From positions 3,234,306 to 3,298,305 of the forward strand of contig CP051244.1 of assembly GCA_017795045.1 (NCBI GenBank): a DNA stretch of 64,000 nucleotides. Reading direction: 5' to 3'. The translations under genes were made by a program, and so were the position numbers. Position 1 is the stretch's first letter. Each line of letters begins with the position of its first letter. Source of the stretch: Allomuricauda sp. (GTDB lineage: Bacteria > Bacteroidota > Bacteroidia > Flavobacteriales > Flavobacteriaceae). Under the pieces are notes generated by a model. It was not told where the DNA came from and searched no databases. It was given only the letters and a program-made list of their open reading frames with translations. This document shows positions 1-64,000 of this stretch, piece after piece.

Positions 1-153
1 CTTTTTCAGCAGCTTGGAGTTATGGAGTTCCTTGATGTCCCTTCGCACCGTATCTACCGAAACATCCAACAAATTGGCAATATCCGTTAACAATACCCTA
101 TTATGGATGCCCACTTCATTGAGAATAAATCGATGCCGCTCTTCTTTTAGCAT
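1..153 (-). CDS. DeoR-family transcriptional regulator, N-terminal part (cut by window edge)
   Basis: Reading the minus strand from the ATG at 153 gives 51 residues, beginning MLKEERHRFIL, that form a complete DeoR-type helix-turn-helix. The recognition helix region reads DLLDVSVDTVRRDIKEL-like (NLLDVSVDTVRRDIKEL in the sequence). Proteins of this family usually bind a phosphorylated sugar through a C-terminal domain, which lies outside the window. The gene is divergent from susC and shares its upstream region, which holds palindromic half-sites. I infer that it controls itself and the susC operon, with a ligand from amino-sugar metabolism; the ligand is not visible here. Confidence 0.85.
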   Translation of the reverse strand, partial: MLKEERHRFILNEVGIHNRVLLTDIANLLDVSVDTVRRDIKELHNSKLLKK

Positions 154-185
154 ATGGAGGGTAAAGTTAAATAAATCCTAAAAAG

Positions 186-263
186 ATTGCTTATTACAGC
201 AATATATTGCAAAAATAAGCAGATATCCGGATAATTTCGATTAAAATTGCTTTTACTTGCAAT
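186..263. promoter_or_regulatory. Array of palindromic operator-like sites (ATTGC-N8-GCAAT)
   Basis: Two 18-bp palindromes share the half-site ATTGC/GCAAT: ATTGCTTATTACAGCAAT at 186-203 and ATTGCTTTTACTTGCAAT at 246-263, exactly 60 bp apart. A weaker version, ATTGC-N8-GCAGA, lies at 206-223. A second inverted repeat, TGCTTATT (188-195) with AATAAGCA (214-221), overlaps the first two. The right-hand site overlaps the putative -33 box of the susC promoter. These are good candidates for the binding sites of the divergent DeoR-type regulator (inference). Confidence 0.6.
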
Positions 264-288
264 CTTTTGCTGTTTTTGCATATATTTG
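257..288 (+). promoter_or_regulatory. Putative susC promoter (TTG-21-TATATTTG)
   Basis: TATATTTG at 281-288 matches the Bacteroidota -7 consensus TAnnTTTG. A TTG at 257-259 lies 21 bp upstream, inside the right-hand operator palindrome. Binding there would block the promoter. The leader before susC would be about 200 nt. Confidence 0.45.
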
Positions 289-495
289 GATGTAGAATTT
301 CGATTTTTTGCAAGAGTACTGTGGACTTTTATTCATTCTTTATTCCTGAAAAAGAATTTTTAATGATAAATATCAATCAAGTCCTTGGGATTTTGTCAGA
401 CCATCAAATTCGCCACGGAAAATATAGCTCCACCCAATGCGATTGACCGTGAACTTACTAGATACTATTAACTCTTAATTTAACTACTCAGATTT

Positions 496-3471
496 ATGGG
501 AAAACTTCATGATTACCTAGGAAAAATGAGGTTCCGATTGGCCCTACTGGCCCTTTTGGCAACAACGTTGAGCGCGTTTGGCCAAAGTCAGTATACCTTG
601 ACGGGGACCGTAACTGAAAGCGGCACTGGACTTCCAGTGGTCGGCGCATCAGTATTTATTGAAAACACATCGTTCGGTACCGTTACCGATTTTGATGGAA
701 ACTACAGCTTTACGGCTTCATTGGAATCTGGATCATACAGCCTATCGTTCAGTTCATTGGGCTTTTCATCCCAAAAGATAGCCATTGATGCCGGCGGTAA
801 CCTTACCATTACTACAGATGCTGTCCTTTCAGAGGATTTATTGAGCTTGGACGAGGTGGTCGTGACCGGTACTGGTGCCGGAGCCAACAAAAGAGCTTTG
901 GGGAACGCCATTTCTTCAGTAAAATCCGAAGATTTGGTGGACAACGGGGCCACGCAAATCGACCAGGCCATTGCCGGTAAGATCACCGGTGCCTTGGTAC
1001 AACAGAACTCTGGTGACCCTGCAGGGGGTATCAGCATCCGTTTACGGGGGCCCAGTACCATTTCCGGTAATTCGGACCCACTTTATATTGTGGATGGTAT
1101 CATCATCAGTAACTCCAGTAATGAGCTCGTAGATTTAGGGGGGAATGCCCAGAACCGTTTGGCGGATATCAACCCTAACGATATTGAAAAGATAGAAATC
1201 ATCAAAGGGGCCGCCGCCGCCGCCATTTATGGTTCCAGGGCGAGTAACGGGGTAGTTCAGATTTTCACCAAACAAGGAAGAAGTGGGGAACCCAAGTTTT
1301 CTTTCATGACCAATACGCGTATCAACGAACTACGTAAGGAAATCGATTACAATACCGTGCCTTTGGCGTGGACCGCTCCAACCGACCGTTCCGACCTGAA
1401 CACGGTTGCTGCAGACCGATATAATCTTCAAGATGAAATCTTTGAGTCTGGCTTTGGTGTGGAAAACTACCTTTCCATGACCGGAGGTACCGAAAAAACT
1501 TCCTATTACCTTTCCGCTTCCCATTTAAGCAACGATGGGATTGTGAAAAACACCAACTTCAAACGCTATGGGTTCAAGGCCAACCTTACCCAACAAGCCT
1601 TTGATTGGTTAAAGGTCACCGGTGGTTTCAATTATGTGCGAAGTGTAAGTAAGGATGTGCCCAATGGAGGGATCAACAATGCCTATGGCGCCATCACCGG
1701 ATTTGTTTTCAGTGACAACTCGGTAAACCCAGCTCCGGATGAATCAGGAGTGTATCCGGTAACCTCTCTATTGGTTCCCAGGACCAACCCTGCAGAGGCC
1801 GTTGCCCGATTCGATTTCGGTCAGAAGACCAATCGTTTCATCACCAGCGTTGCCTTGGATGCCAACTTTACGGACAATCTGAGCGCCAAGTACACCTTGG
1901 GTATGGATTATTACAACCAATCCGCCACAGCCTATATCCCCATCAACAATACATCACCCAATGCCGATGGATATGCAAGACGGTCGGATTTGAACAGCTT
2001 TCAGTACAACTCGGATTTGAACCTTACCTATAAAACCGACATTACCGATGCCATCGCATCCACTTCCACCGTTGGGGGATCATGGCAATATGAAGAGCGT
2101 GACAGGGTAGGCATCAATGCCACAGGACTTCCTCCTGTTGTGGAGACCGCTACTGGAGGTAGTATTTTGGAGCAAGGCGAAACACGTTCCCAAATATCCT
2201 ATTGGGGTGCCTTTTTCCAACAATCCTTCTCGTTCAATGACAAAATTTACGTCAACGGAGCCGTTCGTATGGATGGCGCATCAACATTCGGTGAAGACGA
2301 AAGAAACCAGTTGTACTTCAAGGCCAGTGGTTCTTATGTGGTTTCCGATGAAGACTTTTGGAAAAGTACCTTCGGTGGAGCCTTCAACCTGTTCAAGTTA
2401 AGAGCTTCTTGGGGACAGGCTGGTAACTTGACCGCTTTGGGCGCCTTTGATAGATTTTCAGTCTACAATCCCGATGCCTTGACCGGTTCGGTGAGTTTGA
2501 TTCCTTCCACCGCCCAAGGTAACGAAGACCTTAAACCAGAACGTCAAGATGAAATTGAAATTGGTTTTGATGCTGGACTGTTGAACAGCCGATTGGGTAT
2601 TGAGTTCTCCTATTACAAACAAAAAGTGACCGATCTATTGCTTCCAAGAGTTTTGGCTCCTTCGAGCGGATTCGGTTCACGTTTTGAAAATGTGGGGAAC
2701 TTGGAAAATACCGGTGTGGAGATTCTATTACGTGGAGCTCCTATAAAAACCCAGGACTTTAGCTGGGACGTTACCGCTACCTTCTCCAAGAACAAGAACG
2801 AGGTGACCAACGTTGCCGGAGGTGGAAGACTGGCCTTGGCTGGAAGTTTCTCTACCAACTATGTTATTGAAGGAGAACCCTTGGGTGTGTTCTACAGACA
2901 GTTTTATGCCAGAAACGAAGATGGGTCCATTGCCTTGGATGCCGATGGGTATCCGTACAGAGGTACTACCGAAGATGGTGAATCCTCCAAAGTATTGGGC
3001 GATCCCAACCCAGATTGGTTCGGCTCTTTTATCAACGAATTCTCTTATAAGAACTTTGGTCTTCGTGTACAGTTCGACGCCGTTCAGGGATACGATGTAT
3101 TCAACTGGAACCGCAGATTGCTGGACAACGTAATCTTTGGTGGTGGTGCCCAAGTAGGGCAAGAACTATTGGGCAATTTGCCTAAAGGATATGGAAGTGC
3201 ACAGGCCAACATCTTCGAGGAATTTGTGGAGGATGGTTCCTTTGTAAAACTACGGGAAGTGGCCTTGAGCTATGACTTTAAACCCAAATGGGAGTGCATA
3301 GACAACGTGAAAATAAGTTTGGTGGGAAGAAACCTAATTTCTTGGGACGATTACTCCGGATGGGATCCAGAAGTAAGTGCCGCCGGACAGAGCAACGGAG
3401 TACGTGGATTTGATTTTGCCACCGTGCCTATTCCAAGAACCTATCAACTAGGCTTTAACGTTAGTTTCTAA
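496..3471 (+). CDS. SusC/RagA-family TonB-dependent outer-membrane transporter
   Basis: The 991-residue protein has the full SusC plan. There is a signal peptide (MRFRLALLALL..AFGQ, residues 11-30), a carboxypeptidase-like domain (about 32-115, containing the GxPVxGASV and TDFDGNY motifs), a plug with YIVDGI and the IEIIKGAAAAAIYGSRASNGVV motif region, and a 22-strand-type barrel ending in aromatic NVSF. With the SusD lipoprotein just downstream it would import oligomers across the outer membrane, powered by TonB. The neighbours (GHL10, AmpG-like permease, GH3, AnmK) suggest a peptidoglycan-derived glycan as substrate; that is inference. An in-frame ATG at 526 is an alternative start. Confidence 0.93.
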   Translation: MGKLHDYLGKMRFRLALLALLATTLSAFGQSQYTLTGTVTESGTGLPVVGASVFIENTSFGTVTDFDGNYSFTASLESGSYSLSFSSLGFSSQKIAIDAGGNLTITTDAVLSEDLLSLDEVVVTGTGAGANKRALGNAISSVKSEDLVDNGATQIDQAIAGKITGALVQQNSGDPAGGISIRLRGPSTISGNSDPLYIVDGIIISNSSNELVDLGGNAQNRLADINPNDIEKIEIIKGAAAAAIYGSRASNGVVQIFTKQGRSGEPKFSFMTNTRINELRKEIDYNTVPLAWTAPTDRSDLNTVAADRYNLQDEIFESGFGVENYLSMTGGTEKTSYYLSASHLSNDGIVKNTNFKRYGFKANLTQQAFDWLKVTGGFNYVRSVSKDVPNGGINNAYGAITGFVFSDNSVNPAPDESGVYPVTSLLVPRTNPAEAVARFDFGQKTNRFITSVALDANFTDNLSAKYTLGMDYYNQSATAYIPINNTSPNADGYARRSDLNSFQYNSDLNLTYKTDITDAIASTSTVGGSWQYEERDRVGINATGLPPVVETATGGSILEQGETRSQISYWGAFFQQSFSFNDKIYVNGAVRMDGASTFGEDERNQLYFKASGSYVVSDEDFWKSTFGGAFNLFKLRASWGQAGNLTALGAFDRFSVYNPDALTGSVSLIPSTAQGNEDLKPERQDEIEIGFDAGLLNSRLGIEFSYYKQKVTDLLLPRVLAPSSGFGSRFENVGNLENTGVEILLRGAPIKTQDFSWDVTATFSKNKNEVTNVAGGGRLALAGSFSTNYVIEGEPLGVFYRQFYARNEDGSIALDADGYPYRGTTEDGESSKVLGDPNPDWFGSFINEFSYKNFGLRVQFDAVQGYDVFNWNRRLLDNVIFGGGAQVGQELLGNLPKGYGSAQANIFEEFVEDGSFVKLREVALSYDFKPKWECIDNVKISLVGRNLISWDDYSGWDPEVSAAGQSNGVRGFDFATVPIPRTYQLGFNVSF

Positions 3472-3486
3472 TCCAATAAAAAATTG

Positions 3487-4824
3487 ATGATGAAAATATA
3501 TAGATATACAAAACTAAAACTGATGTTATTGCTTACCTCCGTGGTGGCGATCACATCATGTGAAACCGATTTTGACAATCCGAATGCCGCAACGGACGAT
3601 CAGGTATTCTCCTCCAGGGAGGGTATCTTGGCTGCGACCATAGGGATGCAACAACTCTATTCCACCACTGGTTTGCGATGGGTCGTTGAAACCCCTGCCA
3701 TCACCGCCAGGGAGGGAGGTATTACCACTACCTTCCAAAACATGATCGAACTGGAAGACGGAGGGGACATTCCCAATTCCAACTCCAATGTCGTTGGACT
3801 TTGGTCCACCATGCTACGCGTGGTCGGCATCGCAGAGGATATAGCTGAAAATGCAGCAAACGTGGACATTGATGCAGGAACCCAAAGCGGATTGATTGCC
3901 TATGCCAAGCTATACCAGGCCATGAGTATAGGGGCTTTGGCCCAAAGCTACGAACAGGTGATCGTAGCCACTTCGGAGGATAACCCACCTTTCGTTTCAA
4001 GAACCGAAGGTTTCAATACGGCCATTACCCTATTGACCGAGGCCAAAGCAGCCATTGCTGCCAATCCCATATCCGGAGAGTTTCAATCCGAAATCTTAAG
4101 AGGGGATATCGATTTGGCCAATACCATTGATGCCATGCTGGCAAGGTTCAACCTTTATGCGGGAAATTATGAAGCTGCCATCAGTGCCGCTTCCGCTGTG
4201 GATCAGACCTCTGCCTCTGTATTTACGTACGATTCCCAAAACCTGAATCCTATCTGGAGTAGGGTGTATCAGAACAGTGCACCTAACTTTAAGCCTAGGG
4301 ACAACTTTGGTTTGCCGGATTCGTTTACATTCGATGCCAATGACGGCAGATTCGATTTCTATCTTATCGCTTTGGACGAGTTGAACCAAAACCAATTGCC
4401 CATTGAGGACTTGGCTGGTTTCTTTGATGGCGATACCGAATCCATTCCGGTGTACCTTCCAGACGAGATGAACCTGATCATTGCTGAAGCCAACCTAAGA
4501 AAAGGAACACCTGATACTGGAGCGGCCGTTGCTGCTTTGAACGAGGTATTGACCGACACCGATGACGTGTTTGGTGTAAATGCCAACGTTGCCGCTTATG
4601 CAGGGGACACCACAGTGGATGCCCTTTTGGACGAAGTGTACAAAAACAGACGTGCAGAATTGTTCTTGACCGGTTGCAGCTTGGAGGATAGTAGAAGGTT
4701 TGGAAGACCCCAACCCTCTCCAACGGTACAGAACTTTGACGAGGAACGCAACAGGAATTTCTATCCTTATCCAAATACGGAACGGGACAATAATACCAAT
4801 ACACCGGCCGATCCGTCAATTTGA
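3487..4824 (+). CDS. SusD/RagB-family outer-membrane lipoprotein
   Basis: About 445 residues. A hydrophobic leader ends in the lipobox AITSC, so the protein should be a lipoprotein capping the SusC barrel and binding the ligand. The family's TPR-like helical fold is indicated by the LYxxAISAAS segment and the late EMNLIIAEANLRKG and YKNRRAELFLTG motifs. It follows susC by 15 bp and clearly belongs to the same transcript. At 445 residues it is somewhat short for a starch-type SusD. The start is the ATG at 3487; the TTG just before it is less likely. Confidence 0.92.
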   Translation: MMKIYRYTKLKLMLLLTSVVAITSCETDFDNPNAATDDQVFSSREGILAATIGMQQLYSTTGLRWVVETPAITAREGGITTTFQNMIELEDGGDIPNSNSNVVGLWSTMLRVVGIAEDIAENAANVDIDAGTQSGLIAYAKLYQAMSIGALAQSYEQVIVATSEDNPPFVSRTEGFNTAITLLTEAKAAIAANPISGEFQSEILRGDIDLANTIDAMLARFNLYAGNYEAAISAASAVDQTSASVFTYDSQNLNPIWSRVYQNSAPNFKPRDNFGLPDSFTFDANDGRFDFYLIALDELNQNQLPIEDLAGFFDGDTESIPVYLPDEMNLIIAEANLRKGTPDTGAAVAALNEVLTDTDDVFGVNANVAAYAGDTTVDALLDEVYKNRRAELFLTGCSLEDSRRFGRPQPSPTVQNFDEERNRNFYPYPNTERDNNTNTPADPSI

Positions 4825-4872
4825 TCAAAATAAATTATTTGAGTTGTTAGTTGTTTTAATTTAATCCAAGTG

Positions 4873-4910
4873 AAAAGGCCTACATTTAGTGCATCGTAGG
4901 CCTTTTTTTT
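4873..4910 (+). terminator. Strong intrinsic terminator between susD and the GHL10 gene
   Basis: A 10-bp perfect stem (AAAGGCCTAC with GTAGGCCTTT, loop of 12 nt) is followed by a run of eight or more T. The run ends only six bases before the GHL10 start codon, so the downstream genes need read-through or a promoter hidden in the hairpin. No TAnnTTTG box fits in the gap. Confidence 0.8.
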
Positions 4911-4916
4911 ATTCTT

Positions 4917-6404
4917 ATGAAGCGTATTTTATACATCCTTCCCGTTATTTTTTGTTTATCCTGTGCCGTGACCAAAGCCCCAAAAGAAGAGTTTAGGGGA
5001 GTTTGGATCGCCACTGTGGCCAACATTGATTGGCCCAAGAATCCCAAGGACAATGTTGAGAAAAAGAAGAGAGACTTCACTGAAATACTGGATTTTTACG
5101 AAGACTTGAACTTCAACGCTGCCATTGTCCAAGTCCGTACCGCTGGGGATGCCCTGTACGATTCGGATTTGGCCCCATGGTCCGAGTACCTCACCGGAAA
5201 AGAAGGTGAAGCCCCGGAAGGATTTTCAAATCCTTTGGAATGGATGATAACGGAAACCCACAAAAGGGGCATGGAATTCCATGCATGGCTCAATCCCTAT
5301 AGAGCCACAGTCGATTTGGACACTTCCGCACTTTCCAAACAACATGACTTCCATCAACACCCGGACTGGATGGTAAAATATGGGAAAAAGTACTACTACA
5401 ATCCCGGTTTGCCCGAAGTTCGACAGAAATTCAGTAAAATCATCGAGGAACTGGTCACCGGATATGAAGTGGATGCCATCCATTTCGATGATTATTTCTA
5501 TCCCTACAAGGTCAAAGGAGAAGTTTTTAGGGATTCAACCACTTTTGCCACCTATGGCCTTCCCAATCAAAATATAGAGGATTGGCGCCGTAGCAATGTG
5601 GATTCCTTGGTGAAAGATGTACACCACACCATTAAAAAGAACAAGCCATGGGTACAGTTTGGCATCAGTCCCTTTGGTGTATGGAAAAACAAGAGTACGG
5701 ACCCCAAAGGTTCCGACACCCAAGCGGGACAGACCACTTATGAGGATTTGTATGCCGACCCCCTACTCTGGGTAGAGAAAGGTTGGTTGGATTATCTGGC
5801 TCCACAAGTCTACTGGAGCATGGATTACCCAGTTGCCTCCCATAAAAAAATCACTACGTGGTGGGCCAACACCACCCCAAATACCCACCTTTATATCGGA
5901 AACGGTACCTACAAAATAAAGAACAACCCGGACAAAGCCTGGAAACGAAACAACGAAATTCCCAAGCAGTTGGACTTTGCTAGGCAAGAGAACAATATCA
6001 ACGGGAACATCTTTTTCAGTGCCAAATCCCTAATCGGACAACACGAAAAAGTAAACCAGAAACTCAAACGGAAATTTTACAGGCTTCCAACACAAAGTCC
6101 CGGTCCGCTGAACCACATTAAAAGAACAGTTGCCATACCCGCGGTTGAATCCGTACAAAAACATGGCAGTCAACTAAAAATCTGTGTTTCGCATAGCGAT
6201 TCTATCCCTAGATTCATCTTGCTCTACGAATTGGATCCCAAAACCAAGGAACCAAAAACACTTATCGGAACAGCGTATCTTTCCGAGAGTCAGGATTTGG
6301 GCTGCGTTCAAATGGAATTGGAAAGGAAGTACATCAAAAAGAATATGGCGGTAGTGGTTCGCGATGCTTATGGCAATCAAAGCCCAACCCAACCCATAGA
6401 TTAA
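4917..6404 (+). CDS. GHL10-family (YngK/YddW-like) glycoside hydrolase lipoprotein
   Basis: 495 residues. A leader ending in the lipobox FCLSC makes it a lipoprotein. The next segment has the family hallmark RGVWIATVANIDWP (about 28-41), and a TIM-barrel with acidic residues in AIHFDDYFYPY (about 181-191), PFGVWKN and APQVYWSMDYP follows. E. coli YddW (DigH) in this family has been reported to cut peptidoglycan strands stripped of stem peptides. That activity fits the downstream AmpG-like permease, NagZ-like GH3 and AnmK. The C-terminal about 90 residues look like a small beta domain. The exact substrate is inferred from family and context. Confidence 0.85.
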   Translation: MKRILYILPVIFCLSCAVTKAPKEEFRGVWIATVANIDWPKNPKDNVEKKKRDFTEILDFYEDLNFNAAIVQVRTAGDALYDSDLAPWSEYLTGKEGEAPEGFSNPLEWMITETHKRGMEFHAWLNPYRATVDLDTSALSKQHDFHQHPDWMVKYGKKYYYNPGLPEVRQKFSKIIEELVTGYEVDAIHFDDYFYPYKVKGEVFRDSTTFATYGLPNQNIEDWRRSNVDSLVKDVHHTIKKNKPWVQFGISPFGVWKNKSTDPKGSDTQAGQTTYEDLYADPLLWVEKGWLDYLAPQVYWSMDYPVASHKKITTWWANTTPNTHLYIGNGTYKIKNNPDKAWKRNNEIPKQLDFARQENNINGNIFFSAKSLIGQHEKVNQKLKRKFYRLPTQSPGPLNHIKRTVAIPAVESVQKHGSQLKICVSHSDSIPRFILLYELDPKTKEPKTLIGTAYLSESQDLGCVQMELERKYIKKNMAVVVRDAYGNQSPTQPID

Positions 6405-6442
6405 AATCCAATGGATTAAAAAACGTAAGAAAAAACTATAAA

Positions 6443-7723
6443 ATGGATGTAGCAAAAAAGGATAAAAACGCTTGGCTCTGGGTTCCCTTTCTCTATTTCA
6501 CCCAAGGTATCCCGTATGTATTGGTGGTAACTGTTTCCGTTATCATGTACAAACGTTTGGGTATTGGAAATGCAGAAATTGGACTCTACACCAGCTGGCT
6601 CTACCTCCCTTGGGTCTTAAAACCGCTTTGGAGCCCTTTTGTGGAATTGAACGGCACCAAGCGGAAATGGTTCTTGGTCATGCAGTTGATCATGTCCTTG
6701 GCCTTTTTGGGCATTGGCCTCTTTTTGCCATCCAACGCATTTTTCACCATTACCTTGGCTTTTTTCTGGATGGCAGCATTTGCCTCCGCCACCAATGACA
6801 TTGCCTCCGATGGTTATTACATGATCGGGCTTTCACAAAAAAAGCAGTCCTTTTTTATTGGTATGCGGAGTACCTTTTATCGATTGGCCATGGTGACCGG
6901 GCAAGGGCTTTTGGTGATTGTCGCCGGCTTTTTGGAGCACAAATATGGAGATAACACCAAAGCGTGGTCTTTGACCATGATCGGTGCTGCGGTATTGATG
7001 CTAATCTTGACCGCGACCAATTTTATGGCCGCTCCAAAATTCGAGGCACCGTCAACGAAAGATTCTGAAAAGCCCACCAGCTTTTGGGAGGTATTCGCAT
7101 CCTTCTTTAGAAAAAAACACATTGGAATTTCCCTTTTGTTTGTCCTTAGCTATCGCTTGGGCGAATCGCAATTGGTAAAAATGGCCTCACCATTTCTCTT
7201 GGACAAACTGGAAGTTGGAGGGCTCAGTTATTCCACCGAAGCGGTAGGTACCATTTATGGTACGGTTGGGGTCATCATGCTGTCCTTGGGCGGAATCATC
7301 GGCGGAATCCTTATCTCGAGGGATGGATTAAAAAAATGGATGTTTCCCATGTTGTTGTCCCTAAACCTGCCCAATATCCTCTATGCCATATTGGCCATCA
7401 CCCACACCACCAGCATTTATGCCGTAGTGGGCACCGTGGTGGTAGAGCAGTTTGGATATGGATTTGGGTTTGCCGCATTTCTGGTCTTTCTCATTTATGT
7501 GGCCGAAGGTGCTTCAAAAACATCACATTATGCCATTGCGACCGGCTTTATGGCCTTGGGCATGATGCTACCCGGTATGCTCAGCGGATACATCCAGGAA
7601 TGGTTGGGATACGATGGTTTCTTTGTTTGGGTGGTCATCGCGGCCATTCCGGCATTCCTCCTACTCCGATTTATTGAATACCCAGCCGATTACGGCAAAA
7701 AGACAAGCGAATTAGATGCATAA
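6443..7723 (+). CDS. AmpG-like MFS permease (muropeptide/anhydro-sugar importer)
   Basis: 426 residues with about 12 membrane segments and the AmpG-type opening: FTQGIPYVLV, IGLYTSWLYLPWVLKPLWSP, then FASATNDIASDGYY. AmpG-type carriers bring GlcNAc-anhydroMurNAc and its peptides from the periplasm to the cytoplasm. The gene follows the GHL10 gene by 38 bp, and its stop overlaps the start of the GH3 gene by 8 bp, so the two are probably translationally coupled. The link between periplasmic glycan cutting and cytoplasmic NagZ/AnmK steps supports this role. The length is shorter than E. coli AmpG (about 490). Confidence 0.82.
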   Translation: MDVAKKDKNAWLWVPFLYFTQGIPYVLVVTVSVIMYKRLGIGNAEIGLYTSWLYLPWVLKPLWSPFVELNGTKRKWFLVMQLIMSLAFLGIGLFLPSNAFFTITLAFFWMAAFASATNDIASDGYYMIGLSQKKQSFFIGMRSTFYRLAMVTGQGLLVIVAGFLEHKYGDNTKAWSLTMIGAAVLMLILTATNFMAAPKFEAPSTKDSEKPTSFWEVFASFFRKKHIGISLLFVLSYRLGESQLVKMASPFLLDKLEVGGLSYSTEAVGTIYGTVGVIMLSLGGIIGGILISRDGLKKWMFPMLLSLNLPNILYAILAITHTTSIYAVVGTVVVEQFGYGFGFAAFLVFLIYVAEGASKTSHYAIATGFMALGMMLPGMLSGYIQEWLGYDGFFVWVVIAAIPAFLLLRFIEYPADYGKKTSELDA

Positions 7724-9314
7724 AAGAATACTCCCATATACCACTGCCCAAAAAGACCTATCGTTACAACAAAAGATCGGGCAATTGTTCATGCCTGCCG
7801 TTTTTATAAATGATACCGAGGAAGAAGTGGCCAAAATGGAGCAATTGATCCATGACCATCATGTAGGAGCCCTGTGCTTCTTTCATAGTAGGGCCAGTGC
7901 GGCCACCAATTTTGAAGGAAAAAAGAAGGTTGTCCACAATGAAAAAAGTTATGACCGATTAAAAACCCTCATAGAGCGCTATCAAAAAGCGGCACAACAG
8001 CCTCTTCTGATTGCCATTGACGCTGAATGGGGCTTGGCCATGCGGATTGAAAATACCCCGCAATACCCGTATGCCATCACGTTGGGGGCCCTCACCAACA
8101 ACTTGGACCTTATAGAACAGGTTGGGCAGCATATTGGCCTGGATTGTAAGGAAGCAGGTATCCATTGGAATTTGTCCCCTGTAGTGGATATCAACAGCAA
8201 CCCTGAAAACCCCGTAATCGGTTACCGATCGTTCGGGGACAGTAAGGGTGAAGTGTTTTCCAAAGCCGGGGCATACCTAAAAGGTCTGGCAAGTTCAGGA
8301 ACATTGAACTCCATAAAACATTTTCCCGGGCACGGCGATACCGCCACCGATTCCCATTTGGGACTTCCGGTCATTGATAAATCCTTGCAAGAACTCCAGG
8401 AAAGTGAATTGTACCCTTTCCAGCAATTGATACAAAAAGGAGTGGACTCCGTCATGGTGGGGCATTTGCTGCTTCCCCAGTTGGATAGCGAAGAACCCTC
8501 CACGACTTCATCAAAAATTATTACGGACTTGCTTCGCAATACTTTGGGGTTTGATGGAGTGGTCATCTCCGATGCACTGAACATGCATGCCGTTTCCCAA
8601 AGATATCCCGAAAAGGGCAAGTTGGAGGCAACCGCCTTTGCCGCAGGAATGGATATGTTGTGTTTTAGCGAAAATGTTCCCGAAGGCATTGAAGCAATCC
8701 TCAACACCGCCACCGAAGCAGAAATTGAACAAAGTTTTGAACGCATTTGGCAGCTCAAGGAAAAGGCATTTTCCCATTCAAAAGACACTTCTCCGTCCCA
8801 AAAACCTTCAGAGCTAAATCGACTATTGGCGCAAAATACCCTTACCGAACTTTACGGCAAAGCTGAGGAAGTATCCAAAATCAAGAGTGGTGAATTTCTC
8901 AACGTATCGGTGAACAATAGCACCCAAAATAGGTTTTCCGTAAAAATCGAAGAGGACCTCGGCCAGAAACCATGGGATTTGACAAAGGACAAAGCGACCG
9001 TTGAAATGCTGTTGGAAAAGCATCAAAATGTGGTACTGTCCATCTTCCCTCCTGCCGTTAAGCCTAAAAATAACTTTGGTTTTGAAAACGAGGTGTTGGA
9101 TTTCATCAAATACCTCCTCGCACAGAAAAATGTACTCATCTATCTTTTTGGAAATCCATACGCCTTGGACATCATGGGGCTATTGCCCACATCGAATGCG
9201 GTTCTGGTGTATCAAGATTTTCCTGAATTTCAAGAAGAGGCCTTCCAACATTTCATTGGAAAGTTGATGGCCAAAGGAAAACTACCCGTTCAACTTAAAA
9301 CCTTTCAACCATGA
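7716..9314 (+). CDS. nagZ: NagZ-like GH3 beta-N-acetylhexosaminidase, cytoplasmic
   Basis: 532 residues. The NagZ histidine loop KHFPGHGDT is at residues 201-209, followed by DSH, and the nucleophile aspartate is D286 in SDALNMH. There is no signal peptide, so the enzyme should act in the cytoplasm and remove GlcNAc from GlcNAc-anhydroMurNAc imported by the adjacent permease. The C-terminal 170 residues beyond the barrel resemble the extra domain seen in longer GH3 proteins; E. coli NagZ is only about 340 residues. The gene overlaps its neighbours on both sides (8 bp and 4 bp). Confidence 0.87.
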   Translation: MHKRILPYTTAQKDLSLQQKIGQLFMPAVFINDTEEEVAKMEQLIHDHHVGALCFFHSRASAATNFEGKKKVVHNEKSYDRLKTLIERYQKAAQQPLLIAIDAEWGLAMRIENTPQYPYAITLGALTNNLDLIEQVGQHIGLDCKEAGIHWNLSPVVDINSNPENPVIGYRSFGDSKGEVFSKAGAYLKGLASSGTLNSIKHFPGHGDTATDSHLGLPVIDKSLQELQESELYPFQQLIQKGVDSVMVGHLLLPQLDSEEPSTTSSKIITDLLRNTLGFDGVVISDALNMHAVSQRYPEKGKLEATAFAAGMDMLCFSENVPEGIEAILNTATEAEIEQSFERIWQLKEKAFSHSKDTSPSQKPSELNRLLAQNTLTELYGKAEEVSKIKSGEFLNVSVNNSTQNRFSVKIEEDLGQKPWDLTKDKATVEMLLEKHQNVVLSIFPPAVKPKNNFGFENEVLDFIKYLLAQKNVLIYLFGNPYALDIMGLLPTSNAVLVYQDFPEFQEEAFQHFIGKLMAKGKLPVQLKTFQP

Positions 9315-9976
9315 AAACCGATATCATTTCCTCATGGGAGAAAAATGCATTGGAATGGATCAAGGTCATCCAGAACCAAAGCATCCCCTCCAGAAAGTTC
9401 ACCAACGTAGCTATTGTGGAAACCATCAAAAACCTAAAAGGCAAAAAAATTGCCGACATAGGATGTGGCGAAGGTTGGTTGACCCGGGAAATGACTGCCT
9501 TGGGATGGGAAGCTACCGGCATGGATGCCATAGCAAGCCTAATTTCCGAAGCCAAGACCAAAGGGAAGGAAGCCTATCATGTAGTCACCTTTGAGGACAT
9601 CATATCGGGAAAAACCATTCCCAATGCACCATTTGATGCTGCAGTCTTCAATTTCTGTCTGTATTTGAAGGATGACCTTGTTCCCCTTTTACAAAACACC
9701 TTGGGCCATTTAACCGATGGAGGCACTGTAGTGATTCAAACCCTGCACCCTTTTTTTCTGGTACAAAACGGTATGTCCTACAAAAGCCAGTGGCTCACCG
9801 ATTCCTGGAAAGGTCTTCCCGGAAACTTTGAGGATGGCCATTCATGGTATGCCCGAACACTGGAGGATTGGATCTATGAATTGAATGGTTTACAGCATGG
9901 AGGGGTTTCCATTGAAGAGGTAATCAACGATGAAAAAAAACCCATTTCCTTGATCATCAAAATTAAAAAAGCATGA
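9311..9976 (+). CDS. Class I SAM-dependent methyltransferase
   Basis: 221 residues. Motif I is IADIGCGEGWLTREM (about 47-61), followed by the acidic motif II region ATGMDA and a post-motif segment FDAAVFNFCLYLKDD. It overlaps the GH3 gene and anmK by ATGA at both ends, so it is made together with them. No substrate can be read from the sequence. It may act on an imported or recycled amino-sugar intermediate, or be an unrelated passenger. A methyltransferase between nagZ and anmK is not part of the classical recycling pathway. Confidence 0.8.
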   Translation: MKTDIISSWEKNALEWIKVIQNQSIPSRKFTNVAIVETIKNLKGKKIADIGCGEGWLTREMTALGWEATGMDAIASLISEAKTKGKEAYHVVTFEDIISGKTIPNAPFDAAVFNFCLYLKDDLVPLLQNTLGHLTDGGTVVIQTLHPFFLVQNGMSYKSQWLTDSWKGLPGNFEDGHSWYARTLEDWIYELNGLQHGGVSIEEVINDEKKPISLIIKIKKA

Positions 9977-11055
9977 GCACCTATAAAGTTTTAGGGTTGA
10001 TGTCCGGCACCTCCTTGGATGGATTGGATATGGCCTATTGTCATTTTACAGAGGAAAATGGACAATGGAAATTTTCCATTGAACGCACAAAAGAGGTTTC
10101 CTATACCGATGAGATGCGGGAACACCTCAAAAATGCCATTTTCCTGTCCGAAGAAGACCATGCCCAGCTCCACAAAGACTATGGCATTTGGTTGGGGGAA
10201 CAATCCAAACACTTTATTGACGAAGAAAATTTGGAGGTGGATTTCATTGCCAGTCACGGACATACATCGCACCATAGACCCGAAGATGGGTTCACCTTTC
10301 AACTTGGTGATGGTCAATTATTGGCCAATACCTGTAGAAAAAAGGTGGTTTGTGATTTCAGGACAAAGGACGTTACCTTGGGCGGCCAAGGAGCCCCGTT
10401 GGTGCCTATTGGGGACAAATTGTTGTTCCATGAATATGATTTCTGCCTCAACCTTGGAGGTATCAGCAATATCTCGTTTGATGACAACGGGGCACGGATA
10501 GCCTATGACATTGGGTTGGCCAACATGCCCTTAAACTACATTACCCAAAGAATGGGGTTGGATTATGACGAAAATGGGAACCGGGCCAGAACGGGAAAGC
10601 TGGACCATGACCTCCTCCAAAAACTGAACAGTTTAGCGTACTACAAACTGCCCTATCCAAAATCCACCGGATATGAATGGTTCACTGGGGAAATTGTTCC
10701 TTTGATTCAAGCTTCAAAGGCCACCAACATTGATCTACTTCATACATTTATCCACCACAATTGCGAACAGATAGCCAACGAGGTAAAGAAATATGCCATA
10801 AAGACCCCGAATAAATTATTGGCCACGGGTGGTGGTGCCTTGAACCAGTTTTTTATGGACACTTTACAAGAAAAATTGGGAAGTACCGCTACAGTTTCCA
10901 CACCAAGCAAAACCTTGATTGCGTACAAGGAAGCCTTGGTGTTTGCCTTGATGGGCGTTTTACGTCTTAAAGGTGAAACCAATGTACTCCGTTCGGTCAC
11001 AGGAGGGCGTAAAGATTCCAGTAGCGGAGAGGTCTTTTTTCCGGTAAAGGATTAA
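9973..11055 (+). CDS. anmK: Anhydro-N-acetylmuramic acid kinase
   Basis: 360 residues, the usual length. The signature LGLMSGTSLDGLDMAY is at residues 7-22, followed by VCDFRTKDVTLGGQGAPLVP and a sugar-binding/ATPase segment LATGGGALN. AnmK opens and phosphorylates anhydroMurNAc to MurNAc-6-phosphate in the cytoplasm. MurQ, the next enzyme, is not in the window. It is the last gene of the locus, and its stop overlaps the stop of the opposing exporter gene by 4 bp. Confidence 0.93.
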   Translation: MSTYKVLGLMSGTSLDGLDMAYCHFTEENGQWKFSIERTKEVSYTDEMREHLKNAIFLSEEDHAQLHKDYGIWLGEQSKHFIDEENLEVDFIASHGHTSHHRPEDGFTFQLGDGQLLANTCRKKVVCDFRTKDVTLGGQGAPLVPIGDKLLFHEYDFCLNLGGISNISFDDNGARIAYDIGLANMPLNYITQRMGLDYDENGNRARTGKLDHDLLQKLNSLAYYKLPYPKSTGYEWFTGEIVPLIQASKATNIDLLHTFIHHNCEQIANEVKKYAIKTPNKLLATGGGALNQFFMDTLQEKLGSTATVSTPSKTLIAYKEALVFALMGVLRLKGETNVLRSVTGGRKDSSSGEVFFPVKD

Positions 11056-12263
11056 GCGGTCACCATTCTTCTGGGTTTTCTGCGCACCAGCATAAAAATC
11101 AATACCGAAAATAGCCCACAAACAGCCAAGCCCACAAACAGGGGCCAAACACTGTTTTTCACAAACTCACCAATAAAGGTGGCTATTGGGATGGCAAAAA
11201 CTGTGGATACAAACCCATTAATGGCCGCTCCAATACCTGCAATATGTCCAATGGGTTCCATGGCTATGGACCTGAAATTCCCCCACATGAATCCTAGACA
11301 GAAGAACTGTGCAGACAAGAATGCCACCAAAACATAAATACTAGGGTTGGGTGAATTAAAAAAGAGTACCGTATACAACAAAGCAATTATGGTAAAGGCC
11401 AATGTGGCCATAAAGGAAAGCTTTCGCATACCAAAACGCATCACCAAGGTCCCGTTCAAAAAGGTGGAAAGTCCTATGGAAATGGCCAATCCCGCAAAAA
11501 TATAGGGAAATACCTCTTTTAGGGCATATTGATCCTCAAAAATATGCTGTGCCGAACTCAGATACACCAAAAATGCCCCGGTCACCAGACCAGAGGTAAT
11601 CGTAAAAGCTACGGTTTCCTTATGACGTATAAACTCCTTCAACCCATCAACGAATACATGTCCGGAAAATGGGATTTTAAATTCCGGGTGAAGGGTCTCG
11701 GGTTGTCGTTTCCAAAACCAAAGTGCTATGATCAAGGCAAAAATCAATTGGACATAGAAAATACCTTTCCAACCAAAGCTATCCAGTATAACCTTCCCAA
11801 TGGCTGGGGCCACCACGGGCACCAAAATAAAGAACGCCACCACAAACGACATGATCTTGGCCATATAATCTCCTTCATAGGTATCACGGATGATGGAAAT
11901 GGATATGGTCCGAGGTGCCGAAAGTCCAATCCCTTGAAGAATCCTACCCAGCACCATCACCTCCAAGGATGGAGCATACAAGCAAACGATACTGGCCAAT
12001 AAGAACAAGATGAATCCAGCATAGACCACAGGCTTTCTTCCATAACAATCAGACAGCGGACCAAAGAACAGCTGGCCCAATCCCAGTCCCAAAAATATCA
12101 TAGTGACCAGCATTTGGTTATCCGTGGAATCCAAACTATTGATATCGGCACCAATATTGGAGATGGCCGGCAATAACGCATCAATGGCCAAGGCCACGAT
12201 GGACATCAGGGCGGCCATTAAGGCAATAAATTCAAAATTAGGTTTTTGGGTTTCTTTTTGCAT
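11052..12263 (-). CDS. Bcr/CflA-type MFS drug exporter
   Basis: 403 residues with about 12 membrane segments. The opening (ALMSIVALAIDALLPAIS), the loop GPLSDCYGRKPV and motif C-like segment LGRILQGIGLSAPRTISISIIRD are typical of the Bcr/CflA branch of 12-TM proton-driven exporters. The actual substrate is unknown. It runs towards anmK and ends within it by 4 bp, so it is not part of the recycling transcript. Confidence 0.85.
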   Translation of the reverse strand: MQKETQKPNFEFIALMAALMSIVALAIDALLPAISNIGADINSLDSTDNQMLVTMIFLGLGLGQLFFGPLSDCYGRKPVVYAGFILFLLASIVCLYAPSLEVMVLGRILQGIGLSAPRTISISIIRDTYEGDYMAKIMSFVVAFFILVPVVAPAIGKVILDSFGWKGIFYVQLIFALIIALWFWKRQPETLHPEFKIPFSGHVFVDGLKEFIRHKETVAFTITSGLVTGAFLVYLSSAQHIFEDQYALKEVFPYIFAGLAISIGLSTFLNGTLVMRFGMRKLSFMATLAFTIIALLYTVLFFNSPNPSIYVLVAFLSAQFFCLGFMWGNFRSIAMEPIGHIAGIGAAINGFVSTVFAIPIATFIGEFVKNSVWPLFVGLAVCGLFSVLIFMLVRRKPRRMVTA

Positions 12264-12407
12264 GCTGCAAAATTAGGCATACCCCGCGGGCCCACGAAGC
12301 TTTTAAGAAAGTATTAATGTAATGTTTACGAATCAAACGTTGTAGGTAAATAAAACGGTTCTTACCCATCTTCAAAACACCCTTTTTTATGACATTTTTT
12401 GATTTCG

Positions 12408-12434
12408 TTGTGTCTAGCTCGATGCCTATCTTTG
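12408..12434 (+). promoter_or_regulatory. Putative promoter of the Gfo/Idh/MocA gene
   Basis: TATCTTTG at 12427-12434 matches TAnnTTTG, with TTG at 12408-12410 only 16 bp upstream (19 is usual). It lies 17 bp before the start codon, giving a short leader. Confidence 0.4.
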
Positions 12435-12451
12435 AGGAAACCAAAAACTAA

Positions 12452-13513
12452 ATGGACCCTTTAAAAACCTTGGTCGTAGGTTGTGGCAATATGGGAACTT
12501 CCCATGCCCGTGCCTACCACAAACTAGATGGATTTGAAATTGTGGGACTTGTGAGCCGCGGTGCCAAAAGCCGTGAACGATTGTCCAATGAACTGGGAGG
12601 CGTCCCCTCCTTTTCCGATTACACTGAAGCCCTTGCAACCGCAAAATCTGATGTGGTTTCCATCAACACCTACCCCGACACCCATTTTGACTATGTAAAG
12701 CAAGCTTTGGAATCGGGTGCCCATGTGTTTGTGGAGAAACCGCTTGCCCTAACGGTCGAAGAGGCCCAAATTTTAGTGGATTTGGCCCATCAACTTGGAA
12801 AAAAAATGGTGGTGGGATATATTCTCAGGGTACACCCTACATGGACCAAGTTTGTACAAATGGCCCAGGGCTTGGGTAAACCCTTGGTCATGCGAATGAA
12901 CCTCAATCAACAAAGTTCCGGCGAACAATGGCATACCCATAAACAGCTTATGCACTCCATGTCGCCCATTGTGGATTGTGGGGTCCATTATGTGGATGTC
13001 ATGTGTTCCATGGTGCGTTCCAATCCCGTAAGCGTCTCTGCCATTGGGGCCCGATTGACGGAGGAAGTGGATAAAAACATGTACAACTATGGCCAGTTAC
13101 AGGTCCGTTTTGAAGATGGCTCCGTAGGTTGGTACGAGGCTGGCTGGGGACCCATGATGAGCGAAACCGCTTTTTTTATCAAAGATGTTATAGGTCCAAA
13201 AGGCTGTGTTTCCATCAATGATATGGATAAGGGAGAATCTGGTGACATTGAGGGCCATACCAAGACGGGAAGCTTAAAATTGCACCATAGCCAATTGGAC
13301 AGTGATGGCCATTTTGTGAAAAATGATGAAATCATTGATACCGCCGATGAGCCCGACCATGATGGTCTCTGCCTTTTGGAACAGGAATACCTGCTCAATG
13401 CCATCCAAAATGATGTTGACCTCACCGACCACTTGAACGATGCCGTGAACAGTCTCAAAGTCGTGTTGGCTGCGGATGAATCGGTAAAAACGGGGAAAAC
13501 AGTACTCTTATAG
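12452..13513 (+). CDS. Gfo/Idh/MocA-family oxidoreductase
   Basis: 353 residues. The N-terminal Rossmann fold has VVGCGNMGTSHARAY (about 6-20) and the family's catalytic EKPLAL segment (about 95-100). A C-terminal alpha/beta domain includes CGVHYVDVM, where the family usually carries a catalytic His/Lys or Asp. Members oxidise sugars or related polyols with NAD(P). The substrate cannot be told from the sequence. It stands alone, with its own promoter. Confidence 0.85.
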   Translation: MDPLKTLVVGCGNMGTSHARAYHKLDGFEIVGLVSRGAKSRERLSNELGGVPSFSDYTEALATAKSDVVSINTYPDTHFDYVKQALESGAHVFVEKPLALTVEEAQILVDLAHQLGKKMVVGYILRVHPTWTKFVQMAQGLGKPLVMRMNLNQQSSGEQWHTHKQLMHSMSPIVDCGVHYVDVMCSMVRSNPVSVSAIGARLTEEVDKNMYNYGQLQVRFEDGSVGWYEAGWGPMMSETAFFIKDVIGPKGCVSINDMDKGESGDIEGHTKTGSLKLHHSQLDSDGHFVKNDEIIDTADEPDHDGLCLLEQEYLLNAIQNDVDLTDHLNDAVNSLKVVLAADESVKTGKTVLL

Positions 13514-13520
13514 TAAAAAT

Positions 13521-13545
13521 GTCAGGTCGAGCGCAGTCGAGACCT
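13521..13545 (+). repeat. Palindromic 25-bp repeat, copy 1
   Basis: Contains the core GGTCGAGCGCAGTCGAGACC. It lies 8 bp after the oxidoreductase stop. It is identical to copy 2 in the same orientation. Confidence 0.85.
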
Positions 13546-13572
13546 TTTCCTTAAAACTTTGTTATGTTTGGT

Positions 13573-13597
13573 GTCAGGTCGAGCGCAGTCGAGACCT
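13573..13597 (+). repeat. Palindromic 25-bp repeat, copy 2
   Basis: Direct copy of the element at 13521, 52 bp downstream. It ends 9 bp before the GIY-YIG start codon. A TATGTTTG box (13563-13570) between the two copies could be the gene's promoter. Confidence 0.85.
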
Positions 13598-13606
13598 CTT
13601 CCAAAT

Positions 13607-13927
13607 ATGAAACTTTATTACGTATATCTTCTTTTATGCGCCGATGGTTCAATCTACACGGGAATTACCGATGCCATTGACCGAAGGATTGCTGAACACC
13701 AAAACGGAATCAATAAGACAGCTTACACGTATCGAAGAAGACCTGTTCAACTTATCTTTCAACAAGAATTCGATGATGTGTTACAAGCCATCTTTTTTGA
13801 AAAGAAATTAAAAAAGTGGAGTGCTAAAAAGAAAATGGCGCTGGTAGAAGATAATTTGGACTTGCTTCAAATTTTGTCTGAATGTAGAAATGCAACACAT
13901 TACAAGTACCGTCCTGACCATGATTAA
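13607..13927 (+). CDS. GIY-YIG nuclease domain protein (YhbQ/UPF0213 type)
   Basis: 106 residues. MKLYYVYLLLCADGSIYTGIT shows the GIY and YIG elements (YVY and YTG), followed by the conserved arginine in DRRIAEH and the metal-binding glutamate in FFEKKLKKWS. Proteins of this small class are single-domain and their cellular role is poorly known. I chose the ATG at 13607 because an upstream in-frame ATG would translate the palindromic repeat. Repeat copies lie immediately before the gene, and an inverted copy begins on its stop codon. Confidence 0.85.
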   Translation: MKLYYVYLLLCADGSIYTGITDAIDRRIAEHQNGINKTAYTYRRRPVQLIFQQEFDDVLQAIFFEKKLKKWSAKKKMALVEDNLDLLQILSECRNATHYKYRPDHD

Positions 13928-13951
13928 GGTCTCGACTGCGCTCGACCTGAC
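13927..13951 (-). repeat. Palindromic 25-bp repeat, inverted copy 3
   Basis: Exact reverse complement of copies 1 and 2. Its first base is the last base of the GIY-YIG stop codon, so the gene is bracketed by repeats in opposite orientation. Confidence 0.85.
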
Positions 13952-14001
13952 AGTTCCAAAAAGACTCTTGTCCTGAGGTTCCGTTGTATTGAAAAAATTC
14001 A

Positions 14002-15543
14002 TCACAACGGAATGTTCCCATGTTTTTTTCGGGGCGGTTGCACCTGTTTCTTTTCCAACATGGCAAAGGCCTTCAACAATTTTCGTCGGGTGTCTTTTGG
14101 TAAAATGACCTCGTCAATGAATCCACGTTGTGCCGCGCGGTAGGGATTGGCAAATTTTTCGGCGTACTCCGCTTCCTTTTCCTTGAGTTTCGCCTCCGGG
14201 TCATCCGATGCAGCAATTTCACGCCTAAAGATAATCTCACTGGCCCCCTTGGCTCCCATTACAGCAATCTCGGCACTGGGCCAAGCAAAATTGAAATCGG
14301 CACCAATGTGTTTGGAGTTCATCACATCATAAGCCCCTCCATAGGCCTTTCGGGTAATGAGAGTGACTCTGGGCACCGTGGCCTCGCTCAAGGCATACAA
14401 CAGTTTTGCCCCATGCATGATGATACCGCTCCACTCCTGATCGGTGCCCGGCAGGAATCCGGGAACATCCACCAAAACCAACAATGGAATATTGAAGGCA
14501 TCACAAAAACGGGTGAAACGGGCTGCCTTCCGGGAACTTTTCACATCCAACACCCCAGCCAAGAACATGGGTTGATTGGCAATGACCCCCACACTTCTAC
14601 CCCCTATTCGGGCAAAGCCTACAATAATATTTTCGGCATACTCCTTATGGATTTCGTAGAACGAATCGGCGTCAATAATACCCTTGATGACCTCATGCAT
14701 GTCATACGGTTTATTGGGATTATCCGGCACAATGTGCGACAGTTCTTCCCGCACCTCATCGCCCAAAACGTATTCCTGTAATTTGGGAGCCTCTGTATTG
14801 TTCTGTGGCAAATACGCCAACAATTTTTTGATGTCGTCCAGACAGATTGCATCATTGGAGGAGGTTTTATGGGCCACTCCCGATTTGGCCGCGTGGGTAC
14901 TGGCACCCCCCAATTCCTCAGAAGTAACCTCTTCATTGGTCACCGTCTTGACCACATTGGGACCAGTAACGAACATATAACTCGTTTCCTCCACCATCAC
15001 AATAAAATCAGTCATGGCGGGCGAATACACCGCACCACCCGCACAGGGTCCCATCACCGCTGATATCTGCGGAATCACCCCCGATGCCTGCACGTTCCTG
15101 TAAAAAATATCGGCATAGCCTCCCAATGATCGCACACCCTCTTGGATTCTGGCTCCCCCAGAATCGTTCAACCCAATGATGGGTGCCCCGACCTTCATGG
15201 CCAAATCCATCACCTTACAGATTTTTTCGGCATGGGTTTCGGACAAGGCTCCCCCAAAAACGGTGAAATCTTGGGCATACACATATACCAACCTGCCGTG
15301 TACGGTTCCATAACCGGTGACCACCCCATCGCCATAGTACTTTTCCTTCTCCATCCCAAAATCTGTGGTTCTATGGGTCACCAATGCGCCCATTTCTTCG
15401 AAGGAGCCTTCGTCCAACAAATAGTGGACACGTTCCCGGGCCGTGAGTTTCTTCTTTTCGTGCTGTTTCTCTATGCGTTTTTCACCTCCACCCAAATGAG
15501 CTTTGGCCAACTTTTCCTGAAGTGTTTTTATTTTCGGGTCCAT
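14002..15543 (-). CDS. pccB: Acyl-CoA carboxylase carboxyltransferase subunit (propionyl-CoA carboxylase beta)
   Basis: 513 residues, the usual length. It has the two crotonase-like carboxyltransferase halves. The N-half has the oxyanion hole segment GGARIQEGV and [13 protein letters not shown], and the C-half has [11 protein letters not shown] and [10 protein letters not shown]. It transfers carboxylate from biotin to the acyl-CoA. Together with the biotin carboxylase and biotinyl protein just upstream on the same strand, and methylmalonyl-CoA mutase nearby, propionyl-CoA is the likely substrate. Acetyl-CoA or branched acyl-CoA cannot be excluded. The start is 4 bp downstream of the biotin carboxylase stop. 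Confidence 0.9.
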
Positions 15544-15547
15544 GGAT

Positions 15548-16990
15548 TCAATTTTTGGGCAGTTGAACTATTTTTTGGTCCTCCAGATAGCTGTGGAAAG
15601 CCACCAATGCAGCAACTTCCATCTCCTTGGCCTGTTGCTGTTTGACCATTTCCGGAGCATAGTGGGTCTTCACAAAGTGAGTATCAAAATCCCCGGAACG
15701 AAAGGCCTCATGGGAAAAGACAAAGCTTCCAAAGGGCAAAGTAGTCTCCACTCCCTTTATCTTGTACGCTTTGATGGCGTTGAGCATCAATTCAATGGCC
15801 TCCTCCCGAGTTTTCCCGTAGGCAATCAATTTGGAAAGCATGGGGTCATAAAAAATGGGAATATCCATTCCTTCCGTAAAACCATTATCCACCCGAATAC
15901 CTTCACCAACAGGCAATTGATAGGTTTCCAAACGCCCAACGCTCGGCAAAAAATCATTCAAGGGGTCTTCGGCATATACCCGCAACTCCACCGCATGCCC
16001 TTGGATTTTAAGGTCTTCCTGTTTCATGGGCAGCTCCTCACCCTTGGCCACACGTATCTGCAGTTCCACTAAGTCCATCCCTGTAATCATTTCGGTAACC
16101 GGGTGCTCCACTTGCAGCCGGGTGTTCATTTCCAAAAAATAGAAGTTGTGGTCAGCATCCATTAAAAATTCCACCGTTCCTGCCCCAACATAGTCGCACG
16201 CTTGGGCCACCTTGACCGCGGCCATGCCCATTTCGTCCCGAAGCTTGGGGGTTAAAATAGAGGATGGAGCTTCTTCCACCACCTTCTGGTGTCGGCGTTG
16301 CACACTGCATTCCCGTTCAAAAAAATGAAGGATGTTCCCGTGGGTATCGGCCATCACCTGAACCTCAATATGCCGGGGGGATGCCACATACTTTTCCACA
16401 AATACAGAACCGTCCCCAAACGCAGAGGTCGCTTCACTAATGGCGCGCTGCATACCCGATTCCAAATCGCTTTCTTTTTCCACGATACGCATACCCTTAC
16501 CCCCTCCGCCAGCTGAAGCCTTAATCAAAATGGGATATCCCACTTCATTGGCAATGTCGCGGGCGGTGGCCACATCGGTAATGGCCTCGTCTATCCCCGG
16601 CACCATGGGAATACCGTACGCTTTGACAGCTTCCTTGGCCGCCAGTTTACTGCCCATCATGCGGATGGCCTTTGATTTAGGGCCGATGAACACCAACCCG
16701 TTTTTCTCCACCGCTTCGGCAAAATCGGCGTTCTCACTCAAAAAGCCGTAGCCTGGATGTATGCCGTCAACATTCAACTTTTTGGCCACCTCTATGATTT
16801 TATCTCCACGTAAATACGATTGATTGGAAGATGCCTCACCAATACAAACCGCTTCATCCGCCATTTGCACATGGGGTGCGTTCCGATCCACTGTTGAATA
16901 AACCGCCACGGTGTGTATGCCCATTTTCCTTGCGGTTTTCATCACCCGGACCGCAATTTCCCCTCTATTGGCAATCAATATTTTATTCAT
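15548..16990 (-). CDS. Biotin carboxylase subunit of acyl-CoA carboxylase
   Basis: 480 residues. ATP-grasp biotin carboxylase, starting [16 protein letters not shown], with the glycine-rich [13 protein letters not shown] loop, the [19 protein letters not shown] segment, and the catalytic [14 protein letters not shown] segment. It carboxylates biotin on the partner carrier using ATP and bicarbonate. The operon order is biotinyl protein, biotin carboxylase, carboxyltransferase, with 4-6 bp gaps. The separate subunits resemble the actinobacterial and Bacteroidota acyl-CoA carboxylases, rather than the fused alpha chain of proteobacteria. Confidence 0.92.
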
Positions 16991-16996
16991 GGTCTC

Positions 16997-17482
16997 CTAT
17001 TCAAATTCTATAAGTAGCTGTTTTTTGTCGACCGCATCACCTTTTTTTACCCCAATTGTTTTGATGGTCCCACTCCTAGGCGAAGCAATGATATTTTCCA
17101 TTTTCATGGCTTCCAAAATCAAGAGTTGATCGTCCTCTTCTACTTCCTGCCCCTCACTGACCAAGATGTCCAAAATCAGTCCTGGCATGGGTGCCATAAT
17201 GGAGTCAATGCTTTTTTGTCCGTTGGAGGCAAAACCCATTGCTTTGATGAGCCCGTCCAAAGGGGTGTTTATGGATACTTGATGCTCGGTCCCATTCACG
17301 CTGACGGTATAGGTACGGGCATTGAATTGCGTCTCCACCATTTGAATATGATAGGAAGTGCCATCCTTCAGGAGATGGAATCCATTGGGGCCCGTTTTTA
17401 TGATATCCAGGGAAGCAATATCCTCTTTTGACAGTTGAAATTCAGAAGTTCCATCAACCACAACGGTATACGGATTGTCCAT
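16997..17482 (-). CDS. Biotinyl carrier subunit of acyl-CoA carboxylase
   Basis: 161 residues. The C-terminal about 70 residues form a biotinyl domain, with the modified lysine at K127 in EAMKMEN. The preceding segment PMPGLI is a typical domain start. The N-terminal half has a domain often found before biotinyl domains in acyl-CoA carboxylases. It is the first gene of the three-gene minus-strand operon; the 130 bp upstream to udk hold the divergent promoters. Confidence 0.9.
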   Translation of the reverse strand: MDNPYTVVVDGTSEFQLSKEDIASLDIIKTGPNGFHLLKDGTSYHIQMVETQFNARTYTVSVNGTEHQVSINTPLDGLIKAMGFASNGQKSIDSIMAPMPGLILDILVSEGQEVEEDDQLLILEAMKMENIIASPRSGTIKTIGVKKGDAVDKKQLLIEFE

Positions 17483-17590
17483 AAATAGTGTTCCTATAGG
17501 TTAGTTTGATAAATATAAGATTAATGCACCAATCGGCATAAAGGCAGTTGGGTTATACAGTATCATCAACCACAAATCCCGTCAAATGTT

Positions 17591-17598
17591 TACTTTTG
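17591..17598 (+). promoter_or_regulatory. Putative udk promoter -7 box (TACTTTTG)
   Basis: Matches TAnnTTTG and lies 17 bp before the ATG at 17616. It sits inside the extended upstream reading frame, which argues for the later start. No clear TTG lies at the right distance upstream. Confidence 0.35.
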
Positions 17599-17615
17599 GG
17601 ACTAAAATCTTCTTT

Positions 17616-18224
17616 ATGCTGATTCTAGGGATTGCCGGTGGAACAGGTTGCGGAAAAACTACCGTGGTGAACCAGATTGTGGACCAACTACCCGCAAATG
17701 AGGTGGGTATCATCTCGCAGGATTCCTATTACAACGATTTGGCGCATTTGACCAAGGAAGAACGGAGCAAAATCAACTTTGACCATCCAAATTCCATAGA
17801 TTTTGATCTATTGATTTCGCATTTGGAGCAATTGAAACAAGGTAAGACCGTAAATAAACCCGTATATTCCTTTGTAGAGGAAACCCGTTTGGAAGAAACC
17901 ATTCCCACACCCCCGAGAAAAGTGATGATCGTTGAGGGTATCTTGGTACTGAGCAACCCACAGCTTCGGGATTTGTTCGACATTAAAATATTTGTACATG
18001 CCGATTCCGACGAACGATTGATCCGAAGATTACAGCGGGATATCCGCGAACGCGGACACGATCTGGAAAAAGTACTAACCCGTTACCAAACCGCGGTAAA
18101 GCCCATGCACGAGCAATTCATAGAGCCGTCAAAGGAATTTGCCGATATCATTATCCCCAACAACCATTACAATACGGTTGCGGTGGATATGGTTAGGACC
18201 ATCATCAACAACAAACTGGTGTAA
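17616..18224 (+). CDS. udk: Uridine kinase
   Basis: 202 residues. P-loop GGTGCGKTT at residues 6-14, then DSYYNDL, NFDHPNSIDFDLL, and the RDIRERGHD arginine-rich lid. It phosphorylates uridine and cytidine using ATP/GTP for pyrimidine salvage. An upstream ATG at 17586 would add MFTFGTKIFF, but conserved sequence begins at MLILGIAGG and a promoter box overlaps that extension, so the later start is chosen. The next gene begins 4 bp after its stop. Confidence 0.92.
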   Translation: MLILGIAGGTGCGKTTVVNQIVDQLPANEVGIISQDSYYNDLAHLTKEERSKINFDHPNSIDFDLLISHLEQLKQGKTVNKPVYSFVEETRLEETIPTPPRKVMIVEGILVLSNPQLRDLFDIKIFVHADSDERLIRRLQRDIRERGHDLEKVLTRYQTAVKPMHEQFIEPSKEFADIIIPNNHYNTVAVDMVRTIINNKLV

Positions 18225-18227
18225 CAC

Positions 18228-18560
18228 ATGAAGTTAAAGGAACTGAGAAATAAAAGGTGGTTCAAGGTCATGACCAATATGTATGTGTTGGTGTTGACCA
18301 TTTTTGTGATTTGGATGGCTTTTTTCGATACCAATTCCTTTTTGATCCACTGGGAACTTCGTTCGGAAATCAAAAAGTTGGAAAAACAGAAAGAGTTTCT
18401 AAAAGGGGAAATCGCCAAGGACAAGGAAATCTTGGAAAAAATGTCCAATCCGGGGGAAATGGAAAAATTTGCCCGGGAGAAATACTACATGAAAAAGGAG
18501 AATGAGGAAATTTTCCTCATTGAATATGAAGACAGCCTAAAAATCAAGGAAGATGAATAA
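18228..18560 (+). CDS. FtsB/DivIC-family septum formation initiator
   Basis: 110 residues. A short cytoplasmic N-terminus, one membrane segment (about 16-33), then a coiled coil rich in Lys/Glu (about 43-85) and a conserved EKFAREKYYMKKENEEIFLIE segment. This is the plan of FtsB/DivIC, which links FtsQ and FtsL at the divisome. It overlaps the next gene by 8 bp. Confidence 0.85.
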   Translation: MKLKELRNKRWFKVMTNMYVLVLTIFVIWMAFFDTNSFLIHWELRSEIKKLEKQKEFLKGEIAKDKEILEKMSNPGEMEKFAREKYYMKKENEEIFLIEYEDSLKIKEDE

Positions 18561-19932
18561 TACAGGCCTATTCGAAGAATTTCCCGAGGTATCCGCCAAA
18601 CAGTGGAAACAAAAAATCCAGTTCGACCTGAAGGGAGCGGATTACAACGACACCCTGGTTTGGGAATCCTTGGAGGGGATAGCGGTAAAACCTTTTTATC
18701 ATACAGAAGACCTGCAAAGCACCATAACCTACCCTTTTTCATCAGCCCGGAAATGGCATATCGGGCAAACCATTTATGCAGGTGATTCTGCAAAGGCCAA
18801 TGCGAAGGCATTGAATTGCTTGGAAAAAGGCGTTGAAAGCTTGATGTTCACCATTCCAAATGAGCAGGTTGATTTTAAAACATTGCTCCATGACATTGAT
18901 TTGGAAAGCGTACCATTACACTTTAATTTTCAGTATTTGGCGATAGAGCCCATCAAAAACCTTTTGGAAATTTTGAAGGGTAAAAATGCCAAGGCATACC
19001 TCAATATTGATTTAGTAGGGCATCTGTCCCGTGACGGAAATTGGTTCCATAACCTTGAAAAGGACCACGTCATTTTGGAAGAAATCCATGGACTTGCCAC
19101 AACGCATGCATCAGTCAGCACTTTTGGCGTGGATATAGCGCTCTACCAAAATGCAGGGGCCAATAGCATTCAGCAATTGGCATACGGGTTGGCCCATGCC
19201 CATGAATACCTGAACCATTTCGGCACCCAGAATTCCTTTCCCATAGTATTCAAGGTTGCCATGGGAAGCAACTATTTCTTTGAAATAGCCAAGCTAAGGG
19301 CCCTACGCTGGCTTTGGGCCAGTCTAGCTTCTGAATATGGGATTGAAAGCGATTGCCACATCACGGCCATTCCCACCAAACGGAACAAAACCCTTTACGA
19401 TTATAATGTGAATATGCTCCGTACCACCTCGGAAAGCATGTCGGCCATACTGGGCGGTGCCGATACCGTATGCAACCTCCCCTATGATGCCATTTACCAC
19501 AAGGACAATGCATTTGCGGAACGGATTGCCCGCAATCAACTGTTATTATTGAAGGAGGAAAGTTATTTTGAAGATGTTTCAGCCGTTGCCAATGGAGCCT
19601 ACTTTATCGAAAGCATCACGGAGCAACTGGCAAAAAAGGCTTTGGCCCTCTTCAAACAAATTGAAAAATCCGGTGGGCTTTTAAGTGCGCTCAAAAAAGG
19701 GAGCATCCAACAAAAAATCAAGGAAAGCGCCGCAAAGGAACAGCAACTTTTCGATAAAGGTAAAATTGTGCTACTGGGCACCAATACCTATCAAAATTCA
19801 CAAGACCGTATGAAAAATGATCTGGAACTGTATCCCTTTGTAAAAACGCAGCCCAGAAAAACCTTGATAGAGCCCATCATTGAAAAACGATTGGCCGAGG
19901 CCTTGGAACAAAAAAGACTGGATGATGAGTAG
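18553..19932 (+). CDS. mutA: Methylmalonyl-CoA mutase, small subunit
   Basis: 459 residues. The start ([22 protein letters not shown]) and the TIM-barrel segment [16 protein letters not shown] resemble the beta subunit of heterodimeric mutases. It has no B12-binding DxHxxG motif and ends shortly after the barrel, shorter than the about 620 residues of the Propionibacterium protein. It probably supports the large subunit. It overlaps ftsB-like and mutB on either side. Confidence 0.87.
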
Positions 19933-22012
19933 AAAAGACCTTCAACATTTGGAGTTAAGTTCAGAGTTCGGAGTTCAGAGTTCAGAGCTTGGAAAAACCC
20001 ATAATCCCAGCCACGTCAACTTTGCTGCGGGTATATCCCCTTTTCTTCGTGGTCCATACTCCACCATGTATGTTCGCAGACCATGGACCATCCGTCAGTA
20101 TGCCGGTTTTTCCACGGCAGAGGAGAGCAATGCCTTTTACAGAAGAAATTTGGAGGCGGGTCAAAAAGGCCTTTCCGTGGCCTTTGATCTTCCCACTCAC
20201 CGGGGGTACGACTCGGACAACGAACGGGTAGTAGGCGATGTGGGTAAGGCCGGAGTAGCGATTGACTCGATCGAGGACATGAAAATCCTGTTCGACCAAA
20301 TTCCCCTAGATCAAATGTCGGTATCCATGACCATGAACGGGGCCGTTATCCCCATCATGGCCTTTTATATTGCAGCGGCCGAGGAACAGGGCGTGTCCAT
20401 GGAAAAGCTTTCAGGAACCATCCAAAACGACATTCTCAAGGAATTCATGGTGCGGAACACCTATATTTATCCGCCTACCCCTTCCATGCAAATCGTTGCG
20501 GATATTTTTGAGTTTACCAGTAAACATATGCCCCGTTTCAACAGCATCAGCATTTCCGGGTACCATATGCACGAGGCTGGAGCTCCAGCGGCCATGGAAT
20601 TGGCCTATACCCTGTCCGATGGGATTGAATACATCCGGACGGGAATCAAGGCAGGATTGAAAATCGATGAATTTGCCCCCAGACTTTCTTTCTTTTGGGG
20701 CATTGGGATGAACCATTTTACCGAAATCGCCAAAATGCGTGCCGGTCGTATGCTATGGGCCAAATTGGTGAGCCCGTTCCATCCCAAGAATGAAAAATCA
20801 CTCATGCTCCGTACCCATTGCCAGACCAGTGGATGGAGTTTGACCGAGCAAGACCCCTTCAACAACGTGGCACGGACCACCATTGAGGCCATGGCCGCGG
20901 TATTCGGCGGCACCCAGAGCCTTCATACCAATGCCTTGGATGAGGCCATTGCCCTACCGACCGATTTTTCGGCACGGATAGCCCGGAACACCCAAATCTA
21001 CTTACAGCAAGAGACCCATATCACCAAAACGGTAGACCCTTGGGCCGGAAGTCATGTCGTTGAAAAATTGACCGAAGAGATTGCCGAGGAAGCTTGGAAA
21101 TTGATTCAAGAAGTGGAGCAACTGGGCGGTATGACCAAGGCCATTGAAGCTGGAATTCCCAAAAGACGGATTGAAGAGGCCGCAGCCAAGAAACAAGCGC
21201 GAATCGATAGTGGACAGGATGTCATTATTGGCGTGAACAAGTATCAACTGGAAGATGAGGATGAGCTCCAAATTTTGGAGGTGGACAATGCCAAAGTACG
21301 CCAACAGCAAATGGAGCGACTGAAACGGATTAAATCCAACCGGGATTCCAAGGCGGTTGAAAAAGCACTGGACAGCATTCAATTGGCGGCCAAAAAAGCG
21401 AGTCAGAACAATACTGACCGTGAAAATTTGTTAGCTTTAGCGGTACAAGCGGCCAAAGCTCGTGCTACCTTGGGCGAAATCAGCGATGCCATGGAAAGTG
21501 CCTTTGGGCGCTACAAAGCAAAAATCCAATCTTTTACCGGCGTGTATTCCAAAGAAATCAAAAACGACGAAAGTTTTGCCAAGGCCCAGAAAATGGCCGA
21601 TGAGTTTGCCGCACAAGAAGGTCGAAGACCTCGAATCATGGTGGCCAAAATGGGTCAGGATGGTCATGATCGTGGCGCAAAAGTGGTGGCGACCGGCTAT
21701 GCCGACCTCGGTTTCGATGTGGACATAAGCCCACTGTTCCAAACACCTTCCGAAGTAGCCCAACAAGCCGTTGAGAACGACGTGCATGTGTTGGGGATTT
21801 CTTCCTTGGCAGGCGGTCACAAGACCTTGGTGCCCGAGGTGATCAAGGAGCTAAAAAAACAGGGGCGGGAAGACATCATGGTCATTGTGGGTGGAGTCAT
21901 CCCCAAACAGGATTACCAACACCTGTTGGACCACGGTGCCGTAGCGGTATTTGGCCCTGGGACCAAAATTGGGGACACGGCCATTGAGATCTTAAAGATT
22001 TTGATGGGATAA
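19925..22012 (+). CDS. mutB: Methylmalonyl-CoA mutase, large (catalytic) subunit
   Basis: 695 residues from the ATG at 19925 (MSRKDLQHL). The N-terminal barrel includes [29 protein letters not shown] and [15 protein letters not shown]. The C-terminal cobalamin-binding domain has the base-off motif DGHDRG, with its histidine, and GGVIPKQD. It converts methylmalonyl-CoA to succinyl-CoA. It overlaps mutA by 8 bp. Unusually, its codons near the start are made of a heptanucleotide repeat, and the N-terminal arm is about 20-30 residues shorter than in many relatives. Confidence 0.93.
19952..19986 (+). repeat. Imperfect (GAGTTCA)n heptanucleotide tract inside mutB
   Basis: Units GAGTTAA, GTTCA (shortened), GAGTTCG, GAGTTCA, GAGTTCA then GAGCTTG. 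The unit is 7 bp, so any gain or loss of one unit would shift the reading frame. It encodes the [13 protein letters not shown] stretch near residue 10-22 of the mutase, just after the start. Confidence 0.75.
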
Positions 22013-22147
22013 TCCCCCTTAATAATCTCATAAATATAACTTTAACTTTCTTTAACGCAGATTGGTATGGTTATTCACCCACTGTTAACAAAATACATTT
22101 TTTAGCATCTTAAATAATCGTATTTTTAGCACCTAACTTACTATGAA

Positions 22148-22921
22148 ATGGGCAAGATTATTGCTATTGCAAACCAAAAGGGCGGTGTGGGCAAAACTAC
22201 CACCACGGTAAACCTTGCGGCCTCCCTTGGTGTATTGGAAAAGAAAGTGTTATTGATTGATGCCGACCCCCAGGCAAATGCCACTTCAGGTCTTGGTATC
22301 GATGTGGACTCCGTGGAACATGGTACCTACCAGCTTTTGGAGCATACCATGCCTGTAGAGGATGTGATCATACAGACCGATTCCCCGAATGTGGACTTGG
22401 TGCCCGCGCACATCGATTTGGTGGCCATTGAAATAGAATTGGTGGACAAGGACAACAGGGAGTACATGTTGAAGGAAGCCCTCAAAAACTTGGGCGACCG
22501 CTATGATTTTGTTTTGATCGATTGTGCCCCCTCTTTGGGACTGCTGACGCTAAACGCACTTACCGCAGCAGATTCAGTCATGATTCCCATCCAATGTGAA
22601 TACTTTGCACTGGAAGGCCTCGGAAAACTATTGAACACGGTAAAAAGTGTCCAGAAAATACATAACAACGATTTGGATATAGAAGGCATGTTATTGACCA
22701 TGTACGATTCAAGGTTACGCCTATCCAACCAAGTCGTGGAAGAAGTGAAGAAACACTTCGCCGATATGGTCTTCGATACCATTATACAGCGAAATGTAAG
22801 GCTGAGTGAAGCGCCCAGTTATGGCGAGAGCATCATAAAATATGATGCCAGCAGCAAGGGTGCCTCAAATTATCTTAACTTGGCCCATGAAATTTTGAAG
22901 AAAAATAAGGAGAAAGTTTAA
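22148..22921 (+). CDS. parA: Chromosome-partitioning ATPase ParA (Soj)
   Basis: 257 residues. Deviant Walker A KGGVGKTTTTVNLA at residues 11-24, then LLIDADPQANATSGLG and the Walker B segment FVLIDCAPSLGLLT. It forms ATP-dependent dimers on DNA and drives chromosome segregation with ParB. Its stop lies directly before the ParB start. The 135 bp upstream contain an AT-rich leader, with no perfect TAnnTTTG box. Confidence 0.95.
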   Translation: MGKIIAIANQKGGVGKTTTTVNLAASLGVLEKKVLLIDADPQANATSGLGIDVDSVEHGTYQLLEHTMPVEDVIIQTDSPNVDLVPAHIDLVAIEIELVDKDNREYMLKEALKNLGDRYDFVLIDCAPSLGLLTLNALTAADSVMIPIQCEYFALEGLGKLLNTVKSVQKIHNNDLDIEGMLLTMYDSRLRLSNQVVEEVKKHFADMVFDTIIQRNVRLSEAPSYGESIIKYDASSKGASNYLNLAHEILKKNKEKV

Positions 22922-23830
22922 ATGGCGAAAGCAACCAAAAAACAGGCTTTGGGTAGAGGCCTGTCCGCTCTATTGAAAGACCCCGAGAACGATATCCAAT
23001 CGGTTGGGGACAAAAATGCGGACCAGGTCATAGGAAATGTAGTTGAGCTGGATATAGAATCCATTGAGGTAAACCCTTTCCAGCCACGATCCAATTTTAA
23101 TGACGAGGCTTTGGAAGAGTTGGCCAGTTCCATTCGTGAATTGGGCATTATTCAACCTATTACGGTTCGGAAATTGGATTTCAACAAATTCCAATTGGTT
23201 TCCGGGGAACGCCGTTTCCGTGCTTCCAAATTGGTTGGGCTCGAAACCATTCCTGCATACATACGCATTGCCAACGATCAAGAATCCTTGGAAATGGCCT
23301 TGGTGGAAAACATCCAACGCCAAGACTTGGACCCCATCGAGATTGCACTCTCCTATCAGCGCCTTATTGACGAAATCCAGATTACCCAAGAGAAATTGAG
23401 TGACCGCGTGGGGAAAAAACGCTCCACCATCACCAATTATCTTCGCCTTTTAAAACTACACCCCATTATCCAGACCGGAATGCGGGATGGCTTTATCAGC
23501 ATGGGACATGGAAGGGCCCTGATCAATATCGATAAGAAAAAAGAACAGATTGCCATATACGAGAAAGTGGTCTCCGATGGTCTTTCGGTAAGGGATACCG
23601 AGCAACTGGTAAAATCCCTTAAAAATCCGCAAGGCGATTCGGGAGAAAAAAAACCAAAATCATCCAAGACAACCCCTGGATTTGTTTCCAAGGGTATGGA
23701 CGAGCTCAAGGAATACCTTTCCACCAAGGTAGACGTTACCTCATCCCAAACCGGGAAGGGCAAGATTGTGATTCCCTTTCATTCCCAAGAGGAATTTCAG
23801 CGCATAAAAAAATTATTGACAGGTGAATAA
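22922..23830 (+). CDS. parB: Chromosome-partitioning protein ParB
   Basis: 302 residues. The N-terminal catalytic domain has NPFQPRSNFNDEALEELASSI and the SGERRFRAS CTP-binding box, followed by the ALVENIQRQDLDPIE box, an HTH segment (VGKKRSTITNYLRLL) and a C-terminal dimer part. It binds parS and slides as a CTP clamp. No parS-like site was searched for systematically. It overlaps the next gene by 8 bp. Confidence 0.95.
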   Translation: MAKATKKQALGRGLSALLKDPENDIQSVGDKNADQVIGNVVELDIESIEVNPFQPRSNFNDEALEELASSIRELGIIQPITVRKLDFNKFQLVSGERRFRASKLVGLETIPAYIRIANDQESLEMALVENIQRQDLDPIEIALSYQRLIDEIQITQEKLSDRVGKKRSTITNYLRLLKLHPIIQTGMRDGFISMGHGRALINIDKKKEQIAIYEKVVSDGLSVRDTEQLVKSLKNPQGDSGEKKPKSSKTTPGFVSKGMDELKEYLSTKVDVTSSQTGKGKIVIPFHSQEEFQRIKKLLTGE

Positions 23831-24479
23831 AAACCTATTCTTCTTGTTGTTTTCCGTACTGTGCCTGTATTCTGGTTTTGCCCAAGAGGAAGGCGAAACG
23901 GATGATGCGGAACAACCCCATCCTTCCGAGATTGACTCCTTGGCCCAAAATCTGGAGGGCGCAGGAATCACGCTCGAGGAAGTCACCTACGAAAAGAAGA
24001 AAATCAATCCCCTTGCCCCTAGTAAAGCCGCATTCTATTCTGCAGTATTTCCGGGCTTGGGACAGATTTACAACAAACGGTATTGGAAAGCGCCCATTGT
24101 GTGGGGCGCCCTAGGGACCGCCATCTATACCTATTCGTTCAACAATACCGAATACAGAGGGGCACGGGATGCCTTCAAAAGAAGATTGGCCGGCTTTACG
24201 GATGATGAGTTTTATGACATCAATGGAGATGGCGAAGGCCCTGACGTGTCTGACGAGGCCCTACAGGATGCGCAGGAACGCACCCAACGTAGCAGGGACC
24301 TTTCCTTGGTAATCACTATTGCCCTTTACGCCCTGAACATTATAGATGCCAACGTGGACGCGCACCTAAAGCAATATAATGTTGATGATGATCTTGCAGT
24401 TGATTTTAAACCCTATCTGGATATAAACCCCTTTACCCAGGAGCCAAATTATGGAATGGCCCTGGTCATTAAATTTTAA
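23823..24479 (+). CDS. DUF5683 protein
   Basis: 218 residues. A signal peptide (LFFLLFSVLCLYSGFAQ) leads to an acidic stretch and then AAFYSAVFPGLGQIYNKRYWKAPIVWGALGTAIYTYSF, which looks like two membrane-active helices, with another near SLVITIALYALNIID. This family is found downstream of parB in Bacteroidota, and its function is unknown. Confidence 0.8.
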   Translation: MNKNLFFLLFSVLCLYSGFAQEEGETDDAEQPHPSEIDSLAQNLEGAGITLEEVTYEKKKINPLAPSKAAFYSAVFPGLGQIYNKRYWKAPIVWGALGTAIYTYSFNNTEYRGARDAFKRRLAGFTDDEFYDINGDGEGPDVSDEALQDAQERTQRSRDLSLVITIALYALNIIDANVDAHLKQYNVDDDLAVDFKPYLDINPFTQEPNYGMALVIKF

Positions 24480-24482
24480 ACT

Positions 24483-25184
24483 ATGAACATTGCTCTCTTT
24501 GGTTATGGGAAAATGGGAAAAATGATTGAGCAAATTGCCCAAGACAGAGGACATACCATTGTTGCAAAGATAGATGTGGACACCAAGGAAATCCCTTATG
24601 ACAACATGGATGTTGCCATAGATTTTAGTACGCCCGAAGCTGCATTCGACAATATCACAGGCTGTTTTAAAAACGATGTCCCTGTGATTTGTGGCACCAC
24701 AGGTTGGCTATCCAACTACGAAAAGGCCATTGATATCTGCAACAAAAACCAAGGGGGATTTATCTATGCCTCTAATTTCAGCTTGGGCGTGAATATCTTT
24801 TTTGAGCTGAATGCCCATTTGGCCAAAATGATGTCCGGATTGGAACAGTACAATGTTTCCATGGAGGAAATCCATCACACCCAAAAGCTGGATGCCCCTA
24901 GTGGTACGGCCATTACTTTGGCAGAAGGCATCATTGCCAACACCAATTATGAGGATTGGAAACTGGACCAAACTGGGGAAGGTACCATTCCAATTACATC
25001 CAAACGGGAGGGAATGGTTCCTGGTACCCACAGCATATCCTATGATAGTGCGGTAGACTCCATAGAAATAAAACATACAGCCCACAATCGCGAAGGATTT
25101 GCTTTGGGAGCGGTCATTGCCGCAGAATGGATACAGGGCAAAACAGGTATCTTCACCATGAAAGATGTGTTAAACCTGTATTAA
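24483..25184 (+). CDS. dapB: 4-hydroxy-tetrahydrodipicolinate reductase
   Basis: 233 residues, slightly short for the family. The Rossmann start is IALFGYGKMGKMIEQIA, then CGTTGW, and the catalytic segment EIHHTQKLDAPSGTA with its His and Lys. It makes tetrahydrodipicolinate in the lysine and meso-diaminopimelate pathway, which also feeds peptidoglycan synthesis. Confidence 0.93.
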   Translation: MNIALFGYGKMGKMIEQIAQDRGHTIVAKIDVDTKEIPYDNMDVAIDFSTPEAAFDNITGCFKNDVPVICGTTGWLSNYEKAIDICNKNQGGFIYASNFSLGVNIFFELNAHLAKMMSGLEQYNVSMEEIHHTQKLDAPSGTAITLAEGIIANTNYEDWKLDQTGEGTIPITSKREGMVPGTHSISYDSAVDSIEIKHTAHNREGFALGAVIAAEWIQGKTGIFTMKDVLNLY

Positions 25185-25232
25185 AAAACGTAACAACAAT
25201 AGAGACATTAAGTCTCACAAAGAAACTTTTAT

Positions 25233-26975
25233 ATGAGCGGTACACAATGGATCATTTTTATATTGGTCATCCAAATCATCCATTTTTTGGGTACATGGAA
25301 ACTTTATGTAAAAGCAGGACGTAAAGCATGGGAAGCTGCGGTTCCCGTATACAATGCCGTAGTTTTGATGAAGATCATCAACCGACCTTGGTGGTGGGTT
25401 TTGCTCTTGTTCATCCCCATTATCAATCTATTGATGTTTCCCGTGGTATGGGTAGAGACCATCCGTAGTTTTGGGAAAAATTCGCTGTTGGACACGTGGT
25501 TGGTGATACTGAGCCTTGGGTTCTACACTTACTACATCAATTATGCGGAAGACGTCAGCTATATTGAAGACCGCAGCCTTAAACCAAGAACCGGCCTTGG
25601 CGAGTGGGTAAGCTCCATAGTCTTTGCCATTGTGGCGGCCACTTTTGTACATACTTATTTTATTCAACCTTATGTTATTCCTACCGGCTCATTGGAGCGC
25701 ACCTTGCGCATCGGTGATTTTCTGTTCGTGAGCAAGTTCCATTATGGAGCAAGGATTCCCATGACCACTTTGGCGGCCCCTATGGTGCATGACACACTTC
25801 CCGGCATGAAAAAGAGGTCCTATTTGGCCGATGTGAACCCAGAAACCTATAAAACTTCTTGGATCAACAAGCTGCAACTGCCCTACATGCGCATCCCTGG
25901 TTTTCAAAAGGTCAAGAAAAACGATATAGTGGTCTTTAGCTTGCCTTCAGATACACTCTACCAATTTTTTAAGGCCGAAAAAGCGGTAAAAAAGCCCATA
26001 GACAAAAAGTCCAACTATGTAAAACGATGTGTGGGCACCCCAGGGGATTCTTTGGAGGTCATCAATGGCTATGTCCACATCAATGGGAAAAGGCTTCAGC
26101 TATCCGATCGTGCCAAGCCCATGTACAATTACGACATTTATGCCCAGAACGGTGTATCCAGCAGACTATTGGAGGAAGTGGATGCCTCAGATTATCTGAG
26201 AACGTATATTTCGGGAAACCTCAACCAGAATCAATATAACGCCTTAGCTCCGTTTGTCCTTGGGGCCAATAGGACCCAAGATGGCAAAATAGAGCTCATT
26301 ACTGAGGAAAAAGGGATTCCAACCGATGTTATCAGACAGCTCAGGTTGTCCTTGACGGAAGAAAAACCAAGGTCGCGCATTGCAAATCTAACCGATGAAA
26401 TGGTGGCCCAACTCCGGGAAAACCCAGCCATAGATTCCGTGATCAAAACCGATGATGGAAAAGGGGTCTACATGGGTGCCTTTCCACAAAAGCCCAACCT
26501 ATACCCTTGGAACAATGATAATTTTGGACCCATTTACATTCCCAAAGCGGGAACTACTGTGGAAATCAACTCCAGGACCATCCCATTGTACAAAAAAATC
26601 ATACGAGACTACGAGCATAACGATGTAAAGGTCTCTGGACAAAAGGTCCTCATCAATGGAGAAGAGGCCAACTCCTATACATTCAAGCAGGATTATTATT
26701 GGATGATGGGCGACAATAGGGACCATTCCGAGGACAGTAGGACCTGGGGCTATGTCCCGGAAGACCACATAGTGGGCAAACCTGTTTTTCTATGGATGAG
26801 TTTTGATAATTTCAAGGAAGGCATTGCCAATTGGAAACCACGTTGGGACCGTATTTTTACCACCGTAGGGGGGAGTGGGGAACCCATTTCCTACTTTAAA
26901 TATTTTGTGGGCCTTATTGTAGTTTGGATCCTTTTCGATTTTATCAATAAACGCAGAAAGAAAAAGACAGAGTAA
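25233..26975 (+). CDS. lepB: Signal peptidase I, long Bacteroidota form
   Basis: 580 residues. Residues 1-105 form several membrane segments of the DUF5684 type, followed by a further membrane anchor and the S26 domain. The catalytic pair appears as Ser153 in IPTGSLERTL and Lys264 in YVKRCVGTPGD. A large insert (about 275-420) separates this from the C-terminal GDNRDHSEDSR box. It removes signal peptides at the outer face of the inner membrane. The length and domain additions are normal for this lineage. Confidence 0.92.
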   Translation: MSGTQWIIFILVIQIIHFLGTWKLYVKAGRKAWEAAVPVYNAVVLMKIINRPWWWVLLLFIPIINLLMFPVVWVETIRSFGKNSLLDTWLVILSLGFYTYYINYAEDVSYIEDRSLKPRTGLGEWVSSIVFAIVAATFVHTYFIQPYVIPTGSLERTLRIGDFLFVSKFHYGARIPMTTLAAPMVHDTLPGMKKRSYLADVNPETYKTSWINKLQLPYMRIPGFQKVKKNDIVVFSLPSDTLYQFFKAEKAVKKPIDKKSNYVKRCVGTPGDSLEVINGYVHINGKRLQLSDRAKPMYNYDIYAQNGVSSRLLEEVDASDYLRTYISGNLNQNQYNALAPFVLGANRTQDGKIELITEEKGIPTDVIRQLRLSLTEEKPRSRIANLTDEMVAQLRENPAIDSVIKTDDGKGVYMGAFPQKPNLYPWNNDNFGPIYIPKAGTTVEINSRTIPLYKKIIRDYEHNDVKVSGQKVLINGEEANSYTFKQDYYWMMGDNRDHSEDSRTWGYVPEDHIVGKPVFLWMSFDNFKEGIANWKPRWDRIFTTVGGSGEPISYFKYFVGLIVVWILFDFINKRRKKKTE

Positions 26976-27004
26976 CACACCCTGTCGCGTAAAACACCAC
27001 GTTC

Positions 27005-27637
27005 TTGAAACTTGTACTGCATCCATCCTATTTCCCCAACATAGCCACGTTTTCTGCCATGGTCCAGAACGGTGTGGTCTGGGAAGCACACGACAATTTT
27101 CAAAAGCAGACCTACCGGAACCGTTGCTATATCTGTACCGACCAAGGAAAGCACATGCTCAACATCCCCATTAAACATGTGGGAGGGAAAGAAGGAAGGC
27201 AAAAATATGCCGAGGTGGAAATGGACAACAGCTATCCATGGAAGAAAATCCATTGGCGCACCTTGGAGACCGCTTACAGGACCTCTCCCTTTTTTGAGTT
27301 TTACGAAGATGACCTAAGACCTTTGTTTGAAGGAACAGATACTTCATTATACCATTTCAACCTAAAGGCCATACAAATCCTTGGCGATTGTTTGGGAGTG
27401 AAAATTCCAATCATCCATACCGATACATATGAGACGACCCTTTCCCAAAACAAGGATGCCCGATTTTTGGTTAGCGCCAAAAAAGAAATGGCAATGGAAT
27501 TGGATGCATACCCGCAGGTCTTTGATGATCGGCATGGGTTTATCCCCAACCTAAGCATTTTGGACCTCTTGTTCAACGAAGGGACCAATGCCCTAGCCTA
27601 TCTAAAAGACCAACCCTTGGAGTTTTTGCATGCTTAG
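27005..27637 (+). CDS. WbqC-family protein
   Basis: 210 residues. It starts at a TTG (27005) with the family's typical opening MKLVLHPSYFPNIATF; no ATG is available before conserved sequence. WbqC-like proteins occur in surface-polysaccharide clusters and in conserved Bacteroidota neighbourhoods next to lepB. The biochemical role is uncertain. It overlaps the next gene by 8 bp. Confidence 0.8.
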   Translation: MKLVLHPSYFPNIATFSAMVQNGVVWEAHDNFQKQTYRNRCYICTDQGKHMLNIPIKHVGGKEGRQKYAEVEMDNSYPWKKIHWRTLETAYRTSPFFEFYEDDLRPLFEGTDTSLYHFNLKAIQILGDCLGVKIPIIHTDTYETTLSQNKDARFLVSAKKEMAMELDAYPQVFDDRHGFIPNLSILDLLFNEGTNALAYLKDQPLEFLHA

Positions 27638-27938
27638 ACATTTCATCCATTATGGCATTCATTTTTTAGTCCCCATACTCATTGCACTTTTGTTTTTTAA
27701 GGAGAATAAGCTAAGAGTTGCCATTATCCTTTTGCTGGGAATTGTAATTGATGTGGACCACCTATGGGCAGAACCTCTGTTCGACCCCAACCGGTGCAGT
27801 ATCGGATTTCATCCACTACATAGCTATTGGGCCATCTTGGTGTATGCCGTTCTCCCGTTTTTTAAACCCACACGAATCATTGGTCTAGCTTTGCTTATCC
27901 ATATTGCCGCGGACACAATGGATTGCCTACTGATCTGA
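27630..27938 (+). CDS. DUF6122 small membrane protein
   Basis: 102 residues with three or four membrane segments. Conserved polar residues IDVDHLWA, GFHPLHS and LLIHIAADTMD resemble metal-binding positions of small membrane hydrolases of the YdjM/DUF457 type. No activity is known. Its 3' end overlaps the opposing endonuclease gene by 12 bp. Confidence 0.7.
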   Translation: MLRHFIHYGIHFLVPILIALLFFKENKLRVAIILLLGIVIDVDHLWAEPLFDPNRCSIGFHPLHSYWAILVYAVLPFFKPTRIIGLALLIHIAADTMDCLLI

Positions 27939-28961
27939 TGTAAGCCGTAAGGTAGACATCACAGGATAGTGATCGGACAGTTTTTCATTGAAGTTTTGGT
28001 GGGATAGTACCTCAAAATCCGAATCGGCCAAAATATAATCAATGCGAATGGGGAATCCCAAGAGGTTATAGGTTCGACCAAACCCTTTTCCACTTTCCAG
28101 GAAAGAATCCTGCATATCCCCCTTCACAATCTTATAGACATTGGAGAACTGCGTATTATTTAAATCCCCACAAACGATGTTGGGGTATGGACTCTTTTCC
28201 ATATGCTCCGCGAAAATTTTTGCCTGTTCCAATTGCTTGGCAAAGGTCCTTACCAAGCGTTTGTAATTTTTCTCGGATTCCTCCCCGTCCGAGAGCGTTT
28301 CGGCCCTTGGAACTATGCTAAAGGATTGTAGATGCAGATTGTATACCCTAACGGTATCGCTCATGTAAAGAATATCTGCATATATGATATTGTTTGCCGT
28401 TTCCGGTAAATCCAAGGACCCATTTCCCAATATGGGGTGCTTTGAAAATATGGCTTGAATCGATCTTGGCGTCTCATACGGTGTTTCACTCCGATATGGA
28501 TATTGGTCCAGTTGCCGATACCGTATTCTACTATGTTCCTGAATGCAAAGGATATCCGGGTCGTTCTCCTTGATGAATGAAATAATTTGGTCACCAATAT
28601 TGGGACCCTTCATCCACCCATATTTATTAAACCCCCGAACATTATAGGTCATCACCTTAAGACTAGAAGAGGAGTGCTCCTCCGGCTCATCGCCTATCTT
28701 ATAAAACGGTCCAAAACCAAAATACCCTATCAATAATGCCATCAAAGGGACCCATAGTTTTCGTTTTCGCTTGACCGCCCAATACCCCAAAAACAAAATG
28801 TTCAGGATAAACAAAAAAGGGACAAATAAGCTCAGTGCTGAAAACAAAGGCAGAATCTGAAATGAAAGGTAAGAGGACAAACAGGTAACGAGCAATAAAA
28901 AGGCAATCAATATATTGATTGCATAGATTACCCATTCCAGTATAGAGGTTGATTTTTTCAT
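27927..28961 (-). CDS. Endonuclease/exonuclease/phosphatase-family membrane protein
   Basis: 344 residues. Two or three membrane segments (about 8-80) precede the EEP domain with MTYNVRGFNKYG, ILCIQEHSR, NIVCGDLNNTQFSNVY and SDHYPVM, so all the metal and His/Asp catalytic positions are present. The domain should face outwards. Substrates in this broad family range from DNA to phospholipids; none can be named. It lies 3 bp after the rhomboid gene, as part of the mutL group. Confidence 0.83.
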   Translation of the reverse strand: MKKSTSILEWVIYAINILIAFLLLVTCLSSYLSFQILPLFSALSLFVPFLFILNILFLGYWAVKRKRKLWVPLMALLIGYFGFGPFYKIGDEPEEHSSSSLKVMTYNVRGFNKYGWMKGPNIGDQIISFIKENDPDILCIQEHSRIRYRQLDQYPYRSETPYETPRSIQAIFSKHPILGNGSLDLPETANNIIYADILYMSDTVRVYNLHLQSFSIVPRAETLSDGEESEKNYKRLVRTFAKQLEQAKIFAEHMEKSPYPNIVCGDLNNTQFSNVYKIVKGDMQDSFLESGKGFGRTYNLLGFPIRIDYILADSDFEVLSHQNFNEKLSDHYPVMSTLRLTSDQ

Positions 28962-28964
28962 GCG

Positions 28965-29828
28965 CTACTCTTCCTTGCCCGCTTTAAACAAAAAGTCCTT
29001 TTCCTCTTTGGAGAGACTTTCATACCCCGACTTGCTTATTTTATCCAAAATGGAGTCAATTTTTTTCTGTCGGGCCATCTTATCATAGTCGCCGGAACGC
29101 TTCCCAGAAGTATCTTTCTTGTACACGGTTTTCATAGGCGCTTTTTTCTCCCTTGGCTTAAAAAGCTGGGCAATGGCTTCCCTAAATCTGGTAAAACCCA
29201 CTCCAATATCCTTTCCGTTCAATAGTTGTCTAGCATATACATATCCCAACAAAGCACCTCCCAAATGCGCCAACCTGCCCCCCACATTCCCTCCGTAGGG
29301 TATTTGGATTAAATCCACCAAAACAAAGAACACGCCCACATACCATAATTTGACATTAAAGAAGATCACACGCACTTCTTGATTGGGTATATACGCACAG
29401 ATAAAAATCAGAACGGCGGTCACCCCTGCCGAAGCCCCGATCAGTGCCGTATTGGTGTTCAACAAGGTTGGAAAGATATTATAGCTGAGGAGAAAAACAA
29501 TCCCTCCAATAATAACGCCCAAGAAGTATACATTCAAGAAACGCTGATTGTCAAAAAGGTTCAAAAAAATCCTTCCTGTAAAGTAGAGCATGAGCATATT
29601 CCAAAAAATATGCCCCAGTCCTGCATGAAAAAAGGAATAGGTGATCAAGGACCACGGCTGTCCAAAAAACTCCAGAAAATCCTTGGGCAAATGAAACCAT
29701 TGGGAAACCGAATAGCCCAACAAGGCCGTGGAAAGCCCATCCAAGATAAAGATCAGCACATTGATGGCAATGAGCTTTTCGGCAATGTTCAACCGAGCAA
29801 ATTGATATTGTAATCCGCCATTTGCCAT
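28965..29828 (-). CDS. Rhomboid-family intramembrane serine protease with C-terminal extension (first of pair)
   Basis: 287 residues. Membrane helices include HIFWNMLMLYFTG (HxxxN pattern), the catalytic Ser in ALIGASAGVTAV, and the His in AHLGGALLGY. A soluble C-terminal tail of about 75 residues (DUF6576-like, ending SLSKEEKDFLFKAGKEE) follows. It should cleave membrane proteins within the bilayer; the substrate is unknown. It lies 3 bp after the second rhomboid. Confidence 0.87.
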   Translation of the reverse strand: MANGGLQYQFARLNIAEKLIAINVLIFILDGLSTALLGYSVSQWFHLPKDFLEFFGQPWSLITYSFFHAGLGHIFWNMLMLYFTGRIFLNLFDNQRFLNVYFLGVIIGGIVFLLSYNIFPTLLNTNTALIGASAGVTAVLIFICAYIPNQEVRVIFFNVKLWYVGVFFVLVDLIQIPYGGNVGGRLAHLGGALLGYVYARQLLNGKDIGVGFTRFREAIAQLFKPREKKAPMKTVYKKDTSGKRSGDYDKMARQKKIDSILDKISKSGYESLSKEEKDFLFKAGKEE

Positions 29829-29831
29829 AGC

Positions 29832-30566
29832 CTAGTCCCAACGATTATTGTTAAACTGGTTTCTTTTCCAGTACCACATCATGATGAACCCAATCAACGC
29901 ACCACCAATATGGGCAAAATGCGCCACTCCCGTATTCACATTACTAATACCGAATATTAAATCCCCTGCAATCAATAAGGGTACAAAGTATTTGGCCTTG
30001 ATGGGCACGGGAAGAAAAATCAACATTAGTTTTGCTTCGGAATACATAAAGGCAAAAGCTACCAAAATACCATAAATGGCCCCTGAAGCCCCAACGGCAG
30101 GAACATTGTATGCCGACAGAAAACTATCGATCGTGCTTTTGGAGGCCAGATTGTACCAATCAGGGCTGTATTGCCCTGCGGATATGATATCCATGATCTG
30201 CGTTCTGGCCAAACCTGCACTTTCCAACGCACTCAACCCTTCATTGAAGAAGTAATAATTTACCCCGGTATGCAAAGCTGCGGAGCCCAAACCGGCCGAA
30301 AAATAAAAGAACAGGAACTTGTTTCGGCCCCAAACCCGCTCCAATGGAGTTCCAAAGGCCCATAGCGCATACATATTGAACACAATGTGCATAAGGTTGC
30401 CATGCATGAACATATGGGTGCCTACCTGCCACCATTCAAAATTGCCGTTCTTTGGAAACCAAAGGGACATCCATTGATACATTTGGTCCCCGTATAATTG
30501 TGTGGCAAAAAACATGATCACATTAATGATCAATAAGTGTTTTACTGCCTCGGTCATTCTACCCAT
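29832..30566 (-). CDS. Rhomboid-family intramembrane serine protease (second of pair)
   Basis: 244 residues. HGNLMHIVFNMYALWAFG, the catalytic segment AVGASGAIYGI and AHIGGALIGF give the Asn/Ser/His set. It has a loop of about 60 residues before the catalytic helix. The start ATG directly follows the mutL stop codon (TAG-ATG), so translation is probably coupled to mutL. The two neighbouring rhomboids differ enough not to be a recent duplication. Confidence 0.87.
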   Translation of the reverse strand: MGRMTEAVKHLLIINVIMFFATQLYGDQMYQWMSLWFPKNGNFEWWQVGTHMFMHGNLMHIVFNMYALWAFGTPLERVWGRNKFLFFYFSAGLGSAALHTGVNYYFFNEGLSALESAGLARTQIMDIISAGQYSPDWYNLASKSTIDSFLSAYNVPAVGASGAIYGILVAFAFMYSEAKLMLIFLPVPIKAKYFVPLLIAGDLIFGISNVNTGVAHFAHIGGALIGFIMMWYWKRNQFNNNRWD

Positions 30567-32405
30567 CTAACTAAATTTTTTATCGATATCCCCTTCGGAG
30601 ATAATGGTGTACGTCAGTTTTTGAAACGGACTCAAGGTCGGTTCCTTACAGGCAAACAAATTGTTCACCAAGGCCAACTGGGATTCTTGGTCCAAGAGTT
30701 CCCCTGTTTTCACGGCCAGGTTTTTGGAAAGCACCTTGGCCAAGACTTCGGCTTGGGAGACAGTACCTTCATTAAATCCTTCTGCATAGTCCGCGATCAA
30801 ACGATCCAATACCGTGCCAATCCCACTTTCCGGGACCATCAAGGGCACTCCTGTCAGTTTTACAGTCTCTTCCTCCAAACTTTCAAAGGCAAAACCAATG
30901 TTTGTCAGGCTATCCTTGATTTCCCTCAATATCCCCAATTCCTGTGGGTTGAAGGTAAGCTCCAACGGAAACAACAGCTGTTGGCTCACCCCTTCCTTTA
31001 CCGTGATCTCCCCTAGGAACTTTTCAAAAAGAATCCGTTCGTGCGCCCGGTTCTGGTGAATGACCAGCATTCCGGATTTCACCGTACTCACCACAAATTT
31101 ACGCCGTAGCTGGAACGTGGTGGCCATATGTTCGCCAACCCCATCATCATACAAGGTTCCCTGTGCTTCGCTATCCGATTCAATGGCCACACTGCTAAAG
31201 TTGTTCGTGTCCACATCTTGATCCAGACCTTCATACAGGTTTTCCCAACCCTTGGAACTGGCTCTCTGAAAGGAACCCCCACTTTTTCGTTCTCTCTCTT
31301 GAAAAGGATTGAACGTGGCATCCACCGTTACTTTGGGCAAAACCGCCCCTTTTTCCTTGTATGCATAAGGTGTATCCAAGTTGGGGTCATGGTCAAAATC
31401 CAATACCGGGGCCACATTGAATTGTCCCAAGCTATGCTTTATGGTTGACCGCAGTATGGCATACAGTGTATTCTCATCATCAAACTTCACCTCTGTCTTG
31501 GTGGGATGGATGTTGATATCAATCGAAGACGGGTCTACCTCCAAATAAATAAAATAGCCGGGGTAGGTATCCGGTTTGATGAGTCCTTCAAAAGCCGCCA
31601 CCACCGCGTGGTGCAAATACGGACTTTTGATGAATCTATCATTGGCAAAGAAAAACTGTTCCCCCCTACTCTTCTTGGCAAATTCCGGCTTACAGATAAA
31701 ACCGGAAATCTTAACCACTTCGGTTTCCTCGCTAACCGGCACCAACCGGTTTTCCATGCGACTTCCAAAAATATGCGCTATACGTTGGCGCGGCTTTCCT
31801 TTGGGCAGATTGAAAATCTCTGAACCATTATTGTAAAAATGAAACTCGGTATTGGGATGCACCAAAGCCACTCTGTGGAACTCATCCGTGATATGACGTA
31901 ATTCCACCTGATTCGACTTTAAGAAATTCCGTCGGGCCGGAATATTGAAAAAGAGATTTTTTACCGATATGGAGGTGCCTTGGGGTGTGGCCACCACTTC
32001 TTGGGACACAATTTTGCTCCCTTCTATCTTTATATGAACACCCACCTCATTGGTTTCAGTCCGGGTCTGCATGTCTACATGGGCAATGGCCGCAATGGAA
32101 GCCAGTGCCTCTCCACGGAACCCTTTGGTGTGTAGGTTGAACAAATCTTGCGCTGAGGAAATCTTGGAAGTGGCATGCCGTTCAAAGGATAACCGGGCAT
32201 CGGTCTCGCTCATCCCCATCCCATCATCCACCACTTGAATCAATGCTTTACCCCCATCTTTTACAATCAGTTTGACTGTAGTGGCCCCTGCATCAATGGC
32301 ATTCTCCATAAGTTCCTTGACCACCGAGGCCGGACGTTGGACCACTTCCCCTGCTGCAATCTGGTTGGCAACATGGTCCGGTAAAAGTTTAATGATGTCC
32401 GTCAT
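30567..32405 (-). CDS. mutL: DNA mismatch repair protein MutL
   Basis: 612 residues. The N-terminal GHKL ATPase is intact: ENAIDAGA, DDGMGM, TKGFRGEALASI, and TSISVKNLFFNIPARRNFL. The C-terminal dimer domain has QQLLFPLELTFNP. The usual endonuclease motif DQHA(x)2E appears here as HQNRAHE (residues 450-456), and CPHGRP is not recognisable near SPFQKLTY. So the nuclease may be inactive or altered. Flavobacterial relatives may share this; I could not compare. It is followed directly by two rhomboid genes. Confidence 0.92.
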   Translation of the reverse strand: MTDIIKLLPDHVANQIAAGEVVQRPASVVKELMENAIDAGATTVKLIVKDGGKALIQVVDDGMGMSETDARLSFERHATSKISSAQDLFNLHTKGFRGEALASIAAIAHVDMQTRTETNEVGVHIKIEGSKIVSQEVVATPQGTSISVKNLFFNIPARRNFLKSNQVELRHITDEFHRVALVHPNTEFHFYNNGSEIFNLPKGKPRQRIAHIFGSRMENRLVPVSEETEVVKISGFICKPEFAKKSRGEQFFFANDRFIKSPYLHHAVVAAFEGLIKPDTYPGYFIYLEVDPSSIDINIHPTKTEVKFDDENTLYAILRSTIKHSLGQFNVAPVLDFDHDPNLDTPYAYKEKGAVLPKVTVDATFNPFQERERKSGGSFQRASSKGWENLYEGLDQDVDTNNFSSVAIESDSEAQGTLYDDGVGEHMATTFQLRRKFVVSTVKSGMLVIHQNRAHERILFEKFLGEITVKEGVSQQLLFPLELTFNPQELGILREIKDSLTNIGFAFESLEEETVKLTGVPLMVPESGIGTVLDRLIADYAEGFNEGTVSQAEVLAKVLSKNLAVKTGELLDQESQLALVNNLFACKEPTLSPFQKLTYTIISEGDIDKKFS

Positions 32406-32689
32406 TAGGGATTTAGGAATATGGATAAATCAAAGTCGATCACAAAAAGGAACAGTAGCACCAAAATGGCCACAATAACGAGAAAACGAAGTTTCATGTT
32501 CTTATCACCTTCCATTTTTAAATCTTCCTTGGCCGAACCGATTTTGTTCAATAGCCCCCTCTGCGTATGCGCGGTACTTCGAAATTTATCTAGTTTGTGT
32601 TCTATTTTATACGGATTGCCCTCGCCCTTGTAGTAGCGCGGCGAGTAACTGAACGATTTATTCTTTTTAAGTTTAAAAGGATTTCGCAT
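32405..32689 (-). CDS. Small C-terminally anchored membrane protein upstream of mutL
   Basis: 94 residues, a basic N-terminal region (KLKKNKSFSYSPRYYKGEGNPYKIEHKLDKFRST) and one membrane helix (LRFLVIVAILVLLFLFVIDF). The family accompanies mutL in Flavobacteriia, and is sometimes mislabelled as a riboflavin synthase subunit because ribH is adjacent; no function is known. Its stop overlaps the mutL start by 1 bp. Confidence 0.75.
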   Translation of the reverse strand: MRNPFKLKKNKSFSYSPRYYKGEGNPYKIEHKLDKFRSTAHTQRGLLNKIGSAKEDLKMEGDKNMKLRFLVIVAILVLLFLFVIDFDLSIFLNP

Positions 32690-32711
32690 GGCATTTGTAT
32701 CCGTGTAACCT

Positions 32712-32719
32712 CAAAGGTA
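32712..32719 (-). promoter_or_regulatory. Putative promoter -7 box (TACCTTTG) of the mutL operon
   Basis: On the minus strand this reads TACCTTTG, a match to TAnnTTTG, 22 bp before the small membrane protein gene. No TTG lies at the usual upstream distance. Confidence 0.4.
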
Positions 32720-32777
32720 CTTAAAATAGAAAAAAAGGATCAGGGGATGCTCCCAAAAAATGTTAACAAGAAAACAC

Positions 32778-32880
32778 AGTTGCTAATTCAAGTACAAGTT
32801 CAGGAACAAGGAAGTGCAAAATCAAGAACCAAGAGCAGATATGGTATTTTGTACTTGAACTTGAACTTGAACTTGCAACT
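32778..32880. repeat. 103-bp imperfect inverted repeat with (ACTTGA)n arm
   Basis: The left arm begins AGTTGC and continues as CAAGTACAAGTTCA-type sequence. The right arm, 32851-32880, is GTACTTGAACTTGAACTTG followed by ...GCAACT, so the ends are exact 6-bp inverted repeats. The element fills most of the gap between ribH and the mutL group. It looks like a short non-coding element that can fold into a long hairpin. It ends 6 bp from the ribH stop and could act as its terminator. Confidence 0.6.
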
Positions 32881-32885
32881 TCACA

Positions 32886-33368
32886 TTACCTCCCCAAAAC
32901 AGCCATCTGAATGGCGGCAATGGCGGCTTCCGTACCCTTGTTCCCATGTCGGCCACCACTACGGTCTTGGGCCTGTTGCAAGGTGTTGTCGGTCAAAACG
33001 CAGAAAATCACGGGAACGTCATAGGCTACGTTCAAATCTTTGATGCCTTGGGCCGTGGCACTGCATACAAAGTCAAAATGACTGGTCTCGCCACGAATGA
33101 CACTCCCAATGGCTATAACAGCATCCACTTGTTGGTCCGTGATCATTTTCTTGCATCCAAAGGTCATCTCAAAGCTTCCCGGGACGTTCCAACGAACCAC
33201 ATTTTCAGGCAATGTCCCACAGTCTAACAAAGCGTCATGTGCACCTTGAAAAAGAGCCTCTGTGATTTCATGGTTCCATTCAGAAACAACAATCCCAAAC
33301 CGAAGTTGCTTCGCATTTGGGATTTTGGTCTTATCGTAAACGGATAGGTTTTTGTTCTCGGTGGCCAT
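32886..33368 (-). CDS. ribH: 6,7-dimethyl-8-ribityllumazine synthase
   Basis: 160 residues. FGIVVSEWNHEIT, VPGSFEMTFGCKKM, GSVIRGETSHFDFVC and the FCVLTDNTLQQAQDRSGGRHGNKG segment are the family's active-site pieces, including the catalytic His in TSHFDF. It joins ribitylamino-uracil to dihydroxybutanone phosphate in riboflavin synthesis. It lies 3 bp after the TPR gene. Confidence 0.94.
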   Translation of the reverse strand: MATENKNLSVYDKTKIPNAKQLRFGIVVSEWNHEITEALFQGAHDALLDCGTLPENVVRWNVPGSFEMTFGCKKMITDQQVDAVIAIGSVIRGETSHFDFVCSATAQGIKDLNVAYDVPVIFCVLTDNTLQQAQDRSGGRHGNKGTEAAIAAIQMAVLGR

Positions 33369-33371
33369 AGA

Positions 33372-34133
33372 TTAGTTTTTGGCCAATCCGATAAGAGCGT
33401 CTATGCCTACCCCTTCCGAGGATTTCGGATAGTCTTCCTTGATGCGCTCAAAGTAACCAAGCGCTTTACTTTTCTGGTCCAACTCAAGGGCCGCAACCCC
33501 TGCCTTGTACAAAAATCTTGGCGTAGTGAACTCATTGTCGCTGTGCGCAATGGCTTTCTCGTAAAAGTCCAAGGCATCCTCGGTTTGGTTCAATTGGGAA
33601 AATGCATCCCCAATACCTCCTTTTGCCATGGCCCCCAATACGGCATCATCCGAAGAAAAGTTCTCCAAATGCGCAATGGCCTCCTGATATTGCTGTAGGT
33701 TCAAATAGGTCATCCCAGCAGAATATTCCGCCAAGTTGGCCGCTTTGGTACCACTGTATTCCTCAATGATGTCCAAAAATCCATATTTCCCTTCGGCACC
33801 GTTCAATGCTTTGGTAAAGAGGGAATCCTTTTCGGTTTCACTGGCCAGGGCCTGATCAAAATATTGCTGTGGATAAAAAAGCTCATTGGCCGCAGTAGCC
33901 TCCTTTGGCTTTTGGATGAACTGGTGGTATCCCAAGTAGGCCAATACCCCCAATGCAATGGCACCAATAACCCCCAAAATATAGTTTTGGTTCTGTTGTA
34001 CCCACGCCTCGGTCTTGGAAGCACTCTCGTCCAGCGTGTTGAACACCTCTGCCGTTGTACTGTCCTGTTCTTCAACTTGGGCTTCCTCTGCCTTGTTTTT
34101 AGGTTTAAAGCCTCTTCTCTTGTATGTTGCCAT
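33372..34133 (-). CDS. TPR-repeat membrane-anchored protein
   Basis: 253 residues. A hydrophilic N-terminus (TYKRRGFKPKNKAEEA) is followed by one membrane helix (YILGVIGAIALGVLAYLGY, about 51-69). The remainder is a set of TPR-like helices (LNLQQYQEAIAHLENF, LNQTEDALDFYEKAIAH). It resembles YfgM-type proteins, but there is no direct evidence of that function. It is transcribed with ribH. Confidence 0.75.
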   Translation of the reverse strand: MATYKRRGFKPKNKAEEAQVEEQDSTTAEVFNTLDESASKTEAWVQQNQNYILGVIGAIALGVLAYLGYHQFIQKPKEATAANELFYPQQYFDQALASETEKDSLFTKALNGAEGKYGFLDIIEEYSGTKAANLAEYSAGMTYLNLQQYQEAIAHLENFSSDDAVLGAMAKGGIGDAFSQLNQTEDALDFYEKAIAHSDNEFTTPRFLYKAGVAALELDQKSKALGYFERIKEDYPKSSEGVGIDALIGLAKN

Positions 34134-34153
34134 GCGTCATTTTATTGGTCGGG

Positions 34154-34181
34154 CAAAAATAAAGTTTTTATCCAAAATCAA
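34154..34181 (-). promoter_or_regulatory. Putative promoter of the TPR-ribH operon (TTG-17-TATTTTTG)
   Basis: On the minus strand TATTTTTG (34161-34154) matches TAnnTTTG and is preceded by TTG (34181-34179) at a 17-bp spacing. It is 20 bp upstream of the start codon. Confidence 0.45.
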
Positions 34182-34259
34182 AAGGCAATTTATTCGTTAT
34201 TTTTGGAATCTTTAACCGGTCCGCAAAATCACAGAACCCTTTTGGTCCCATAAACGTTT

Positions 34260-35339
34260 ATGTTTTTAAGACATTTATCCTTAGTGAATTACAAAAACTT
34301 CGATTCCAAGACCTTGGATTTCGACCCTGTGATCAATTGTCTTGTAGGCGATAATGGGGTGGGAAAGACCAATATATTGGATGCCATTTACCACCTCTGT
34401 TTCGGGAAAAGCTACTTTAATCCCGTAGCTACCCAGAACATTAAGCACGACACGGATTTTTTTGTGGTGGATGGGGAGTTTGAAAAGGAAGGCAGGACCG
34501 AAAAAATCATCTGCAGCTTTAAAAAAGGAACCAAAAAAGTCATCAAACGAAATGGGAAGGCCTATGAAAAGTTTTCGGAACACATTGGCTTTTTGCCCTT
34601 GGTGATCATATCGCCTTCGGACCGGGACCTAATCCTGGAAGGTAGCGACACCCGAAGGAAGTTCATGGATGGGGTGATTTCGCAATCCGATAAAGCTTAT
34701 CTACAGACCCTTATCAAATACAACAAGGTGTTGACACAACGAAACTCCTTGCTGAAGTATTTTGTGGCCAACCACACCTTTGATCCCAATACCCTGGCCA
34801 TCTACAATGAGCAATTGCACAATTTAGGGACGGAGATTCATAAAAAACGGGTTGACTTCATTGACTCTCTTATCCCGATATTCCAAAAACAGTACGCCCA
34901 TATTTCCGAAAAGGACGAACAGATCACCCTCTCCTATGAAAGTCAACTTTCCGAAGGAAATCTCTTGGACTTATTGGAAAAGAATGTTGATAAGGACCGT
35001 GCCTTGCAGTACACCAGTGTGGGCATCCATAAAGACGATTTGAATTTTACCATTGGCGGACATCCCATCAAAAAATTCGGAAGTCAAGGCCAACAGAAAT
35101 CTTTCTTGATCGCCCTGAAATTGGCACAGTTCCATTTTATCAAGGAACAGGCCAGCACCACGCCCATTCTATTGTTGGATGATATTTTTGATAAGTTGGA
35201 CGAAAACCGGGTCTCCCATATTGTGGGCCTTGTCAAGGATGATAATTTCGGACAGATCTTTATCAGCGACACCCATGCGGAGCGCACCGAAAATGTGGTC
35301 AAAAACATTCACCAGAGTTATAAAATCTTTACCTTGTAA
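34260..35339 (+). CDS. recF: DNA replication/repair protein RecF
   Basis: 359 residues. Walker A is [14 protein letters not shown] (about 30-43), the signature is [18 protein letters not shown], and Walker B is [13 protein letters not shown]. RecF helps load RecA at single-strand gaps. It is divergent from the TPR gene and is followed after 1 bp by a small lipoprotein gene. Confidence 0.94.
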
Positions 35340-35340
35340 C

Positions 35341-35763
35341 ATGGCTCGGATTCTATTTTTTCTTTCGATTTTAATGGTGTGGGGATGCCAGGAAAGCTCC
35401 ATTCCAAAAGAAAACCTGCGATATCTCAACGGATATTGGGAGATCGCCGAAGTGCAATTCCCTGACGGTTCCAAAAAGGAGTATGGGGTAAATCCCACCA
35501 TAGATTTTATCCAACTGGACAATGGAACAGGGTTCCGCAAAAAAATGCAGCCCCGTTTTGATGGCACCTACAAGACCTCCCATGATGTGGAACTGCTCAC
35601 CGTAAGTGAGGTAGATGCGATATTTATCCTACGCTATTCCAGTGAATTCAGTGATTGGGAAGAAACCTTGGTGCAGGTAGACTCCACCTCCTTTTCCGTA
35701 GTGAACCAAGAAGGCGTCACCTACTCCTACAAACGCTTTGAACCCATTAAAATCCCAAAGTAA
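35341..35763 (+). CDS. Small lipoprotein, lipocalin-like fold suggested
   Basis: 140 residues starting at the ATG at 35341. The leader ends in the lipobox MVWGC. The rest is a beta-rich domain (YLNGYWEIAEVQFPDGSKKEYG, then FDGTYKT, SYKRFEPIK) like small lipocalin-type Bacteroidota lipoproteins. A larger upstream frame exists but overlaps recF. The function is unknown. Confidence 0.7.
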   Translation: MARILFFLSILMVWGCQESSIPKENLRYLNGYWEIAEVQFPDGSKKEYGVNPTIDFIQLDNGTGFRKKMQPRFDGTYKTSHDVELLTVSEVDAIFILRYSSEFSDWEETLVQVDSTSFSVVNQEGVTYSYKRFEPIKIPK

Positions 35764-36059
35764 TGTCCAAAAGACACAACTCCCATCTGCCCTTGGGCGA
35801 AGCACTGAACGAGTTCATCAAGGAAAATAAGCTCCAAAAAGGCATGGACAAGGTAGATGCCCGTGAAGCTTGGACCAGATTAATGGGCAATGGGGTAAAC
35901 AATTATACCAGTGCGGTGGAACTCAAAAACGACACCTTGTTCGTCTCCCTATCCTCTTCCGTACTGCGGGAAGAACTGAGCCTCGGCAAAAGCAAGATCA
36001 TTGCCATGATCAATGAGGAACTAGGGAAAGAGTTGGTAAAAAAACTGGTGTTACGCTAA
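35763..36059 (+). CDS. DUF721 protein
   Basis: 98 residues. The start overlaps the previous stop (TAATG). It carries the DUF721 pattern PLGEALNEFIKENKLQ, AWTRLMG and LFVSLSSSVLREELSLGKSKIIAMINEELG. This family is often encoded next to recF, and a DNA or nucleoid role has been proposed for relatives; nothing more can be stated. Confidence 0.8.
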   Translation: MSKRHNSHLPLGEALNEFIKENKLQKGMDKVDAREAWTRLMGNGVNNYTSAVELKNDTLFVSLSSSVLREELSLGKSKIIAMINEELGKELVKKLVLR

Positions 36060-36065
36060 ACAAAA

Positions 36066-36093
36066 AAAGCCACCTTTAAAGGTGGCTTTTTTT
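36066..36093. terminator. Intrinsic terminator between DUF721 and ndk
   Basis: Stem AGCCACCTTT with AAAGGTGGCT, flanked by A and T runs. It can stop transcription from both sides, as the genes converge here. Confidence 0.85.
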
Positions 36094-36111
36094 GTGGCTT
36101 TCTACATAAAA

Positions 36112-36531
36112 CTAGTACACTTCCCTTCCCGAGAAATGGAAAGCGCCCTCAATGGCCGCATTCTCATCGCTATCGGAACCATGTACGGCGTTCTCGCCAA
36201 TGCTGGCTGCATATAACTTTCTAATGGTGCCCTCGGCAGCTTCCGCTGGGTTGGTGGCCCCGATCAACGCACGGAAATCGTCCACAGCATTGTCTTTTTC
36301 CAAAATGGCCGCCACAATGGGACCTCTGGTCATAAACTCCACCAATTCTCCAAAAAATGGGCGTTCCTTGTGGATAGCGTAGAACTCTCCGGCATCCCTT
36401 CGGCTCAATTGGGTGTATTTCATGGCCACAATCTTAAATCCTGCAGCCGTTATTTTTTCCAAAATCGCACCAATATGGCCGTTTTCAACCGCATCTGGCT
36501 TGATCATGGTAAATGTTCTATTTCCAGTCAT
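36112..36531 (-). CDS. ndk: Nucleoside diphosphate kinase
   Basis: 139 residues, the normal length. It begins [17 protein letters not shown] and contains the catalytic His in [15 protein letters not shown]. It equalises nucleoside triphosphates using ATP. It stands alone, with its own promoter and a shared terminator. Confidence 0.96.
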
Positions 36532-36547
36532 TTTTTAAAATTTTGCG

Positions 36548-36577
36548 CAAACTTACGGTTTTTCAACCAACAGGCAA
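36548..36577 (-). promoter_or_regulatory. Putative ndk promoter (TTG-19-TAAGTTTG)
   Basis: On the minus strand TAAGTTTG (36555-36548) follows TTG (36577-36575) at the ideal 19-bp spacing. It is 17 bp upstream of the start codon. This is the best promoter match in the window. Confidence 0.6.
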
Positions 36578-36580
36578 GGC

Positions 36581-37594
36581 TTAATAAGTTTGTTTTAGCT
36601 CTTGAAGCACAGTACCCTCCTCTTCCATAATCTTAAAATGTACTTCCTTGGTTTCAAGGTTGATGGCTATGGTGCCATAACTGGTACGGGAAACCACCTC
36701 CCCCACCCGAAACGGATTGGGTTCCCCGGAAAAACTGGAATAGGAGTGTGTGAGTCCGCTACTGGTAAAATCCACCAAAGGATAGGTCAAGTCCGAAACG
36801 GCTTTTCGGGAAAACTCTGAAATATGTCGGTCTCCGGACAAAATTATAACACCCTTTGCCTTAGAATCCACAATGAGCTTTTCCAGCTTTTCCACTTCCT
36901 TGGGAAAATTCCCCCAGGTCTCGAATCCATGTTCTCCCGACAAAAACTGGATGCTGGACATGATCAGGTTAAAATCGGCATCGGAATGGTTGAGCTCATC
37001 CTCCAACCATGCCCACTGCTCGGCACCCAAGACGGTGGCATCCATGTCCAAATTGGGACTGTATCGTTTTTTGGAAACGGTATCCTTGACCAAGGCGCTT
37101 CGAAAATAACGGGTATCCAAAACCACGATTTTCACTTTGCCCTTGGGTGTTTCGTAATCATGCGAAGCATATACCCCTTCCCTAGTTCTTCGGGAACTGT
37201 TTTTCGGCACTTCCATAAAATCCAGAAACACCTGTTGGCTTTGGCTTTTTACCAAAAACTCCTCCCCGCCGTCATTGACCCCAAAGTCATGGTCGTCCCA
37301 AGTACCAATTATGGGCACCTTCGCCTTCAATTGAGCATAGCCTTCAACACTGTCCTGCAGGGCATAGATGGCCCTGAGTTTTTCCATATTGTCCGTATCG
37401 GCGTAGACAATGTCCCCTCCCCAGACCCAAACATTGGGGTTCTCGTTTAAAATATCGTCCCAAAACGGATTGGGTTCCTGGGGCATGTTACAGGAACCAA
37501 AGGCCACCAAAAAAGTGGAGCTTGGCACATCCTGTTTCTGTTTGCATCCCAAGAGGACAACCAATAGGCTCAAGTAAATGGAAATAGGCTTCAT
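36581..37594 (-). CDS. PhoD-like metallophosphatase lipoprotein
   Basis: 337 residues. The leader ends in the lipobox VVLLGC. Metal-ligand positions are visible in FGSCN, WGGDIVYAD, GTWDDHDFG, IMSSIQFLSGEH and LSGDRHISEF. PhoD-type enzymes cleave phosphomonoesters and diesters outside the cytoplasm, using Fe/Ca. The protein is shorter than PhoD of Bacillus and lacks its N-terminal beta domain. The physiological substrate is unknown. Confidence 0.87.
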   Translation of the reverse strand: MKPISIYLSLLVVLLGCKQKQDVPSSTFLVAFGSCNMPQEPNPFWDDILNENPNVWVWGGDIVYADTDNMEKLRAIYALQDSVEGYAQLKAKVPIIGTWDDHDFGVNDGGEEFLVKSQSQQVFLDFMEVPKNSSRRTREGVYASHDYETPKGKVKIVVLDTRYFRSALVKDTVSKKRYSPNLDMDATVLGAEQWAWLEDELNHSDADFNLIMSSIQFLSGEHGFETWGNFPKEVEKLEKLIVDSKAKGVIILSGDRHISEFSRKAVSDLTYPLVDFTSSGLTHSYSSFSGEPNPFRVGEVVSRTSYGTIAINLETKEVHFKIMEEEGTVLQELKQTY

Positions 37595-37656
37595 AGGCTC
37601 GGTTTACTTTCAAACAAAAATAAGATATCGCGAGTTACCTCTATATTATATTATTG

Positions 37657-37664
37657 TATCTTTG
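37657..37664 (+). promoter_or_regulatory. Putative promoter -7 box of nrnA-gldI operon (TATCTTTG)
   Basis: A perfect TAnnTTTG match, 5 bp before the start codon, so the transcript would have almost no leader. No TTG is seen at the usual spacing. Confidence 0.35.
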
Positions 37665-37669
37665 GCCGC

Positions 37670-38686
37670 ATGAATTTAGCGGACATCTCAACAGTTAAGT
37701 CTATACTTTCCCAACCTCAAAAAATCGTTATCATTCCCCATAAAAACCCCGATGGCGATGCCATGGGCGCCTGTTTGGGACTCTATGGTTTTTTAAAGGG
37801 AATGGGGCAGAATGCCCGTGTAGTCGCGCCAAACGACTACCCCAAATTCCTAAAGTGGATGCCGGGACATGAGACCGTCGTGAACTTTGAATGGGACAAT
37901 GGTGAGGCCCAAAGACTGCTGGATGAGGCCACGGTCATTTTCACCTTGGATTTCAATGACTTTTCACGTACCGGGCAAATGGCATCGGTATTGGAGGCCA
38001 AGGAAGCTGATTTCATTATGATCGACCATCACCAACAGCCCAGCGACTATGCCAAGGTCACCTATTCCGATGTAAGCATGAGTTCCACCTGTGAGATGAT
38101 CTATAATTTCATTGCCTTTTTAGGTCAAACAGATAGCATTACGGCAGATATTGCCTCAAACCTGTATACGGGGATCATGACGGACACTGGGTCGTTCAAA
38201 TACCGATCTACCTCCAGCAAGACCCATAGGGTCGTGGCCGACCTTATTGAGCGTGGCGCGGACAATATGGAAATCCACAGACAGGTTTTTGATACCAATT
38301 CGCCTTCCCGCCTACATCTGCTGGGCGTGGCTCTGAGCAATATGGTCATTCTTCCGGAATATAGAACGGCTTACATCACCCTTACCCAAGAGGAGTTGGA
38401 TGCCAACGATTTTAAAAAAGGGGACACCGAAGGTTTTGTGAACTACGGACTTACGCTGGAAGGGATTATTTTTGCGCTCATCTTTATTGAGAACAAAGAC
38501 GAGGGCATCATAAAGATTTCCCTGCGGTCTGTGGGAGACTTTTCGGTGAACGAGTTTGCCCGAAAACATTTTAATGGTGGTGGACACGACAATGCGGCCG
38601 GGGGCAGAAGTGATCTGTCCATGGACGAGACCTTGGAACAGTTCAATGAAATCCTAAAAACCTATAAAAGCACATTGAATCCATGA
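37670..38686 (+). CDS. nrnA: DHH-family oligoribonuclease/pAp phosphatase
   Basis: 338 residues. The DHH metal-binding motifs are visible in HKNPDGDAMGACLGL (about 23-37), DFNDFSR and MIDHHQQP, plus the C-terminal DHHA1 box NGGGHDNAAGG. It degrades short RNA oligonucleotides and dephosphorylates pAp. It overlaps gldI by 4 bp, suggesting coupled translation. Confidence 0.92.
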   Translation: MNLADISTVKSILSQPQKIVIIPHKNPDGDAMGACLGLYGFLKGMGQNARVVAPNDYPKFLKWMPGHETVVNFEWDNGEAQRLLDEATVIFTLDFNDFSRTGQMASVLEAKEADFIMIDHHQQPSDYAKVTYSDVSMSSTCEMIYNFIAFLGQTDSITADIASNLYTGIMTDTGSFKYRSTSSKTHRVVADLIERGADNMEIHRQVFDTNSPSRLHLLGVALSNMVILPEYRTAYITLTQEELDANDFKKGDTEGFVNYGLTLEGIIFALIFIENKDEGIIKISLRSVGDFSVNEFARKHFNGGGHDNAAGGRSDLSMDETLEQFNEILKTYKSTLNP

Positions 38687-39231
38687 GAATAGCTTTTATT
38701 CTAATCACCACGTTCCTATTTGTGGCTTGCGGAGGCCCAGAACCCCGAAGGCCTGTGGAAGTAAAATCCGGTAGCTTTTTTAAGGAAAGCGTGGAGCGCA
38801 ACAAGGCCTTAATCGCCGAAGAGGAAAAACTCATCCAGCAAATCATCGCCAAGGACAGCCTCCATGACTATCTGGCCAGCCCCAATGGGTTCTGGTACTA
38901 TTTTGAAACCCAAAACGATACGGCCACCTACCTTCCCAAAACCAATGACCAGGTGTTGTTTTCCTATAATCTGATGACCTTGGACAATGATACCATCTAT
39001 ACGGCGGAAAGCATAGGTCCAACTTCTTATGTTGTGGACAAGGAGCAATTGTTCCCTGGACTTCAAAATGCGGTAAAACTCCTCAAGATAAGTGAAAAAG
39101 CCACTTTTATTTTTCCATCTTTGCAGGCTTATGGCTACCAAGGGGACAATAATGCCATAGCCCCAAGGACGCCTGTAAAATCATCCGTGGAATTGCATAC
39201 GATCATTATACACAAAGACAGTCTAAATTAA
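38683..39231 (+). CDS. gldI: Gliding-motility-associated FKBP-type isomerase lipoprotein GldI
   Basis: 182 residues. The leader ends in the lipobox LFVAC. An FKBP-type domain follows, with GFWYYFE, DQVLFSYNL, LFPGLQNAVKLLK and the AYGYQGDNNAIAPRTPV box. GldI is a known component required for gliding motility in Flavobacterium, believed to help fold other Gld proteins in the periplasm. Its presence fits a gliding or formerly gliding lineage; other gld genes are not in the window. Confidence 0.9.
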   Translation: MRIAFILITTFLFVACGGPEPRRPVEVKSGSFFKESVERNKALIAEEEKLIQQIIAKDSLHDYLASPNGFWYYFETQNDTATYLPKTNDQVLFSYNLMTLDNDTIYTAESIGPTSYVVDKEQLFPGLQNAVKLLKISEKATFIFPSLQAYGYQGDNNAIAPRTPVKSSVELHTIIIHKDSLN

Positions 39232-39244
39232 ATTCACACATACC

Positions 39245-40351
39245 ATGAAACATACCTTAGTATTCATCGCTTTGTTTTCCCTCGCTTTTGTTGGGTGCAA
39301 ATCCAGCAAATTTGCTGATTTGGGGGATGGCATCTTTGCGGACATCCAAACCAGCCAAGGCGATATCATTGTAAAACTGGAATACCAAAAGACCCCGGTC
39401 ACCGTGGCCAATTTTGTATCCTTGGCCGAAGGCAACAGTCCTTTTGTTTCGGATAGCTTGAAAGAGAAGAAATACTTTGATGGACTTATATTCCATCGTG
39501 TCATCAAGGATTTTATGATCCAAGGGGGCGACCCATCCGGTACAGGACGCGGAAACCCGGGTTATAAATTCAAGGATGAGTTCAACGATTCCCTTAGACA
39601 CTCCAAAAAAGGAATGCTTTCCATGGCCAATTCCGGTCCCAAAACCAACGGAAGCCAATTTTTCATCACACACAAGGCCACACCATGGCTCAATGACAAG
39701 CACACCGTCTTTGGCGAAGTGGTGAGCGGTATGGAAGTGGTGGATTCCATTGCCAATGTAAAAACCGACCCTAGGGACAGACCTATGGTTCCTGTGATCA
39801 TGAAAAAGGTGGAAATTGTCCGCAAAGGAAAAGAAGCCAAAAATTTCGATGCCGTCAAGATCATGGGCGACTATTTTGAGGAAGAGAAAGTTGCAGAGGC
39901 TACCTTTCAAAAGATGAAAGAAGATCTGATTGCCGAATTTGCCCAACAAAAAGAAGCAGGAGAGGAAACCCCTACCGGTCTTATCATCTATACCGTGACC
40001 GAAGGAGAGGGGGAACAACCCAAAGAAGGGCAACAGGTGATGGTAAACTATGCAGGATACTTGGCCAATGGAGACCTGTTCGACACCAACATCCAAGAGG
40101 TAGCGGAAAAATTCAATCAATTGAACCCAGGTAGAAGGGACCACGGCGGATATGCCCCGGTTTCCATGCAATACAGCCCTGAAGCCAGATTGTTCCCAGG
40201 TTTCCGGGAAGGACTTCTTACCATGAAAGTGGGGGACAAAGTTCGCATCTTTATGCCTCCCCACTTGGGTCTTGGCCCTCAAGGTGGCGGTCCCATTCCT
40301 CCGAACTCCGATCTTATATTTGATGTGGAGATCACCTCAATCTCGCAATAG
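39245..40351 (+). CDS. Cyclophilin-FKBP fusion peptidyl-prolyl isomerase lipoprotein
   Basis: 368 residues. A lipoprotein leader (lipobox AFVGC) is followed by a cyclophilin domain (about 28-200, with FHRVIKDFMIQGGDPSGTGRG and the ANSGPKTNGSQFFIT box). After a helical linker (about 205-240) there is an FKBP domain (about 240-368, GQQVMVNYAGYLANGDLFD, GFREGLLTMKVGDKVRIFMP, GPIPPNSDLIFDVEI). Both isomerase classes thus sit on a single exported protein. It follows gldI by 13 bp and ends in a terminator. Confidence 0.9.
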   Translation: MKHTLVFIALFSLAFVGCKSSKFADLGDGIFADIQTSQGDIIVKLEYQKTPVTVANFVSLAEGNSPFVSDSLKEKKYFDGLIFHRVIKDFMIQGGDPSGTGRGNPGYKFKDEFNDSLRHSKKGMLSMANSGPKTNGSQFFITHKATPWLNDKHTVFGEVVSGMEVVDSIANVKTDPRDRPMVPVIMKKVEIVRKGKEAKNFDAVKIMGDYFEEEKVAEATFQKMKEDLIAEFAQQKEAGEETPTGLIIYTVTEGEGEQPKEGQQVMVNYAGYLANGDLFDTNIQEVAEKFNQLNPGRRDHGGYAPVSMQYSPEARLFPGFREGLLTMKVGDKVRIFMPPHLGLGPQGGGPIPPNSDLIFDVEITSISQ

Positions 40352-40370
40352 ACCGCCCATTAAAAACATA

Positions 40371-40401
40371 AAAAGCCGTACTTTTCCGTGCGGCTTTTTT
40401 T
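40371..40401 (+). terminator. Intrinsic terminator after the isomerase gene
   Basis: Stem AAAGCCG with CGGCTTT, extended imperfectly, then a T run. It closes the nrnA-gldI-isomerase unit. Confidence 0.75.
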
Positions 40402-40417
40402 ATGCGTTCAATCATAG

Positions 40418-41491
40418 ATGAAAGACAAAGTTAAAACCATCATAGCCATAGCGCTTCCTGTCCAAATTGTATTGGTAAAATGGATGGCAGCCTACCCTGA
40501 CTTTGTTGAGACGTATTACAGTAATGGACTGTATCCACCTATCTCCCAATTCTCAAGATTACTTTTGGGATGGATTCCGTTTTCCGTGGGAGACCTGTTC
40601 TATTTGGCCCTGGGCATTCTTGCCATTCGATATTTTTATAAATATTGGAAATCCATCAAGGGCAGACCTCTTAATTTTCTAAAAGACATTGCCGTAGTAC
40701 TTTCCATGACCTATTTTGCCTTTCATTTGCTTTGGGGGATGAACTATTATCGACAGCCTATCACTTGGAAATTGGGTATGGAACGGGAGTACACCCTCAA
40801 AGAACTTACGCAGTTCACCCAATATCTTGCAGAGAAAACCAATGCATATCAACAACAAATCACCGGAGACAGTATTGAAGCGGTGCAGATTCCCTATTCC
40901 CGAAAAGGGATTTTCAAAAAGACCGAGGAGGGATATGCGAAGTTGAAGAACCAATACCCCAATTTGGAATACAAAAACCCAAGCCTAAAATCCTCAATTT
41001 TTAGCGTAGCACTCACCTATATGGGGTATGGAGGGTATTTAAACCCTTTTACCAATGAGGCACAAGTGAATGGCATTACCCCTTTGTTCCGTATGCCTAC
41101 CGTAAGCGGACATGAGGTGGGTCACCAGTTGGGGTATTCCGCGGAAGATGCCACCAACTTTATCGGGTACTTGGTCACGGTACAGAATGACGACCCTTAT
41201 TTTAAATACGCTGCTTACCACAACGCTTTGGGATATTGCCTATCCGACCTGTCCAGAAAAGATGAACAAACTTCCAAGCAGATCATTGCCACATTGCATC
41301 CCGGGGTGAAAAAGAATTTTCAGGAACTCAGGGATTTCTGGGAACAATACCAAAATCCGTTGGAACCCGTTTTCAAGTCCATCTTCAATACTTTTTTAAA
41401 AATCAACAATCAGAAAGAAGGCATCCAAAGCTATAATTCCGTGGTAGGGCTTATGATCAATTTCCACTTCAAAAAAGAGACTTTGCCTTAG
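40418..41491 (+). CDS. DUF3810 membrane protein with zinc-protease-like HEVGH
   Basis: 357 residues. Three membrane segments (about 7-23, 52-70, 88-106) precede a soluble region containing GHEVGHQLGYSAEDATNFIGYL (about 228-249). The motif matches HExxH, with a downstream acidic residue. A membrane-bound metalloprotease is plausible but unproven; the family is common in Bacteroidota and has no established function. Confidence 0.75.
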   Translation: MKDKVKTIIAIALPVQIVLVKWMAAYPDFVETYYSNGLYPPISQFSRLLLGWIPFSVGDLFYLALGILAIRYFYKYWKSIKGRPLNFLKDIAVVLSMTYFAFHLLWGMNYYRQPITWKLGMEREYTLKELTQFTQYLAEKTNAYQQQITGDSIEAVQIPYSRKGIFKKTEEGYAKLKNQYPNLEYKNPSLKSSIFSVALTYMGYGGYLNPFTNEAQVNGITPLFRMPTVSGHEVGHQLGYSAEDATNFIGYLVTVQNDDPYFKYAAYHNALGYCLSDLSRKDEQTSKQIIATLHPGVKKNFQELRDFWEQYQNPLEPVFKSIFNTFLKINNQKEGIQSYNSVVGLMINFHFKKETLP

Positions 41492-41550
41492 GGTTGTGCA
41501 ATACCTCCACTTCCTTTACCTTTAAACCGACTAATTCAATTGACATAAAT

Positions 41551-44490
41551 ATGAAAATGAAACTCTTGGCACTGACCTTTTTGTTAGGTGGTGCTTTTTT
41601 AATGGCACAAGATTATTTTCCAAAAAATGATGGTGTCAAAACAAAGAACAACAACTACATGGCATTCACCAATGCCAAAATTTATGTAAGTCCAACACAG
41701 ATTATCCAAAACGGAACCCTGCTCATCCAGGATGGCAAAGTGGTGCAAGTGGGCAAATCCGTAACCATTCCCAAAAATGCCATTGTTGAAGATCTTCAGG
41801 GAAAATTCATTTATCCCTCTTTCATCGACGTATTCTCGGATTATGGTATGGCCAAGCCCGAAAATGCGGATGGTAGTGGCAGGTCATCACAATACAATCC
41901 AAACCGCGATGGGTTTTATTGGAACGACCACATTATGCCTGAAAACAGCGCCATTGGTAGTTTCACCTATGACAAGAAAAAGGCGGAAGAACTCCGTAAG
42001 GCAGGTTTTGGCGTGGTCAATTCACACATTCAAGATGGAATAGCCCGCGGCACAGGTGTTCTGGTCGCTCTGAACGATTCGGGCAGCGAGGCACAAAGAA
42101 TCCTCTCCGATAAATCGGCCCAGTATTTTTCGTTTGAGAAAAGCATTACCTCAAGGCAATCCTACCCTACTTCCATCATGGGGGCCACCGCTTTGATGCG
42201 TCAGTTATATTATGATTTGGATTGGTACAACAAAGGAAATATTAAAACCACGGACCGTTCCTTGGAAGCCTTGGAGGAGAACAAAAGCCTAAATCAAATC
42301 TTTGCTGCCGGGGGCAACGGTAATATCCTTCGGGCCGATAAGATTGGGGATTTGTTTGGAATCCAGTATACCATTTTGGCAGGAGGCGATGAATATGAGC
42401 GCATAGCGGATGTCAAGGCCACCAATGCCCGATTGATTGTTCCCCTAAATTTCCCCGATGCCTATGATGTTTCCAACCCCTACGAGGCCCAATACGTAGC
42501 CTTGAAAGATATGCGCCATTGGAACTTGGCCCCCACCAACCCAAAGGTTTTGGAGGACAATGGGGTCCAATTTTCATTTACCCTGCATGAGTTGAAGTCA
42601 CCATCGGACCTCAAATCCAAGTTGATGAAGGCCATCACCTACGGCCTTTCAAAAACCAAGGCTTTGGAAGCGTTGACCACGGTACCGGCGTCCATTTTAG
42701 GAAAATCTGCGGAAATAGGTTCCCTTCAACCTGGGAGTCAAGCCAACTTTTTGATTACTTCAGGAGACATTTTTGATGAAGCGACCTCACTCTACGAAAA
42801 CTGGGTCCAAGGGAACAAGAACATTATCCAATCCAAAGACCAGAAAGACGTACGTGGCGAATATACCCTTGCCACCAATGGACAGAACTATACCGTTTCC
42901 ATAACCGGGGACGCGAACAAACCCAAAGTAGAACTTAAAAAAGGAACTGAAAAAGTCCCTTCCAAATTGGAATACACCACAGATTGGTTGAACGTTTCCT
43001 TTTCCGAAAACGGGACGGAATCCTACCGCTTTGCAGGCAAGATCATATCAGGTTCTGATGACATTTCAGGAAAAATGATCCTCCCCAACGGAACTGAAAC
43101 CACGGCCACTCTTACCAAGACAGATCCATTCAAGGAGACTGCCAAGACTTCGGACGACAAAAAACCACAGCTTATGGCGGTCACCTACCCCAATGTAAGC
43201 TACGGGTACAAAACAAAACCCCAACAGGAAAGCATCCTCTTTAAAAATGCGACCGTCTGGACAGGGAATAGCATTTTGGAAAACACCGACGTACTGGTAA
43301 AAAATGGTAAAATTGCCAAGGTGGGCAAAGATTTGCGTGCCGGAGGTGCCACCACCGTGGATGCCACCGGAAAACACCTTACAGCCGGAATCATTGATGA
43401 ACATTCGCACATAGCGGCCTTATCCATCAATGAAGCGGGGCACAACTCCTCCGCCGAAGTAAGGATGAAAGATGCCATAGACCCAAAAGACATGGACATC
43501 TACAGAAACTTGGCCGGTGGGGTCACTACCATTCAATTGTTGCACGGTTCTGCCAACCCCATTGGAGGGCGTTCCGCCATTCTCCGTTTAAAGTGGGGTG
43601 AAAACGCCGATGGGCTGGTATTTCCTGGTTCTCCCAAGTTCATAAAATTCGCCTTGGGTGAGAACGTAAAACAGTCCAATTGGGGCAGTTACTCCCGTTT
43701 TCCACAGACGCGGATGGGTGTGGAACAAGTCTATACCGATTACTTTCAACGCGCCAAGGAATACGATGCCAAGAAAAAAAGCGGACTACCCGTTCGACAT
43801 GATGAGGAAATGGAGGTACTTGCCGAAATTCTGAATAGCGAGCGCTTTATCAGCTGCCATTCCTATGTACAGAGTGAGATCAATATGATGATGAAGGTTG
43901 CGGAAAAATTCGGTTTCCAAATGAACACCTTTACCCACATTTTGGAAGGGTACAAAGTGGCCGATAAAATGGCCGAGCACGGCGTGGGAGGTTCCACTTT
44001 CAGTGATTGGTGGGCCTATAAGTTTGAAGTGAACGATGCCATTCCCTACAATGCCGCCATCATGGCAAGTCAAGGGGTTACCGTGGCCATCAACAGTGAT
44101 GATGCCGAAATGTCCCGAAGATTGAACCAAGAAGCCGGAAAAACGGTAAAATATGGAGGCATGTCCGAACTTGAGGCTTGGAAGACCGTAACCTTGAACC
44201 CAGCAAAACTGTTGCATTTGGATGATAGGGTCGGAAGTGTTGAAGAAGGCAAGGACGCCGATTTGGTGCTTTGGAGCGACCACCCCCTATCCGTTTATGC
44301 CAAAGCTGAAAAAACCTTAATCGAAGGTGCCGTGTATTTCGACCTGGAGAAGGACAAGACCATACGTCAATCCGTACAACAGGAAAGAAACCAGCTCATC
44401 AATATGATGCTGAACGAAAAGGAAAAAGGGGGAAAAACACAGACCCCGGTCCAGAACAAGAAAGAACGATTTGAATGTGAAACCCTTTAA
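41551..44490 (+). CDS. Exported double amidohydrolase-like protein; only the C-terminal half has the metal motif
   Basis: 979 residues from the ATG at 41551. A signal peptide (MKMKLLALTFLLGGAFLMAQ) precedes two amidohydrolase-type halves. In the C-terminal half, the metal ligands HSH lie at 618-620 in IIDEHSHIA. In the N-terminal half, the matching position is IDVFSDYG (93-97), so both histidines are gone. The C-half also has SCHSYVQSEINMM, FTHILEGYK and INSDDAEMSRR. The upstream ATG at 41494 lies outside the signal peptide and is rejected. The real substrate is unknown; imidazolonepropionase-like labels are unreliable here. Confidence 0.85.
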   Translation: MKMKLLALTFLLGGAFLMAQDYFPKNDGVKTKNNNYMAFTNAKIYVSPTQIIQNGTLLIQDGKVVQVGKSVTIPKNAIVEDLQGKFIYPSFIDVFSDYGMAKPENADGSGRSSQYNPNRDGFYWNDHIMPENSAIGSFTYDKKKAEELRKAGFGVVNSHIQDGIARGTGVLVALNDSGSEAQRILSDKSAQYFSFEKSITSRQSYPTSIMGATALMRQLYYDLDWYNKGNIKTTDRSLEALEENKSLNQIFAAGGNGNILRADKIGDLFGIQYTILAGGDEYERIADVKATNARLIVPLNFPDAYDVSNPYEAQYVALKDMRHWNLAPTNPKVLEDNGVQFSFTLHELKSPSDLKSKLMKAITYGLSKTKALEALTTVPASILGKSAEIGSLQPGSQANFLITSGDIFDEATSLYENWVQGNKNIIQSKDQKDVRGEYTLATNGQNYTVSITGDANKPKVELKKGTEKVPSKLEYTTDWLNVSFSENGTESYRFAGKIISGSDDISGKMILPNGTETTATLTKTDPFKETAKTSDDKKPQLMAVTYPNVSYGYKTKPQQESILFKNATVWTGNSILENTDVLVKNGKIAKVGKDLRAGGATTVDATGKHLTAGIIDEHSHIAALSINEAGHNSSAEVRMKDAIDPKDMDIYRNLAGGVTTIQLLHGSANPIGGRSAILRLKWGENADGLVFPGSPKFIKFALGENVKQSNWGSYSRFPQTRMGVEQVYTDYFQRAKEYDAKKKSGLPVRHDEEMEVLAEILNSERFISCHSYVQSEINMMMKVAEKFGFQMNTFTHILEGYKVADKMAEHGVGGSTFSDWWAYKFEVNDAIPYNAAIMASQGVTVAINSDDAEMSRRLNQEAGKTVKYGGMSELEAWKTVTLNPAKLLHLDDRVGSVEEGKDADLVLWSDHPLSVYAKAEKTLIEGAVYFDLEKDKTIRQSVQQERNQLINMMLNEKEKGGKTQTPVQNKKERFECETL

Positions 44491-44500
44491 TACACAAATC

Positions 44501-45793
44501 ATGAAACAAATAATAACCATCATATGTCTCGTTTTTGGGGTTTTACTACAAGCACAACAAACCCCTGCCGCCCCACAGACCGAACAAGTTGCCATTTTTG
44601 GTGCAACGGCCCATATTGGCAATGGGGAAGTGATAGAGAATTGTACCATCATTTTTAATGATGGAAAGATAACGGCCATTGGGGCCGACCTTATGGCACC
44701 GACCATCGGCACCATGATCAATGCCCAAGGAAAGCATGTATATCCCGGTTTTATTGCCCCGTCCAAATCTTTGGGACTTGTGGAAGTGGATGCAGTACGT
44801 GCCAGTAATGACCAAGATGAACTTGGGGAAATGATTCCAAACATACGCAGTATTGTTGCGTACAATGCAGAATCCAAGGTAGTGGAAAGCATGCGGCCCA
44901 ACGGGATACTTTTGGCTCAGGTAACCCCTAAAGGCGGTAGAATCTCCGGGACCTCCACCATTGTACAGTTCGATGCCTGGAACTGGGAAGATGCCGCGGT
45001 AAAATGGGATGACGGCATCCATTTGAACTGGCCCTCCTTGTTCAGAAAAGGAAGCTCCTGGCTGGGAGAACCCAATGCCTTTCTTCCCAATAAAAACTAT
45101 CAGGAACAGGTTGATGAGGTGTTGACCTTCGTACAAAATGCCAAAGCGTATGGAGCGGGAATATCCCAAGAACTCAATCTCCCCTTTGCGGCCATGCAAG
45201 GTCTTTTTAATGGCTCCCAACGCTTGTTCATCCACGCCAATGGAGAAAAGGAAATCATGGACGCCGTGACCAGCGCCCAAAAAGCGGGCATACCGCATAT
45301 GGTTGTGGTAGGAGGGTACCGGGCCCATAAGATTACCGACTTTTTAAAGCAACATAACATTCCGGTATTGGTCAGTGAGCCTCATGCCCTACCCCAATTT
45401 GATGATGATGATTACGACTTTCCATACAAGTTGCCAAAACTATTGGTGGAGGCTGGTCTCTTGGTAGGTCTACAGAACGAATCCATGTCCAACTTCCAGA
45501 CCCGAAACCTACCCTTTTACGCCGGACATGTTGCCGGACAGGGCCTGGATAAAGAAAAAGCACTTCAGCTGATAACTGGAAATACTGCAAAGATTTTAGG
45601 AATCGATGGCGATTATGGCACCCTGGAAGTAGGTAAGAGCGCCACCTTATTCATCTCCGAAGGAGATGCTTTGGATATGCGCACCAATCAGCTTACCAAA
45701 GCCTTTATTGATGGCAGGGACATTTCACTGGAAACCCACCAAACCGAACTTTGGAAACGGTATATGGGCAAGTACGAAAGCGAAGGAAAATAA
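44501..45793 (+). CDS. Exported amidohydrolase-like protein lacking the metal-binding histidines
   Basis: 430 residues from the ATG at 44501. A signal peptide (TIICLVFGVLLQAQ) precedes an amidohydrolase fold. The usual D-x-H-x-H position reads IAPSKS (85-90), with serines in place of the histidines. A later IHANGEKEIMDAV and the C-terminal GNTAKILGIDGDYGTLEVGKSATL segment are retained. It follows the double protein by 10 bp and could form a complex with it (inference). Confidence 0.85.
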   Translation: MKQIITIICLVFGVLLQAQQTPAAPQTEQVAIFGATAHIGNGEVIENCTIIFNDGKITAIGADLMAPTIGTMINAQGKHVYPGFIAPSKSLGLVEVDAVRASNDQDELGEMIPNIRSIVAYNAESKVVESMRPNGILLAQVTPKGGRISGTSTIVQFDAWNWEDAAVKWDDGIHLNWPSLFRKGSSWLGEPNAFLPNKNYQEQVDEVLTFVQNAKAYGAGISQELNLPFAAMQGLFNGSQRLFIHANGEKEIMDAVTSAQKAGIPHMVVVGGYRAHKITDFLKQHNIPVLVSEPHALPQFDDDDYDFPYKLPKLLVEAGLLVGLQNESMSNFQTRNLPFYAGHVAGQGLDKEKALQLITGNTAKILGIDGDYGTLEVGKSATLFISEGDALDMRTNQLTKAFIDGRDISLETHQTELWKRYMGKYESEGK

Positions 45794-45800
45794 TAAAAGA

Positions 45801-45830
45801 GCGGCGTTCAAATGAACGCCGCTTCCATTT
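45801..45830. terminator. Terminator hairpin between two converging genes
   Basis: Perfect 10-bp stem GCGGCGTTCA with TGAACGCCGC (45801-45822), two-base loop centre. T-rich sequence follows in both directions (weak on plus, better on minus). Confidence 0.75.
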
Positions 45831-45850
45831 TAACAAATCTCCAATAGTTA

Positions 45851-46654
45851 TCAGTTCTTTTTGGCAACCACAGATATAGCCCCTTCAGGTTTGGCATAAA
45901 ATTCTTTGGGTTTAGGTGTGGTGCCCAAGGCCACATCAGTGAAAACCACGGTGCTTTTGGGGTCAAGAATAGTATTCCCTTCATAATTGTACCATGTAAT
46001 GGATTTAGGCAGTACCAATCCATTTACGGTCTGCCAATCATCATAGCGAATCCATTTTATATTATCTGATTTTTCTCCAGTACGATAGGTGACCGTATAC
46101 CCCAACCATGCCATTTGATAGGTATCCGGATCAAAATGGATATAGTATTCGTCTTTGGACGAAACTCCTACCCCAGATTCATACGCAATCCGTACACCCG
46201 GATATTCTTTTCCCTCGAACGCCAACGCATCGGCCTCGTTATACACAATACCGTCATCGGCCAGCACAAAGGGCATGGCATAGAAATAGAACATCAGGTT
46301 ATGGTAGAACGCCGCATCCCCCTTGTAGGTCGATTCAGGGTCCAACAACCATATTTCGGTACCATCAAACCCCATGGAGACCCCTTTGGAATCCACCCGG
46401 TCCCTTCTGGACCAAAGATCCACCGTATGGGTTTCTGGGTTATCAGAATGAGGGATACCAAAGGACAAGGTTCGTTGTTGCTTCCACAGTTGCAATCCAC
46501 CATGGGCATCAAAAACCTGCATCATGGCATTGGGATAATTGGAGGTGTCTTCGGTAAGCTTTTCCGGAACAGAACCTTGGGCAGCTTCTTGTTTGACATT
46601 GGGCTTGCATGACCCTAGAATCAGAACAAGGGCAAGGATGGTTATTTTTTTCAT
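45851..46654 (-). CDS. DUF6503-family lipoprotein
   Basis: 267 residues from the ATG at 46654. The leader ends in the lipobox LILGSC. A large beta-rich domain follows, with AMMQVFDAHGGLQLW, FGIPHSDNPETHTVDLWSRRD and YNYEGNTILDPKSTVVFTDV, as in the LolA-like/DUF6503 group of Bacteroidota. No enzyme motif is visible. The function is unknown. Confidence 0.75.
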   Translation of the reverse strand: MKKITILALVLILGSCKPNVKQEAAQGSVPEKLTEDTSNYPNAMMQVFDAHGGLQLWKQQRTLSFGIPHSDNPETHTVDLWSRRDRVDSKGVSMGFDGTEIWLLDPESTYKGDAAFYHNLMFYFYAMPFVLADDGIVYNEADALAFEGKEYPGVRIAYESGVGVSSKDEYYIHFDPDTYQMAWLGYTVTYRTGEKSDNIKWIRYDDWQTVNGLVLPKSITWYNYEGNTILDPKSTVVFTDVALGTTPKPKEFYAKPEGAISVVAKKN

Positions 46655-46724
46655 GGTCAATAAATTTCACGATTGGTCGAAAACCCCTTTCATTAATTAC
46701 AGGAATCTCTATTTTTGGACTGTG

Positions 46725-47525
46725 ATGGAAGCCAAATTGATCAGCAGTCTCCAAAATCCTTTGGTAAAAAGAACACTGCTCCTTAAAGAAAAAGCCCGAG
46801 AACGGAAGAAAACCGGCCGTTTTGTTGTGGAAGGCAGACGCGAGATGGAACTGGCCCAAAAAGGAGGCTATGTTTTGGAAGTGGTATTTTTTTGCACTGA
46901 AGTCCTTGCTGATACGAATATCGATGCCTTTTTAGGGAACCCTCAAACCGAATTGGTCCAACTTACCCAACAGGTTTACGAAAAACTGGCCTATCGGGAA
47001 ACCACGGAAGGTATTTTGGCCATTGCGAAAAGTAAGTCCCATGCCTTGGATGGGATTCAATTCAAGAGCAAATCCCCTTTGATTCTTGTGGCCGAAGCCC
47101 CCGAAAAACCAGGCAACGTGGGAGCCTTGTTGCGAACCGCGGATGCAGCTGCCTTGGATGCCGTGCTCATCGCCAACCCAAAATCCGACCTGTATAACCC
47201 CAATATTATCCGTTCCAGTGTGGGCTGTGTCTTTACCAATACGATCGGAATGGGTACCACCGAAGAAATCATTGATTTCCTTAAAACAAATAACGTAACC
47301 ATCCATTGCGCGGCCTTATCGGCCTCCAAAAACTATGTGGAAAGCGACTTTAAACCCGCTACGGCCATTGTTGTGGGCACCGAGGCCACCGGTCTTACGG
47401 AAGCCTGGCTCCAAAACTCCGACCAAAATGTAATCATTCCCATGCAGGGTGAAATAGACTCCATGAATGTTTCCGTATCGGCAGCAATACTTATATTTGA
47501 AGCCAAGCGGCAACGTGGATTTTAA
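46725..47525 (+). CDS. TrmH/SpoU-family RNA methyltransferase
   Basis: 266 residues from the ATG at 46725; an upstream frame back to 46539 overlaps the opposing gene and is not conserved-looking. The N-terminal substrate-binding part (SLQNPLVKRTLLL, FVVEGRREMELA) is followed by the SPOUT knot with NVGALLRTADAA, IIRSSVG, VVGTEATGL and MNVSVSAAILIFEA. It methylates ribose of rRNA or tRNA; the site is not known. It lies 3 bp before the M48 gene. Confidence 0.88.
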   Translation: MEAKLISSLQNPLVKRTLLLKEKARERKKTGRFVVEGRREMELAQKGGYVLEVVFFCTEVLADTNIDAFLGNPQTELVQLTQQVYEKLAYRETTEGILAIAKSKSHALDGIQFKSKSPLILVAEAPEKPGNVGALLRTADAAALDAVLIANPKSDLYNPNIIRSSVGCVFTNTIGMGTTEEIIDFLKTNNVTIHCAALSASKNYVESDFKPATAIVVGTEATGLTEAWLQNSDQNVIIPMQGEIDSMNVSVSAAILIFEAKRQRGF

Positions 47526-47528
47526 GCT

Positions 47529-48761
47529 ATGGAGAAAAATCTACTCTTTTATGTGATCCTTGCGATTTTGGTCATCCAGTATTTGGTGCATTTGCTACTG
47601 GAGTATCTGAATGCCAAACGATTCAAATCCAAAGTACCCCCAGAGCTTTCCGATGTTTTTGACGAAGCGGAATATCAAAAATCCCAAGAATACAAAAAGT
47701 CCAACTACCGTTTTGGGTTGCTTTCCGATGGATTTTCCCTTGTCATCACCTTGGGCTTTTTATGGTTTGGGGGATTTGAATGGGTAGACCAGTTGACACG
47801 CTCCTTCACAGAGAACCCCATTCCCATGGCATTGCTATTTTTTGGGTTCATCATGTTGGGAAGCGCAATCATAGGGCTGCCATTCTCATATTACAAAACC
47901 TTTGTGATCGAAGAAACCTACGGTTTTAACAAGACCACAAAAAAACTGTTCTTTTTGGACAAGCTCAAAGGAGCTATCCTTACCATTCTTTTTGGCGGTG
48001 GAATACTTTCATTGTTCATGCTTTTTTACCAATGGACCGGTCCAAATTTTTGGCTCTATGCATGGTTGCTCATTGGAACGGTCATTCTTTTCATCAACCT
48101 GTTCTACAGCCGACTGATCGTACCCTTGTTCAACAAACAGACTCCTCTGGATGATGGTAGCCTAAAGAATGCCATTGAAAATTATGCCCAAAAAGTGGGA
48201 TTCGAACTCAAGAATATCTTTGTGATCGATGGGTCCAAACGATCTACCAAGGCCAATGCCTATTTTTCTGGATTGGGCAAGGAAAAACGCATTACACTTT
48301 TTGACACATTGATCAATGACCTCGATGAAGAGGAAATCGTGGCCGTATTGGCCCATGAAGTCGGTCATTACAAAAGAAAGCATATCATATTCAACCTTTT
48401 GGCCTCCTTGGGTACCATGGGCCTTACCCTCTACATCCTGTCGGTATTCATCAACCATCCAGAGATTTCAAGGGCCATTGGGGTTTCCATTCCGAGTTTT
48501 CATGCAGGGCTTATTGGGTTTGCTTTATTGTACAGCCCCATTTCGGAAATCACGGGACTTGCCATGAACTATCTGTCACGAAAATTTGAGTTTCAAGCGG
48601 ACGACTATGCCAAAACGACCTTTGCGGCCACTCCGCTGGTCACCTCGTTAAAAAAGCTTTCCAAGAACAGTTTGAGCAATCTCACCCCGCATCCCGCATA
48701 CGTTTTTGTGCACTATTCCCATCCCCCATTGGTTGAGCGCATCAGGAACTTAAAGGCATAG
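47529..48761 (+). CDS. M48 (Ste24-like) membrane zinc metalloprotease
   Basis: 410 residues. Several membrane segments surround the protease motif VLAHEVGHYKRKH (about 277-289) and the third ligand in FEFQADDYA. The layout, with the DGSKRSTKANAYFSGLG stretch before the motif, matches CAAX-protease Ste24. In bacteria these act in membrane protein quality control; the substrate is unknown. Confidence 0.9.
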   Translation: MEKNLLFYVILAILVIQYLVHLLLEYLNAKRFKSKVPPELSDVFDEAEYQKSQEYKKSNYRFGLLSDGFSLVITLGFLWFGGFEWVDQLTRSFTENPIPMALLFFGFIMLGSAIIGLPFSYYKTFVIEETYGFNKTTKKLFFLDKLKGAILTILFGGGILSLFMLFYQWTGPNFWLYAWLLIGTVILFINLFYSRLIVPLFNKQTPLDDGSLKNAIENYAQKVGFELKNIFVIDGSKRSTKANAYFSGLGKEKRITLFDTLINDLDEEEIVAVLAHEVGHYKRKHIIFNLLASLGTMGLTLYILSVFINHPEISRAIGVSIPSFHAGLIGFALLYSPISEITGLAMNYLSRKFEFQADDYAKTTFAATPLVTSLKKLSKNSLSNLTPHPAYVFVHYSHPPLVERIRNLKA

Positions 48762-48767
48762 TTTTTG

Positions 48768-48798
48768 TTGTTTAGCTGTAAAGATTGTGCTAACTTTA
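48768..48798 (+). promoter_or_regulatory. Putative promoter of the rsh gene (TTG-20-TAACTTTA)
   Basis: TAACTTTA is one base away from TAnnTTTG and lies 7 bp before the ATG. A TTG lies 20 bp upstream. Confidence 0.35.
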
Positions 48799-48805
48799 AT
48801 ATACT

Positions 48806-51010
48806 ATGACGGAGGCAGCCATTGAAAAAGAAAACAAAGAGATTGCCAAGCAATACAAAGAATTGCTTCGCATTAGCTATCAGACCTTGTCCGATGAGGA
48901 CAAAAAACTGATACGCTCCGCCTTTGATGTGGCCGTGGATGCCCATAAGGAACAACGTAGAAAATCTGGCGAGGCCTATATTTTCCACCCCATAGCGGTG
49001 GCCAAGATTGTGGCCTCCAAAATTGGTCTGGATGCCGTTTCCATTGCTTCTGCCCTACTCCATGATGTGGTTGAGGACACTCCCTACACCTTGGCCGATA
49101 TTGAGCGTATGTTCGGCGAAACCGTGGCCCGTATTGTGGACGGACTCACCAAGATAGCCCACCTCAAAAAGGATATGGACATCAGTCAGCAAGCGGAGAA
49201 TTTCCGAAAAATGCTGTTGACCCTGCATGACGATGTCCGGGTAATCATCATCAAAATTGCCGATCGCTACCACAACATGCTCACCATGGATTCCATGCCC
49301 GAGCACAAGCAGGTAAAAATCGCTTCGGAAACCTTATACATTTATGCTCCGTTGGCCCACAGGATCGGTCTGTACAACATCAAGACCCACTTGGAGGATC
49401 TTGCCCTAAAATATACAGAACCCGAAGTCTACAAGGACATTCAGGCAAAAATCGTGGACTCTGAGGAGGACCAAATGGCCTATATCGAGGATTTCTCCAA
49501 TGTAATCCGAAATTCATTGGACAAGGAAGGTCTCAATTATTACATCAAAGGGCGGATGAAATCCATTTTTTCCATCCGGAGAAAGATGAAGGCCCAAAAT
49601 GTCTCCTTTGACGAGGTGTACGACAAATTTGCCATACGGATCATCTATAAATCCGATCGCAAGAATGAAAAATTTCTGGCCTGGAAAATCTATTCCATAG
49701 TCACGGATCACTTTACCCCCAACCCTGTTCGACTCAGGGACTGGATCACCTCCCCAAAATCAACGGGATACGAGGCATTGCACATCACCGTCATGGGTCC
49801 AAAAGGCAGATGGGTAGAGGTACAGATACGCAGTGAGCGGATGCACGAAATAGCCGAAAAAGGCTATGCCGCACACTTTAAATACAAACACGGGGACCAA
49901 AAGGAACAAGGTATTGAAGGATGGCTCAACCGTTTGCAGGAAGCCTTGGAAAGTGCCAATGGCAATGCCGTGGACTTTGTGGAAGAGTTTAAACTCAACC
50001 TATATTCCAAGGAAATTTTTGTCTTTACCCCCAAAGGAGATCTAAAATCCATGCCTAAAGGGGCCACTGCCTTGGACTTTGCCTTCCATATCCATACTGA
50101 AATTGGTATGAAAACCCGTGGGGCCCGAGTAAATGGAAAGCTGGTACCCCTAGGCACCCAACTCAAGAGTGGCGATCAAGTGGAGATCATCACCTCGGAA
50201 AGTGCCAAACCCTCACAGACTTGGTTGGACTACACCCAAACGGCAAGGGCTCGTTCCAAGATCAAATCCTCATTAAGTGAAGAAAAGAAAGCTGTTGCTG
50301 CCGAGGGAAAGGAAATCCTGCGCAGAAAGTTAAAGTCACAAAAAATAACCTTGAATGAGGATGCCATCAACAAGTTGGTCACCTATTTTAAGTTAAAGAC
50401 CAGTCTGGACCTTTTCTACCGAGTGGGCATTGGAGTCATAGACAATGATAAATTGAAGGATTTTGCCTCATCCTATCATAACGCCTTCCTGAATTTCTTT
50501 AAAAATAAAATCCGAAGGAGTCCTGCCCCAAAGGATGTTGACAAGGATGAAATCACCACCAAATATGACATGCTCGTATTTGGAAAGGAAGAGGAAAAGC
50601 TGAACTACAAACTGTCCCAATGCTGCAATCCCATTCCGGGTGACGATGTTTTTGGTTTTGTAAGCGTAAACGATGGGATCAAGGTGCACAAGAAAAATTG
50701 CCCCAACGCCATTTCATTGCAATCCAACTACGCTTACCGGATCATGACCGCCAAGTGGATAGATTCCACGCAAGAAGAGTTTTCGGTGGATATTAAATTG
50801 GCCGGTATAGATAACTTAGGATTGGTAAACGATATTACCCGGATCATTTCGGACAATATGCATGTGAACATGCGCAACCTTAACTTTAATGCAGATGGAG
50901 GCACGTTTACCGGAAAGATCACCTTGGTGGTAAAAAACAACAACATCCTGAAAAAGTTAATGGACAATCTAAAGCGGGTCGAGGGAATAGATAAAGTGAC
51001 CAGAATTTAA
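48806..51010 (+). CDS. Bifunctional (p)ppGpp synthetase/hydrolase (RelA/SpoT homologue)
   Basis: 734 residues, the usual long form. The HD hydrolase domain (ASALLHDVVEDT), the synthetase domain (KGRMKSIFSIRRKMK, then LRDWITSPKSTGYEALHITV), a TGS domain (FVFTPKGDLKSMPKGATALDFAF) and a C-terminal ACT domain are all present. The intact HD motif suggests both synthesis and breakdown of the stringent-response alarmone. It is followed by fur and purA, a conserved order. Confidence 0.94.
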   Translation: MTEAAIEKENKEIAKQYKELLRISYQTLSDEDKKLIRSAFDVAVDAHKEQRRKSGEAYIFHPIAVAKIVASKIGLDAVSIASALLHDVVEDTPYTLADIERMFGETVARIVDGLTKIAHLKKDMDISQQAENFRKMLLTLHDDVRVIIIKIADRYHNMLTMDSMPEHKQVKIASETLYIYAPLAHRIGLYNIKTHLEDLALKYTEPEVYKDIQAKIVDSEEDQMAYIEDFSNVIRNSLDKEGLNYYIKGRMKSIFSIRRKMKAQNVSFDEVYDKFAIRIIYKSDRKNEKFLAWKIYSIVTDHFTPNPVRLRDWITSPKSTGYEALHITVMGPKGRWVEVQIRSERMHEIAEKGYAAHFKYKHGDQKEQGIEGWLNRLQEALESANGNAVDFVEEFKLNLYSKEIFVFTPKGDLKSMPKGATALDFAFHIHTEIGMKTRGARVNGKLVPLGTQLKSGDQVEIITSESAKPSQTWLDYTQTARARSKIKSSLSEEKKAVAAEGKEILRRKLKSQKITLNEDAINKLVTYFKLKTSLDLFYRVGIGVIDNDKLKDFASSYHNAFLNFFKNKIRRSPAPKDVDKDEITTKYDMLVFGKEEEKLNYKLSQCCNPIPGDDVFGFVSVNDGIKVHKKNCPNAISLQSNYAYRIMTAKWIDSTQEEFSVDIKLAGIDNLGLVNDITRIISDNMHVNMRNLNFNADGGTFTGKITLVVKNNNILKKLMDNLKRVEGIDKVTRI

Positions 51011-51020
51011 TTTTTAGCTG

Positions 51021-51028
51021 TACCTTTG
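51021..51028 (+). promoter_or_regulatory. Putative fur promoter -7 box (TACCTTTG)
   Basis: Matches TAnnTTTG in the 43-bp gap between rsh and fur, 25 bp before the fur start. No clear -33 TTG at the expected distance. Confidence 0.4.
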
Positions 51029-51053
51029 TGCATTAGCATAGGTAGAGAAAGCC

Positions 51054-51509
51054 ATGGGGAACAACAAAAATCAGGAAATCGTAAAAAATGTGTTCACTGC
51101 CTTCCTTGAGGAAAAAGGACACCGCAAAACACCGGAACGCTACGCTATCCTACAGGAAATCTATGAGAGTGATGACCACTTTGACGTGGAGTCCCTCTAT
51201 ATTAAGATGAAAACCAAAAACTACCGGGTAAGCCGGGCCACACTCTACAATACCATAGAATTGCTGATGGAATGCAAACTGGTACGCAAGCACCAATTTG
51301 GAAAAAGTCAGGCGCAATACGAGAAATCCTATTTTGATCGCCAGCACGACCATGTGATCTTGACCGATACCGGTGAGGTGGTTGAATTCTGCGACCCTCG
51401 CATTCAATCCATCAAGAAAACCATTGAAGAGGTTTTTGATATCAAGATCAGCAATCACTCATTATATTTCTACGGCACCCGAAACAAAGAAAAGAACCTA
51501 ACTGAATAA
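51054..51509 (+). CDS. fur: Fur-family transcriptional regulator
   Basis: 151 residues. The winged helix reads [15 protein letters not shown] and [21 protein letters not shown]. The metal-sensing [15 protein letters not shown] segment follows. The C-terminal CxxC pairs for structural zinc are missing, as in some Bacteroidota Fur proteins. The metal could be iron, zinc or another. It is followed 12 bp later by purA. Confidence 0.85.
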
Positions 51510-51521
51510 CCGACACATTTC

Positions 51522-52790
51522 ATGGTAGATTTATTGCTTGGACTCCAATGGGGAGACGAAGGAAAAGGAAAAATTGTTGATGTACTGACCAAGGAATACG
51601 ATATCATAGCCCGTTTTCAAGGTGGTCCAAACGCTGGCCACACCTTGGAGTTCGATGGCATTAAACACGTATTGCATACCATCCCTTCCGGGATTTTTCA
51701 CAAAAATGCCATCAATGTTGTGGGCAACGGAGTGGTCATAGACCCCGTGATATTTAAAAAGGAACTGGAGAATCTGGATCAATTCAACATTGATATTGTA
51801 TCCAAGCTATTGATATCCAGAAAAGCACACCTAATCCTGCCTACCCACCGTTTATTGGATGCCGCTTCGGAAGCCTCCAAGGGAAAGGCCAAAATAGGAT
51901 CTACCTTAAAGGGTATTGGCCCTACGTATATGGACAAGACCGGACGTAATGGAATGCGCGTGGGTGATTTGGAGTTTGAGGATTGGAAAACCAAATACCG
52001 TGCCTTGGCTGACAAGCATGAGGCCATGATCAACTTCTACAACGTGGAAATAGAGTACAATTTGGCTGAATTGGAAGCCGAATTCTGTGAAGGTGTGGAA
52101 AGGTTGAAAACGTTGACTTTCATAGATAGCGAGGAATATATCTTCAAGGCCCAGGCCGAAGGCAAAAAAATATTGGCGGAAGGTGCCCAAGGGTCTCTTT
52201 TGGACATTGATTTTGGCACCTACCCCTATGTAACCTCATCCAATACCACGGCAGCAGGAGCCTGTACAGGTTTAGGCGTGGCCCCAAATAAAATTGATAG
52301 GGTACTGGGTATTTTCAAGGCCTATACCACACGTGTGGGCAGTGGACCTTTCCCCACAGAGCTTTTTGATGCCGATGGCGAGACCATGGGTCGAGTGGGC
52401 AATGAATTTGGCGCCACCACAGGAAGACCAAGACGTTGTGGTTGGCTGGATTTGGTGGCATTGAAATACGCCGTTCAAATCAATGGGGTAACCGAATTGA
52501 TGATGATGAAGGCCGATGTACTGAGTGGCTTTAAAACCATCAAGGTCTGTACCGCTTACGACTACAATGGTGAAAAAATAAATCATTTGCCCTACAACAT
52601 TGAGGAGAAGAACGTGACCCCCATTTATGAGGAACTAAAAGGTTGGGCCAAAGATCTGACCCAAATGACCAAAGCGGAAGAACTCCCTTCTTCCCTAAAT
52701 GACTATATCTCATTTTTGGAAGAACACCTAGGTGTTCCTATAAAGATTGTTTCCGTAGGTCCGGACAGACTTCAGACCATACTGCGTTGA
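51522..52790 (+). CDS. purA: Adenylosuccinate synthetase
   Basis: 422 residues. GTP-binding start LLLGLQWGDEGKGKIVDVL, then FQGGPNAGHTL and the later EFGATTGRPRRCGWLDLVALKYA. It converts IMP and aspartate to adenylosuccinate. Downstream lies the accessory patch; its stop is 2 bp from the remains of the integrase gene. Confidence 0.96.
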   Translation: MVDLLLGLQWGDEGKGKIVDVLTKEYDIIARFQGGPNAGHTLEFDGIKHVLHTIPSGIFHKNAINVVGNGVVIDPVIFKKELENLDQFNIDIVSKLLISRKAHLILPTHRLLDAASEASKGKAKIGSTLKGIGPTYMDKTGRNGMRVGDLEFEDWKTKYRALADKHEAMINFYNVEIEYNLAELEAEFCEGVERLKTLTFIDSEEYIFKAQAEGKKILAEGAQGSLLDIDFGTYPYVTSSNTTAAGACTGLGVAPNKIDRVLGIFKAYTTRVGSGPFPTELFDADGETMGRVGNEFGATTGRPRRCGWLDLVALKYAVQINGVTELMMMKADVLSGFKTIKVCTAYDYNGEKINHLPYNIEEKNVTPIYEELKGWAKDLTQMTKAEELPSSLNDYISFLEEHLGVPIKIVSVGPDRLQTILR

Positions 52791-52791
52791 A

Positions 52792-53308
52792 CTAAACTGC
52801 AAGTCCCAAGGTATCCAACGGGCTTTTAATATGCTGTAGTGAGCTGTTGGTGACGTGTGCACTATGGCCCAGTAATTTCTGTATTATTCCAATATCTGTC
52901 CCAGCATCCAAAAGATGTGAGGCATGAGCATGCCTAAGGCTGTGCATGGTAATATGCTTTTTAATTTTTGCCGTGGAGCGGGCGGTTTTCAACTATTTTT
53001 CCCAGACTGGATTCAGATTATACCTTTCTATGGGCACCATAGAAGAAATGATTTTGGGAACAATAGCTCCGGTCATACTCTCGCCAATGAACCAATAACT
53101 TTTTGGTGGAGGCCCCATAATTTCTTTGCTCTATAAACTCCACTATTTTGGAAAGGATTCTAGGCACATTAAATCTTTCGATTGGAGTCTGTGCCGAAAA
53201 TTCTTGAAGCTTGACCAGATGTGCGGCATAGGATTTAACGGTACTGGGACTGTAATGATTTAGTGCTAAAAAAACTGAAAACTTAGCAATTGTATCTTTA
53301 TCTGCCAT
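52792..53308 (-). pseudogene. Decayed tyrosine recombinase (integrase)
   Basis: The minus strand shows an N-terminal core-binding part (ADKDTIAKFSVFLALNHYSPSTVKSY, read from the ATG at 53308). It then continues with LVHWREYDRSYCSQNHFF, which aligns with a segment far along in intact relatives, so about 110-130 residues holding the first catalytic Arg are missing. A frameshift follows, and then in a different frame [18 protein letters not shown]...[23 protein letters not shown] (52792-52992). The expected TTEIYTHV is reduced to AHV, losing the catalytic Tyr. The C-terminal IKSPLD style is shared with integrases of Bacteroidota and IntI. Confidence 0.78.
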
Positions 53309-53406
53309 TTTGGTGGTTATATTAAAATTTTTAACCAACTTAAGCACAACCTTTTAAGGGTTTATAATTGACAGTCAGCCTATTTTAGTTGACGTATCTT
53401 TATACA

Positions 53407-53420
53407 ACCGTTAGGCACAA
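53407..53420 (+). other. Left boundary motif of accessory module (ACCGTTAGGCACAA)
   Basis: Contains GTTAGGC (53410-53416), which fits the integron core-site consensus GTTRRRY. It lies between the inactivated integrase and the start of the WYL gene, and matches the motif at 55262 except for one extra base and one substitution. Confidence 0.45.
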
Positions 53421-53433
53421 GCTGAACAAACGA

Positions 53434-54153
53434 ATGGGCAAAGAAAAACCAAGACTTGCAAGATTGACAGCAATCCTGACCCAATTACAATCAAAACGGA
53501 TTGTAACTGCAAGGGACATTGCCAAAAAGCATAGCGTAAGCATCAGAACTGTTTATCGTGATATTCGTACTTTGGAACAATCGGGAATTCCGATAGTCAC
53601 GGAAGAAGGTAAGGGCTATTCTTTGATGGATGGATACAAACTTCCTCCGGTATTATTTACAGAGGAAGAAGCCAATGCCCTAATAACAGCAGAGCAAATT
53701 GTTGGAAACAATCCTGACGAATCCTTGATACAATCGTTCGATGCGGCTCTCGAAAAAATAAGAGCAGTTCTAAGGTATTCCCAAAAAGAAAAGACTGAAT
53801 TGCTTACGGAAAGACTACAAATAAGGAGTTACAGCAAATCTGAAAGAACAAGCCAGTATCTTATAAGACTCCAAAAGGCAATAACAGAATATCAACTTAT
53901 TGAATTAAGGTATTTATCGGAAAAAGGTGAGCAAACCAACCGAAGGGTAGAACCTTTTGCCTTGATTCAAACCCAAGAAAACTGGTTGTTAATTGCGTTT
54001 TGCAGATTACGAAATGAGTTCAGGACATTTAGACTGGACAGAATAGAACATCTCTTTCTGACTACAATCAACTTTGAGCCCCATAAAATAACGCTTGAAG
54101 AGTACTTTGAAGAAAGAAAGAAGCATTGGGATTGCACCCCTGACATACCTTAG
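53434..54153 (+). CDS. YafY-type transcriptional regulator (HTH + WYL)
   Basis: 239 residues from the ATG at 53434. The N-terminal HTH reads IVTARDIAKKHSVSIRTVYRDIRTLEQSGIPI, followed by a WYL domain (YQLIELRYLSEKGEQTNRRVEPFALIQTQENWLLIAFC). WYL proteins often sense nucleic-acid or other ligands. It is the first gene of the accessory module and lies only 13 bp after the boundary motif. Confidence 0.85.
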   Translation: MGKEKPRLARLTAILTQLQSKRIVTARDIAKKHSVSIRTVYRDIRTLEQSGIPIVTEEGKGYSLMDGYKLPPVLFTEEEANALITAEQIVGNNPDESLIQSFDAALEKIRAVLRYSQKEKTELLTERLQIRSYSKSERTSQYLIRLQKAITEYQLIELRYLSEKGEQTNRRVEPFALIQTQENWLLIAFCRLRNEFRTFRLDRIEHLFLTTINFEPHKITLEEYFEERKKHWDCTPDIP

Positions 54154-54199
54154 ACACAAGGCAACTTTACCTTTGCATTGAATCATAAAATAATCAACG

Positions 54200-54673
54200 A
54201 TGCAAACAGTAAAAATTGAACCTTTTAAGGTAATCGGAATTGCAATAAGAACTACAAATGAAAATGGACGATCAGCCCAAGACATAGGTCAACTTTGGGG
54301 AAAATTTATGTTAGAAGCAATTGCAGAAAAAATCCCGAACAAAATTGATGATAGCATATTTTCGGTTTATACCAACTACCAAGGAGACCATACCCAGCCT
54401 TATGACACAATATTAGGGTGTAAGGTAAGTTCATTGGAAGAAATTCCAGAAGGAATGGTGGGGCAATCCTTTAATGGTGGCACATATGGTAAATTTATTT
54501 CAAAAGGTGATTTGACCAAAGGAGTGGTATTTGGAACCTGGACAGAAATCTGGAACAAAAGCTTGAATAGAGTCTTCACCGCGGACTTTGAAATTTATGG
54601 CCCAAAATCACAAAATCCAACTGACGCAGAAGTTGAAATTTATGTAGGACTCAAAAATGGGAAAAATGATTAA
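54200..54673 (+). CDS. GyrI-like/effector-binding domain protein
   Basis: 157 residues. The sequence VKIEPFKVIGIAIRTTN..DIGQLWGKFM and VVFGTWTEIWNKSLNRVFTADFEIYGP are typical of the AraC-type effector-binding (GyrI-like) domain without its HTH. Such domains bind small hydrophobic molecules. It follows the WYL gene by 46 bp and overlaps the DUF1801 gene. Confidence 0.8.
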   Translation: MQTVKIEPFKVIGIAIRTTNENGRSAQDIGQLWGKFMLEAIAEKIPNKIDDSIFSVYTNYQGDHTQPYDTILGCKVSSLEEIPEGMVGQSFNGGTYGKFISKGDLTKGVVFGTWTEIWNKSLNRVFTADFEIYGPKSQNPTDAEVEIYVGLKNGKND

Positions 54674-55094
54674 CCTAAATGTAACAACAAGTCCTGAGTT
54701 TAAAGACAAGCTTTTATCATATCCCGACTTTGTCCGGGGTAAGATGCAATTTCTACGGGAACTCGTCCTTGAAACAGCCATGGAGATACCTGAAATCACA
54801 AACTTGGAAGAGACCTTGAAATGGGGTGAACCAAGTTTTTTAACCAGAACTGGAAGTACCTTGAGAATGGATTGGAAGAAAAAGGCACCAGAACAATATC
54901 AGATGTATTTCAAATGTACAAGTAGATTGGTAAAGACCTTTAAATTGGTATTTGGAGATTTGTTCACTTACGAGAAGAATAGGGCAATAATATTTCAACT
55001 TGAGCAAGAAATTCCAGTATTAGAATTGAAAAAATGTATAAAAGCGACTTTAATATATCATAAAGTGAAAAATGATTTAACTTTAGGAATATGA
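54657..55094 (+). CDS. DUF1801 protein
   Basis: 145 residues. The start at 54657 overlaps the previous gene by 17 bp; an ATG at 54666 is an alternative. The pattern SYPDFVRGKMQFLRELVLETA and LEETLKWGEPSFLT is that of DUF1801 (YdhG-like). The family has no established activity. Composition is markedly AT-rich, like the two preceding genes. Confidence 0.78.
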   Translation: MGKMINLNVTTSPEFKDKLLSYPDFVRGKMQFLRELVLETAMEIPEITNLEETLKWGEPSFLTRTGSTLRMDWKKKAPEQYQMYFKCTSRLVKTFKLVFGDLFTYEKNRAIIFQLEQEIPVLELKKCIKATLIYHKVKNDLTLGI

Positions 55095-55261
55095 ATGCCA
55101 GTGGGTAACAATGAATATGAAACCATAGCCGCAATCACGGCGGGTTCAACTACCCGTCGACTGCACCCGGGGCAGGCTCAATCGAATCCACTCGGAATTG
55201 CTAATGCCAGCACTTAACCAAAAAACAACAACTTAAAACCCGTAACTGACAATTACACTAG

Positions 55262-55275
55262 ACCGTTGGCAAAAT
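55262..55275 (+). other. Right boundary motif of accessory module (ACCGTTGGCAAAA)
   Basis: Near-copy of the motif at 53407, at the other end of the three-gene module. It does not strictly fit GTTRRRY (GTTGGCA), so a classical integron site is uncertain. It follows the 55138 hairpin by about 100 bp. Confidence 0.4.
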
Positions 55276-55358
55276 GCCTTCGGCCGCTCGGCCAGCACCA
55301 ATAAGGTACTTTTGACACATCTGTAACCTTGGTCACTCCCAAGACAATACCTTTTCCA

Positions 55359-55366
55359 TAAATTTG
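55359..55366 (+). promoter_or_regulatory. Putative dps promoter -7 box (TAAATTTG)
   Basis: Matches TAnnTTTG, 46 bp before the dps start. No TTG at the ideal distance. Confidence 0.4.
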
Positions 55367-55412
55367 ATACAGTAATAAAACTACAAAACCTTAACACTAA
55401 AAAGAAAATATC

Positions 55413-55889
55413 ATGTCAAACCTCAATCAAATTGGTCTCGATAAAAAAGCGTCAAACGCATTGTCCGAAAAACTGAATGAACTTCTGGCGAACTACCAGA
55501 TTTTCTACATGAATGCCAGAGGATTCCACTGGAACATCAAAGGGGAAAAGTTTTTTGAACTGCATTTAAAATTTGAGGAACTTTACAACGATTCCCTCTT
55601 AAAAATTGATGAGATTGCCGAAAGAATCCTTACCCTAGGATTTACCCCGCTCCATACCTTTGCGGACTATTCTGGACTGTCCACCATCAAGACTGCCAAA
55701 AACGTATCGGATGGTAAAGAAGCGGTAAGCCAAATTTTAAGCGGATACGAGGTGCTTCTACCCTTGGAAAGGGAGCTTTTGGAAATGTCCGGCGACTCCA
55801 ACGATGAGGGCACCAATGCCCTAATGAGTGATTACATCAGGGAGCAGGAAAAGCTGGTTTGGATGTATTCCGCCTACTTGAACGGGTAG
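55413..55889 (+). CDS. dps: Dps-family DNA-binding ferritin-like protein
   Basis: 158 residues. The ferroxidase positions lie in FHWNIKGEKFFELHLKFEELYND (His, and the later Glu/Asp), as in Dps dodecamers. It protects DNA from oxidative stress by storing iron. It stands alone between the accessory patch and the OstA-like gene. Confidence 0.92.
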   Translation: MSNLNQIGLDKKASNALSEKLNELLANYQIFYMNARGFHWNIKGEKFFELHLKFEELYNDSLLKIDEIAERILTLGFTPLHTFADYSGLSTIKTAKNVSDGKEAVSQILSGYEVLLPLERELLEMSGDSNDEGTNALMSDYIREQEKLVWMYSAYLNG

Positions 55890-55961
55890 CAAAAACAAGA
55901 TAATCCTTTCTTCAAATCCCAAAGCTTTCTAAAGTCCATGTACAACTTGCTCTAAAAGTCA

Positions 55962-55969
55962 TACTTTTG
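55962..55969 (+). promoter_or_regulatory. Putative promoter -7 box of the OstA-like gene (TACTTTTG)
   Basis: Matches TAnnTTTG, 17 bp before the TTG start. No good -33 TTG. Confidence 0.35.
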
Positions 55970-55986
55970 GACAAAATTCTGCGGAT

Positions 55987-57684
55987 TTGAAAAGGATTTC
56001 TTTTTTCATTTTGGTCCTTTCCTTTTGTATGGCCACGGCCCAAGAGGAAGCACCACAGACCCAAGGTAGGCAAATCAACATTGTATATGGGGCCAACTTC
56101 ACCAAGAATGAGGCCGAATATCCAGGAGCATCCATCTTTAGTAAGGACGATCAGCGCCAAGTACAGTTTGAACACCAAGGAGCCGATTTATGGTGCGATA
56201 TCGCCATTTTTTATTCCAAAGAGAATAGACTGAGAGCAGTGGGCAATGTTCGGTTGCAGCAGGGCGATTCCATTGAAATGAACAGTGCACGACTGGACTG
56301 GAACGGTAATACCAGTTTGGCCAAGGCATGGGAAAATGTAGACCTTTCCGATGGAAAAATGACCTTGACCACGGACACCCTCTATTTTGATCGGGAAAAG
56401 CAGATTTCCTACTACAATTCAGGGGGAAAGGTAGTGGATTCGGTCAATGTGCTTACCAGTAAAATTGGCACCTACTTTACCGAGCTTAAAAAAGTCCAGT
56501 TCAAGAACAAGGTCCATATAGACAACCCTGAGTACATCATCGACTCTGAGCAATTGGACTATTACAGGATTTCCAAAAACGTATACATGTACGGCCCCTC
56601 CACCATAACAGGGGAAGATTACAAAATCTACTGTGAACGCGGTTTTTACGACACCAAGGTGGAGCAAGGGTACGGAATAAAAAACACCCGAATTGATTAC
56701 GACAATAAAATCATAAAGGGGGACAGTCTCTATTTTGACAAGGCCACGGAGTATGCCTCAGCCACCAACAACATCAAAATCACTGACACGATCAACGATG
56801 GGGTCATAAAGGCGCACTATGCCGAAGTGTTCAAGGCCAAGGATTCTGTTTTTGCCACCAAAAGGGCGGTTTCCATCAGCTTGGTGCAAAACGATTCACT
56901 GTATATGCATGGGGACACCCTTATGGCGACAGGCAAAACCGATGAACGAATCGTGCGCGCCTTTCGCAATGCAAAATTTTACAAAACCGACCTGAGTGGA
57001 AAATGCGATTCCATCCACTTTAGCGAAAAAACAGGCATCACCCAATTGATTACCAATCCCATACTTTGGAACGTGGACAACCAAATTACAGGAGACAGTA
57101 TCCATCTGATTTCGGACCTGGAAACGGAAAAATTGGATTCCCTCAAAGTGTTGGAAAATGCATTTATCATCTCTTTGGATACCATCAGCGGAACAGGCTA
57201 CAACCAGGCCAAGGGCAAGGACCTTTTTGGTAAGTTTGTTGAAAATGAGCTCAAAATCATAGACCTCGTCAAAAACACCGAAGTCATTTATTACGTGTAC
57301 AATGATGATGACGAACTGGTTGGTATAGACAAAACCATTTGCAGTAAAATACGCTTGCTCATGGCCAATAATGATATTGAGGACATCACCTTTTTTGTAA
57401 ACCCGGATGGTGACATTTTTCCGGAAAAGGATCTACCTGTTGAAAGTAGAAAATTAAAAGGCTTTATCTGGCGTGGCGATGAACGCATCCGCTCCAAAGA
57501 TGAAATTTTTGATGAAGATGATAACAACATCGAACTGGTAAAGATTCGGGGCATTGAAAATCCCATTGATATTGATGCCGAGGAAGAGGAACGGAGCAAG
57601 AATGAAAACGACCCCGTCAACAACATCAATTCCAAAGCCACAAAACCTAAAAAGACACAGGTCCAAAAAGTGCAGACCCCCTAA
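55987..57684 (+). CDS. OstA/LptA-like exported protein
   Basis: 565 residues. The start is a TTG (55987); no ATG lies before the signal peptide ISFFILVLSFCMATAQ. Two or more LptA-like beta repeats follow (AVGNVRLQQGDSIEMNSARLDWNGNTSLAKAWENV; similar FDKATEYASATNNIKIT). Such domains carry LPS to the outer membrane. The C-terminus has an acidic/low-complexity tail. It overlaps the aminotransferase gene by 1 bp. Confidence 0.82.
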   Translation: MKRISFFILVLSFCMATAQEEAPQTQGRQINIVYGANFTKNEAEYPGASIFSKDDQRQVQFEHQGADLWCDIAIFYSKENRLRAVGNVRLQQGDSIEMNSARLDWNGNTSLAKAWENVDLSDGKMTLTTDTLYFDREKQISYYNSGGKVVDSVNVLTSKIGTYFTELKKVQFKNKVHIDNPEYIIDSEQLDYYRISKNVYMYGPSTITGEDYKIYCERGFYDTKVEQGYGIKNTRIDYDNKIIKGDSLYFDKATEYASATNNIKITDTINDGVIKAHYAEVFKAKDSVFATKRAVSISLVQNDSLYMHGDTLMATGKTDERIVRAFRNAKFYKTDLSGKCDSIHFSEKTGITQLITNPILWNVDNQITGDSIHLISDLETEKLDSLKVLENAFIISLDTISGTGYNQAKGKDLFGKFVENELKIIDLVKNTEVIYYVYNDDDELVGIDKTICSKIRLLMANNDIEDITFFVNPDGDIFPEKDLPVESRKLKGFIWRGDERIRSKDEIFDEDDNNIELVKIRGIENPIDIDAEEEERSKNENDPVNNINSKATKPKKTQVQKVQTP

Positions 57685-58880
57685 TGTCAAAAGAGGACTT
57701 TTTCACATATCAGGCGCAGACCTCCCCGCACCCCTTGGGCTTGGAGATTTCCCATGCCAAGGGCAGCTACATCTATGATAGGAATGGCAACGCCCATTTG
57801 GATTTTGTGGCCGGTGTGTCCGCCTGTGGATTGGGCCACTGCCACCCCAAGGTGGTAAAGGCCATAAAAGAGCAAGTGGACCGCTACATGCATGTAATGG
57901 TGTATGGCGAATACGTTCAGCAACCTGCTGTGGAGTTCACCAAATTATTGGCAGCGCACCTTCCCAAGGATTTGGAGACCACTTATTTGGTCAACTCGGG
58001 AACCGAAGCCATGGAAGGCGCCCTAAAGTTGGCCCGAAGGTATACGGGACGCACCCAAATTATTGCGGCCCACAGAGCATATCATGGCAATACCATGGGA
58101 AGCTTGAGCCTTATGGGCTTTGAGGAGCGTAAAAGCGCATTTAGACCCTTGCTGCCCGATGTTCGGTTCATCAACTTCAATGCTGTTGAAGATTTGGAAA
58201 AGATCACGGACAAGACCGCTGCGGTGGTTTTAGAGACCATTCAGGGTGGTGCCGGCTTTATTCTCCCCCAAAATGGATATCTGCAAAAAGTCCGGGAGCG
58301 TTGCAACGAGATCGGTGCCCTTTTGATCTTGGATGAAATACAACCAGGATTTGGACGTACCGGCAAGCTGTTTGCCTTTGAACATTTTAACTGTATCCCG
58401 GACATTTTGGTCATTGGAAAAGGAATGGCATCCGGATTGCCCGTTGGTGCCTTTGTGGCCTCCCACAAAATGATGGCCACCCTTCAAGACCATCCTAAAC
58501 TGGGACACATTACCACTTTTGGCGGAAATCCCGTCATAGCCGCTGCCAGTTTGGCCACTTTACAGGAAATCACTGGATCACAGCTTATTGGGGACACCCT
58601 TGAAAAAGAAAAACTCTTCCGAAAGCTTTTGGTACATCCTTTGATTGAAGAAATACGGGGCAAAGGATTAATGCTCGCCTTGCTTTTGCAAAACAAGGAA
58701 ATCGTTGATCATTTGATCCTGACCGCCGCCAAGGAAGGACTGATTCTTTTTTGGTTGCTCTTTGAGCCAAAAGCGGTTCGGATATCGCCCCCATTGACCA
58801 TTTCAATGAAAGAAATTGAGAAAGGTTGCGACCAAATTCTCGACATTTTAAACCGCTATAAACCGGCCACTGTTAACTAA
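57684..58880 (+). CDS. Class III PLP-dependent aminotransferase
   Basis: 398 residues. NSGTEAMEGALKLARRYTG, AAHRAYHGNTMGSLS, ILDEIQPGFGRTGKLFAFEH and the PLP-lysine segment LVIGKGMASGLPVGAF are all present. Acetylornithine, ornithine, 4-aminobutyrate and similar substrates are possible; none stands out. The neighbouring OstA-like and TPR genes give no hint. Confidence 0.88.
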   Translation: MSKEDFFTYQAQTSPHPLGLEISHAKGSYIYDRNGNAHLDFVAGVSACGLGHCHPKVVKAIKEQVDRYMHVMVYGEYVQQPAVEFTKLLAAHLPKDLETTYLVNSGTEAMEGALKLARRYTGRTQIIAAHRAYHGNTMGSLSLMGFEERKSAFRPLLPDVRFINFNAVEDLEKITDKTAAVVLETIQGGAGFILPQNGYLQKVRERCNEIGALLILDEIQPGFGRTGKLFAFEHFNCIPDILVIGKGMASGLPVGAFVASHKMMATLQDHPKLGHITTFGGNPVIAAASLATLQEITGSQLIGDTLEKEKLFRKLLVHPLIEEIRGKGLMLALLLQNKEIVDHLILTAAKEGLILFWLLFEPKAVRISPPLTISMKEIEKGCDQILDILNRYKPATVN

Positions 58881-58966
58881 TTTGTTGATAACATACCCCA
58901 AAGTTGGACCAATTCACCTGTGCAAACGGTTAATTTTAAGTCCATAGTCAAACCAAACAAGTTCCT

Positions 58967-60367
58967 ATGGCGTTAGATTCTAACGAACATCCTGACAAAT
59001 CCATTAGCAAATTCGAGTCCATGCTTCGGACAGATGATGTCTACTTTTTTGATGCAGAGGACTTTGAAGAGATTATTCACCACTACCTCAACAACGGTAA
59101 AATTTCCTTGGGCAAAAAGGCCATTCAGATTGGATTGGAACAACATCCAAATTCCCTTGAATTAAAGTTGTTACAGGTAGAAGTGCTTGCTTTTGAGGAC
59201 AAATATGAGGCCGCTGAAAAGTTGTTGGACGAAATCCAGAACTTGGACGCCTACAATGAGGAAATCTACATACAGCGTGCCAACCTACAATCCAAGCAAG
59301 ATAACCATCAAGAAGCCGTAAACCTGCTTCTGGAAGCCCTGCATCTCACGGACGACAGTTTTGATATCCATTCCCTATTGGGCATGGAATACCTGTTTAT
59401 GGACGATTATGAGAAGGCCAAACGGAGCTTTATGAAATGTGTGGAGTATGATGACCGGGACTATTCATCGCTCTACAACGTGGTATATTGTTTTGAGTTT
59501 TTGGAAGATTTTGATGGGGCCATCCATTATTTGAACGATTATCTGGAGCGAAACCCCTACTGTGAGGTCGCTTGGCACCAATTAGGCAAAATGTACTATG
59601 CCATGGATATGTATCCGGAGGCGTTGACTGCCTTTGATTTTGCGGTCATCTCCGACGACTCCTTCATAGGAGCCTATTTTGAAAAAGGCAAGGTGCTCGA
59701 AAAACTGGGCCGCTACAATGAGGCCATTGAAAACTATGAGACCACCATCACCATAGAGGACCCAACCTCCCATGCTTTCCTGCGATTGGGTAAATGTCAT
59801 GAAAAATTGGGCAATACGGATTTGGCCAAATATTACTATTACAATACCGTTCACGAAGACCCATTATTGGACAAAGGATGGCTGGCCATTACTGATTTCC
59901 ACTTTAATCTGAAGGATTATGAAAAGGCATTGTACTACATCAACAAGGCTATAAATATTGATGGCGAAAACACATTGTATTGGAAGAAGGCCGCAAAAAT
60001 CTATTTCGCCATGGAAAATTATGACGAAGCTGATTTTGCGTACAAACAAACCGTAGATCTAGGGAACTATGAGTTGAGTACTTGGAGAAACTGGGCCGAG
60101 ACCCTCAAAAGAATCGGGGATTTGGATTCTTCCATCCAAGTGGTCATCCAAGGGCTTGAGTTTTACCCTGAAAATCCTGAACTCACATACAAATTGGCCG
60201 GACTCTACCTGAAAAATGGGGAAATGGCAGAAGCCAAGAAAAAATTGGCGGAGGCCATTCACTTGGATATGGACAAACTACAGTTATTTGATGAGGAATT
60301 CCCTGAGTTCAGCGAAATTAAATGGGTAAAAGCCTTTGTATCCAAAATCAAGAAGACCTCTACCTAA
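58967..60367 (+). CDS. Large TPR-repeat protein
   Basis: 466 residues made almost entirely of TPR helices (e.g. YEKAKRSFMKCVEYD, GRYNEAIENYETTIT, YEKALYYINKAINID). No signal peptide or membrane segment, so it is probably cytoplasmic and acts as a scaffold. Its partners are unknown. It is common beside DUF368 genes in Flavobacteriia. Confidence 0.82.
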   Translation: MALDSNEHPDKSISKFESMLRTDDVYFFDAEDFEEIIHHYLNNGKISLGKKAIQIGLEQHPNSLELKLLQVEVLAFEDKYEAAEKLLDEIQNLDAYNEEIYIQRANLQSKQDNHQEAVNLLLEALHLTDDSFDIHSLLGMEYLFMDDYEKAKRSFMKCVEYDDRDYSSLYNVVYCFEFLEDFDGAIHYLNDYLERNPYCEVAWHQLGKMYYAMDMYPEALTAFDFAVISDDSFIGAYFEKGKVLEKLGRYNEAIENYETTITIEDPTSHAFLRLGKCHEKLGNTDLAKYYYYNTVHEDPLLDKGWLAITDFHFNLKDYEKALYYINKAINIDGENTLYWKKAAKIYFAMENYDEADFAYKQTVDLGNYELSTWRNWAETLKRIGDLDSSIQVVIQGLEFYPENPELTYKLAGLYLKNGEMAEAKKKLAEAIHLDMDKLQLFDEEFPEFSEIKWVKAFVSKIKKTST

Positions 60368-60389
60368 TCTAAAATCACATCCCAAATCC

Positions 60390-61307
60390 ATGCAAGTACG
60401 ACGATTAGCCGACTACATCATTATTACCCTTAAAGGAATGGCCATGGGTGCCGCGGATGCCGTACCCGGTGTCTCCGGAGGAACCATCGCCCTTGTTTCC
60501 GGCATTTATAAGGAGCTTGTAGAAACCATTGGCAATATCAACTATGGACTGTTGCAATTACTCTTCAAAGGAAAATTCCGTGATTTTTGGCAAAAGGCTA
60601 ACGGCAATTTTATCTTGGCATTGGGCATTGGCATTCTGGTCAGCTATGTATCATTCATGAAACTGGCCAAATATCTCTTGGAATACCACCCCATATTGAT
60701 TTGGTCCTTCTTTTTGGGACTCATCGCGGCCAGTATTTGGTATATGGCAAAACAAATTCCCAAATGGAGCTTGGCCACAATTATACTTATGGGTGTTGGG
60801 ATTATTATTGGTTATCTGCTGACAACCCTTCCCAGTGCCCATACCAGCGACAACCTGATATACTTTTTTGTTTGTGCGGCAATTGCCATATGCGCCATGA
60901 TACTTCCCGGTATTTCTGGTTCCTTTATCCTAATCTTACTTGGGGCGTACAGCACATTGAGCGCCGCCGTTTCGGATTTCGACATCAAGAGACTCCTAGT
61001 TTTTGTGGCTGGTGCCGTAATCGGGCTATTGAGCTTTTCCAAAGTACTGAAATGGCTATTGAATAAATACAACACACAAACCTTTGCGGTTTTAACAGGC
61101 CTGATCATTGGTTCCATAAATCAAATCTGGCCCTGGAAAAAAGTATTGGAAACCAAAACTTTTGGTGACAAGACCATTGTTGTGGACGATATCAATGTCT
61201 GGCCCTCCGCATTTGAAGGGGACAATCAGTTAATCCTAGCCATAATCCTAGCCATAATCGGTTTTTCGCTTATTTTTATCCTGGAAAGGGTAGCTTCCAA
61301 AAAATAG
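60390..61307 (+). CDS. DUF368 polyprenyl-phosphate transporter-like protein, first copy
   Basis: 305 residues from the ATG at 60390. About 8-9 membrane segments, with the duplicated family motifs GAADAVPGVSGGTIALVSG (about 20-38) and MILPGISGSFILILLGAY. DUF368 (PopT) proteins are reported to return undecaprenyl phosphate across the membrane. A 12-bp tandem duplication near the 3' end (61231-61254, TAATCCTAGCCA twice) repeats LAII in the last helix. An upstream ATG at 60336 overlaps the TPR gene and is rejected. Confidence 0.87.
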   Translation: MQVRRLADYIIITLKGMAMGAADAVPGVSGGTIALVSGIYKELVETIGNINYGLLQLLFKGKFRDFWQKANGNFILALGIGILVSYVSFMKLAKYLLEYHPILIWSFFLGLIAASIWYMAKQIPKWSLATIILMGVGIIIGYLLTTLPSAHTSDNLIYFFVCAAIAICAMILPGISGSFILILLGAYSTLSAAVSDFDIKRLLVFVAGAVIGLLSFSKVLKWLLNKYNTQTFAVLTGLIIGSINQIWPWKKVLETKTFGDKTIVVDDINVWPSAFEGDNQLILAIILAIIGFSLIFILERVASKK

Positions 61308-61325
61308 ACAAATCGAATTGGGCAA

Positions 61326-62363
61326 ATGCATCAACCGAGAACATTTCTGGATAATTTCTTTTTGGTCATCAAAGGACTCTGCATGGGAGCGGCCAATAAG
61401 GTGCCAGGGGTTTCAGGAGGCATTGTGGCCTTTGTGGGCGGGTTTTACGAGGAATTCATTTATTCACTCCAAAAACTCAATTCAAAAGCCGTAAAACTCC
61501 TTTTCAATGGTCGGTTCAAGAGTTTTTACCAATACACCAATGCCCAATTTTTAATGCTCCTCATTTTCGGGATGCTGGTGAGCTATTTCAGCGTTTCCCG
61601 AATCTTGGATTATTTCTTGGAACACAACGAACTCCTTGTATGGGCCACCTTTTTTGGGATGATATTGGGCTCCATCTATTACATCGCCAAAGATTATAAT
61701 GCTTGGAACCAAAGGACCATTCCCGTAGGGATTGTAGGTCTGTTGATTGGAATTTCCATCAGTTTTTTAAGCCCGGCCACCGAGAACGACAATCTATTTT
61801 TTATCTTTTTCTGTGGAATCATCAGCGTTTCGGGAATGACCCTCCCGGGACTTTCTGGATCCTTTATATTGATTCTTTTAGGGAATTATGTCTTGCTATT
61901 GGTCGATTCGGTAAACGCACTCTATGATACCTTCTCCGACATCTTCGCTGGGGATTTTGGTTTTTTGAACAATGCGGAACGAATGCGGACCCTAAAAATA
62001 CTGGGCATCTTCACCTTGGGTTCTGCAACCGGACTGGTCACTTTTTCCCATTTGCTCAGTTATGTGCTCAAACACTACAAGGCATCGACAACCGCAGCCA
62101 TCTTGGGGTTCATTACCGGTTCTTTAGGGGTATTGTGGCCTTGGAAACGTACCATGTACAAAATGGACGCCGTAGGAAATCCATTATTGGACTCCAATGG
62201 CGACAAGATAATCCTCAATTACGAACGCTATCTTCCCAATTTGGGCCTTACCGAAACATGGTGGGCCATACTTTTTGTGATTTTGGGAATTTTGGTATTA
62301 TTGCTCTTGGACTGGTATGGAAAAAACAGAAAAGAAAGAAAAAAGGTACGGACTACTCGGTAA
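61326..62363 (+). CDS. DUF368 polyprenyl-phosphate transporter-like protein, second copy
   Basis: 345 residues, 18 bp after the first copy. Motifs GAANKVPGVSGGIVAFVGG and MTLPGLSGSFILILLGNYVLLL match the first copy, but the middle and C-terminal parts differ, so this is an old paralogue and not a recent duplication. Its last 47 bp overlap the aroE start. A substrate difference between the two copies is likely. Confidence 0.87.
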   Translation: MHQPRTFLDNFFLVIKGLCMGAANKVPGVSGGIVAFVGGFYEEFIYSLQKLNSKAVKLLFNGRFKSFYQYTNAQFLMLLIFGMLVSYFSVSRILDYFLEHNELLVWATFFGMILGSIYYIAKDYNAWNQRTIPVGIVGLLIGISISFLSPATENDNLFFIFFCGIISVSGMTLPGLSGSFILILLGNYVLLLVDSVNALYDTFSDIFAGDFGFLNNAERMRTLKILGIFTLGSATGLVTFSHLLSYVLKHYKASTTAAILGFITGSLGVLWPWKRTMYKMDAVGNPLLDSNGDKIILNYERYLPNLGLTETWWAILFVILGILVLLLLDWYGKNRKERKKVRTTR

Positions 62364-63069
62364 GAACATTTCATACTCCTTTTCCCAAGGGTATTTTACC
62401 CAAAAATTCAAGGACTTGGGGTTGAACGACCACAGTTACGAAAACTTTGACCTTCAGGAAATCACCGAACTGGAGCGGGTCTTGTCCCAAAATCAGCTTA
62501 AGGGACTCAACGTTACCATCCCCTACAAAGAGGAGGTCATCCCCTATTTGGATGAAATGGACGCCCAAGCCGCAAAAATAGGCGCCGTAAACACCATTAA
62601 ATTCACCAAGCTGGGCCTAAAAGGCTTCAATACCGATGCCCATGGTTTTAAAAAATCATTGGAACCCTTCCTAAAGCCCCACCATACCAAAGCCCTTATT
62701 CTGGGGACAGGGGGAGCCTCCAAAGCCGTGCGTTTTGTCTTGGATGAACTGGGCATCGCCAACACTTTCGTCTCAAGAACCAAAAAAGAAGGTCAACTCA
62801 CCTATGAGGAATTGGATCAAAACATCCTTGAAGAATGCACCCTGATCATTAACTGCACACCATTGGGCACCCACCCCAATGTGGAGAACAAACCCGACTT
62901 GCCGTATCAGTTCATTGGAAATGACCATTTACTGTACGATCTCATCTACAATCCCGAAAAAACTACCTTTTTGGCCCTTGGAGAGGCCAATGGGGCTGCC
63001 ATCTGCAATGGGCTGAAGATGTTGCAATACCAAGCTGAAAAAGCGTGGGAAATTTGGAATACCCCCTAA
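62317..63069 (+). CDS. aroE: Shikimate dehydrogenase
   Basis: 250 residues. YGLLGKNISYSFSQGYFTQKF, the NVTIPYKEEV box with its catalytic Lys, GAVNTI, GTGGASKAVRFVL and the INCTPLGTHPN segment are all present. It reduces dehydroshikimate with NADPH. The start at 62317 is the only ATG before conserved sequence and forces a 47-bp overlap with the preceding DUF368 gene, so the first ten residues (MEKTEKKEKR) are poorly supported. Confidence 0.92.
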   Translation: MEKTEKKEKRYGLLGKNISYSFSQGYFTQKFKDLGLNDHSYENFDLQEITELERVLSQNQLKGLNVTIPYKEEVIPYLDEMDAQAAKIGAVNTIKFTKLGLKGFNTDAHGFKKSLEPFLKPHHTKALILGTGGASKAVRFVLDELGIANTFVSRTKKEGQLTYEELDQNILEECTLIINCTPLGTHPNVENKPDLPYQFIGNDHLLYDLIYNPEKTTFLALGEANGAAICNGLKMLQYQAEKAWEIWNTP

Positions 63070-63116
63070 AAAAAGCGAAAAACATACCGTTCAGGGCAAT
63101 CAATACAACAAAAAAG

Positions 63117-63144
63117 TTGTGCAAAAGAAGAATCAATACTTTTG
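63117..63144 (+). promoter_or_regulatory. Putative promoter of the DUF349 gene (TTG-17-TACTTTTG)
   Basis: TACTTTTG at 63137-63144 matches TAnnTTTG, with TTG at 63117-63119 17 bp upstream. The leader would be about 60 nt. Confidence 0.5.
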
Positions 63145-63210
63145 CTATTAGACAATTAAGTTGCTAACTTGGCTATAATTATCATCAATCCAACGGTAAA
63201 GAGACTACTA

Positions 63211-64000
63211 ATGCAGGAAAATGAACATAAACTTCAGCAAGCTGAAGGTGGCGCAGAGAACATATCGGACACTACAAAAAAAACCTTGGAAGAAAGCCCC
63301 ATTTCTGAACCAAAACCATCCGACAATGCCGTTCCTGAACAAATAGAGAACACAACCCCCAAAGACAACCCCGAGGAGACCGGAGATCCAGAAGTGGAAA
63401 AAGCAGCCAACCCAGAGGTCTCCAATACCACTGATGACAGTACCCCCGAGCAAACCGAGGATACCAAGTCAGAAGATAATACCACGTCCGATTCCGAGGA
63501 CTCCAATGAGGTCATTGATGAAATTGACGCCGACAATGCAGAGGATGCAGAGGATTCCGACAATGAAAAAAGGCATTTTATCCCCATGTTGGATTACCAC
63601 TCCATGTCCATGGAAAACCTTGTAGGTGAACTGCAACGTTTGGTGCGGAATGAAAAAATACAGGCCATTGGCAAACACGTAAGTTCCATTAAATACGAGT
63701 TTGACCAAAAATTCCAGGAGTTTTTGGAACATAAAAAGGAAGAGTTCGTGTCCAAGGGAGGAAACGAAGTGGACTTTAAATACAACTCCGTGGCCAAAAG
63801 GCAATTCAACGAGGTGTATGCAGACTATCGTGAAAAACGGGACCACTACTACAAGCAATTGGAGCAGACCCTTAAGGACAACCTCCAAAAGCGCTTGGAA
63901 ATCATTGAACAACTGAAAGGACTCATTGATGTTGAAGAGGACATCAACACCACTTACAAAAACTTTAAAGACCTTCAGGAAAACTGGAAGAATGCCGGTC
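63211..64000 (+). CDS. DUF349 protein with long acidic N-terminus (cut by window edge)
   Basis: The open frame starts at the ATG at 63211 and continues past the right edge (263 residues here). The first about 115 residues are Glu/Asp/Ser/Thr/Pro-rich and probably disordered (e.g. NEVIDEIDADNAEDAEDSDNE). After this comes a helical region (MLDYHSMSMENLVGELQRLV) typical of Bacteroidota DUF349 proteins, with the DUF349 repeats expected beyond 64000. The function is unknown. Confidence 0.8.
   Translation, partial: MQENEHKLQQAEGGAENISDTTKKTLEESPISEPKPSDNAVPEQIENTTPKDNPEETGDPEVEKAANPEVSNTTDDSTPEQTEDTKSEDNTTSDSEDSNEVIDEIDADNAEDAEDSDNEKRHFIPMLDYHSMSMENLVGELQRLVRNEKIQAIGKHVSSIKYEFDQKFQEFLEHKKEEFVSKGGNEVDFKYNSVAKRQFNEVYADYREKRDHYYKQLEQTLKDNLQKRLEIIEQLKGLIDVEEDINTTYKNFKDLQENWKNAG

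Follow-up and report, generated by a model that had tools for sequence, protein, structure and literature searches.

SusC-SusD as an optional insert in a peptidoglycan recycling cluster of Allomuricauda sp.: a putative uptake and salvage operon for peptidoglycan sugars

Peptidoglycan constitutes a large share of dead bacterial biomass. At the start of the window, that is, the whole stretch of 64,000 nt analysed here (contig CP051244.1 of Allomuricauda sp., positions 3,234,306 to 3,298,305), a SusC-SusD pair adjoins genes for peptidoglycan recycling, raising the question of whether this locus serves only the wall of the cell itself or also fragments from outside. Gene content and gene order suggest that it is probably a peptidoglycan-sugar uptake and salvage operon, in which SusCD would be an add-on extending own-wall recycling to outside fragments. 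The genes are arranged in the order susC-susD-GHL10-ampG-GH3 (NagZ-like)-methyltransferase-anmK, and deoR diverges from them; the features are as follows.

1..153, minus strand: 5' part of deoR (first 51 codons; the other codons, and then murQ, lie beyond the left edge of the window)
267..279, minus strand: candidate DeoR operator GCAAAAACAGCAA, the sole strict copy in the window
496..3471, plus strand: susC, TonB-dependent outer-membrane transporter (TIGR04056, 622 bits; cut-off 368)
3484..4824, plus strand: susD, surface lipoprotein partner of SusC (Pfam SusD_RagB, 21.5 bits; cut-off 23.1)
4872..4907, plus strand: terminator-like hairpin and T tract between susD and the GHL10 gene (-16.5 kcal/mol)
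4917..6404, plus strand: GHL10 enzyme, putative lytic transglycosylase and probable lipoprotein (PF02638, 254 bits; cut-off 27.9)
6443..7723, plus strand: AmpG-like MFS muropeptide permease (TIGR00901, 186 bits; cut-off 350)
7716..9314, plus strand: NagZ-like GH3 beta-N-acetylglucosaminidase (PF00933, 254 bits)
9311..9976, plus strand: SAM-dependent methyltransferase (PF13489)
9973..11055, plus strand: anmK (PF03702, 229 bits; NCBIfam, 501.6 bits; cut-off 436)

Gene calls and family profiles confirmed the gene set proposed in the sequence-only reading (SusC-SusD, GHL10, AmpG-like permease, NagZ-like GH3, AnmK and a divergent DeoR); the methyltransferase between GH3 and anmK was absent from that list. 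According to the gene coordinates, intergenic gaps of 12, 92, and 38 bp from susC through ampG are followed by overlaps of 8, 4, and 4 bp up to anmK. MurQ and an amidase had been placed outside the window, and a search beyond it located murQ about 0.7 kb to the left, behind deoR (G000:C1:3232830-3233597, minus strand; profile score 313 bits, cut-off 302), and one Amidase_2 (AmpD-type) gene away from the locus. The nagB gene is also elsewhere in the genome, while in most relatives it is part of the same locus. The locus has the adjacent susC and susD of a SusCD-type polysaccharide utilization locus (PUL), with a SusD Pfam score slightly below the cut-off, together with glycan-active enzymes (GHL10 and GH3) and a regulator (the divergent DeoR, which in one relative of the genus consists of HTH_DeoR and DeoRC domains), as well as the AnmK and MurQ of peptidoglycan recycling, both scoring above their cut-offs.

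SusC possesses CarbopepD_reg_2, Plug, and beta-barrel domains. In SusD, a lipobox precedes CETDFD; a profile of its relatives matched two solved SusD-like chains, and its predicted model (mean pLDDT only 65) resembles solved SusD-like proteins. The AmpG-like protein had TIGR00901 as its best NCBIfam match, though under the cut-off, and matched four solved AmpG/muropeptide transporter sequences. The GH3 protein scored 165 bits with NCBIfam PRK05337, under the cut-off of 207, had NagZ-type N-acetylglucosaminidases among its best solved matches, and contains the NagZ motif stretch KHFPGHGDTATDSHLGLP; no N-terminal signal was seen in it on inspection by eye. For AnmK, present as a single copy in this genome, levoglucosan kinase was considered as an alternative identity, the match being 116 bits versus 131 bits for AnmK, but this assignment is opposed by the presence of MurQ and AmpG and by the NCBIfam AnmK equivalog. 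The methyltransferase model (pLDDT 94.6) had 3e8s (TM 0.92) as its one close fold, an entry described simply as a putative methyltransferase.

By sequence, the GHL10 protein closely resembles Cwp19 (E 1.4e-102, 347 bits), with which it shares the GHL10 domain, and it carries the catalytic domain of Cwp19-type lytic transglycosylases. DigH presumably belongs to the same GHL10 family. Cwp19 is a lytic transglycosylase shown to form 1,6-anhydroMurNAc ends (PMC6016235), and DigH is described as cutting denuded glycans (PMC12288456). The substrate of AnmK is 1,6-anhydroMurNAc. Both known enzymes are described as working on the wall of the cell that makes them, during autolysis or division (PMC6016235, PMC12288456), while here the GHL10 gene lies behind an importer.

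In the pathway proposed here, SusD and SusC would bind muramyl-containing pieces of wall on the cell surface and bring them in via TonB; GHL10, probably a periplasm-facing lipoprotein, would cut the glycan to leave 1,6-anhydroMurNAc ends like Cwp19, and the AmpG-like permease would pass GlcNAc-anhydroMurNAc, whether or not a peptide is attached, on to the cytoplasm. There, as their family assignments predict, the NagZ-like GH3 would strip GlcNAc, AnmK would yield MurNAc-6-P, the divergent MurQ would convert this to GlcNAc-6-P and lactate, and NagB would feed glycolysis. The sequence import, cutting, permease, and salvage, read earlier from the window, is supported, with the divergent MurQ found in the same cluster just past the window edge. 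This enzyme set appears to be that of Gram-negative peptidoglycan recycling (AmpG-NagZ-AnmK-MurQ), here adjacent on the chromosome; it differs in the addition of an outer-membrane SusCD importer and of a lytic-transglycosylase-like GHL10, and in having divergent members for AmpG and GH3.

DeoR would probably control both arms of the locus through sites similar to GCAAAAACAGCAA. The word AAAC[AG]GCAA was both identified and tallied in one set of 81 non-redundant divergent deoR regions; 41 of them contain it, versus 1.4 in shuffles. A hairpin with a T tract was found in at least 67 of 101 gaps 3' of susD, a lower bound because an upstream alternative GHL10 start shortened some gaps. As this hairpin may end the transcript, SusCD and the enzymes need not share one transcript. 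The conserved hairpin would probably hold SusCD in excess over the enzymes. A promoter scan gave 15 sites, fewer than the mean of 21.4 in shuffles, and was not used; it overlooked the susD hairpin because the hairpin loop exceeds the length that the scan allows.

Among 40 genomes of the genus, SusCD was present inside the cluster in 23 and absent in 14, with 3 not judgeable, and three SusCD types occupy one fixed slot in these clusters; L256, from another genus, is a fourth independent case with SusCD in this slot. In relatives, the recycling enzymes form a cluster of their own, usually with nagB. When related genera were fetched by AnmK, the cluster lacked SusCD in all of them (19 of 19), indicating that SusCD is an add-on; the AnmK-centred base rate of any SusC match was 0 of 19 plus 1 of 20 stretches. 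AnmK is encoded in nearly all genomes of the family (113 of 120), and therefore the enzymes alone do not imply scavenging. The earlier reading had been made to depend on whether relatives ever keep SusCD beside the enzymes. They do so in 23 of 37 judgeable loci of the genus, and beyond it, among 32 family genomes retrieved by SusD sequence alone, 19 have AnmK, MurQ or NamZ no more than 8 kb from a member of the same SusD family. The enzymes are an ancestral recycling cluster, in which repeated gains, losses or exchanges of SusCD have taken place at one slot. The slot changes were in most cases accompanied by the methyltransferase and a particular DeoR type. Co-occurrence of GHL10 with SusCD was not significant on the tree, which comprised 38 rows (a SusCD label was lacking for two) and left out G148 and G149. 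SusCD-containing loci commonly have a GNAT acetyltransferase gene of about 160 aa located between those for GHL10 and AmpG; the motif test applied to it was loose. An operon unique to this genome was ruled out, since the arrangement is common to Flagellimonas olearia, Arenibacter species, Croceivirga, Aquimarina, and others.

The SusCD type of the window also heads compact loci with the layout deoR/susCD-methyltransferase-anmK-SSF symporter-murQ, found in two genomes of the genus and in two named records (L187 and L194). These compact loci are without GH3, GHL10, and AmpG yet retain AnmK and MurQ, and loci of this kind occur as second loci next to a complete cluster. Other relatives of this type head loci with the exo-muramidase NamZ; Pfam scans of 11 such loci confirmed NamZ beside SusCD in all 11. 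With SusD alone as bait, AnmK, MurQ or NamZ was found in the stretch for 55 of 80 named loci, including 27 of 51 outside the genus. The linkage fades with distance, being 2 of 7 at 50-60% SusD identity and only 7 of 24 in a phylum-wide set. The gene maps behind these counts are BLAST matches to a few reference proteins, which distant members can escape; L238 and L275 had no SusD frame in the maps and were scored as unlinked, and L257 was counted as linked by an AnmK within 8 kb, yet genes on both strands intervene. L275 nonetheless has matches to SusC, an AnmK-like protein, the symporter, and nagB. Chance neighbourhood of SusCD and the cluster was ruled out by recurrence (three types in one slot, compact loci, and NamZ loci).

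Could the ligand of the pair instead be a different glycan (chitin oligosaccharides, for example, or some other GlcNAc polymer), so that it shares only GlcNAc-handling enzymes with the cluster? GH3 and NagB act on GlcNAc in general, some distant relatives (e.g. L231 and L245) encode nagB and lack any muramyl enzyme in the surrounding 8 kb, solved chitin-binding SusD-like proteins occur among the weaker fold matches of the SusD model, and the swapped SusCD types might have different ligands. However, in 76 of 126 distinct loci SusCD has the muramyl-acting AnmK, MurQ or NamZ nearby, not nagB alone; this set omits the genus loci whose SusCD belongs to the third type or the 43% type. In addition, the compact loci drop the GlcNAc-handling GH3 while keeping AnmK and MurQ. 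We therefore consider another glycan very unlikely, and import of muramyl (peptidoglycan) fragments is the best reading for this SusCD family.

A muramyl ligand would also fit a pair that recaptures the cell's own turnover fragments leaking through the outer membrane, that is, recycling with no scavenging from other cells. The attached enzymes are indeed the recycling set kept by relatives without SusCD, and with a single AnmK in the genome they must also serve the cell's own wall. But 14 of the 37 judgeable genus loci do without SusCD, and compact second loci beside a complete cluster would be superfluous for own-wall recycling, making recapture an unlikely explanation. We infer that the fragments come from other cells, so that the SusCD insertion, whose pattern among relatives is described above, would extend own-wall recycling to scavenging.

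The methyltransferase was present in 22 of 23 genus loci with SusCD versus 1 of 14 without, and in 7 independent pairs it accompanied SusCD in 6.4 on average and never ran against it (median p 0.03). It could accordingly be the true partner of SusCD, the pair importing and modifying some other molecule with AnmK and MurQ secondary, and 15 loci do have SusCD and the methyltransferase without AnmK, MurQ or NamZ within 8 kb. One of these 15, L166, has AnmK farther off in the same stretch, and another, L205, has AmpG, GH3, and GHL10. In contrast, at SusD identities below 50%, the methyltransferase occurs in 0 of 55 loci of the 126-locus set and AnmK, MurQ or NamZ in 27 of 55, although three genus loci of the 43% SusD type, outside that set, carry the methyltransferase; in addition, L048 and L051, from other genera, have it beside anmK without SusCD. 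Such a partnership has, in our estimate, only a very slight chance of being the true explanation, and uptake of muramyl fragments remains the preferred one.

No SusCD importer named for peptidoglycan sugars was found in searches of open-access papers. The nearest is a similar murein-gene PUL of a Urechidicola mussel symbiont, whose substrate the authors left open, mucus or environment (PMC10199937). By its description, that locus likewise comes from the Flavobacteriaceae and combines susCD pairs and deoR with genes for a sodium symporter, MurQ, NagB, AmpG, GH3, GH171, and other murein functions; it differs in spanning 27 kb of a MAG contig and in containing ampD, dacA, an epimerase gene, and a second SusCD pair (PMC10199937). 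Use of exogenous muramyl sugars by a member of the Bacteroidota is described for Tannerella forsythia, with the MurNAc operon murQ-murK-murT and AmpG (PMC5790795, PMC7670621); its MurT belongs to the SSF superfamily, as does the compact-locus symporter (PMC5790795), while the window locus has AnmK in place of MurK. In NanOU, as proposed here, a SusCD pair for an acidic amino sugar adjoins its catabolic genes, but the substrate is sialic acid, not muramic acid, and for NanOU binding and TonB dependence were shown experimentally (PMC3969230).

Tentatively, and with more doubt than confidence, this widespread SusCD family may be viewed as the outer-membrane gate of the Bacteroidota for muramyl sugars, plugging as a module into AmpG/NagZ/AnmK, symporter/AnmK/MurQ or symporter/NamZ/MurQ back ends and, in one large clade, cooperating with a methyltransferase step in the salvage of muramic acid that has so far gone unrecognised, such that recycling genes would have been converted repeatedly to feeding on dead or growing neighbours. 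If the uptake reading is true, this SusCD family, with its link to AnmK, MurQ, and NamZ, would account for the outer-membrane step of peptidoglycan-sugar uptake and be a transporter type to be sought in other MurNAc scavengers. It would also provide marker genes for peptidoglycan feeding and open such feeding to direct tests in cultured flavobacteria, for which pairs within the genus with and without SusCD are ready comparison strains. It would also suggest that the importer makes a housekeeping recycling pathway a feeding pathway.

The locus comprised the features below, including a hairpin and a candidate DeoR operator.

1-153, minus strand: 5' part of a divergent DeoR gene, inside which the window starts
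267-279: GCAAAAACAGCAA, the single strict AAAC[AG]GCAA copy in the window
496-3471: susC
3484-4824: susD
4872-4907: hairpin with a T tract 3' of susD, -16.5 kcal/mol
4917-6404: GHL10
6443-7723: AmpG-like permease
7716-9314: NagZ-like GH3
9311-9976: SAM methyltransferase
9973-11055: anmK

From ampG onward, the gene coordinates overlapped by a few bases, and the cluster ended at an MFS gene in convergent orientation. Gene calls and family matches confirmed the anatomy given in the sequence-only reading, which had also pointed to murQ and an amidase (ampD) as genes to be sought beyond the window: murQ was located ~0.7 kb to the left, behind deoR, and the genome (G000; 3.76 Mb, single contig) contained one Amidase_2 gene, together with 1 AnmK and 3 GH3 genes. 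Farther left, outside the window and past murQ and a sugar-dehydrogenase-like gene, lay a gene for a giant, repeat-rich protein (L002:2-5539); many relatives' loci had the same neighbour.

In SusD, CETDFD was observed after the lipobox cysteine; acidic residues after the cysteine mark surface lipoproteins in this bacterial group. The N-terminus of the GHL10 protein had, by eye, a hydrophobic stretch followed by LSC, and in the sequences printed a lipobox pattern was present in 6/11 GHL10 relatives versus 11/11 SusD relatives. The window GH3 possessed a NagZ-type motif and had solved relatives of NagZ type; the AmpG and NagZ assignments both scored below the NCBIfam cut-offs. The GHL10 protein matched Cwp19 (E 1.4e-102), for which formation of 1,6-anhydromuropeptides has been demonstrated (PMC6016235). 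Since AmpG, NagZ, and AnmK handle products of this kind, the gene set fits a chemical path.

AnmK was present in 113 of 120 family genomes and fell into two classes: class 1, made up of the window AnmK and 19 others at 52-62% identity, and class 2, with the other 93 at ≤50%; stretches were fetched for all 19 and for 20 of the 93, respectively. Sixteen of the 19 class-1 stretches carried murQ, a NagB/PIG-L fusion (identified via NCBIfam), ampG, GH3, and anmK together, accompanied by deoR in 15, GHL10 in 8, and the methyltransferase in 2; the remaining 3 had AnmK alone or with murQ. No SusC or SusD match was found in the 19 class-1 stretches, and one of the 20 class-2 stretches had a weak SusC match. 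This clustering without SusCD in the AnmK-fetched relatives indicates that these enzymes form a recycling cluster of older standing, whose usual nagB position is occupied by SusCD in the window; the nagB fusion was located at another site in the genome (70% identity to that of a relative). In most genera of the family, class-2 AnmK genes (L058-L077) had different neighbours. A nitrilase-like carbon-nitrogen hydrolase gene, possibly providing an amide-cleaving step, was in or near the recycling cluster of some relatives (L044:8990-9931, L048:8988-9929, and L126:3073-4008).

All 40 genus genomes encoded AnmK; 23 loci carried SusCD, 14 lacked it, and 3 were on broken contigs (G133, G149, and G157). 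The pair was inserted between nagB and GHL10, nagB being missing from the locus in G000, G150, and G126, and was of the window's type in 19 loci, of a ~43% identical type in 3, and of a third type in 1. Seven of the SusCD-containing loci had a second DeoR gene divergent to susC. The distribution of SusCD required at least 8 changes on a 38-row tree built from AmpG, GH3, and AnmK. G136 and G137 possessed, in addition to the main cluster, a compact locus, deoR/susC-susD-methyltransferase-anmK-SSF symporter-murQ with deoR divergent, without GHL10, AmpG, and GH3. SusCD is a recurrent, swappable add-on to the recycling cluster, a finding that is new, and comparison among relatives supported the predicted role of the locus, proposed from the sequence alone, in peptidoglycan capture and recycling.

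The methyltransferase was present in 22/23 loci with SusCD versus 1/14 without, and on the same tree went with SusCD in a mean of 6.4 of 7 independent pairs and against it in none (median p 0.03). GHL10 was present in 23/23 versus 8/14, a co-occurrence below significance on that tree. Among 126 distinct SusD-found loci, 15 had the methyltransferase with AnmK, MurQ, and NamZ (exo-muramidase) absent within 8 kb, although three of the genomes concerned (G228, G266, and G385) encoded AnmK elsewhere. A divergent deoR with SusCD and the methyltransferase, without nearby muramyl enzymes, was seen in L175, L189, L195, L196, L199, and L204. This gene set was followed by an FMN-dependent dehydrogenase in a Maribacter record (L175:12145-13338), and a flavobacterial MAG (L199:12299-13717) had an M19 dipeptidase-like gene at that place; roles in lactate and stem-peptide handling are possible. 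The nearest solved relative of the methyltransferase, 3e8s, is itself listed as a putative SAM-dependent methyltransferase.

With a SusD-only profile, AnmK, MurQ, or NamZ was found in the fetched stretch of 55 of the 80 named loci examined, the best 80 of 203 confirmed, and of 27/51 of those outside the genus. Linked loci among these best 80 included Arenibacter (11/11), Pontibacter (4/4), Maribacter (2/5), Croceivirga, Aquimarina, Rufibacter, and Hymenobacter; none of the three enzymes was in the stretches of Latescibacterota (0/3) and several flavobacterial records. The Latescibacterota pairs (L220, L222, and L228) were ~45% identical to the window's SusCD family. The profile matched 34/397 family genomes, 19 of the 32 outside the genus having one of these enzymes ≤8 kb away, and one (L256) had a 38% SusCD pair inside the core cluster, in the same slot. 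In a phylum-wide sample, 30/395 genomes matched, with an enzyme near in 7 of 24 loci, the other 6 being already in earlier sets. NamZ adjoining SusCD was Pfam-confirmed in 11/11 loci scanned. Over all distinct loci linkage was 76/126; by SusD identity to the window it was 14/15 (>75%), 33/49 (60-75%), 2/7 (50-60%), 16/31 (40-50%), and 11/24 (<40%), so the link is strong among close relatives of the window SusD and patchy among distant ones.

The candidate operator word AAAC[AG]GCAA, found and counted on the same regions, occurred in 41/81 non-redundant divergent deoR regions versus 1.4 in shuffles; by downstream gene it was present for susC in 13/35, nagB in 27/45, and anmK in 1/1. A hairpin with a T tract followed susD in 67 of 101 gaps examined, its stem mostly conserved and its loop variable in the genus; GGCCTAC was a conserved element of it in the window and in the same gap of relatives. 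The hairpin may maintain an excess of SusCD or end the SusCD transcript.

No SusCD named for peptidoglycan sugars was found in the mostly open-access literature searched. Nearest in function are the Tannerella MurNAc systems (PMC5790795, PMC7670621) and NanOU, a sialic acid SusCD pair (PMC3969230). Muramyl import is a predicted function and is not asserted for every relative of the window SusD; that this SusCD family accompanies alternative muramyl back ends is new.
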